From: a bacterium
GTDB taxonomy: Bacteria > Patescibacteriota > Patescibacteriia > UBA10025
DNA length: 32,881 bases
Reading direction: 5' to 3'
NCBI GenBank assembly: GCA_021815445.1
Contig: JAKAGM010000001.1
Location: 370,829 to 403,709, forward strand
In this document: piece after piece, positions 1-32,881 of the stretch
Numbering within the stretch: the stretch's first letter is position 1
Layout of the letters: every line of letters begins with the position of its first letter
The notes under the pieces: model-generated
What the model saw: only the letters and a program-made list of their open reading frames with translations
Told to the model about the DNA's origin: nothing
Database searches by the model: none
Made by a program: the position numbers and the translations under genes

Positions 1-1468
1 TACTGTCGAAAACGCGGACCTGAGGGCCGCCGCCCGTTCCGGCTCCGGCGATAATCTCAGCCGTACCGTCGCCGTTGATATCCCCGGCCGCGACATTGAC
101 GCCTCCGCGGAACTTCGGGTCAAAGGCGTCAAAACTAGCAACCGCGCTCCCGTCAGGTTTGGTCAGATTCACCTGAGGGACACCCCCCGCACCCATAGAT
201 GTCACGAGATAATCCTTAATAACGCTTACGGTACCGCTACCTACAAGTGAAGCCAGATCTATCCGACCCGACCCCAATTTTCCCGCATACTGCGGGTTCG
301 TGCTGTCGAGGTTGACCGCCGCACCGCGCAAGGCCGATTCAAGCTCCGTTCCGGACATATTCGGGTTTACGGATTTAGCAAGCGCTAAGGCGCCTGAAAT
401 AAAGGGAGCAGATGTGGAAGTTCCATACCATCCCCCGCCGTAGTACGACGAGAGACCGTGTTCAGGACTGACAAAAAGCGTGCTCGTCATATCGATGCCC
501 GGGGCAGAGATACTTATACATGAGCCATAATTTGAGAACGACGTCTTTTGATCATTCTGGTCCGTCGAGGCAACTCCAATCACTCCAGTATTGCATACAG
601 GGTATTGCCTGGTAGCATCGAGGTTAAGGTTGTCATTTCCCGCGGCAGCGACAACAACAACTCCGGATGCACGAGCATCCGCAATAGCATTTGCAAGAAT
701 TATGCTGTTGTCGGATCCGACAAAGCTCAGATTAATGATATCGGCTCCGTTTTCAACGGCATATTTTACACCCTGAGCCACTGTGAGCGTAGAACCGATA
801 CCGTCATCTCCCAGAGTCTTCACCGGCATTATTTTAACATGCCAGCTCACCCCAGCCACACCCTGAGCGTTATTGCCTTCGGCATCTGCAATGCCTGCAA
901 CAACAGTGCCGTGAAGCGCCCCCGTTTCATTCCATCCAGTCTGGAACTTTGGCTCAGGGTCGTTGTTTCCATTCACAAAATCCCACCCATGGACGTCATC
1001 TATGTAGCCATTGCGGTCATCATCGATGCCGTTACCGGGAATTTCACCGGAGTTTGTCCAAATATTGTTGACGAGGTCGGGGTGAGTTATATCAACGCCC
1101 GAATCTAAAATAGCTATGGTTATTTTAGAGTTTCCGGTTTGCGTATCCCAGGCGGTCTCGGCGCCTGTTTTTTGTAAAGACCACTGCTCAGGAACGAAGG
1201 GGTCATTCGGGGCTAGCACGGCATGATAATGGGCATTACGCTCAACATACTCAACCCGTGGATCGAGAGCAAGCGTTGACCATTGTTGGAACATCTCAGA
1301 GGACGTTGCAAAACTTCGGTAACTGATCTCTTGAGATCCGCGGAATTTGATAAGAAGTTCAAGCTGACTTGATGATGCGCGAGTCGCCTGCGGGACTAGC
1401 ATGATTGCGCCCGCAATAACACTTAACACTCCATAAATAAGAGGGTTGTGTTTTTTAAAAAATCTCAT
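1..1468 (-). CDS. Secreted subtilisin-like (S8) serine protease with C-terminal FG-GAP/VCBS repeat, 3' end off window
   Basis: The frame is open from the left edge to an ATG at 1468, giving 489 visible residues. An N-terminal hydrophobic signal or anchor (about residues 9-31) is followed by a short propeptide-like stretch and a peptidase S8 domain. The catalytic triad is present: Asp122 in ILDSGVD, His186 in HGTVVAGI and Ser351 in GTSTSAP, with oxyanion Asn278 in AAAGN. After about residue 425 comes an FG-GAP/VCBS-type repeat with the calcium-loop pattern DINGDG, which runs off the window, so more beta-propeller repeats are likely. The start codon overlaps the stop of the upstream PDZ gene by four bases (ATGA), implying translational coupling. 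By family it should be an exported or surface protease. The substrate is unknown. The protease call is secure; the full length is not visible. Confidence 0.93.
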   Translation of the reverse strand, partial: MRFFKKHNPLIYGVLSVIAGAIMLVPQATRASSSQLELLIKFRGSQEISYRSFATSSEMFQQWSTLALDPRVEYVERNAHYHAVLAPNDPFVPEQWSLQKTGAETAWDTQTGNSKITIAILDSGVDITHPDLVNNIWTNSGEIPGNGIDDDRNGYIDDVHGWDFVNGNNDPEPKFQTGWNETGALHGTVVAGIADAEGNNAQGVAGVSWHVKIMPVKTLGDDGIGSTLTVAQGVKYAVENGADIINLSFVGSDNSIILANAIADARASGVVVVAAAGNDNLNLDATRQYPVCNTGVIGVASTDQNDQKTSFSNYGSCISISAPGIDMTSTLFVSPEHGLSSYYGGGWYGTSTSAPFISGALALAKSVNPNMSGTELESALRGAAVNLDSTNPQYAGKLGSGRIDLASLVGSGTVSVIKDYLVTSMGAGGVPQVNLTKPDGSAVASFDAFDPKFRGGVNVAAGDINGDGTAEIIAGAGTGGGPQVRVFDS

Positions 1469-2682
1469 TGGGGCAGTGATGTTAGAGTGGCATCGACTGT
1501 GATACTTTGATCTCCGCGAGCAATACCGATCGATATGTGATCTCCGGTTGTATACTCCCGCAGCTTTTGGGCAAGTGAAAGATTTTTTGTCAACATGTCT
1601 TTGTCAACTGAAATAATAACATCTCCTTTTTTAATTCCCGCTTTGTCTGCAGGCGAACCGACATCCACGGGACGATCAGTACCGGCAAATACATACGCGC
1701 CCTGCGTAAGATGTATATGATATGCTTTGGAAATTTCTGCATCCTCACTGAGATCTACATAATGCACTCCCAGGTAGGCTGAGACGAGTGATTTATTTGC
1801 AAGGAATGTATTCATCGAGCGCTGTATCACTTCTCCGTCAATCAGCATGACGCCGTCTCCCGTAGTTTCTTTGACCATTCCAAAAAGGTTCCCGGCAGCA
1901 TCAGCAACAGGAGTACCCGGTAGCAATGAGCCCTCCTGAGTTATTAACAAGGCGCGAGGAGCCTCCTCTGAGAGGTGGATAAGGGAAACTTTGCTATTTG
2001 GCGGGTACTCGCTCGAAACCACGATATGCGGGTAAATGATTGAAAACCGGCCTGTGACTGCGTCTTGGACTGAGTAGACTTCTTTTCCGGGACTTTTGTC
2101 AGCATGATCCGCAGTGAAATTAACAATTGATTGTGCGTGCGTTCCGACTGAAAAAAAACTCAACCCATTCACCCTGTCTGTTCCCACAATGTTTACAGGT
2201 TCGGGCGCCATGTCCCTGACTTTTACGAGCACACTTTTGCCTGTCAATGCATTACTCGCGGTGACCCCTAAGCCGTCAGACGTCAGCATGATTCCCCAAC
2301 CCACCAGGTTATCCGGCACCGGGACTTCATATCCTGGAGACCCTTGCGGTGCACTACTGCTATATAGGGCAACTTCCATAGGAAACATTGAGGAACTGAT
2401 GTTTTTGACCGCTGTTTGACGAGCGACATCGCTCCGGCTAGACTGTTGAATTGAGAAAATTGACGGTAATACCTGACCAAACCCTGCCAGCCCCAACGCG
2501 CGTATCGTAACCAATGTCCCAACCATCCCCGCAAGGAAACCGAGCAGAACGGAAATCACCAGTACGCTTAACCAGCGTGTGCGGGAGACAGTGCCGGCGG
2601 CCGAGACAGGCGACTGCCGTGGAAGACGAGGATCCTTTTGGACATCGTACTTAACGGATGTTGGTACAATCTTCTGGCGCAT
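1465..2682 (-). CDS. Membrane-anchored HtrA-like pseudoprotease with PDZ domain
   Basis: This 405-residue protein has one N-terminal transmembrane segment (about 36-62), a trypsin/HtrA-like domain (about 125-290) and a C-terminal PDZ domain (about 303-395, with YLGVHYVDL and KKGDVIISVD). Aligned by eye with DegP/HtrA, all three catalytic positions are changed. The His motif (TNNHVV in the family) reads TASNAL, the Asp motif (DLAVLKV) reads GLSFFSV, and the Ser motif (GNSGGPL) reads LLPGTPV. It is therefore probably proteolytically inactive and may act as a PDZ-based chaperone, sensor or adaptor. It is followed by an active-looking subtilase with a 4-bp overlap, which suggests a functional pair, though that is inference. 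The loss of the triad rests on manual alignment. Confidence 0.85.
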   Translation of the reverse strand: MRQKIVPTSVKYDVQKDPRLPRQSPVSAAGTVSRTRWLSVLVISVLLGFLAGMVGTLVTIRALGLAGFGQVLPSIFSIQQSSRSDVARQTAVKNISSSMFPMEVALYSSSAPQGSPGYEVPVPDNLVGWGIMLTSDGLGVTASNALTGKSVLVKVRDMAPEPVNIVGTDRVNGLSFFSVGTHAQSIVNFTADHADKSPGKEVYSVQDAVTGRFSIIYPHIVVSSEYPPNSKVSLIHLSEEAPRALLITQEGSLLPGTPVADAAGNLFGMVKETTGDGVMLIDGEVIQRSMNTFLANKSLVSAYLGVHYVDLSEDAEISKAYHIHLTQGAYVFAGTDRPVDVGSPADKAGIKKGDVIISVDKDMLTKNLSLAQKLREYTTGDHISIGIARGDQSITVDATLTSLPQ

Positions 2683-2687
2683 ATAGG

Positions 2688-3452
2688 TTATTTCCAGCGG
2701 GTGGTAAAAAAGACTGCCAAGAGTACTATGACTGAGAGAATAGCATACCGCTGAACAGACTCCCGTTCAAGACGAGATAAAAGATAATCTGAAGTTATAT
2801 TCATAAAAAAGTAATACACAGCGGTTATGATGAGCGACTGAACAAACGGAGCTACGGGTAGAAACAGTGAGGCAAGAGACACTTCCATAATTCCTAAAGA
2901 GAAAATACCCGCATATACCAACAACCGGGGAGCGTTCACTTTCTGCGCCCAAAACGTCTGCAGAGATATAAAGAAAATAAGTGCGAGAATAAGGGGCATC
3001 AGTACCACCATCCGAACGTTCAGGAGCAGTTTCGTATAGGCTAAACCCGCAATGCTGAAAAAAAGCGTGAGCGTGTTGATATACCCAGCGATGTTTTCAA
3101 GAGCATACGGCTGGTATTTGAACGGCTCCCGTATGAACGTATAAATGTTATGCATAGCAATTCCAAGCATGAGCGCACCACCCGCAACGCATAAATGCCT
3201 AAAAACGGGATTTTGCACAAAAAGCATGAAGAAAACAACCGATAGGATGAAAAAAAGCGGGAAGAGCGCCAGGTAATAAAAAGGCATTCGGTGGACCTCG
3301 CCTTTAATAATCAGCCATACGGAACCAAAAACGGCCAAAACCAATAACCCGAGCCACACATAGAGATAGAGCGGATAAGCGATTAATAGCTCCAGTAAAA
3401 TTGCTGAAACAATTGGGGTTACAAAGGGAAGGATTTTTCTTATAAGCACCAT
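2688..3452 (-). CDS. Polytopic membrane protein of unknown function
   Basis: This 254-residue protein is almost entirely hydrophobic, with about eight or nine predicted membrane-spanning segments (roughly 8-27, 30-49, 58-79, 84-105, 126-143, 146-167, 176-196, 200-222 and 236-250). Loops are short and slightly basic. I do not recognise a catalytic motif or a named family. It starts 6 bp after the PH-domain gene and ends 5 bp before the PDZ pseudoprotease, so the four genes at 1-4070 look like one transcription unit devoted to the envelope. It could be a transporter-like or scaffold protein; the sequence does not decide. Confidence 0.8.
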   Translation of the reverse strand: MVLIRKILPFVTPIVSAILLELLIAYPLYLYVWLGLLVLAVFGSVWLIIKGEVHRMPFYYLALFPLFFILSVVFFMLFVQNPVFRHLCVAGGALMLGIAMHNIYTFIREPFKYQPYALENIAGYINTLTLFFSIAGLAYTKLLLNVRMVVLMPLILALIFFISLQTFWAQKVNAPRLLVYAGIFSLGIMEVSLASLFLPVAPFVQSLIITAVYYFFMNITSDYLLSRLERESVQRYAILSVIVLLAVFFTTRWK

Positions 3453-3458
3453 ATTGTT

Positions 3459-4070
3459 TTATTCCTTGGTTTTTTGGCCAAGAATTTTTCGGAATTGATC
3501 CGGGGTAAGTCCTTCTTTCATTTTTTCCGCAAGGTGCAGGAGATCCTGCGCGCTAAGATTACTCCCGTCTTTTTCCTGGTGACTATCTTCGACGAGCCTG
3601 CTGATAACTTCCTGAACGTTTTCGGGATGCTTGACGCCGTCAAGCTCCAGGTTGGCTGTCGTCCCGGCAGTCTGAATAAGGACGCTCCCATAATGAAAAA
3701 ACGTTTGGAAGACGCCTTTGACACGTATACTGACATCCTGCACCGTCGCAAATGAGCATTCAGACACCGCCCGGTTAAAAAGCCCGTGCTGGTCGATATC
3801 AATAATCCTACGGTCAGTAATGACAAAAGCATTCAATGAATAGACAAAAGTCGTGCGGAGCGCGAAGAAGACCCCGACGATAATGAGAGAAAAGAATCCG
3901 GCAACACCGGGAGTTCCCAGGCGGAACATTGGCACAAGAAAGAAAAAAGGTGCTATAATGCACAGTGCGCTTAGCGTGACAGGAAGTATCATCGTCACCC
4001 AGTAACGCCGTACGATTCTGATGAGCCGTTCCCCTTCCTTTACTTGCCTAAGTAGATGCGATTCGAACAT
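3459..4070 (-). CDS. Membrane protein with bacterial PH domain (bPH_2/YdbT-like)
   Basis: This 203-residue protein has two N-terminal transmembrane helices (about 24-48 and 56-79), then a bacterial PH domain (about 80-160). The domain opens with the family hallmark VITDRRIIDID and continues through SFATVQDVSI. The C-terminal tail is short, charged and helical (about 175-200, LLHLAEKMKEGLTPDQF), resembling the oligomerisation motif often attached to such proteins. The YdbS/YdbT-type PH family is known mainly as small membrane-associated proteins without a defined reaction. It is the first gene of the envelope cluster. No SD precedes the ATG. The start codons of this gene and of the divergent small ORF at 4076 are only 5 bp apart. 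Confidence 0.85.
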   Translation of the reverse strand: MFESHLLRQVKEGERLIRIVRRYWVTMILPVTLSALCIIAPFFFLVPMFRLGTPGVAGFFSLIIVGVFFALRTTFVYSLNAFVITDRRIIDIDQHGLFNRAVSECSFATVQDVSIRVKGVFQTFFHYGSVLIQTAGTTANLELDGVKHPENVQEVISRLVEDSHQEKDGSNLSAQDLLHLAEKMKEGLTPDQFRKILGQKTKE

Positions 4071-4075
4071 AGAGT

Positions 4076-4177
4076 ATGAAAAAACGTAAAGCCATAAATA
4101 TTCTCTGGATAGTGATAGTTTTCATCGGCGTTGTCAGCATGCTCCTCTTCACTATCTTGCCGGCCTTCAGGTATTGA
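4076..4177 (+). CDS. Small single-span membrane peptide (33 aa)
   Basis: An ATG at 4076 opens 33 codons to a TGA at 4175-4177. The peptide has a basic N-terminus (MKKRKAIN), a strongly hydrophobic stretch (about residues 9-30) and a short aromatic end (FRY), which is a clean positive-inside single-pass topology. It is the only plausible plus-strand gene in this part and fills the gap between lepA and the PH-domain gene. The stop codon lies in a small hairpin (CAGGT-ATTG-ACCTG) followed by a short T-rich run, which could end the transcript. No convincing SD is seen, but neighbouring backbone genes also lack one. Function is unknown. The call rests on topology and fit to the gap, so confidence is moderate. 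Confidence 0.5.
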   Translation: MKKRKAINILWIVIVFIGVVSMLLFTILPAFRY

Positions 4178-4183
4178 CCTGCA

Positions 4184-6004
4184 TCATCTTTTAAGAACTG
4201 CCAGGAAGGCCTCCTGCGGCAACGTTACTTTTCCCAGCTGCCGCATTTTCTTTTTGCCCTTTTTTTGTTTTTCCAGAAGCTTGCGTTTCCGCGTGACATC
4301 CCCGCCATAGAGCTTGGCAGTCACATCCTTCCTCAGCTGCGCTATCCTTGCCGAAGCGATGACTTTTCCGCCTATCGCCGCCTGTATGCGCACTTCAAAG
4401 AGCTGACGCGGCAACACCTCACGGAGCTTCTCGACGATACTCCTGGCGATTCGGTATGCATCCTTTTGGTATACCATCGTCGCGAGCGCATCTACCGTTT
4501 CATCAGCAATGATAATGTCCAGCCGCACCACATCGCACTCCCTGTACCCCGTTAAATCATACGAGAGCGAGGCGTATCCCGATGAGACGCTCTTTAGCTT
4601 ATCATAGAAATCAACAAGGAGACTAGCCAGCGGCAGCTCATAATGTAGGACAACCCGCGCTTCATCGAGGTATTCCGTGGTTGTATAGTTTCCGGAAGCA
4701 TCCTGGATAAATTGCATCAGCGCCCCGACATAAGCGGGAGGCGTCACTATATTCGCCTGTACCCACGGTTCTTCAATGCGGGCTATATGCATTCTGTCCG
4801 GGAGATCCTGGGGACTGGAGACAATTAGTTCATGGGTGATATCTTTCCCTTTCACTTTTTTTTGAAGAGAGGCGTATCCTGCATCGTTGAAAAAAACTTT
4901 ATACGCAACAGACGGTACCGTAACCACAAGATCGATACCATACTCACGCAGAATGCGTTCCTGCACGATGTCGAGGTGCAGAAGTCCGAGAAATCCGCAC
5001 CGATAACCGAACCCGAGGGCGGGTGAATGCTCGGGCTCGAAAGTAAAGGCCGCATCGCTCAGCTGAAGTTTCCCGAGAGCTTCTCGAAGCTCCGGATATC
5101 TGTCGCCGTCCCGCGGAAATACTCCAGCGAATACCATCGGCTGCAATCTCCTGTACCCCGGCAGGGGCTCTGTGCTTCCCCCTGACTGGAGGGTAATCGT
5201 ATCGCCAACACGGCAATCGCGAACACTTTTGAGATTAGTTACGAGATACCCTATGGATCCGGCAGACAGGGAGCCGGTGGGAACAAGCTGCGGAGAAAAA
5301 ATGCCGACATCGAGAACTTCCGCTGATGCCTGCGTGCCGAGAAACGTAATGTGATCCCCCTTCTGTATTTTCCCCGCCACTACCCTGCAAAAAGCGACCA
5401 CCCCCCTGTACGAATCAAAATTGGAGTCGAATATCAGCGCTTGGAGCGGCGCGCTGGCTTCCCCCGCGGGCGGCGGAATCCGGTCAATGACCGCCTGAAG
5501 TATCTTATCAACTCCTTCGCCTGTTTTTGCGGACACAAAGATAATATCCTCTTCTTTGCACCCGAGAAGAGAAATTAACTGGGATGTTGTTGTTTTCGGA
5601 TCCGCGTTTGGCAAGTCGATTTTATTTACCACCGGTATCACGGCGAGATCATGCTCGAGGGCCAGGAAAAGATTGGAAATCGTTTGCGCCTGGATCCCCT
5701 GGGTAGCGTCCACCAGCAATACGGCTCCTTCAACGGCAGCAAGCGAGCGGGACACTTCATACGTGAAATCCACATGCCCCGGAGTATCGATCAAGTTGAG
5801 CTCGAACCCCTGGTAGCGCATGCGCACGGGCTGAAGCTTGATCGTAATTCCCCGCTCGCGTTCGATATCCATCTGGTCAAGCACCTGCTCCCGCATTTCT
5901 CTCTGCGGGACTGTATGCGTAATTTCCAAAAGCCTGTCGGCGAGCGTCGACTTACCATGGTCAATGTGTGCAATGATGCAAAAGTTGCGGATTTGGTTCA
6001 TCAT
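4184..6004 (-). CDS. lepA: Elongation factor 4 (LepA), ribosome back-translocating GTPase
   Basis: This 606-residue protein is full length for LepA. It starts with the typical MMNQIRNFCIIAHIDHGKST. GTPase motifs are intact: G1 AHIDHGKST, G2 RGITIK, G3 DTPGH, G4 NKID and G5 SAK. EF-G-like domains III and V follow, and the LepA-specific C-terminal domain ends with GGDVTRKRKLLEKQKKGKKK. The family binds the ribosome and remodels it after translocation or during initiation. The start codon overlaps the murJ stop by four bases (ATGA), so the two genes are cotranscribed and probably coupled. A second ATG directly follows the first, and either could be used. Confidence 0.98.
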   Translation of the reverse strand: MMNQIRNFCIIAHIDHGKSTLADRLLEITHTVPQREMREQVLDQMDIERERGITIKLQPVRMRYQGFELNLIDTPGHVDFTYEVSRSLAAVEGAVLLVDATQGIQAQTISNLFLALEHDLAVIPVVNKIDLPNADPKTTTSQLISLLGCKEEDIIFVSAKTGEGVDKILQAVIDRIPPPAGEASAPLQALIFDSNFDSYRGVVAFCRVVAGKIQKGDHITFLGTQASAEVLDVGIFSPQLVPTGSLSAGSIGYLVTNLKSVRDCRVGDTITLQSGGSTEPLPGYRRLQPMVFAGVFPRDGDRYPELREALGKLQLSDAAFTFEPEHSPALGFGYRCGFLGLLHLDIVQERILREYGIDLVVTVPSVAYKVFFNDAGYASLQKKVKGKDITHELIVSSPQDLPDRMHIARIEEPWVQANIVTPPAYVGALMQFIQDASGNYTTTEYLDEARVVLHYELPLASLLVDFYDKLKSVSSGYASLSYDLTGYRECDVVRLDIIIADETVDALATMVYQKDAYRIARSIVEKLREVLPRQLFEVRIQAAIGGKVIASARIAQLRKDVTAKLYGGDVTRKRKLLEKQKKGKKKMRQLGKVTLPQEAFLAVLKR

Positions 6005-7662
6005 ACATTGCCCCCGGGAGTTTGAGGTTCTTCCGGTATTTTTTTCTTTCCGTTAAAAAGCTGAGTACGCATCTTGTTAAACTTCTCCGTGAGAATGCTG
6101 ATTTCGTCGCAATGGAAAACCATGGCAAGAACAATATAGCAAAGGATGCCCACAACGCCGGCTCCAGCGCCTTGAATAAGAATACCGACAAATGTCCTCA
6201 TATCGACGCCGAGCGCCAGGAAATACTTCATTCCCCATACGACAAGGCCCATGAGAGCCGAAATGAAAACAATTTTGACGGTCGAACGGGCAATCGTCCG
6301 ATCATCGAGAAAGCCGACCTTCCTGCGGAGATAGATAAGGAGCAGCATCATGTTAACGATATTAGCCAGTGAAAAAGAAATACCGAGACCTACAACCCCA
6401 TAGTACCGGGTAAGAAGCAGCGCCGTACCGACGTTAATGACAACGGCGAGGATACCGATTTTTACCGGGGTCTTGGTGTCATGAATGGCATAGAAGGACC
6501 TCGCGAGCATAGGAATGAGCGCCTGGGCGAAAAGCGACAAGGAAAAAAAACCGAGCGTTTGGGCCGTCAGATACGTATCACGCCATGTAAAGTGGCCGGA
6601 TCCGAGGATGACGCGCACTATTTGCGCCCGTAGGAGCAGGATGAGAATTGACGTCGGAATAATCAAAAAAATAACGCGGCGAAACGCCTTGGAAAAATGC
6701 TGGACGAATTGCTCCGTGTCATTGCGTGCGAATGCTTCTGAAAAAACAGGGAATGCGGCAATAGCAAGCGAAACCCCAAAGACATTGATAGGGAAACTCT
6801 GTAAATTGTTTGCAAGATTAAAAACAGCGACACTACCGACGGCAAGCGTTGATCCTATGACCGTGCTCATGAGCTGTTCTACCTGCGATACGGCGAGGCC
6901 GAACGCGCGCGGGACCATCAGTTTGCCGACCTTGCGCACACCCGGGTGATGGAAATCAAACGTCAGCCTGTACCGATACCCTACCTTAAGCAAGCTCGGG
7001 ATTTGGATGCATAGATGGGCAAATGACCCGATGACAACTCCGTACGCGAGACCGTACACCCCGTATCGGGGCACTAAAACAAAGATGCCGAGGATGATTC
7101 CCAGATTGTACATGATTGGGGCCAGCGAAAAATTCAGATACCGCCTGAACGAAGACAGGATACCTGTCGCAACGTTGCTCGCGCCGAAAAAAATAATGGC
7201 AATGAGCATGACACGGGTGAGGTGCATGGTGACCAGCTGTTTTGCCGGATCAAACCCGGGAGCAATCAGCGGCATGAGCTGTCTGGCAAAAATAAAAAAA
7301 ATGATCGCGCAGGCGACCAAACCGACCATAAGGAGGTTCAAAATCGAATTAGCGACGTGCCAGGCCTCATGCATGCTCTGGTTCCCCTGCTTATCGTCCT
7401 CCTGTCCGCGTTTCGACATATACCCGATAAAAACGGGGATAAAAGCCGATGATAATGCCCCCAACACCAGTATGTTAAAAACGAGGTCGGGCAGTTTAAA
7501 CGCGGCATAGTAGGTATCGAGGACGTCTCCGGCGCCGAACGACGACGCGAGCAATCTATCGCGGACAAGCCCTAAAATCCTGCTAAGGATTGAAGCAAGG
7601 GCTATAATAATTGCACCACCAGTGACGGTGGTGTTTATCTTGTACCAAAGGCGTCTCAACAT
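6001..7662 (-). CDS. murJ: Lipid II flippase MurJ (MviN family)
   Basis: From the ATG at 7662 the protein has 553 residues with about 14 transmembrane helices. It carries the family N-terminal pattern GGAIIIALASILSRILGLVRD followed by a DTYYAAFKLPD-type motif. MurJ flips lipid-linked peptidoglycan precursor across the inner membrane, so the cell makes a murein wall. The same frame is open from a GTG 17 codons upstream (7713). I chose 7662 because a promoter-like pair (7679-7707) lies in that extension and MLRRLWYKINTTVTGG is the more usual beginning. No SD is seen. The stop overlaps the lepA start by four bases. Confidence 0.95.
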   Translation of the reverse strand: MLRRLWYKINTTVTGGAIIIALASILSRILGLVRDRLLASSFGAGDVLDTYYAAFKLPDLVFNILVLGALSSAFIPVFIGYMSKRGQEDDKQGNQSMHEAWHVANSILNLLMVGLVACAIIFFIFARQLMPLIAPGFDPAKQLVTMHLTRVMLIAIIFFGASNVATGILSSFRRYLNFSLAPIMYNLGIILGIFVLVPRYGVYGLAYGVVIGSFAHLCIQIPSLLKVGYRYRLTFDFHHPGVRKVGKLMVPRAFGLAVSQVEQLMSTVIGSTLAVGSVAVFNLANNLQSFPINVFGVSLAIAAFPVFSEAFARNDTEQFVQHFSKAFRRVIFLIIPTSILILLLRAQIVRVILGSGHFTWRDTYLTAQTLGFFSLSLFAQALIPMLARSFYAIHDTKTPVKIGILAVVINVGTALLLTRYYGVVGLGISFSLANIVNMMLLLIYLRRKVGFLDDRTIARSTVKIVFISALMGLVVWGMKYFLALGVDMRTFVGILIQGAGAGVVGILCYIVLAMVFHCDEISILTEKFNKMRTQLFNGKKKIPEEPQTPGGNV

Positions 7663-7678
7663 ATCGGATAGTATGTTG

Positions 7679-7707
7679 AAAATAGCATATTTCGCGGTTT
7701 TTTGCAA
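7679..7707 (-). promoter_or_regulatory. Candidate sigma70 promoter of murJ-lepA
   Basis: On the minus strand TTGCAA (7702-7707) and TATTTT (7679-7684) are separated by 17 bp. Transcription would begin near 7672, giving a leader of about 10 nt before the ATG at 7662. This also argues against the longer GTG start. It is a manual match only. Confidence 0.4.
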
Positions 7708-7720
7708 CCCCACTGCGAAG

Positions 7721-7767
7721 GCCGGATTCGGAATCCGGCGCTACCCGACACGGGATTCTGAATCCCG
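7721..7767. repeat. Two adjacent related palindromes (REP-like)
   Basis: A 19-nt palindrome centred on GGATTCGGAATCC (7721-7739) is followed 11 bp later by a 17-nt palindrome CGGGATTCTGAATCCCG (7751-7767). Both share the core GATTC-N-GAATC with different flanking pairs, so they look like two members of one family. A diverged copy of the first motif (ATTCGGAGTCCGGCG) occurs near 13274 at the other side of the accessory block. They lie just upstream of the murJ promoter. Confidence 0.65.
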
Positions 7768-7791
7768 CCTCCGCCCAAAATTGGTACCAAA

Positions 7792-7921
7792 AAGCTGCCA
7801 GCAACGTTCGGTGGATTATCGAGCTTATCAGAGTATAGCATCCGCCTTCTTTCGAAAACGGAGAGGAGAGAGATTTACTATATAAGACAAGTCCGAAGTG
7901 TACCGATATTGCTGGCAGCTT
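7792..7921. repeat. 13-bp perfect inverted repeat bounding a 104-bp segment
   Basis: AAGCTGCCAGCAA (7792-7804) is repeated as its exact reverse complement at 7909-7921. A 10-bp perfect palindrome, TTGGTACCAA (7781-7790), abuts the left arm. The enclosed 104 bp contain no recognisable gene. The arrangement could be a small non-autonomous element or a long RNA stem. Confidence 0.5.
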
Positions 7922-7981
7922 GTTGTCCCCGTTAGATTTTTCTAACTGGAAAAGCTGAAGTTGATTTGTCAAAGAAGTGGT

Positions 7982-8019
7982 GATGGGGAAAACGAATGTT
8001 GAATTGCGTTTTCCCCATC
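7982..8019. terminator. 13-bp perfect hairpin next to the tRNA-like element
   Basis: GATGGGGAAAACG (7982-7994) and its exact complement (8007-8019) enclose a 12-nt loop. On the minus strand the hairpin begins 6 nt after the CCA of the tRNA-like element, as a terminator or processing signal would. On the plus strand it is followed by TTTAT, so the direction of any termination is unresolved. Confidence 0.5.
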
Positions 8020-8025
8020 TTTATC

Positions 8026-8159
8026 TGGTGGAGGGTCAGGGGTTCGAACCCTGTCTTGTCTCGAGAGACAAGTGCGCCGGGAACAAACCGACATGTCGGT
8101 CTGTGCGATGCGCATGCAGCCCGTTTCGGCAGATGGTTGATCTGTCGACTGCCCCCTCC
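8026..8159 (-). ncRNA. Structured RNA candidate with a tRNA-like 3' half ending in CCA
   Basis: On the minus strand the last 30 nt fold as a tRNA 3' half: a T arm CAGGG-TTCGAAC-CCCTG, a 7-nt acceptor strand ACCCTCC, discriminator A and CCA. A matching 5' strand, GGAGGG, occurs 134 nt upstream (8159). Between them lie a hairpin CTTGTC-TCTCGA-GACAAG just before the T arm and a near-perfect inverted repeat around CCGACATGTCGG. I could not build a convincing D arm or anticodon arm, and the length is wrong for a tRNA. It also lacks the tag-reading frame of tmRNA. A TATGAT box at 8174-8179 (minus) could start the RNA near 8167. It may be a tRNA-derived remnant, an integration site or a novel RNA. 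Confidence 0.4.
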
Positions 8160-8525
8160 GGCTTATCGCAAGAATCATAGGTCCTCTGAGGTACGGTGTT
8201 GCTCCTTGTGGAGCGGTGAGTAGTGTGATGAGGGGTGAGTAAAAAGAGCATTATTCCTTCTCACTAGGCATGGTACTCCAATGTCTCGTGGGAAGGAAGG
8301 GAGACGGCACAGCAAGCTGTGGGTCTCCCGGTAATCCGATGCCGCGGGGGGACTGCGGCTGGATTCATGACACGGTGCGCGGAAATCGCTTCGACAGTTT
8401 CGTCGGGCGACTACGGCGATGCCGATGTCGTACACGACGGCTCTGCTCTCTCTCAGCAGCGCCCCGTTCGAGGAAAGCTGCTAGCGATTTCCTCGTTCCA
8501 TCCTCTTCCATACGCCTCCCAGTAG
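8160..8525. other. Gene-free structured stretch at left edge of the accessory block
   Basis: No reading frame here has a believable start signal. Two hairpins stand out: GGGAGAC…GTCTCCC (8299-8329) with an inner CACAGC/GCTGTG stem, and CGAGGAAA…TTTCCTCG (8469-8495), the latter just downstream of the 74-residue orphan gene on the minus strand. A TATGAT box at 8174-8179 points at the tRNA-like element. Confidence 0.5.
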
Positions 8526-8750
8526 TCAGATGTTGTACTTGTCTCCGAACTTTGCGCCTCGGTTGAACAAGTAAATCCCAAAAGCGATGTTGATCGCGCC
8601 ACGGACAAGTAAGAGCGCGATGAGGTTCCAGTCCATACCAGAATCGATCCACGTGAAACACAGAATTCCGAACAGAATCAGTGCAGCGGATACGATGCCC
8701 GCGAGTCCCTTGACCCACTGGGCCTGAATGGTTGTGAGCATCACTGGCAT
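8526..8750 (-). CDS. Orphan two-span membrane protein (74 aa), array unit 6
   Basis: The start at 8750 (ATGCCAGTGATG) is chosen because AGGGGGCAGT precedes it at SD distance; the frame is open further upstream, but that part crosses a hairpin module. The protein has two hydrophobic segments (about 11-31 and 40-60) and a short charged end (NRGAKFGDKYNI). I recognise no family. It is the last gene of a minus-strand array of small orphans and follows module 6, with a small hairpin (8770-8783) between the module and the SD. Confidence 0.7.
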   Translation of the reverse strand: MPVMLTTIQAQWVKGLAGIVSAALILFGILCFTWIDSGMDWNLIALLLVRGAINIAFGIYLFNRGAKFGDKYNI

Positions 8751-8786
8751 ACTGCCCCCTGTTGATGTGAAGAACGTTTTCTTACT

Positions 8787-8832
8787 CCCCCCTTTCCAGA
8801 CTCGATACTTGTGAATCGAACCTGGAAAAGAG
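8787..8832 (-). repeat. Two-tier hairpin R6 of the accessory-array module
   Basis: On the minus strand CTTTTCCAG pairs with CTGGAAAGG (outer stem, 8 of 9 pairs). An inner stem CGAT/ATCG sits within the loop. It shares GAATCGAACCTGGAAAAGAG (plus strand) exactly with R5. It lies between the terminator of the upstream unit and the SD of the 74-residue gene. Confidence 0.8.
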
Positions 8833-8833
8833 A

Positions 8834-8883
8834 TCCCAGCCCCGCGTGCTTCACAATTGAGCGACGCAGAGGCGAGGCTGGGA
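8834..8883 (-). terminator. Terminator T6 of array module 6
   Basis: TCCCAGCC (minus, 8876-8883) pairs with GGCTGGGA (8834-8841). On the minus strand the stem is followed by TCTCTTTTCC, the tail shared by all six modules. It follows the 60-residue orphan gene. Confidence 0.65.
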
Positions 8884-8908
8884 AACCGAGAGACATTCAC
8901 TTGGGCGG

Positions 8909-9091
8909 TCAGACTGGGAGGCCGAAGTGTTTCAGCAACAGCCAGAGGATGAAATAGAAAAGTAGGATACCAGCCGCAAGAAGCGCCACCGACACCCTCA
9001 GCCCGATTATGCCCATTCCTCGGCTGTTGAGGCCAGAGGCGCCCATAATAGTGCTAAAGGTGCCAATGGCCATGAAAAACATATTGAGCAT
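8909..9091 (-). CDS. Orphan membrane protein (60 aa), array unit 5b
   Basis: The ATG at 9091 is preceded by a strong SD, AGGAGGGAACATC. The 60 residues are mostly hydrophobic with two membrane segments (about 2-20 and 28-55) around a small turn (NSRGMG). No family is recognised. It follows the 151-residue gene with an 83-bp gap and no hairpin module between them, so these two are the only genes in the array sharing one unit. It is followed by terminator T6. Confidence 0.75.
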   Translation of the reverse strand: MLNMFFMAIGTFSTIMGASGLNSRGMGIIGLRVSVALLAAGILLFYFILWLLLKHFGLPV

Positions 9092-9174
9092 GATGTTCCC
9101 TCCTAGTTAGAGTGAGGATCACTTTGAAGAATCGACCGTTTCAAGGGATCGCCGAGAGCTGTCATACATCGAGC

Positions 9175-9630
9175 CTAAACCAGATGTACCGGCTTAATCC
9201 TGCCAACCATGCGGGCGTAAGTCCACCCGTTTTTGGCGAAATCGTGACTTTCCTCCGCAGGAATCCCGTCAATCCCCGTGCCGTTATCCCAGCGAACGCC
9301 TTCGAGCAGAGAGTTGCGCGGCATGTTCGGGAGTAATCTCCTCACCGTATCGAGGTCGGGGTTTCCCTGACCTGTTAGACGTGTATAGATCGCGACAACC
9401 TCTGTTGCCAGGTTCGCCACGTCGTTTGCGTGACGATAACGTTCTTCGTTAAGCCGGACCTCGGTGGTCCACTTGCGCAGTGCCATCACTGCACAAGCGA
9501 AGCCCAACGAGATGACGCTTACGGTGTGATAGACCGGGATTCCGAACACGACGCCGAGACCGAGTAAATCCATCGAGGCGTAGGCCAGTGTAGTCAGACC
9601 CACTATCCAAACAACAGTTTTCTTGAACAT
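9175..9630 (-). CDS. Orphan membrane-anchored protein (151 aa), array unit 5a
   Basis: The ATG at 9630 has AGGTGG six bases upstream; a GTG one codon earlier is possible. The protein begins with two hydrophobic helices (about 4-22 and 24-49) and continues as a soluble, acidic helical domain (about 55-150, with NEERYRHANDVANLATEV). I recognise no family. A hairpin TGCTC-ATCT-GAGCA (9647-9660) lies directly upstream of the SD. Module 5 precedes it, and the 60-residue membrane protein follows in the same unit. Confidence 0.75.
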   Translation of the reverse strand: MFKKTVVWIVGLTTLAYASMDLLGLGVVFGIPVYHTVSVISLGFACAVMALRKWTTEVRLNEERYRHANDVANLATEVVAIYTRLTGQGNPDLDTVRRLLPNMPRNSLLEGVRWDNGTGIDGIPAEESHDFAKNGWTYARMVGRIKPVHLV

Positions 9631-9688
9631 CACCCACCTGTCTTTCTGCTCATCTGAGCAATTGTAGCGTACAGTTTAATTTCTTTTT

Positions 9689-9731
9689 CTCTTTTTCAGC
9701 CCCGATTACATGAATCGAACCTGGAAAAGAG
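9689..9731 (-). repeat. Two-tier hairpin R5 of the accessory-array module
   Basis: On the minus strand the outer stem is CTCTTTTCCAG/CTGAAAAAGAG (10 of 11 pairs). The inner stem is CGATT-CATGT-AATCG. About 40 nt are nearly identical to R3, one of the clearest direct repeats in the window. It separates the 281-residue secreted protein gene from the 151-residue gene. Confidence 0.85.
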
Positions 9732-9732
9732 T

Positions 9733-9765
9733 CAGGAGCCGAACGAGTAAACAACTCGGCTCCTG
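9733..9765 (-). terminator. Terminator T5 of array module 5
   Basis: A 10-bp perfect stem, CAGGAGCCGA/TCGGCTCCTG, with a 13-nt loop is followed on the minus strand by ACTCTTTTCC. It lies 37 bp after the stop of the 281-residue gene. Confidence 0.8.
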
Positions 9766-9801
9766 AAAGACTGACAGAAAAACGAGACTACTAAAGTGCA
9801 A

Positions 9802-10647
9802 TCAGCGCTTGCTGGTGAACGCAGTCGGTTGGCCGACGTAGATGAAGTGCAGGTTCGTTGAACCCGCGAATCGCACCATTAGCCAGTTACCGACCAAGAC
9901 GTTGCCGACCTGCAAACCATCAAAATCAGCGAACAGATCGTCCCCAAGAGACATTTCCTTGAGAATATGGCAGTCGTCCGGAGAAGTAAACGGCTGGTGA
10001 GGCTTTACGTCGAGGTCGAATTTCTTGGCAAGGATCATCGAGACAGAATCGACCTTGCCCCTGGCAACGAGATCGCTGTACAAGTTCTTGGAATTGAACT
10101 TGTCTAAGGCGCGTTGTATGACGTTTTCATCCAGCCCTTGCGAATTGTTGGTGATAACGTATTTCACCATTTGTTTCGTGGTAACGCCCGAGGTTTCAAT
10201 GGCCACGGTATCCGACTTCATACGCCGAAGGATGTGGACGCCAGACCCGATTTTGCCGTACCCGATGTACAGCACGTAAAGATCGTCGGATATCTTCCGT
10301 ATCCCGATGGTGTCATCATTCCGCATACCCAGCGGAGAAAAGAGTCGCTTGGACCGCCCGGATGTCGGGAAGAATGCCCAACCATTTCCGCGCCCATCTA
10401 TTAGGCCCGGGGAGTCACTCATCCAGGTCGAAAAGCATTCTGCCATTTCATCATAGACCTCACCCGCGGTCTTGATGTCAACACGGTCCATGACGTTAGT
10501 ATTGCGCACCCACTCATTCGACCAATTTCGAAAGAGTTTGCAATACGTGTTGCACCTCTCCTGGGCAGCGACGACCGACGTCATGGCGCAGACAATGATG
10601 ACTACCGCCAGAGTGGCCGTAAACCACAGGCTCTTTTGAGTCTGCAT
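9802..10647 (-). CDS. Orphan secreted protein (281 aa), array unit 4
   Basis: The start at 10647 is chosen because AGGAGGAAGTC precedes it and it opens directly into a signal peptide (residues 1-28, cleavage likely after SVVAA). Upstream in-frame codons would extend through hairpin R4. The mature protein is soluble with two early cysteines (RCNTYCKLF) and further cysteines near EMAECFSTW and PDDCHILKE, so disulfides are possible. I recognise no fold. A hairpin CTCCGT…ACGGAG (10659-10675) abuts the SD. It is the largest gene of the array. Export makes a surface or extracellular role likely, but this is inference. Confidence 0.8.
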   Translation of the reverse strand: MQTQKSLWFTATLAVVIIVCAMTSVVAAQERCNTYCKLFRNWSNEWVRNTNVMDRVDIKTAGEVYDEMAECFSTWMSDSPGLIDGRGNGWAFFPTSGRSKRLFSPLGMRNDDTIGIRKISDDLYVLYIGYGKIGSGVHILRRMKSDTVAIETSGVTTKQMVKYVITNNSQGLDENVIQRALDKFNSKNLYSDLVARGKVDSVSMILAKKFDLDVKPHQPFTSPDDCHILKEMSLGDDLFADFDGLQVGNVLVGNWLMVRFAGSTNLHFIYVGQPTAFTSKR

Positions 10648-10720
10648 GACTTCCTCCTCTCCGTTTCTTACGGAGAACTTGTGATAGTTGTATTGTGAAT
10701 TGCGTTTTCTGTCTTTGTTT

Positions 10721-10763
10721 CCCTTTTCCATCTTATATCATACTGATACGAGATGGAAAAGAG
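10721..10763 (-). repeat. Two-tier hairpin R4 of the accessory-array module
   Basis: The outer stem CTTTTCCATCT/AGATGGAAAAG is perfect over 11 bp. The inner stem on the minus strand is TATCA-GTA-TGATA. The distal part of the outer stem differs from R1-R3 and R5 (CCATCT in place of CAGC or CCAG) yet stays fully paired, which is covariation evidence for a folded RNA or single-stranded DNA. Confidence 0.85.
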
Positions 10764-10766
10764 ATT

Positions 10767-10802
10767 GCAGAGGCAGCGACGGTTTGAACGTGCTGCCCCT
10801 GC
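10767..10802 (-). terminator. Terminator T4 of array module 4
   Basis: GCAGGGGCAGC and GCTGCCTCTGC (minus strand) pair over 11 positions with one mismatch and are followed by AATCTCTTTTCC. It lies 16 bp after the stop of the 143-residue gene. Confidence 0.75.
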
Positions 10803-10818
10803 GGGAAAGAGCTCGGTG

Positions 10819-11250
10819 TCAACAGGCGGCCGTGGAAGTCGTAGTGGAGTCGCAAACGGATCGCCCGCTCCAACGCCACATGAATCTGGCAAACAGGGCA
10901 AACACCGCGCCGACGACCAGCGCACTGATCAGGTATGGAAGGTCCCTCGGCTGAAACACGTTCATGGCATTCAGGAGGGGGCCTGCGGCTCCCCAAATCA
11001 TGCCCCACGCGATGAAACGTATCCTGCGGTTACGACTGTACCCACCGAACACCGCGCCAGCCATCCCAACCACCATCCCTGCGATGATGATTACGGGCAC
11101 TTGCGCTGGGATGTGAACGGAAGGCGTTCCGCCACAGAGAAGCGACTCAACCATGGAAGAAAGTACTGCGGAGGTAGACACGCAGGCCGCGGCACCAAGC
11201 AGTAGTGCCACCTTGATACATGTCCGTTTCAACAGTGTAAACAGTTTCAC
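10819..11250 (-). CDS. Orphan four-span membrane protein (143 aa), array unit 3
   Basis: A GTG start at 11250 follows a near-ideal SD (GGAGGAGGAAATC). Four hydrophobic segments are seen (about 13-33, 51-70, 78-95 and 104-125), separated by short basic loops such as YSRNRRIRF. The C-terminus is short and Ser/Thr-rich. No family is recognised. A 15-nt palindrome CCGAGTT-A-AACTCGG (11262-11276) lies directly before the SD, where it could protect or mask the ribosome site. Confidence 0.75.
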   Translation of the reverse strand: MKLFTLLKRTCIKVALLLGAAACVSTSAVLSSMVESLLCGGTPSVHIPAQVPVIIIAGMVVGMAGAVFGGYSRNRRIRFIAWGMIWGAAGPLLNAMNVFQPRDLPYLISALVVGAVFALFARFMWRWSGRSVCDSTTTSTAAC

Positions 11251-11310
11251 GATTTCCTCCTCCGAGTTTAACTCGGTGTTGACTACACCATATGTGAAGA
11301 TCGTTTTTTT

Positions 11311-11352
11311 CCTTTTTCAGCCCCGATTACATGAATCGAATCTGGAAAAGAG
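11311..11352 (-). repeat. Two-tier hairpin R3 of the accessory-array module
   Basis: On the minus strand the outer stem is CTTTTCCAG/CTGAAAAAG with one mismatch, and the inner stem is CGATT-CATGT-AATCG. It is nearly identical to R5 over about 40 nt. It separates the 53-residue and 143-residue genes. Confidence 0.85.
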
Positions 11353-11353
11353 A

Positions 11354-11404
11354 GGCGAGCGGATGTATAGAACATCACATGGACAATATGCCCAATAGCT
11401 CGCC
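11354..11404 (-). terminator. Terminator T3 of array module 3
   Basis: GGCGAGC (11398-11404 on minus) pairs perfectly with GCTCGCC (11354-11360) and is followed on the minus strand by TCTCTTTTCC. The loop is long (37 nt), which weakens it as a classic terminator, but its placement matches the other modules. Confidence 0.6.
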
Positions 11405-11438
11405 GACTGACCCGGAGAAGAGAACAGGAGGAGGAACT

Positions 11439-11600
11439 TTACCTGCAGCGAGCACGGGCCGCTGCAATATTGGAGACCGTCTGGCGCCACGTTACACGCA
11501 GTGCAAGAGAAAATCGATGGAACGCTCCACGCAGATTGTCGAGAGACGACCCATAGGAGCGCAAGTAAGCGTCCAGCAATAACTCGAACCGTTTCAGCAT
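11439..11600 (-). CDS. Orphan small basic protein (53 aa), array unit 2
   Basis: The ATG at 11600 has the SD GGAGGAAGC just upstream. The frame is open further, but that part runs through hairpin R2. The peptide is basic and probably helical (MLKRFELLLDAYLRSYGSSL at its start, many Arg later) with no obvious membrane span. No family is recognised. The evidence for coding is the strong SD and its fit between modules R2 and R3. Confidence 0.6.
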   Translation of the reverse strand: MLKRFELLLDAYLRSYGSSLDNLRGAFHRFSLALRVTWRQTVSNIAAARARCR

Positions 11601-11630
11601 GCTTCCTCCAGATGAAGTGTACGTTGTTTT

Positions 11631-11678
11631 CCCTTTTTCAGCAGACATTAGCAATAGCCAATCCCCGCTGAAAAAGAG
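11631..11678 (-). repeat. Two-tier hairpin R2 of the accessory-array module
   Basis: The outer stem TTTTTCAGC/GCTGAAAAA is perfect, with one further flanking pair on each side. The inner stem on the minus strand is ATTGGC-TATT-GCTAAT (six pairs, one G-U). It resembles R1 closely and forms a second sequence class distinct from R3, R5 and R6. Confidence 0.85.
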
Positions 11679-11679
11679 A

Positions 11680-11728
11680 GGCGGGGGGGAAACATGAGCT
11701 GCATGAGCTAGTTTCATTATCCCCCGCC
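11680..11728 (-). terminator. Terminator T2 of array module 2
   Basis: On the minus strand GGCGGGGG (from 11728) pairs with CCCCCGCC (ending 11680), followed by TCTCTTTTTC. It is GC-rich and strong, with a 33-nt loop. It ends the unit of the pentapeptide-repeat gene. Confidence 0.7.
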
Positions 11729-11776
11729 GTATGGGCCTTTGCCCACATTTTTTGGAAAGATCCGTTTTGGTCGCTG

Positions 11777-11793
11777 TGACGTAGCTACGTCAT
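11777..11793 (-). other. 16-bp perfect palindrome overlapping a two-codon mini-ORF with SD
   Basis: TGACGTAGCTACGTCA (11777-11792) is a perfect palindrome, long enough to be a dimeric protein site. On the minus strand GGAGGGTC (11799-11806) stands seven bases before ATG-ACG-TAG (11793-11785). The mini-ORF sits downstream of the pentapeptide-repeat gene and upstream of terminator T2. It may be a chance occurrence, a decayed gene start or a leader peptide. Confidence 0.35.
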
Positions 11794-11839
11794 TCGATGA
11801 CCCTCCGTTGTTGTTGAAAGCCGTTGCGACTCAGGTCCG

Positions 11840-12535
11840 TCAGGACTTCTGAGCCTCCAGCCATTCGTTGAGACTGGTGTACTTTCCAAATGTGACCCTT
11901 GCTCCGAGAATCACGAGGTAGGGCAGGATCTGCATACAGCCATGCAGCTTCCCAAACGTAGCATCGTCAGGGAAGAAATCGAAATTGAAAGTCGGCACCC
12001 GCTCGAACCACAACGACTTGATGGTTGCCGACCCGCAATGAAACGGACCGTTGAACGTTGCCACTTCGCCCCGCGTTGACTGGCTTGACAGACCACCAAT
12101 GGTGGCCTTGCGCAGGTGGATGCCCTTGTGAAACTGCGCTTCATTCAGGCACAGGTTCCCATCGATCATAACGCTTCCCATGTCGACGTTGCCGTGAAAG
12201 ATCGCGGCGCCACAGTCCACAGCCATCAAGAATACTGCGTTGCCGAATTTCACATCCCCCCAGAAGCTCGACATCCGGTGATCGCCATCCCACCAACCCC
12301 CGAGATTGAGGGTAACTTCGAAGCGGGATCCGCTAAAGTCAACTGCCTTCCGGAATGTAGCATTGCAGAAATTGACGTGAGCCAGGAATGTAACCTGGTC
12401 GAGCGACACGGGATGCTCGATAACCGCATTTCCGAGTCGTACGTCGTCGACCACTGTAATTCCAGTGAGATCCACCCCGGAGATAAGCAGTTGTGTGAAC
12501 TCATCCCCTGACACACTTCTTTTTCTTGTACCCAT
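11840..12535 (-). CDS. Pentapeptide-repeat-like protein (231 aa), array unit 1
   Basis: The ATG at 12535 lies six bases after a strong SD (AGGAAGGGG); a TTG two codons earlier is possible. The centre of the protein has five-residue periodicity typical of right-handed quadrilateral beta-helices (for example VNFCNATFRKAVDFSGSRF, then VKFGNAVFLMAVDCGAAIF and VDMGSVMIDGNLCLNEAQF). Such repeats form rod-like scaffolds. The partner is unknown. The N-terminus is charged with no signal peptide, and a C-terminal hydrophobic stretch (CMQILPYLVILGARV) may contact a membrane. It is the only array member with a recognisable architecture. A good promoter lies 73 bp upstream, after R1. Confidence 0.8.
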   Translation of the reverse strand: MGTRKRSVSGDEFTQLLISGVDLTGITVVDDVRLGNAVIEHPVSLDQVTFLAHVNFCNATFRKAVDFSGSRFEVTLNLGGWWDGDHRMSSFWGDVKFGNAVFLMAVDCGAAIFHGNVDMGSVMIDGNLCLNEAQFHKGIHLRKATIGGLSSQSTRGEVATFNGPFHCGSATIKSLWFERVPTFNFDFFPDDATFGKLHGCMQILPYLVILGARVTFGKYTSLNEWLEAQKS

Positions 12536-12607
12536 TTTCAACCCCTTCCTGCGAAAGATGTAACGAATACGGTTAATTCTTTTTCAATGCATTCGACTGC
12601 CTCAGGA

Positions 12608-12635
12608 TTGATACTGAGTAGAGTCGATGTGTCAA
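12608..12635 (-). promoter_or_regulatory. Sigma70-type promoter of the pentapeptide-repeat gene
   Basis: On the minus strand TTGACA (12630-12635) and TATCAA (12608-12613) are separated by 16 bp. A start near 12601 would leave a leader of about 65 nt. It sits between hairpin R1 and the gene, so at least this unit can be transcribed independently. Confidence 0.6.
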
Positions 12636-12648
12636 CGAGCATTGTTAT

Positions 12649-12696
12649 CCCTTTTTCAGCAGAGATTGACATTAGCCAATACCCGCTGAAAAAGAG
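12649..12696 (-). repeat. Two-tier hairpin R1 of the accessory-array module
   Basis: The outer stem TTTTTCAGC/GCTGAAAAA is perfect. The inner stem on the minus strand is ATTG…CAAT. It shares the outer stem with R2 while the loop has diverged. It is the rightmost copy found. Confidence 0.85.
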
Positions 12697-12698
12697 AT

Positions 12699-12733
12699 GC
12701 TGGGACACAGATAAATACTATCCGTACCCCAGC
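12699..12733 (-). terminator. Terminator T1 of array module 1
   Basis: GCTGGG (minus, from 12733) pairs with CCCAGC (ending 12699) and is followed by ATCTCTTTTTC. It implies a transcript arriving from further right, where only a mini-ORF and structured DNA are visible. Confidence 0.6.
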
Positions 12734-12736
12734 AAC

Positions 12737-13560
12737 ATGGCCGTGACAGAGACGACTTTCAGTCTTGGGGGATGTCTCCCTATGAAAGATCATTTTACAT
12801 CTCTGCCGAGCGTTCGATCGGGCGGACCGCGGTGATTTTCAGTTCCAGGGAATCACCAGCCCTGCTTGGCCGGAACATTCCAGCCAAAGGTCGTCAGTAG
12901 TGCATGGACCCTCCTTAGTGAGCGGCTCATCGGAGACCATCGACGTTCCCTAGAGAACGTCTGACGCATCATATCTTTCCCTCAACGAACAGATCTGGAG
13001 ACGATGGGCGGGCTTACCCTGCTAAAAAGCGGGTCACCCGACCGGGAAGCGGCTCGGAGCTTTCCTAGTTTACACCAGGCAGGCTCGCGAACTGTGTGCT
13101 TCCTTTCATCCCCTCCATGTCTATTCATTGCAGCGTAGTAGCTGTTTAACGGCAAGGTGGATAGTGCTACCAATAAATACTGTAGTATCTCCCTTAGATC
13201 CTGAGCGGAGTCCCGACTTTCGGGACGGAGTCGAAGGATCCCATTGAAATTGAACCGTTGATCAATTCATTGGGATTCGGAGTCCGGCGTTCTCAATTGG
13301 GAAGGAAGGTGGGGCGGCGAATAACGAGAGTCTTCGTCGCCCCGGGTCATGCAGCACTACTGCGGAAAGAATGCGGGCGAACAAAGGAGGAATTTGGAGG
13401 CGATGATGGACGGCTTATGTTCCAACAAAAGTGGAACGCGCACCCATCGTATGAGCACTTCACGGAGGTATCCCCAAGATCGCTCCTGGGAAAACTTCTT
13501 TCCATGCCCTGATCGCGACGACGGACAAGCCTCGTCGTGATTCTCTCTCCCCCAAATTTC
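12737..13560. other. Stretch without a convincing gene, rich in hairpins and short decayed frames
   Basis: On the minus strand a very good SD (AAGGAGGG) precedes ATG-CAC-TAC-TGA (12905-12894). The same frame stays open after the TGA for 31 more codons to a TAA. A 7-bp hairpin GACGTTC…GAACGTC (12942-12961) lies upstream of it. A plus-strand frame of 45 codons (13403-13540) has AGGAGG upstream and ends in a hairpin CGACGA…TCGTCG. A hairpin GGGGCG…CGCCCC spans 13313-13343. None is strong enough to call as a gene. The region may hold decayed units of the array. Confidence 0.4.
13197..13240. repeat. Interrupted palindromic repeat of the GATCCTGAGCGGAGTC type
   Basis: The outer parts (GATCCTGAGCGGAGTC and GAAGGATC) form an imperfect palindrome resembling a motif I remember as common in intergenic DNA of many bacteria. 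Here it is split by a partial duplication of CGGAGTC around an inner hairpin GTCCCG-ACTTT-CGGGAC. It lies at the right edge of the accessory block. Confidence 0.5.
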
Positions 13561-13583
13561 TCCTTTCTACCCTTTTTTTGAAA

Positions 13584-13660
13584 CAAAAAATGGGTAGTAG
13601 TTCGCTCGTTATCTGTTCCGTTCTTTGAAAGAGAAGAGACCACGAATGAACTACCACCCA
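13584..13660 (-). terminator. Rho-independent terminator of the candidate RNA
   Basis: On the minus strand TGGGTGGTAGTTC (13660-13648) pairs with GAACTACTACCCA (13603-13591), with one G-U pair that would be an A-C mismatch on the other strand. The stem extends by several more pairs and is followed directly by TTTTTTG. Both the wobble and the T run point to the minus strand. Confidence 0.75.
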
Positions 13661-13792
13661 TTCTGAAAATGTGAAAAGTTTTACGCTTATAAAACTTGGT
13701 GGTGTATCGTTATATTATATCTAGTTGTCTAGATAACTCTCTCCTCAAAGAATTATCGTGTAATGTGCGCATCCGCCTGATGGCAGATTTAA
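13584..13792 (-). ncRNA. Candidate ~210-nt structured RNA with own promoter and terminator
   Basis: A consensus promoter (13799-13827) would start an RNA near 13792, and a strong terminator ends it near 13584. Between them on the minus strand lie two more perfect hairpins, TATCTAG-ACAA-CTAGATA (13718-13735) and AAGTTTTA-TAAGCG-TAAAACTT (13676-13697). A 104-codon frame starts inside at 13661, but it lacks an SD and would cross the terminator. I do not recognise the RNA family. It could be a free small RNA or an attenuated leader for DNA further left. It sits between the exopolysaccharide operon and the orphan-gene array. Confidence 0.5.
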
Positions 13793-13798
13793 CAGAGA

Positions 13799-13827
13799 AG
13801 CATATACCATCCCGGGTGACCTGTCAA
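13799..13827 (-). promoter_or_regulatory. Consensus sigma70 promoter for the candidate RNA
   Basis: On the minus strand TTGACA (13822-13827) and TATGCT (13799-13804) are separated by exactly 17 bp. It is one of the best promoter matches in the window and faces the accessory array. Confidence 0.65.
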
Positions 13828-13878
13828 GACCCTGTGCGCGATTTTGATGCATTTACGGCTAATATTAGCTAAAACATT

Positions 13879-13907
13879 AAAAAAAGAATCCCCTATTTTT
13901 GGGGATT
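13879..13907 (-). terminator. Terminator of the exopolysaccharide operon
   Basis: AATCCCC/GGGGATT with a 7-nt loop is followed on the minus strand by CTTTTTTT. It lies 45 bp after the stop of the DUF4012 gene, the last gene of the operon. Confidence 0.85.
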
Positions 13908-13951
13908 AATCTCAAAGGAAAACTGCTTAAAAACTAGCCGGTGTGAATAAC

Positions 13952-16264
13952 TCAGTTTTTCTGCGCAACGAAGCCAAAAAACTTGTCTGTGGATAAGTCC
14001 TGGGAAATAAGCAGACGATCCTGCAAATGGGTAATCCTGTCATCGAGGAAGCTGTAAGAGAGATCGCCGGGCGGAGTGATGGTCTGGATGAACGCGGCAT
14101 TTTCTACCCCGGGTTGTTTCTCGACTAGGATAGAGTATTCGGCTGCCTTAGTGAGAAGGCCACGGAAGGTAAAGGTAAAGGGTAGCTGGTACTTAATAGT
14201 GGCCGTCGTGGAAGCGCCGGGGTCCACGGTAATCCAATTGCCAAAGACGGTCTTTCCGAACTCGCTGGTAATCCTTGTACCGGTGGCTTCGTCAACCTGG
14301 GGAGTACCCTCGACGGACTGGAGGTCCTGGTCAAAGGTATAGCCACTTTCAGGATTCTGAAAACGGAACGACGGGATCCGTTCAAACCCTTCAGCTGAAA
14401 TGAGCATACTCCCGTTCGGCACGTATACCCGCACATAGTCGACATTGGATACCCCCTCAAACTTGTCCTGAGGATTTCCGTGATGGACACGGGTGATAGT
14501 GAGCGTGTTTACGATTTTGCCGTCCGAGCCTATCTCAGTAGTGAGCCGCTGTAAATTTTCAATTACTCTGTCGGTCTTACCGCCGCCGATATTGGCATGG
14601 ACGACATAGAGATAGTCTCGCGCAGTCTGCAATATAGAACCGTCCCATCCAAGCTCCTGAACTGCACTGCTGACGGCGCTGTTATTCGAAAAATAGAGCA
14701 GGATGTCTTTTGATGCGAAAAGCGAAGCGAGCTGGCCTGAAAGTTCGAGAAACTTGTCGCCGGGCAGACTGAACACCTGATTGAGCAGTTTCGGAGTAAG
14801 TTCGGTAATAAAACGCTTGGGCTCGGTTCCCTGCGCCCGGGCCTCCGTATCAGCAAAGCTCTGCGCAAGCCTGACCACATTCTGGTCAGTCACCGTGACA
14901 TTGAAGTCCGGCATGGGAATGGGGCCGGTGAGCTTCAGGAACGCCTCAAGGACATCCGGCGTGAGAGCGACAACTCCATCGACTGTCGGACCGCCGCTTC
15001 GTTCATAGAACCACATGACTTTTCGCGCACTCGCGGGAAAATCCGGGAACCAATTTGCGTCCTGGATGTTCCAGGCGGGATTTACCAAATGAAGCGGCGT
15101 CGGTGAAATGACTTTTGTTGATAATTGCCCTGCAATATCATAGCTTCCGCCTTTAGGCACTTCGAGATTTTTTATTTGCCCCCCGTCGACGTCCATCAGC
15201 GCTAAGGAGCCTATAAACCCTCCTGTGGGACGGATTTCATTGTTATTCTGGAAAAGGAGCAGGAACCTCTGGGGAGAATTTACTCCCAGTAACGTGTACA
15301 TCACCCCTTCAGACTTTTTGAAGCGCTGCATCACTTCATTGAGTTTTGGGATATCGGACTTGATTGACAATACTTGGGTCTGAAACGGCTCAGGAACGTC
15401 CGACGTTTTTACTTTTTGTATTTCATCGCTTGCCGAGGCGAGCGCGTCCGCCGCAAGATCGAAATGCCCTGAGAAGGATTTGAGCTGGTTGGCAAAAGTA
15501 ATGCCGGAAAGCGTATCTGCATGGAGAAGCCCGAGTGATTGGCTGAGCTCCTGACCGGCGCGGCTAATATTTTTCCCTGCAACTATGATGTGTTGTGCGG
15601 ATGACACTTTTGGGACGACGGCAAGCAATTGGCCGAGTGTCTGGCTCGAAGTTTCGAGCTGTATCTGCGCGTGTTTGAACTGGGCTTCGGCATCCTGAAA
15701 TGCGGTCGTTGCCCCATTATAGTTATCGGCACTCACGGCCTTCCTCCCGGATTCAAGATCGTTGTACGCCTCAGTCGATGAACCGAGAACGCGGCCCTGG
15801 ATAATTTGCAGATGCTCAAGCTGGCTCAGTGCAAAAAGCGGTGAAACCAAAATAAGAGCAAGTACCGCAAACCCGGCCGCGCCGCGCAACCAGCGGACTG
15901 GATTTCCGCGAGGCGCTTCCTGGAGCGGTGGGGGCGCGGGCTCTTTTTCCAAAGATTTCGGCAGAGGCGGAGGTAGTGCGGCTCGCGCCTTCTTTTCACG
16001 CTGGGTAAATATGCCGAAAAGTAAATTGTGTCTTTTGGTATTACGGACTGTCGGGACAAATGGAGCCGGTTTGGTTAACGGTATCTCCTGATCTTTTTTC
16101 TTCGGCTCACGATTATGAGCCGCCGCCTCACGCTCAAGCATCATCGCCCGAAGATCGATTACATTTGCTTCGGGGATTTTGTTTATCCGAACCTCGCCTG
16201 CGGGCGAGACCGAGGAAGAAACTCCTTTGCCTGGTATTCGTTTGAATCGGACCCGGTGGTTCAT
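13952..16264 (-). CDS. DUF4012-family envelope protein
   Basis: This 770-residue protein has a long proline-rich cytoplasmic N-terminus, one transmembrane helix (about 126-147), an extracytoplasmic helical region and the DUF4012 core. The core is recognised from FLLLFQNNNEIRPTGGF (about 334-350) and from VDGVVALTPDVLEAFLKLTG. DUF4012 proteins are found in Gram-positive and CPR bacteria, often near polysaccharide genes. Their reaction is not established, and a role in attaching or processing cell-surface glycan is a guess from context. It is the last gene of the exopolysaccharide operon. Its start overlaps the stop of the preceding glycosyltransferase by four bases (ATGA), and a terminator follows. 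Confidence 0.88.
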   Translation of the reverse strand: MNHRVRFKRIPGKGVSSSVSPAGEVRINKIPEANVIDLRAMMLEREAAAHNREPKKKDQEIPLTKPAPFVPTVRNTKRHNLLFGIFTQREKKARAALPPPLPKSLEKEPAPPPLQEAPRGNPVRWLRGAAGFAVLALILVSPLFALSQLEHLQIIQGRVLGSSTEAYNDLESGRKAVSADNYNGATTAFQDAEAQFKHAQIQLETSSQTLGQLLAVVPKVSSAQHIIVAGKNISRAGQELSQSLGLLHADTLSGITFANQLKSFSGHFDLAADALASASDEIQKVKTSDVPEPFQTQVLSIKSDIPKLNEVMQRFKKSEGVMYTLLGVNSPQRFLLLFQNNNEIRPTGGFIGSLALMDVDGGQIKNLEVPKGGSYDIAGQLSTKVISPTPLHLVNPAWNIQDANWFPDFPASARKVMWFYERSGGPTVDGVVALTPDVLEAFLKLTGPIPMPDFNVTVTDQNVVRLAQSFADTEARAQGTEPKRFITELTPKLLNQVFSLPGDKFLELSGQLASLFASKDILLYFSNNSAVSSAVQELGWDGSILQTARDYLYVVHANIGGGKTDRVIENLQRLTTEIGSDGKIVNTLTITRVHHGNPQDKFEGVSNVDYVRVYVPNGSMLISAEGFERIPSFRFQNPESGYTFDQDLQSVEGTPQVDEATGTRITSEFGKTVFGNWITVDPGASTTATIKYQLPFTFTFRGLLTKAAEYSILVEKQPGVENAAFIQTITPPGDLSYSFLDDRITHLQDRLLISQDLSTDKFFGFVAQKN

Positions 16265-17388
16265 ATGCTTTTCGTATACGCAGCGAGCGTCCGCCGTGCC
16301 ATGTCCTCCCAGCTGAAACGAAGAATACGTTGCAATCCCTTTCTTCGCAGTGCATTCCGCAGAATCGGATCGCTAAGGACGCCTTCGGTAATCTGTATCA
16401 TATCATGAATGTCTTCGGGATCAAAGTAGTGTGCGGCGTCTCCAAGCACTTCGGGAATGCTTGTGGCATTGCTCGCAATGACGGGAGTGCCTGCTGCCAT
16501 GGCTTCGAGCGGCGGCAGACCGAAACCTTCATAGAGCGAGGGGAAAACGAAGAGCTCAGCCGATTCATAGAGAGCGGCGAGCTCCTCGTCGGATACGAAT
16601 CCTGGGAATCGTACCGATGATGCCAGCCCTTTGTCAGTAACCAATTTCTTGAGCCGGAGAAAAAAGTAGTCGTCGCGGCCGACAATGACCAAAAGAAGCT
16701 TCGGATTACGTTGAACTATCTTGCGGAACGCTTCAAGATACCGCTCAAGATTCTTATGCGGGTAGACGTTGCCGACATACAGCAAATAAGGCAGAGTAAT
16801 ACGGTGACGGGCGAGAAGTTCAGCCCTGAACGACTGACTCACATGTCCGCGCAATAGGTCGACTCCCTCAGTGATGACCTCGAGCCGATCCGACGTAATA
16901 TTAAAATGTTGAGCTATGTCGCGCTGGGTATAGTGTGAGACGGCTAACACTTTTTGCGCATGCGTGATGGCATGCCTGATGACTACTGAGTAGGCTTGGT
17001 GCTTAAAAAAATAGACAAACGGGTCCAGCGTCGTCGCGCGCTGTGTCGGGTAATGGGTAAGAATGAGATCATGAATTGTGACAATATATTTTCCATTGTA
17101 AAATAACGGGACGTTAAAATGAGGAAAGTGAACAAGGTCAAAAGAGTACCTATTGAGTAGTTTTGGAAACTCCAATTGTTCTCTGAGCGTGTACCACTTG
17201 AAGTCGGCAATGGCCTTGGTAAACCGCAGGTTGGTAGGAATGTACTCACCGATATTGTCATTGCGAAGAAAAACGGTGTACTCGTTTTTTTCGTCAAGAA
17301 TCTCGAGATGCTTAATGAGTCTCTCAGTATACCTCCCGAGTCCTTTGCTCGTTGAACCGTAAAATCTCGCGTCAATCCCAATGCGCAT
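16261..17388 (-). CDS. GT4-family glycosyltransferase
   Basis: The start at 17388 (MRIGIDARFYGSTSKGLGRY) matches the usual beginning of family 4 glycosyltransferases and lies 4 bp after the previous gene. In-frame codons upstream overlap that gene and are not used. The protein has 375 residues with two Rossmann domains (GT-B fold). The donor-binding E-x7-E motif is seen in FPSLYEGFGLPPLEAMAAG, and a glycine-rich turn in LLYVGNVYPHKNLER. It should add a nucleotide-activated sugar to a lipid-linked exopolysaccharide intermediate at the cytoplasmic face of the membrane. The sugar cannot be read from sequence. Confidence 0.93.
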   Translation of the reverse strand: MRIGIDARFYGSTSKGLGRYTERLIKHLEILDEKNEYTVFLRNDNIGEYIPTNLRFTKAIADFKWYTLREQLEFPKLLNRYSFDLVHFPHFNVPLFYNGKYIVTIHDLILTHYPTQRATTLDPFVYFFKHQAYSVVIRHAITHAQKVLAVSHYTQRDIAQHFNITSDRLEVITEGVDLLRGHVSQSFRAELLARHRITLPYLLYVGNVYPHKNLERYLEAFRKIVQRNPKLLLVIVGRDDYFFLRLKKLVTDKGLASSVRFPGFVSDEELAALYESAELFVFPSLYEGFGLPPLEAMAAGTPVIASNATSIPEVLGDAAHYFDPEDIHDMIQITEGVLSDPILRNALRRKGLQRILRFSWEDMARRTLAAYTKSI

Positions 17389-17392
17389 AAAG

Positions 17393-18529
17393 TTAAAGCA
17401 ATGAGGCAAATATATTATGGGTCTTTTCGGCCGCCTGACTCCATGAAAAATCCATGACGCGTTTAGCCCCCTTCTCAACGAGTGATGCGCGAAGAGATTC
17501 ACTTTCGACAAGCTGGGTGACGGCGCTGACAAAGGCGTCAACATCGTTCGGATCGCACAGAATCGCCGCATCTTCGGTAATCTCCGGGATCGAAGACACA
17601 TTACTCGCGATGATAGGCGTACCGGCGCTCATAGCCTCAAGAAGCGGGAAACCGAACCCTTCATACAAAGAAGGGAAGATGAAACATGACGCCGCCCGGA
17701 ACAGCGCAATCTTTTGCTCCGGCGATACATAGCCGACCTTATGGATACCTTCTAAAGATACCAACGATGTCGACAATAATCCGTCCTGTTGCCACACGCT
17801 TGCCCCGGCAATCACGAGATCAAACGATTCCCTGATACGCTTGGGAAGCCGCCGGTACGCCTCAACGACTGTGGAAAGATTTTTTCTCGGTTCGAGCGCT
17901 CCTAAAATCAAGAAAAACGGGCGGGCAATCCCGAGGGATGCGCACATACTCTTCGCTTGCTTTTCTGGCATCTTGGCAAACGGCTCAGCGGGAGCGCCGG
18001 AATAAACGACATCAATTTTAGTATCAGGAAAACCGTACGTCTCCATGAGATCCCGCTTAGTAGCATGAGAGATAGCGATGAGTTTGTCGGCCCGTTCGAA
18101 AACTTTTTGTGGTCTCGTGCAGCGATACCAAAGTTTCATCCGTGGGGAAAGCAAGTGGGAAAAATGGACAAACGACAGATCATGGACTGTCACCACGAGC
18201 CTGCACCTGTCGCTTACATTGACAAAGGGGAAATTAGGCGCGAAAAAAAGATCAAGCTTCCCGAGCAGGGCATCAAGCGTAGGCCGGTGAAAAAAGGCAA
18301 TGGACGAATTAAAAAGCTTATTCGGGACTCTGAGATGGACATCGCGAACATTTTGTAGTCGGGCAAAAGGAGTTTGCTGTCGCAGATGCGCCCCCCACCC
18401 GCTTGAGAATAATAACACAGAATCATCAGCGATGTACGGGACGAGCGCAGTGAGAAGTTCACGAGTATATGAGGTTATGCCGCCCGGCCACCGTTCTTGC
18501 AACGACCTAATATCAATACCAAGATACAT
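17393..18529 (-). CDS. GT4-family glycosyltransferase
   Basis: This 378-residue GT-B enzyme starts MYLGIDIRSLQERWPGGITS. It shows VHDLSFVHF in the acceptor domain, LGALEPRKNL at the hinge and the E-x7-E motif in FPSLYEGFGFPLLEAMSAG. It is clearly paralogous to the gene at 16261-17388, so the two probably arose by duplication and add different sugars or linkages. The gap to the upstream Wzz-like gene is a single base, which supports tight coupling in the operon. No SD is present. Confidence 0.93.
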   Translation of the reverse strand: MYLGIDIRSLQERWPGGITSYTRELLTALVPYIADDSVLLFSSGWGAHLRQQTPFARLQNVRDVHLRVPNKLFNSSIAFFHRPTLDALLGKLDLFFAPNFPFVNVSDRCRLVVTVHDLSFVHFSHLLSPRMKLWYRCTRPQKVFERADKLIAISHATKRDLMETYGFPDTKIDVVYSGAPAEPFAKMPEKQAKSMCASLGIARPFFLILGALEPRKNLSTVVEAYRRLPKRIRESFDLVIAGASVWQQDGLLSTSLVSLEGIHKVGYVSPEQKIALFRAASCFIFPSLYEGFGFPLLEAMSAGTPIIASNVSSIPEITEDAAILCDPNDVDAFVSAVTQLVESESLRASLVEKGAKRVMDFSWSQAAEKTHNIFASLL

Positions 18530-18530
18530 C

Positions 18531-19181
18531 TTATGAGTGGAAGCTTCCTGTATGCTGCGGAGGAACGGGTCTGTTTGACTTTACAAATGACAGGAGATAC
18601 GCCAAAACGGTCATAATGAGTAATCCGGCTACAAGTCCGATGGCCCCTATCAGCATAACGCTGGGCTTGCTCTGGATAATCACCGGAGTGGCACCGACTA
18701 TTTCAAAAAGTGCTTTCTGGTCGGCAGTCTGGTTTGCCACTTTTGCTTTGTCCTGGATAGTGCTAATCAGCGCTTGGGAAATTTTCTGGGCACTGTCCTG
18801 ATCCCGTTCAGTGAATGTGACGACAATATTCTGGGCGGAATATTTTTTTGCTTTAAACCTGGAGGTAAGCGTATTGATACTTTTCACCTGGGCATCGACA
18901 CCCGCCTTGCTATAAATCTCAAGCAGTACTGACGGGGTCAAAAACCAGCTCAGGACTGTCTGCGAAAAAAGGTCAGATGCCTGTATGGCATAGTATCCGT
19001 CATATTGATAATAGGGCGTTTCCTGCTTATTAATGCGGTTGATAGAAAAGGAAATTGACGTATCATACTGCGCCGGTGTTAGATATGCCGCCGTCGCTGA
19101 TGCTAGCGTAATAACGAGGACCCCTACAATAATCAAGCTGCGGAACCGCCAAATAAAATATGCTGGGTGTTGTGTATTCAT
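18531..19181 (-). CDS. Wzz/YveK-like polysaccharide co-polymerase
   Basis: This 216-residue protein has a short cytoplasmic N-terminus, a transmembrane helix (about 14-33), an extracytoplasmic helical domain and a second transmembrane helix (about 175-199). The LTPAQYDTSISFSI stretch after TM1 fits the Wzz fold. Such proteins set the chain length of polysaccharides or anchor the tyrosine kinase that controls polymerisation. No kinase domain is fused. Its position among glycosyltransferases supports the call. Sequence similarity within this family is low, so topology carries much of the evidence. Confidence 0.78.
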   Translation of the reverse strand: MNTQHPAYFIWRFRSLIIVGVLVITLASATAAYLTPAQYDTSISFSINRINKQETPYYQYDGYYAIQASDLFSQTVLSWFLTPSVLLEIYSKAGVDAQVKSINTLTSRFKAKKYSAQNIVVTFTERDQDSAQKISQALISTIQDKAKVANQTADQKALFEIVGATPVIIQSKPSVMLIGAIGLVAGLLIMTVLAYLLSFVKSNRPVPPQHTGSFHS

Positions 19182-19187
19182 ATAGCG

Positions 19188-20294
19188 CTAGTATGTCTTA
19201 GATTGAGATTTTTGCCAAGCCTCAACGACAAAATCCTTTATGCGTTGGTGGAACACTTCTTCGCTGAAACTTTCGGCATGCTTGCGTATCACGAGCGGAT
19301 CGAAGGTTCTTGTGCGCAACCTGATCACAGCGTCGGCGAGCGCTTCCCATGACTGTTCCTCAAAGAGTACTCCAGTCGTGCCATGCACGACAGTCTCCGC
19401 TGCCCCCCCTGCCTGATATGCTATAACAGGCTTTCCGCACGCCATCGCTTCGACGGGAGTGATCCCAAAATCCTCCACCTGAGGATGGATAAGCGCCGTA
19501 CAGCGTTTCAGATAATCGATTTTTGTTGCATCATCCACCCATCCAAGGAACGTTATATTGGGTTTCGAAATTCTCCGAAGCGCCTTTTCTTCTTCACCTG
19601 ATCCGATGACTACAAGCGGCAGATTCAGCTTATTGAACGCCTGGACAGCCATTTCAACTCGTTTGTAGGGGCGCAATCGGGAGATGATGAGATAAAATCC
19701 GTCGTGACGTGAAGAAACAGAGTACGGAGCAATATCAATAGGAGGAGGTATTACCGTACTGTCGCGCCTGTAGTATTTTTTAATTCGATCGGCCACATGT
19801 TGAGAGTTGGCTAAGAAAATATCAACACGGTCTGCGGCGATTCGGTCCCACACTCTCAGGTAGCCCTTGAATGCTTGCGAAAGTCTGCGAATCAACCAGC
19901 GGCTTTCGAGCTTGTCGATTATGAGATTATGATCGCTCCAGAGGTACCGCGTTGGCGTGTGGCAATAGTCAATATGCAATGTCCCGGGATGAGTAATGAC
20001 CCCCTTCGCGAGTCCGGAGCTGTCGGAGAGTACAACATCATACGCCGAGAGATCGTAGCTTTCTGTCGCGGCGATCATTAAGGGTAAAAACCACCTAAAC
20101 TTCCTCCGGGCAAGCGGCAGGTTGGCCAAAAATGATTCAGTGATCCGGGTGTCGCGGAAAAGATGATTTGTTTTTTCCTCGTCATAGATGAGGGTGAATA
20201 TCGGAGCATCAGGAAAAATGCGCGTAAAAGATTTCAGCACCGTTTCCGCGCCGCCAAGCTGGTTGAGATGGTCGTGAACGAGGGCAACCTTCAT
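19188..20294 (-). CDS. GT4-family glycosyltransferase
   Basis: This 368-residue enzyme starts MKVALVHDHLNQLGGAETVL, with the GGAE loop common in family 4 enzymes. It continues with DYCHTPTRYLWSDH, a motif seen in a mannosyltransferase-like branch. The donor site carries the E-x7-E pattern in QVEDFGITPVEAMACGKP. It is more distant from the two downstream GT4 genes than they are from each other. It probably acts early in the assembly line, just after the priming transferase, given that it is second in the operon. That order is inference. Confidence 0.93.
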   Translation of the reverse strand: MKVALVHDHLNQLGGAETVLKSFTRIFPDAPIFTLIYDEEKTNHLFRDTRITESFLANLPLARRKFRWFLPLMIAATESYDLSAYDVVLSDSSGLAKGVITHPGTLHIDYCHTPTRYLWSDHNLIIDKLESRWLIRRLSQAFKGYLRVWDRIAADRVDIFLANSQHVADRIKKYYRRDSTVIPPPIDIAPYSVSSRHDGFYLIISRLRPYKRVEMAVQAFNKLNLPLVVIGSGEEEKALRRISKPNITFLGWVDDATKIDYLKRCTALIHPQVEDFGITPVEAMACGKPVIAYQAGGAAETVVHGTTGVLFEEQSWEALADAVIRLRTRTFDPLVIRKHAESFSEEVFHQRIKDFVVEAWQKSQSKTY

Positions 20295-20301
20295 ACGCCG
20301 T

Positions 20302-21693
20302 TTAGCTTACTGAGCGCGCAGACAACACCACCCAGGGGGTGCGAAGCAAAATTCTCACGTCGAGTCCGACAGACCAGTTCTCGATATAGTAAACGTCAAG
20401 CCTCGCTTCATCGTCAAAATGAAGGTCGGATCTTCCTGAAATCTGCGCCATCCCCGTCATACCGGGCTTGATAGTCAACAGTCTTTTCTGCCATTTTTCA
20501 TACCGTGCAACTTCCTCGGGCTCATGCGGACGCGGACCCACGAGACTCATGTCGCCACGCAGCACATTCCACAGCTGGGGGAGCTCATCCAGGCTCAGCT
20601 TTCGGATCATCCTGCCGACCCGGGTGACCCGCGGATCGTCCTTGATCTTAAAAAGCGGGCCGTCACGGCGCTCATTGTACTGCAGGAGCTCTTTCTTGAG
20701 CGCGTGCGCATTCTTTATCATCGAACGGAATTTACGCAGCTTGAACGTCTTCCCTTTCTCCCCTACCCGGTCAAGCTTTTCTATAACAGGCCCGGCAGAA
20801 TCAATTTTGATAAGCACGGCTATACTGAAAAGCAACGGGCTGAGAATGATAGCCAGTACAGATGAAATCACCATGTCAAATCCGCGCTTCCATATCTTAC
20901 CCCAGCCATCAAGTCGGGTCCGCAAAACTTCCACGATTGGTATATCTACGATAGTATCGAGCTTGATGTGCGTCGTTTGGAATCCCAGAAGTCCCGCGAC
21001 ATACCGGAAAGCAAGATGATGTTCATCGGCGAATTCTTTGACGGAAAGCATGTCGGCTGACGGCATGGTCCCGTACCCGACAATAAGCTCATCAATTTGA
21101 TGCGATTGGATTTTGGGCAGTAACTCCTCTCGGAACGAATCGGAAAATGTGTCGCTCCGCAGCACCACCCGAAAACCAAGAGAAGTGTTTTTATGAAGCT
21201 GCTTGGCAAGCTCCTCGGTAAAAGCATCCGTTCCGATCACGACTACATTGCGCACGCCGATCCCCCGACGAAGCAGAAGTCGCTGTATCCATCTGATAAA
21301 TGACCTCCCAAGCGTCACCAGAACAAAGCTCAAGACCCACCCCGACACGACAATGAATCTGGATGAAAATATCTCACGTTGAAAAAACACGGTAATGATA
21401 ATGACAGTCATTGCCGCCGAACACCCGATAAAGATTTTTCCTATTTCGTCAAAAAGTCCGCGCGTACCGCGTACCGCGTAGAGGCCGCTCACGGCAAAGG
21501 TGAGTAAAAAGATACCACCAACACCGGCGACTATGACGAGATACTGCCGCAAGTCCATTGCATAAAATACAGGCCTCAGCCCCTGGACAAACTGCCCGAA
21601 ACGGAGCTGATATGCCAGCACCCCGGCGCAAAAAATCATGAGATAGTCCAAGGGAACAAGGAGCGCTGAAAATATGAGTTCTGATCGCTTCAT
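20302..21693 (-). CDS. Polyprenyl-phosphate hexose-1-phosphate transferase (WcaJ/WbaP-like)
   Basis: From the ATG at 21693 (MKRSELIFSALLVPLDYLMI) the protein has 463 residues. A GTG 14 codons upstream is possible but overlaps promoter-like sequence. Four or five N-terminal membrane helices and a CoA-binding-like central domain are followed by the bacterial sugar transferase domain (from about KIWKRGFDMVISS). The conserved catalytic part reads KLSLDELPQLWNVLRGDMSL and VGPRPHEPEE. Such enzymes start exopolysaccharide synthesis by moving a sugar-1-phosphate onto undecaprenyl phosphate. It is the first gene of the operon, immediately downstream of rnpB. Confidence 0.94.
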   Translation of the reverse strand: MKRSELIFSALLVPLDYLMIFCAGVLAYQLRFGQFVQGLRPVFYAMDLRQYLVIVAGVGGIFLLTFAVSGLYAVRGTRGLFDEIGKIFIGCSAAMTVIIITVFFQREIFSSRFIVVSGWVLSFVLVTLGRSFIRWIQRLLLRRGIGVRNVVVIGTDAFTEELAKQLHKNTSLGFRVVLRSDTFSDSFREELLPKIQSHQIDELIVGYGTMPSADMLSVKEFADEHHLAFRYVAGLLGFQTTHIKLDTIVDIPIVEVLRTRLDGWGKIWKRGFDMVISSVLAIILSPLLFSIAVLIKIDSAGPVIEKLDRVGEKGKTFKLRKFRSMIKNAHALKKELLQYNERRDGPLFKIKDDPRVTRVGRMIRKLSLDELPQLWNVLRGDMSLVGPRPHEPEEVARYEKWQKRLLTIKPGMTGMAQISGRSDLHFDDEARLDVYYIENWSVGLDVRILLRTPWVVLSARSVS

Positions 21694-21714
21694 ATCAACA
21701 AAGCGTGTAGCGTT

Positions 21715-21744
21715 ATATAACGTGTGCAAAAACACTCAAGTCAA
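21715..21744 (-). promoter_or_regulatory. Candidate promoter of the exopolysaccharide operon, overlapping the rnpB 3' end
   Basis: On the minus strand TTGACT (21739-21744) and TTATAT (21715-21720) are separated by 18 bp, giving a leader of about 15 nt. The -35 box lies within the last helix strand of rnpB, so RNase P RNA transcription and operon initiation may interfere with each other. Confidence 0.4.
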
Positions 21745-22360
21745 CCTATAAGCCGAATTCTGTCTCCAGTACCGCTTTTGCATTCAAAGAATTGAAAACA
21801 AAAGCGGTGCTGGAGGATGATTATCTATCTAGGCCTGTCATTGCTGACAGGCTCGTGCGGCCACCATCATACGCGTCGGGCGTACAATGTACCTGGCCTT
21901 GCGCCGGATAGGGTTTGCCCCTCGAGCCGCTCGCGCGGCACAAGCGTGCGCTCTTACTTCGATCTCACGTCTTTTTTACAGCCGGAGGTCTATTCCCTTG
22001 CCAGGGTCCCCCTTATGGGGAACGACGACACGGGACGCACGATTTCACCCTTACCCAGCACCACTTTTGGCTCCAAAGGAGTTTGGGAACAAAAGTGGTG
22101 CTGGGCGGTATGTTTCTGTTGCTTGATCCTTTCTCAAAAATAGAAAAGATGAAATCCCGATATCTCAATCGGGACACTGTCCCGAGGCTTCAAAACTTTC
22201 AGAAGTCTATAGAACTTCTAAAAATTTCTACTCCCGGTCGCATTTCGCGACTATCCTCCCCCCGCTCAGCGGGGCGGCGTTCGGACTTTCCTCCCTAAAA
22301 CAACACAGTATTGAGTGTTATTGAAGAGCAATCATCCGGTTGACTCGAGTGTTTTCGCAC
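21724..22360 (-). ncRNA. rnpB: RNase P RNA
   Basis: This is the catalytic RNA that trims tRNA 5' ends. On the minus strand the universal blocks appear in order: GAGGAAAGTCCG near the 5' end, AAGGGTGAAATCGTGCG, TAAGAGCGCAC, GGCAAACCCTATCCGG and finally ACAGAATTCGGCTTATA. The two ends pair in a 23-bp P1 helix (22338-22360 with 21724-21746) containing only two G-U wobbles. The gene is about 637 nt, well above the usual 350-400. The extra length includes two similar long hairpins (22054-22105 and 21764-21815) and an AU-rich hairpin near the 5' third. A strong promoter lies upstream. Ends are set by the helix and are approximate. Confidence 0.95.
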
Positions 22361-22382
22361 CCACAATTTGTGGGTAGAATAT

Positions 22383-22411
22383 ATAGTACAAAAAACGGCC
22401 ATTTTTGTCAA
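22383..22411 (-). promoter_or_regulatory. Sigma70 promoter of rnpB
   Basis: On the minus strand TTGACA (22406-22411) and TACTAT (22383-22388) are separated by 17 bp. Transcription would start near 22376. An 8-bp hairpin (ACCCACAA…TTGTGGGT) just upstream of P1 would be part of the precursor. Confidence 0.75.
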
Positions 22412-22515
22412 TGGAGCGGAAAATGTAAGATAAACATTTTTTATATGAGAACTTCGTGCCAAACGCTAACTTTCTGTCTACATCCAACGGCTTCCCGGCA
22501 ACTGCTTCGAAAAGG

Positions 22516-23412
22516 TTATGTCGGACTAAGCAGATACTTAGTGAAAAAGTCGATTATCCTTTTTTCATACTGCTGACCTGCAACTCGGTATGTACCGTGG
22601 TGGTCGGCTCCTGCGATATACCACAGCTCCTTATTACCCCGTGCTGATTTCAGAAGCTCAGATGCATGCTCTTGGGGAATTGTCTCATCATGAGACCCGT
22701 GAATAATGAGTACGGGGCGAGGATCAAGTCGCGCAATATAGTTTAAAGGCTTAATATGCGGGAAATATACCCCCGTGCGCAAGCGGATGTATAGGAGGGC
22801 GATGTAGCCGAAGGGAAAGAACGGGAACTTCGGCACGTAATCACGGAAGTTTATTTTGATCACGTCGAGCATCCTGGAAAAAGTCGAATTTACAACGACG
22901 GCTTTCACCTCGGGCAGTTCGCCCGACTTCAGCAGTGCCACAGCTCCGCCCATGGAGAACCCAAAAACCCCGATCCGGCGCTTGTCGATGTCAGGCCTAC
23001 TGCGCAAATATCTGACTGCTCCTTCGAGGTCATACTGCTCTTTTTGGCCGAAAGTAATAAAGTGCCCGCCGCTTTCGCCTGAGGCGCGAAAATCGAACAT
23101 CAAAATGCTGAACCCAGCTGCGTTGAGAAAAGACGCCTGCGGCAGCATTTGTTCCTTTGATCGGGAAAAACCGTGGAGAAGAATAACCGTCGCGCCGTTT
23201 GTGCCGGGGAAAAACATGCCGACAAGCTTGATGCCGTCACGGCTAAAAAAACTGACCGGCTCCCCTTTCAGCCTGTAACGCTTGAGCTCATCAGTGTTGG
23301 TCTCACGCGGCTGGCGGATGACACGCTCACCAAAGTATACTGAAAACGCCACGACAAGAAAAACAACGAAAAAAAAGAGGATGGCGAGGATAGCGACAAG
23401 CGACGAGTTCAT
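22516..23412 (-). CDS. Membrane-anchored alpha/beta hydrolase
   Basis: This 298-residue protein has an N-terminal transmembrane anchor (about 5-27) and a serine hydrolase domain. The oxyanion motif is LLHGFSRS, the nucleophile is Ser153 in GFSMGG, the acid is Asp242 in HGSHDETIP and the base is His271 or His272 in GADHHGTY. It resembles YqkD/BAAT-type hydrolases and prolyl-oligopeptidase-like esterases. The substrate cannot be named. Its start overlaps the RNase HI stop by four bases (ATGA), making it the last gene of the recJ operon. The functional link to nucleic-acid genes is unclear and may be only cotranscription. Confidence 0.9.
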   Translation of the reverse strand: MNSSLVAILAILFFFVVFLVVAFSVYFGERVIRQPRETNTDELKRYRLKGEPVSFFSRDGIKLVGMFFPGTNGATVILLHGFSRSKEQMLPQASFLNAAGFSILMFDFRASGESGGHFITFGQKEQYDLEGAVRYLRSRPDIDKRRIGVFGFSMGGAVALLKSGELPEVKAVVVNSTFSRMLDVIKINFRDYVPKFPFFPFGYIALLYIRLRTGVYFPHIKPLNYIARLDPRPVLIIHGSHDETIPQEHASELLKSARGNKELWYIAGADHHGTYRVAGQQYEKRIIDFFTKYLLSPT

Positions 23413-23807
23413 ACCTGCCCGTCGATTGCTTCATTGACAAGCCTGTCGGCTTCGTGATTGTCTTCCCGCGGTATCCAGATATATTCAATTTTTGAGAATT
23501 CAGGGGACATGTTCCAAATCTTCACAAAAAGTTTTGCGAGCTCTTTATCTTTGACCTTATACTCCAGCCGGAGCTGGCACGCGACAAGTTCGCTGTCGAG
23601 ATGAAACCTCAGTTCTCGGGCACCCAGCTCCCGCGCCCGCTCGAATGCCAGAATGATTGCGTTATACTCTGCCTGGTTGTTTGTGGCGGTGCCTATATAT
23701 TTCTTGAGAGTGTCGACAACCCTGCCGTTCTGTTTGATCACCACCCCTATCCCTGCAGGCCCCGGATTTCCCCGCGCACCGCCGTCAGTATAAATATCGT
23801 ATCTCAT
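23409..23807 (-). CDS. rnhA: Ribonuclease HI
   Basis: This 132-residue protein covers the complete RNase H fold. The metal-binding carboxylates are all present: Asp8 in YTDGGARGNPG, Glu47 in NNQAEYNA, Asp71 in HLDSELV and Asp121 in NHEADRL, with His118 as the flexible catalytic histidine. It degrades the RNA strand of RNA-DNA hybrids. The basic handle region of the E. coli enzyme is shortened, as in YpdQ/RNase HI-like short forms. It lies 19 bp after the spermidine-synthase-like gene and overlaps the hydrolase. Confidence 0.95.
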   Translation of the reverse strand: MRYDIYTDGGARGNPGPAGIGVVIKQNGRVVDTLKKYIGTATNNQAEYNAIILAFERARELGARELRFHLDSELVACQLRLEYKVKDKELAKLFVKIWNMSPEFSKIEYIWIPREDNHEADRLVNEAIDGQV

Positions 23808-23826
23808 ATTTTCCGATGCAACAAAG

Positions 23827-25338
23827 TTAAAGCTGGACGTTAAACAGCGTCATATCGGTCATGAGTTCGACCGGGGCGCGGTTGTCCGTTAATATCTCCC
23901 CGCCTTTGGCTGTGAACTTCATCATACCACGCGCAAGGGTTTGGGATAACTCTGAGAGATACGGATTTGAAACAGGCTTTTGCGTATGTGCAAAATCTAT
24001 CGGACTGCCGGATGCGACGATAAAATAATTCATGCTTTGGGGCACATGGAGACTGTAGACATACGGAAATACCTCATTGAGCGTTCGGCTGATAGAGAGT
24101 AAAAGCAGGGAACTGCCGGACGAAGCGTTCACATTGATACTTACCACCCCTTGCGAATTTAAGCGGCTCCTTGCCAGATCAAAGAACTCTGCGGTAGCAA
24201 GCTGAAAAGGGATATAGATCTGCTGGCTGTACGCGTCAACGATAATAATATCATATTTTGAAGTATTTCGCCGCAAAAAATTCCTGCCGTCTTCATTGTA
24301 TATAGTTATCGGCTGCGAGGAGAGGTTAAAATACTTTTTCGCGGCCTCAGTGACTTTTGGGTCAATTTCAACCGCATCGACATTGAGCGCGTAGTCGGCG
24401 GCCACTGTTTGAGTGTAGATGCGAGAAATAGACCCGCCAGCGTGACCGACGTTCAGGACACGGACGGCACTCTGCGTTTTGAGATAGTACGGCAAAAGAC
24501 CGAAGTAATCATAATACCTGCCAGTAATGCTTGTCGCAGGACGATAGACAGATTGTACTCCCCACCCGTCGTTCGTGCGAAGCTGAAGGTCGCCGTTGTC
24601 CGCCCTCACCACCTGAATAAACTGGTACGGAGACTCTGCTTCAAAGAGGAGACCCTCCCGGGCGCGTACGGGCTGGTCGGCGGTCAAAATCCATAAAAGT
24701 ATTGGGAGCAGGGCAAATGCCACGAGCCATTTACGCTTGTGCCGTAATCCGAGTGAGGCGACGCCAAGCAGCAGGAACGAGCTGAGATACAGCGTTTCCC
24801 TGGAGCCGAGAAAGGGTATGGAAACAAAGGTCGACAGAAAAGCCCCAGCAATGCTCCCGACTGTTGAAAAAGCGTACACAGATCCCGCTGTGTTCCCCGT
24901 CGTCGCCACGTCACGCGCCATCAGACGGATGATAAACGGGCTGGACATTCCCAGAAGCGCCAAAGGGAGCCCGAAAAGAATGACTGCCGCGAGCAGTGAG
25001 CCGAGCACGAGCATCAGCGTAAAACCGCCCATGACGAGGAGTATTCCGTCCACGATAGCCCGGAAAAAAAGAGGCACCGACGCAATATATACGCCTGCGA
25101 AAAAAACGATGGCCAATAACACGTCAAACTCGGGTCTCCGGTCCGCGAGCCTGCCGCCGATCCAATACCCCACGGCAAGCGCACTGAGCGTCACTCCGAT
25201 GATATTCCCCCACACAAATATCGAATTCCCAAAAAAAGGCGCTAGAATCCTCGAGGCGGTAAGCTCAAGGGCTATAATGACGGCGCCGGTGACAAAGACA
25301 AAAAGATATAAAAAGATTTTTTCAATTCTAGGAGTCAT
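23827..25338 (-). CDS. Membrane-fused spermidine-synthase-like protein
   Basis: This 503-residue protein has an N-terminal membrane half (about residues 1-225, six or seven helices, transporter-like) and a C-terminal methyltransferase-fold domain of the polyamine synthase superfamily. The SAM-type loop is VLNVGHAGGSISR, followed by VDAVEIDPKVTEAAKKYF and DGRNFL. The catalytic loop that reads D-S-T/S-D-P in true spermidine synthases is VDAYSQQIYIPFQL here, so the amine-binding aspartates are missing. It is therefore probably not a real spermidine synthase. These fused proteins are widespread and uncharacterised. Its start overlaps the recJ stop by four bases. Confidence 0.85.
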   Translation of the reverse strand: MTPRIEKIFLYLFVFVTGAVIIALELTASRILAPFFGNSIFVWGNIIGVTLSALAVGYWIGGRLADRRPEFDVLLAIVFFAGVYIASVPLFFRAIVDGILLVMGGFTLMLVLGSLLAAVILFGLPLALLGMSSPFIIRLMARDVATTGNTAGSVYAFSTVGSIAGAFLSTFVSIPFLGSRETLYLSSFLLLGVASLGLRHKRKWLVAFALLPILLWILTADQPVRAREGLLFEAESPYQFIQVVRADNGDLQLRTNDGWGVQSVYRPATSITGRYYDYFGLLPYYLKTQSAVRVLNVGHAGGSISRIYTQTVAADYALNVDAVEIDPKVTEAAKKYFNLSSQPITIYNEDGRNFLRRNTSKYDIIIVDAYSQQIYIPFQLATAEFFDLARSRLNSQGVVSINVNASSGSSLLLLSISRTLNEVFPYVYSLHVPQSMNYFIVASGSPIDFAHTQKPVSNPYLSELSQTLARGMMKFTAKGGEILTDNRAPVELMTDMTLFNVQL

Positions 25339-27053
25339 TGAAGCGGGTTCATATCAATCAGTTTCAGCTGTAATTCGCGGGAGCCGCTCCACTCGTTCAC
25401 CGAAACCTCGAAAACCATGTCTATTTTTTTTCCGACGGGAAAATGCTTCTTGCGTTCATTTCCGAATCCGAAGGCAATGACCTTGCGGGTGACCTCCGAG
25501 GCGTGGGTAACCAGCAAACGCAGATGCTTGCCGTCTTTGCCCACGGGCTGGACATCGGCAAGGGTGACCCCCCGTGCGATAAATCGCGGCTGACGGTTAT
25601 TCTCGCCGAACGGCTCAAACTTTTCAATAGACTCGTACAGATCCCACGTAATATCCTCAAGGCGTATTTCCATATCCGTTTCGAGACTTGGGGTAAGATC
25701 GGCGTCGCCGATGTGCTTTTTTCCGACCCGGGTAAACGTATCTATGAACTGATCGTAGGCCGTACCCGGCATCGTGAACCCGCATGCCTGCGCGTGTCCT
25801 CCGAAGCGGGTAAAAAGCGATGCGTTGTCGACAAGCGATTGCGTAATATCAAATTGTGGTATGCTCCTGCCGGAGGCGACGAGCTCGGTCCCGCGGTACG
25901 TGAGCGCAAAAACAGGCCGATGATAGCGGTCAGCAAGCCGCCCCGCCACGAGGCCTATCAAACCGATGGACCAGGATTTGTGCTTTACAAAAAGGATTTT
26001 CTTGCTGTTCGTTACCGTACCGAGCTGCTTCTCTGCATCCTTAACCATACTCTCAGTCATTGACTGGCGTTGTTTGTTCTTTTGATTGAGTTTTTCAGCG
26101 AACACCTTTGCGCGTTCACGGTCTTTTTCGATAAGTAATTCAAATGCCACATTGGCATGGTCGACCCTCCCGGCGGCGTTGAGACGCGGGCCTATTTGGA
26201 AACCGAGCGAGAAGGTGTCGAGCTTTTCAAGGTTTCCTCCCATAACCCGCACAAGTTCCTGGATACCGACCCGGCGCGATTTTCGAAGTACGACGAGCCC
26301 GTAGTGAACGAGCGTCCTATTTTCTCCCACAAGTCTCATCATGTCGGTGACCGTGCTGATAGCGACAAGGTCTAGCAGCCATTTTTCGTACCCGTCAGAG
26401 AGCTTCTTGGCATGTTTCTTGTCATGAGCTACCAGCGCCTGGGCAAGCTTGAACGCCACGCCGCTGCCGGCGAGATACCGGAATGGGTAGCGCTCGCGGG
26501 AAAGCTGGGGATTGATGAACGCAAAAGGTTCGGGAAGAACGGCGGGATCGTGGTGATGGTCGGTAACTATGACGTCAATCCCCTTTTCCTGCGCCGCAGT
26601 TATCTCAGGCACGTTGCTGGTGCCGCAGTCGCAGGTAATGATCAGATTGATCCTTTTTTTGATCAATTCTTTTACTGCGGCCATATTGAGGCCGTACCCT
26701 TCTGTTTCTCTGTGGGGCAGGTGGACATGCACATGATGAGCGCCGAGCGCGGTGAGAATGTCATAGAGCAGCGTAGCTGAACACACGCCGTCAGCGTCAT
26801 AATCCCCGTACACGACGATTGATTCCTTGCGCTCAATGGCATTCGAAATCCGTTCGACTGCCTTGCGCATGTCGTGGAATAAAAAAGGATCATGAATATC
26901 CTCGCCCCAGTCCGGATTGAGAAATTCGTCAATCTCTTGCTGCGTTTTAATGCCTCGGTTATGAAGCAATTGTAAAATCACCGGATGAATTTCCGGGAAT
27001 CTGTACTGAAATTCTTGAGTAATCGGTTCAGCAATAACCCACTTTTTCTGCAT
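25335..27053 (-). CDS. recJ: Single-stranded-DNA exonuclease RecJ
   Basis: This 572-residue protein is full length for RecJ. DHH motifs are intact: DYDADG (84-89), CDCGTSN (from 141, with Asp142) and DHHH (165-168). The DHHA1 domain contains RFGGHAQACGFTM, and a C-terminal OB-fold ends the protein. RecJ degrades single-stranded DNA 5' to 3' in recombination and repair. The ATG at 27053 is only about 6 nt from the expected transcription start, so the mRNA may be nearly leaderless. It heads an operon with the spermidine-synthase-like protein, RNase HI and the hydrolase. Confidence 0.97.
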   Translation of the reverse strand: MQKKWVIAEPITQEFQYRFPEIHPVILQLLHNRGIKTQQEIDEFLNPDWGEDIHDPFLFHDMRKAVERISNAIERKESIVVYGDYDADGVCSATLLYDILTALGAHHVHVHLPHRETEGYGLNMAAVKELIKKRINLIITCDCGTSNVPEITAAQEKGIDVIVTDHHHDPAVLPEPFAFINPQLSRERYPFRYLAGSGVAFKLAQALVAHDKKHAKKLSDGYEKWLLDLVAISTVTDMMRLVGENRTLVHYGLVVLRKSRRVGIQELVRVMGGNLEKLDTFSLGFQIGPRLNAAGRVDHANVAFELLIEKDRERAKVFAEKLNQKNKQRQSMTESMVKDAEKQLGTVTNSKKILFVKHKSWSIGLIGLVAGRLADRYHRPVFALTYRGTELVASGRSIPQFDITQSLVDNASLFTRFGGHAQACGFTMPGTAYDQFIDTFTRVGKKHIGDADLTPSLETDMEIRLEDITWDLYESIEKFEPFGENNRQPRFIARGVTLADVQPVGKDGKHLRLLVTHASEVTRKVIAFGFGNERKKHFPVGKKIDMVFEVSVNEWSGSRELQLKLIDMNPLQ

Positions 27054-27065
27054 AGTGATAGGAAA

Positions 27066-27094
27066 AATATACCACAGATGAGGAGACTTGAAAA
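27066..27094 (-). promoter_or_regulatory. Candidate promoter of the recJ operon
   Basis: On the minus strand TATATT (27066-27071) is a good -10 box, with a weak TTTTCA 17 bp upstream. The predicted start is only about 6 nt before the recJ ATG. Confidence 0.45.
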
Positions 27095-27178
27095 GGAGGC
27101 GATAAGCTCCGGTTACGGCATGAATCCTCGGTAAGATTCTTTTTTTCAGAGCTTTCTCAAAGGGAATAAACGATGAAA

Positions 27179-27190
27179 CCGCCCAAGCGG
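27179..27190 (-). terminator. Weak terminator after the PfkB gene
   Basis: CCGC-TTGG-GCGG on the minus strand is followed by TTTCATCGTTT. The stem is short, so this is a modest candidate for the end of the oxidoreductase-kinase operon. Confidence 0.4.
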
Positions 27191-27227
27191 CGTCTCGAGG
27201 AAGTTTTTCGTTGAGAACTTTTTTCCT

Positions 27228-28175
27228 CTATACCCGAATCCTCTGGCGGTAATTTTTCCTGTACCTTGATTCCAGCTCTCGCGGTGTAAACTTGTGCGTC
27301 TGTGTACCGTACTTTTCGACAGTGTAGACGCTTACCACAGAGCCAAGCCTGCCGCATTCTTCAAGCGTCAATCCTTTGACATACCCGTGCACAAACCCCG
27401 CCCGGAATGCATCCCCGGCGCCCGTAGGATCAGAGGTATTGTGCGGCTTCGCGGGGGGAATACGGACTCGCTTGTTTGCCGTCTGAATGACAGAGCCCTT
27501 GGGGCCGAGTGTTGTGACGACAATCTTTACCTGTCTCAGAAGTTCCTTCTCGACTAACCCGGACTTCTTAAGGAAAAGGTTGAATTCATAATCATTTGAG
27601 AATAGTATTTCGGCACCGCGGCTCCCTAGGACGAGGTCAGCCTTATTCAACGAAGTAAGCTGTTGACCCGGATCGTACGCATACCTGATATTGTGCCGCT
27701 TAAATACTTTCGGGAAATTCCGCATATCTCCGATACCTGTGGGCGAAACACAGCCGAAAGACGCCGCTTTGAGGACAGCTCGCGGGGGCGTTTGAGTAGA
27801 ATGCCCGCCGGCTCCGGGAAAAAAGCTTGAGATCTGATTGTCATTCTGATCGGTAATCATGTATGCGCTTGCCGTCGGCTGGTTCCCGATGACATTCACA
27901 TATCGAGTTACCACCTTGTGCCGCTCGAGCCAGAGGCGGTAGGCAAGGAAATCTTTTCCCACGGAACCGAGGACTACAGGTTTTGCACGGAGCAATGCGA
28001 GGTTGTAGGCGATATTACCTGCAGTCCCGCCGAAGTTTTCAGAAAACGTTTTGACGAGAAAACTGACATTCAGAGCGTGAATCTTATCCGGGAGGATACA
28101 GTCCTTAAAAAAACCGGGGAAATCCATGATTCGGTCTATCGCCAATGATCCTGACAAAAGGATGGGGCGCCTCAT
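27228..28175 (-). CDS. PfkB-family sugar or nucleoside kinase
   Basis: The ATG at 28175 (MRRPILLSGSLAIDRIMDFP) lies 4 bp after the oxidoreductase beta gene and matches the usual start; upstream in-frame codons overlap that gene. The 315-residue protein has the N-terminal GGTAGNIA motif (49-56) and the C-terminal signature DPTGAGDAFRAG with catalytic Asp255. The overall pattern (SGSLA-DRIM near the start, LNVSFLVKTF) is closest to the archaeal-type nucleoside/adenosine kinase branch of the ribokinase family. The substrate remains open. Confidence 0.9.
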   Translation of the reverse strand: MRRPILLSGSLAIDRIMDFPGFFKDCILPDKIHALNVSFLVKTFSENFGGTAGNIAYNLALLRAKPVVLGSVGKDFLAYRLWLERHKVVTRYVNVIGNQPTASAYMITDQNDNQISSFFPGAGGHSTQTPPRAVLKAASFGCVSPTGIGDMRNFPKVFKRHNIRYAYDPGQQLTSLNKADLVLGSRGAEILFSNDYEFNLFLKKSGLVEKELLRQVKIVVTTLGPKGSVIQTANKRVRIPPAKPHNTSDPTGAGDAFRAGFVHGYVKGLTLEECGRLGSVVSVYTVEKYGTQTHKFTPRELESRYRKNYRQRIRV

Positions 28176-28179
28176 GCGG

Positions 28180-29034
28180 CTATATAAAATCCTTGAAGAC
28201 TTTTCGTACGTCGATACCGGCAAGCGGGCGGACAACTAACGGCCCTTTCGCCAGCTGTGGAAGCGATCCGTGATAGGTCGGACGTTCGTGTATATAGAAT
28301 ATTCCCGTTGCAAGACGTTCTGTTTCCCGAGCTTTTTCCGCCGCTTTTTCCCAGCTGTTCGGCACGTACCCTTCTTTATCAAGGTCGTACACCCGGCGGA
28401 AAAACCATTGGAACGTGTTATGCTTATTGAATGTCACACAGGGCTGGAACACATCAACGAGTGAAAATCCCTTGTGTTGAATCCCTTTCTTGATGAGTTC
28501 GGTAAGCTGTACCGTGTTGCCTGAAAAACCGCGCGAAATGAAACCAGCTCCCGCGGACAAAGCAAGCAGGACTGGATTGACCGGCTCTTCTATCACCCCT
28601 TGGGGCGTAGATTTTGATTCGTATCCTTTTTCCGAGGTGGGAGCCGTCTGTCCCGTCGTGAGACCGTATACTTGGTTATCATGGACTATCAGTGTAATGT
28701 CATGGTTGCCGCGCATAGACGTCAGGAAATGATTCATCCCCTCCCCGTACGTATCGCCGTCACCGGCAATGATAATGACATGCAGTCCGTGATTTGCGAG
28801 CTTGACAGCTTCAGCGACGGGTAACGGGCGCCCGTGGAGACCGTGGAAAGCGTACGTCTTTACCGTGTTCGCCATGTTGCCCGAACATCCGATGCCATAT
28901 ACCACAACAGTATTGTGATACTCGAGTCCGAGCTCATCGATAGCGTTTTTGAGCGACGTCCAGATGCCGAAATCTCCGCATCCGGGACACCATGTCGGAC
29001 TGTGCGTCGTGTTGAATTGTTGCCCTTTAAGCAT
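28180..29034 (-). CDS. 2-oxoacid:ferredoxin oxidoreductase, beta subunit
   Basis: This 284-residue subunit binds thiamine diphosphate and the iron-sulfur cluster. Four cysteines fit the cluster ligands of the family: Cys16 and Cys19 in WCPGCG, Cys50 in GIGCSGN and Cys199 in QPCVTFN. The TPP site reads GDGD (91-94), followed by the family motif VYGLTTGQTAPTS. With the alpha subunit it oxidatively decarboxylates a 2-oxoacid to acyl-CoA and reduces ferredoxin. Its start lies inside the last codons of the alpha gene (8-bp overlap). The specific 2-oxoacid cannot be decided. Confidence 0.95.
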   Translation of the reverse strand: MLKGQQFNTTHSPTWCPGCGDFGIWTSLKNAIDELGLEYHNTVVVYGIGCSGNMANTVKTYAFHGLHGRPLPVAEAVKLANHGLHVIIIAGDGDTYGEGMNHFLTSMRGNHDITLIVHDNQVYGLTTGQTAPTSEKGYESKSTPQGVIEEPVNPVLLALSAGAGFISRGFSGNTVQLTELIKKGIQHKGFSLVDVFQPCVTFNKHNTFQWFFRRVYDLDKEGYVPNSWEKAAEKARETERLATGIFYIHERPTYHGSLPQLAKGPLVVRPLAGIDVRKVFKDFI

Positions 29035-30787
29035 GTTTTTTTATTATTTCCTGGACTGATTCTTTAATCTCATTTGCGTAAAACGGCCTGCCGTCGAACT
29101 TTAACACCTTGGCGTTTGCTTCAATGCCCGTCATTTCGCGGATGAGGCCGAAGAGCTGGCCGGTAGCGTTGTTCTCAACAACGATTGATTGTCTGGCGCC
29201 CCGGAGAATTGATGCGACGGCTTTTACGGGAAACGGCCAGACATGCTTCAAGTGAAGGCGGTTAACGGTGATTCCCATGCCTTCGAGGAGCCGGGCTGCT
29301 TCGCGAATCGGGCCCTTGGTTGATCCCCACCCCACAAGCGTTACCTGCGCATTGGACGTTCCCTCCAGTTTCGGCTGAGGCAACTGGTCAGCGGCTGAGG
29401 CAACTTTCCGGAGTCTTTTCTCCATTTGCTCCGTCCTATTATCCGAACTTTCATTAGAGTATCCGTATGTATCATGCTCATCACTATTGGCAATGTGAAG
29501 GCCGCCTTTGGTCCCCGGCAAGACGCGGGGTGAAATGCCTGAAGCCGTGACCTCGTACCTGCGATAGTCTTTTTTTCCTTCGAGGTCACGTTCGGACAGT
29601 ATATCGCCCCGCTCTATGGCGATACGGGAAATATCAAAAGGAGCGCGAGTTGCGTGGCTCTCCGAGAGAAACTTGTCCAAAAGAATGATGACGGGAGTTT
29701 GGTACTTTTCAGCGAGATTAAACGCTTCCCCTGCCGCCAAGAAACATTCTTCAACGTCGCCGGGAGCGATGACAAAGCGCGGGAACTCCCCCTGAGCAGC
29801 GTGGATGACAAAGCGCAGGTCAGCCTGTTCCGTCCATGTCGGCAAACCCGTAGCGGGTCCGGGGCGTTGGGCGTTGATCATTACTACAGGAGTTTCAGTT
29901 ATCCCGGCCAGCCCGAGAGCTTCTACCATAAGTGAGAATCCGCCCCCCGAAGTAGCGAGCATTGACCGCGCCCCCGCCCAAGATGCGCCAATTGCCATAT
30001 TAGCCACGGAGATCTCATCCTCAGCATGTTTTACGACAATGCCGAACTCTTCGGCATAGGCGGCCATTGTGTGGAGTATAGAAGATGACGGGCTCATCGG
30101 ATACGCAACATAGAATGAGCATCCGGCCTGGATGGCGCCCAGGGCTATCGCTTCGTTGCCCGTAATTACCAGTCGTTCGGGAGGATCCTGCAGAGGTTCG
30201 AGGTGGTACGGAAAATCAACCGATGCGAACTGCTTTTCTATGAATTCATAGCCGGAGCGCGCCGCGGCGATATTCGCGAGGGAAACCTGGTCATCTTTCT
30301 TGCGCCCGCTGAACGTATCCTGGATTGCCGTCTCAAGGAAAGAGAAAGGATATTTTACCAGGGCAAAGGATGCCCCAAGTGCCGCCATATTTTGCATGAT
30401 AGGCTCGCCTTTTTCTTTCGCTATGGCCATCAAGGGCATGGGGAAAAGTTTCAGTCCGCGGGATGCCATTCTGTCTTTATCAAGCGTCACCACTGCCGGG
30501 TCATAGAGTATCCCCGCGCCGTGTTCAAGTTCGTTGAGATGAAGAGTGAGCGTTTCTTCGTTGAGCGCGACAAGCAGGTCGGCAGCGTTGTCATGCACAA
30601 AAACCTCCCTGTCATCCACTTTTACCTGGTAGGTATTGTGTCCTCCGCGGATCAGTGAAGGATACTCGGTGTAGTCAAAGATATGCAAACCGCCTCGTGC
30701 GCACGCTTTAGCGAAAACAAGGCCGGTGGCCGTAATGCCATATCCCGCCGCCCCTCCTATTTTCCATCTGAACTGATTTTTCTGCAT
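29027..30787 (-). CDS. 2-oxoacid:ferredoxin oxidoreductase, fused gamma-alpha subunit
   Basis: The ATG at 30787 (MQKNQFRWKIGGAAGYGI) is preceded by GAGGGG ten bases upstream. A TTG six codons earlier is less likely. The 586 residues comprise an N-terminal gamma domain (to about 190, with YPSLIRGGHNTYQV) and an alpha domain with the YPMSPSS motif typical of 2-oxoacid oxidoreductases of the Kor/OFOR type. AEDEISVANMAIGASWAGAR and PTWTEQADL follow. A C-terminal transketolase-like domain ends the protein. It pairs with the beta subunit downstream. The fusion order and the YPMSPSS motif match broad-specificity 2-oxoacid enzymes rather than classical PorA. Confidence 0.94.
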   Translation of the reverse strand: MQKNQFRWKIGGAAGYGITATGLVFAKACARGGLHIFDYTEYPSLIRGGHNTYQVKVDDREVFVHDNAADLLVALNEETLTLHLNELEHGAGILYDPAVVTLDKDRMASRGLKLFPMPLMAIAKEKGEPIMQNMAALGASFALVKYPFSFLETAIQDTFSGRKKDDQVSLANIAAARSGYEFIEKQFASVDFPYHLEPLQDPPERLVITGNEAIALGAIQAGCSFYVAYPMSPSSSILHTMAAYAEEFGIVVKHAEDEISVANMAIGASWAGARSMLATSGGGFSLMVEALGLAGITETPVVMINAQRPGPATGLPTWTEQADLRFVIHAAQGEFPRFVIAPGDVEECFLAAGEAFNLAEKYQTPVIILLDKFLSESHATRAPFDISRIAIERGDILSERDLEGKKDYRRYEVTASGISPRVLPGTKGGLHIANSDEHDTYGYSNESSDNRTEQMEKRLRKVASAADQLPQPKLEGTSNAQVTLVGWGSTKGPIREAARLLEGMGITVNRLHLKHVWPFPVKAVASILRGARQSIVVENNATGQLFGLIREMTGIEANAKVLKFDGRPFYANEIKESVQEIIKKHA

Positions 30788-30819
30788 TTTTTCTTTTCCC
30801 CTCAATATATTACTTCTGC

Positions 30820-30848
30820 ACTATACCACAGTATTTCCGTGTAAACAA
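30820..30848 (-). promoter_or_regulatory. Promoter of the oxidoreductase operon
   Basis: On the minus strand TTGTTT (30843-30848) and TATAGT (30820-30825) are separated by 17 bp, with an extended -10 TGG just before TATAGT. Start expected near 30813, about 26 nt before the ATG. Confidence 0.6.
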
Positions 30849-30854
30849 ATATCC

Positions 30855-30877
30855 GTGGACAGTTTACGGCTGTCCAC
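30855..30877 (-). terminator. Terminator after the Nudix gene
   Basis: GTGGACAG/CTGTCCAC, an 8-bp perfect stem with a 7-nt loop, lies 24 bp after the Nudix stop. The following minus-strand sequence GGATATTTGTTT is only moderately T-rich. It overlaps the approach to the next promoter, so it separates two operons. Confidence 0.6.
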
Positions 30878-30901
30878 TCAGTGTCGACGCCGGCGGTCCC
30901 G

Positions 30902-31312
30902 TTATGAGGAAATGTATTTTTTTGCGGCCTCAAGCACCCTGCGGTAATTATCGAATCGCACTACCTTTTGCGCTTCGGGAATGCTGAGCCATTTAAAATC
31001 AGTATGCTCCCGGGACAGGCGAACGCTCTCCTCGGTCCTCACGAGGTAAAACACGATTGTCCGGTCTATTATTTCGTCGCCCAGCTTGAATGAATACGTG
31101 ACCTCTTCTTTGAACGGGTCTATAACGTTATATCGGGTTATCCCTGTCTCCTCAAAAAGGCCTCTTTTGAGAGTTTCAAGCTCTGATTCGGAACCGATGG
31201 CCTTTTCTTTCGGCAGCTCCCAAAATTTCATATCAGCCCTGAACATAAAGAGCGCCTGATCCTGCGGATTAAGAACTACTGCGCCTACGCTTTTAGTATG
31301 TTGTCTCATCAT
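30902..31312 (-). CDS. Nudix hydrolase with a degenerate Nudix box
   Basis: This 136-residue protein has the Nudix fold. The box aligns to KAIGSESELETLKRGLFEET, ending G-I, so the usual R-E pair reads R-G while the metal-binding E-E is kept. The glycine that normally opens the box is Glu or Lys. KFWELPKEK before the box resembles diadenosine-tetraphosphate hydrolases. The enzyme may be impaired or have shifted metal binding. Its start overlaps the stop of the 95-residue gene by four bases (ATGA). Confidence 0.85.
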   Translation of the reverse strand: MMRQHTKSVGAVVLNPQDQALFMFRADMKFWELPKEKAIGSESELETLKRGLFEETGITRYNVIDPFKEEVTYSFKLGDEIIDRTIVFYLVRTEESVRLSREHTDFKWLSIPEAQKVVRFDNYRRVLEAAKKYISS

Positions 31313-31596
31313 TGCGGTACAGAAGATGTAATGCGCGATATTTCCGTTTCAACGAGCGGACCGCTATATTCTCCCGCGTGCGCGGAGGCGCCTTCATAAC
31401 TTGGAGCCTTGGCATCAAGATGCAGGTTGAGGGAAACTTCGTCCCCATGTTCCTCGATATAGACATGGAACCGGGGAAATCTTTCTCCCCTGTTCAGACG
31501 ACGCTCATAACTCGCGTCGTTGCCGGGGTGGTACCCAAGCCGGGTAAAAAAAACACGGACATTCCCGAGCTTGTACCTGTTGAAATTAGCGCGCAT
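31309..31596 (-). CDS. Conserved small protein of unknown function (95 aa)
   Basis: This 95-residue protein is soluble and rich in His and aromatic residues: RLGYHPGNDASYERRLNRG, then RFHVYIEEHGDEVSLNLHLD, then AHAGEYSGPLVETEI. The pattern resembles an uncharacterised family that I associate with CPR genomes, but I cannot name a domain. It overlaps the acyl-CoA synthetase gene by 11 bp and the Nudix gene by 4 bp, so all three are translated from one mRNA. No catalytic motif is obvious. Confidence 0.8.
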   Translation of the reverse strand: MRANFNRYKLGNVRVFFTRLGYHPGNDASYERRLNRGERFPRFHVYIEEHGDEVSLNLHLDAKAPSYEGASAHAGEYSGPLVETEISRITSSVPQ

Positions 31597-32881
31597 GAGG
31601 GTACGGGGAAATAATCATCCGTGCGTCGACTACTTGGGCGTCAGACTGAGTCAACATCACCGGATTGCAGTCTAGGGAAGACACTTCAGGATGTTTCGCA
31701 ATGAACTGAGAAATGCCGGCAAGCGTACGTTCAAGCGAATGCAGCGCATATGTTTTTCCGCGGGTGCCTTGGAGGATAGGCCAGAGCGCGCTTTGCTTAA
31801 TGAGCGAACGGGCCTGGAGCGAAGTAAGCGGTGCCGGCGCGTAAACTACGGCGTGGAGTTTTTCGACGAAGATTCCGCCGAGCCCGAAAAGGATCATAGG
31901 TCCAAAATCCGGGACATGCACGCCGCCGACAAATACCTCGAGCGCTCCGAGAATGTGCGGCTGGACGAAAATGCCCTCACTCCTGCCCTCAAACTTCCGC
32001 CCGAAATGCTTAAGAAAATCTCTCGCTGTTTTTTCTGCGGCCGCCTCGCTGTGGACATCCACGACGACGCCTTTTACATCGGTCTTATGAAGCGCGTGCC
32101 GGCTGATGACTTTCATGACAACGGGAAAACCGAGTTTTCTTGCCGCAGCAACTGCAGCCGGGATACTATGGACGACCTTTCCCGGCGGGATAGAAACGCC
32201 GTACTTTGCCAGGAGAGATAAAGCATTCTGACCGAGGATGGAGCCGGTCAGGGAACGCAATGGCGCGTGGGATGCGGGAACCGCCGAAAGGATTTGCGGC
32301 TTGATTTTTTTCCACATGAGCACGCGGGCTAGCGCCCCTACGGCGCTCTCGGGAAATGAAAAAATCGGCAGATGCCGCGATTGTAGATAGCGGATGCTTT
32401 CCTGCACGCTTGTGCCCCCAAGGAACGAGCAATACACCGGTTTCGAGGTAGCGCGCTGAACCCTGTCGATGCCACGGGCTATTGCCATACTGTCAGTCAT
32501 CTGCTGATGTGTCAGGATTGCGACAACAACGTCGACATGCCCGTCCCTGACGACTGCCTGAAGCGCTTTCTGGTACCGTTCCGGCGTGGCGTCGCCGACA
32601 ACATCAACGGGATTATGAAGCGCCGCGGCTGCGGGAAGGGATGAACGGAGTTTAGCGAGGGTCCCGGGCATCAGTGCCGACATTTCCAAACCTGCCCTTC
32701 CTACGGCATCCGTCGCGAGAATCCCGGGTCCGCCGGCATTGGTCACGACGGCCACCCTCGGGCCGAGCGGACGTTTCATGTGCGAAAACGCCCGGGCCAG
32801 ATCAAACCATTCTTCTATCGTATCGACGACAAGGCATCCCGCCGATCTCAGCGCCGCGACTGTGGCGCTTCCCGAGGATAC
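31586..32881 (-). CDS. ADP-forming acyl-CoA (acetyl-CoA) synthetase, 5' end off window
   Basis: The frame is open from 31586 to the right edge, giving 431 visible residues without a start. The first part is the end of the alpha-type ligase domains (TNAGGPGILATDAVGRAGLE, HNPVDVVGDATPERY). The second part is the ATP-grasp beta domain (GFPVVMKVISRHALHKTDVK with the phospho-acceptor-adjacent His, then SEGIFVQPHILGALEVFVGG and GPMILFGLGGIFVE). The family converts acyl-CoA, ADP and phosphate to acid, CoA and ATP, giving substrate-level phosphorylation in fermenters. It complements the 2-oxoacid:ferredoxin oxidoreductase next door. The upstream CoA-binding domain is outside the window. Confidence 0.93.
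   Translation of the reverse strand, partial: VSSGSATVAALRSAGCLVVDTIEEWFDLARAFSHMKRPLGPRVAVVTNAGGPGILATDAVGRAGLEMSALMPGTLAKLRSSLPAAAALHNPVDVVGDATPERYQKALQAVVRDGHVDVVVAILTHQQMTDSMAIARGIDRVQRATSKPVYCSFLGGTSVQESIRYLQSRHLPIFSFPESAVGALARVLMWKKIKPQILSAVPASHAPLRSLTGSILGQNALSLLAKYGVSIPPGKVVHSIPAAVAAARKLGFPVVMKVISRHALHKTDVKGVVVDVHSEAAAEKTARDFLKHFGRKFEGRSEGIFVQPHILGALEVFVGGVHVPDFGPMILFGLGGIFVEKLHAVVYAPAPLTSLQARSLIKQSALWPILQGTRGKTYALHSLERTLAGISQFIAKHPEVSSLDCNPVMLTQSDAQVVDARMIISPYPHAR

Follow-up and report, generated by a model that had tools for sequence, protein, structure and literature searches.

The window, the whole analysed stretch of 32,881 nucleotides, contains a minus-strand island between two conserved flanking genes. 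Its upstream flank is a gene for a probable DUF4012-type protein of about 770 aa (13952-16264, minus strand), and its downstream flank is murJ (6001-7713, minus strand). Seven small ORFs, all on the minus strand, span 8526-12535. In array order, they encode a pentapeptide-repeat protein of 231 aa (11840-12535; Pfam PF13576, 1.2e-11), an orphan ORF product of 53 aa (11439-11600), an orphan membrane protein of 143 aa (10819-11250), an orphan protein of 281 aa with an N-terminal hydrophobic segment (9802-10647), and three further orphan membrane proteins of 151 aa (9175-9630), 60 aa (8909-9091) and 74 aa (8526-8750). Under host codon usage, the in-frame score of the seven ORFs exceeds that of both shifted frames, with only the coding score of the 53-aa ORF being marginal, indicating that the ORFs are genes and, by codon usage, not recent foreign DNA.

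Six modules accompany the seven ORFs; module 1 comes before the 231-aa gene, and no module separates the 151-aa gene from the 60-aa gene, which together form one unit. Each module lies where the sequence-only reading had placed it and consists of a GC-rich hairpin (hairpin 1) directly abutted by a second hairpin (hairpin 2), in which the U/pyrimidine tract serves as the 5' arm and the matching purines form the 3' arm. On the minus strand, hairpins 1 and 2 are located at 12698-12734 and 12648-12697 in module 1, 11680-11728 and 11630-11679 in module 2, 11354-11404 and 11309-11353 in module 3, 10767-10802 and 10720-10764 in module 4, 9732-9766 and 9689-9731 in module 5, and 8834-8883 and 8784-8833 in module 6. 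Hairpin 2 carries a C.A mismatch in modules 3 and 5 and a compensated stem, CCATC/GATGG, in module 4. The folding z-scores of modules 1 to 6 were -11.4, -8.5, -4.1, -10.6, -6.5 and -7.5, and no shuffled sequence folded as well. Modules 1 and 2 are 87% identical over 63 nt, modules 3 and 5 are 86% identical over 59 nt, and each of the six copies of hairpin 2 scored 60-65 bits with the covariance model.

Several features of the earlier description needed revision. The spacers had been called homologous, which holds for the second hairpins, but the first hairpins are analogous and unrelated in sequence. The first hairpin had been called a terminator, and a GC-rich hairpin with a U-rich tract does follow most window units; in relatives, however, the tract is pyrimidine-rich and often has no U-run. 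As several lineages lack a U-run there, what is conserved is not simply a terminator. Finally, the interval of 8526-12905 covers the genes and the six modules, but the island is larger. It also includes a promoter and leader (13827-13590), structured RNAs (around 13565-12993 and at 8159-8026), an RNA at 7927-7785, and a divergent seventh module (TTCCTTCC..GAGAAGGAA; 8255-8329, minus strand) 3' of the last ORF, which resembles a stretch in the related genome G001.

Hairpin 2 was compared across 25 distinct copies, in which it forms a 20-pair stem with 87% of cells paired. Double-sided changes were found in 88 cells, compared to 33 in shuffles, and the covariation score was 0.529, compared to 0.225 for shuffled alignments and 0.11-0.18 for controls in which the partners were slid. 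Next to the conserved CAGC/GCTG, 19 of the 25 copies leave one position unpaired, mostly as C.A. As judged from these aligned copies, selection acts on the structure of hairpin 2. Identity of hairpin 2 is 0.66 within a genome versus 0.52 between genomes, and some types are common to different genomes, for example module 1 of G000 and a copy in G058 (88%). Across 18 array pieces, the tandem-hairpin layout occurred 71 times on the sense strand, versus 20 times on the antisense strand and 12 times in shuffles. In a search of the 1.26 Mb genome, the covariance model found nothing above 21.4 bits besides the six copies and their reverse strands. Since its matches are limited to six copies at one locus, the module is not a scattered repeat, and a dispersed element of the REP or MITE type was rejected.

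The sequence-only reading had expected the module to recur between different genes in relatives, or whole units to be gained and lost between strains; the opposite would have been a module found nowhere else or a fully fixed, syntenic gene order. A search of 192 class genomes with the covariance model detected clustered copies in G001, G002, G005, G058 and G031, all between murJ and DUF4012 and among small ORFs that vary by genome, so the module does recur in related genomes, between different genes. Weaker copies were found, also between murJ and DUF4012, in G003, G004, G017 and G098, and the two-hairpin layout with different sequences is kept in G038 and G124. Isolated weak matches in other genomic contexts (e.g. 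G048, G185 and G037) were taken as chance. A phylum-wide sample yielded the window's own genome and one weak match only, indicating that the module sequence is clade-specific. Furthermore, DUF4012 and murJ lie 0-200 bp apart in many other, more distant relatives, showing that an empty site exists.

Gene content at this site varies and is wholly different even between sister species whose flanking genes can still be aligned. In the pair G017/G058, the flanks are 76-84% identical and no alignable array ORF is shared, an absence that is incomplete as the G058 array is split across two contigs; in the pair G031/G098, the flanks are 71-77% identical and again no alignable array ORF is shared. These pairs nevertheless have a module alignable at 91% and parts of the leader alignable at 69-86%. 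BLASTP among the array ORFs found almost no genes in common; the matches were two last genes of family f2, a distant pair of pilin-like proteins, a pair of paralogues and two frames over a conserved tRNA-like RNA, and a sensitive comparison added only weak pairs. Turnover of content is evident, but the earlier description of the units as shuffled goes further than this: the comparisons revealed no recombination step and very few array genes common to different genomes. By these alignments, the joint is the old, conserved part, and the genes between joints have repeatedly been replaced at one fixed chromosomal spot.

The 281-aa protein has no relative among 381 class genomes, and a Pfam scan of 59 array proteins gave convincing matches only for a pentapeptide protein and an N-methyl pilin. 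A hydrophobic 19-mer is present in 49 of 63 array ORFs, 41 of these having it near the N-terminus (a raw count). A phage origin was rejected, as no DNA match was found in phage records; among the array proteins checked singly, PHROG matches were restricted to one pilin-like protein and one weak holin match.

A rival reading is an integron-like cassette system, in which hairpin 2 would itself be the recombination site, either as folded single-stranded DNA or as the inverted repeat TTTTYCAGC, and some recombinase would insert and remove units of gene plus site. Conservation of structure and partial sequence in hairpin 2 only, with unrelated genes between, is consistent with such a system, as are the single gene orientation throughout, the restriction of the module to one locus and the presence in G002 of identical hairpin 2 copies paired with different first hairpins. 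The array also shows an integron/CALIN trait, promoterless same-strand ORFs split by related imperfect palindromes. However, the absence of an attC core was borne out, with no RYYYAAC/GTTRRRY pair on either island strand (1.1 expected in shuffles). The recombinase noted as absent is also not nearby: the only PF00589 tyrosine recombinase of the genome is at C2:754811, about 0.37 Mb from the window, which starts at C2:370829. These results rule out the integron reading as far as it is testable. Moreover, G038 and G124 keep the layout although their sequences differ widely, which fits an RNA function better than a sequence-specific recombinase. We therefore regard a recombinase-driven cassette system as doubtful. 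We have the same doubt about a cassette system unrelated to integrons, in which one- or two-gene units would be captured and exchanged at one fixed chromosomal site of this clade through a conserved tandem-hairpin element acting as both RNA junction and recombination site.

Alternatively, the joints may be RNA-processing sites only, of the RNase III type as in the T7 early mRNA, within an ordinary operon that evolves fast and exchanges no units. Hairpin 2 has the properties expected of such sites, namely long near-perfect stems, one conserved mismatch and strong covariation, and a conserved long irregular stem between genes is a trait of RNase III-processed polycistrons. Yet processing by itself fails to explain why sister arrays have no alignable genes but do have alignable modules, nor does it explain the homogeneity of hairpin 2 within a genome, and we consider it unlikely to be the full account.

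The array is preceded by a sigma-70-type promoter, TTGACA-17-TATGCT (13799-13827, minus strand), which is also found 3' of DUF4012 in other arrays; GGTATATGCT, overlapping the window promoter, aligns with TATAnT in relatives. Downstream, the leader carries the motif TTCTTTGAGGAGAGAG (13737-13752, minus strand), in which a boxA-like CTTTGA overlaps GAGGAGAGAG; the motif is kept in G001, G002, G003 and G005 and partly in G004, G058 and G038. An attenuator-like leader hairpin followed by T6 (13590-13662, minus strand) resembles leader hairpins in G046, G107 and L111. Every complete array starts with a like promoter and leader, usually carrying CTTTGAGGAGAGAG. Across the whole window array, there were only three promoter-like sites, compared to 4.0 in shuffles, and of these the leader promoter (TTGACA at 13827) scored best; the interior has no convincing promoter and the modules have no -35/-10 pairs. 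G004 and G005 have a second promoter, accompanied by a second whole leader. The earlier proposal of independent transcription units, each with its own promoter and terminator like phage morons, accords with the GC-rich hairpin and U-rich tract 3' of most window units but is quite improbable with one good promoter, 5' of the first unit, and extra promoters in relatives only where the whole leader is repeated. Given one good promoter and no convincing internal one, the simplest reading is a common start for all units, with transcription passing through the hairpins.

Structured RNAs frame the array on both sides, all on the minus strand. After the leader come RNA a (13385-13565), with a closing stem AATTTGGGGG..CCTCCAAATT and including GGAGAGAG, which has similar TGGAGG..CCTCCA domains in most arrays, and RNA b (12993-13120), with a closing stem TGGAGGGGATG..CATCGTCTCCA, which is 83% identical over 141 nt in G001. 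Beyond the last ORF lies a tRNA-like RNA (GGAGGG..TTCGAACCCCTGACCCTCCACCA; 8026-8159), within a stretch 67% identical in G001, which neither ARAGORN nor Rfam recognised; an insertion into tmRNA, suspected from its tRNA-like 3' end, was rejected as the tmRNA is located elsewhere. Rfam searches of the island at E values up to 10 gave chance-level matches only. RNA X (7785-7927), adjoining murJ, has a long closing stem and exposes AAATCTCTCTCCTC. Its ten-base core CTCTCTCCTC is the exact complement of leader GAGGAGAGAG in the window and in G001-G005. A 13-base core of RNA X was present in 91 of the 381 class genomes, and a reversed control gave far fewer matches; in other families it is located elsewhere, in several cases within comparable folds. 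This complementarity suggests that RNA X (CUCUCUCCUC) may pair with the leader (GAGGAGAGAG) in a regulatory manner.

A boxA-like site, C[CT]TT[GA]A within 45 nt of hairpin 2, was found in 13 of 46 modules outside family f28, compared to 2.1 in shuffles and a window background of 7.6%, although two of the 13 matches adjoin or are promoter -35 boxes. Family f28 and most of the window modules have a weak site or none. A strict rrn-boxA matrix gave a weaker signal, matching 9 of 62 modules at 7 bits where 2-3% would be expected, and some of these nine matches lie at promoter -35 boxes. BoxA thus seems to be only a partial feature of the modules, and clear in several leaders. The genomes' own rrn boxA is of a type like the array boxA, and the order of hairpin and boxA here is as in rRNA leaders (boxB-boxA-boxC; PMC10250234).

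We favour a clade-specific island of fast-replaced genes at a fixed site, with one transcript, hairpin RNA junctions and exchange of units at the joints, and place about half of our confidence in it. Its observed basis is the joints with their covariation, the fixed site, the turnover of content and the single promoter. We infer co-transcription: the whole island would be transcribed as one long RNA from the single strong promoter behind the DUF4012 gene. The upstream message would end at hairpin 1, and the next would start with hairpin 2, often followed by a boxA-like site, while the transcript continues. Continuation through the joint may involve processive antitermination, double-strand-specific cleavage inside hairpin 2, or both, each being possible because a U-run is often missing after hairpin 1. 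Whole units may be swapped at the joints by ordinary homologous recombination, which is possible because the joints are homologous; the frame would be kept as the genes change.

Although the genomes of Patescibacteria are very small, this clade devotes as much as about 6 kb at a single place to species-specific small proteins, mostly membrane or secreted, within a conserved RNA frame. Exchange of units at the joints, if it occurs, would make the island a means of stocking variable surface or secreted functions that needs no integrase. If it does not occur, the island would still be an unusual transcript, punctuated by one covarying junction element between unrelated genes. With a single fixed site and an empty counterpart in relatives, both readings are testable in metagenomes.

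A literature search found no description of such an array, but it can be compared with four known systems. As with phage morons, relatives carry different small extra genes at a set position; unlike morons, the array has no promoter for each gene and its spacers are mutually homologous. With chromosomal integrons and CALINs it shares a single site, small orphan genes in the same orientation and imperfect-palindrome spacers whose similarity is highest within a genome. It differs from them in having no attC core pair and no integrase near, a second hairpin directly 5' of the spacer, and a single promoter with a leader and conserved flanking structured RNAs. The antitermination leaders of rRNA operons, with boxB-boxA-boxC and NusB/S10, likewise combine a strong promoter and a structured leader with a hairpin followed by a boxA-like site, but here the genes encode small proteins, the element is present at each joint, and boxA is weak or missing in many modules. 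The early region of phage T7 gives a polycistronic RNA with RNase III sites between small genes. The island would resemble it, if co-transcribed as we infer, in that structured hairpins would separate the small genes along a polycistronic RNA. Unlike the T7 early region, it is chromosomal and hypervariable in content, with two abutting hairpins at each joint, the second of which is conserved across families.

In two related loci, the island between the DUF4012-type gene and murJ has a minimal form that lacks protein genes (L111:8080-9030 and L115:6900-7670) and contains only promoter, leader or structured RNAs, together with RNA X, the structured RNA beside murJ. RNA X exposes AAWCTCTCTCCTC in the window (7785-7927, minus strand), at L046:6363-6525 and at other loci, and has no Rfam family. 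Its 13-mer was present in 91 of the 381 genomes of the class, mostly in single copy, with far fewer occurrences of the reversed control, and in several families it lies away from murJ.

Two further structured RNAs on the minus strand of the window (13385-13565 and 12993-13120) have closing stems of the TGGAGG..CCTCCA type, in which an SD-like strand faces an anti-SD-like strand. Domains resembling them were found again in most related arrays. The G005 and G058 assemblies (L048, L049, L050 and L052) are broken within the array. A tRNA-like RNA with a T arm and an ACCA end (8026-8159, minus strand) is kept in the related genome G001; it has no recognisable anticodon arm and is called by neither ARAGORN nor Rfam.

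Upstream of module 1, the first tandem-hairpin element of the array, a strong SD precedes a three-codon ORF, ATGCACTACTGA (MHY; about 12895-12906, minus strand), and a six-codon ORF is similarly placed in the related genome G003. Separately, the rrn boxA CATTGACAACTTTGATGTGGTAAGAATA lies within the 16S leader-trailer helix in the window's own genome (L091) and at other rrn loci, and the 16S trailer holds its near-exact complement, TATTCTTACCACGTCAAAGTTGTT.
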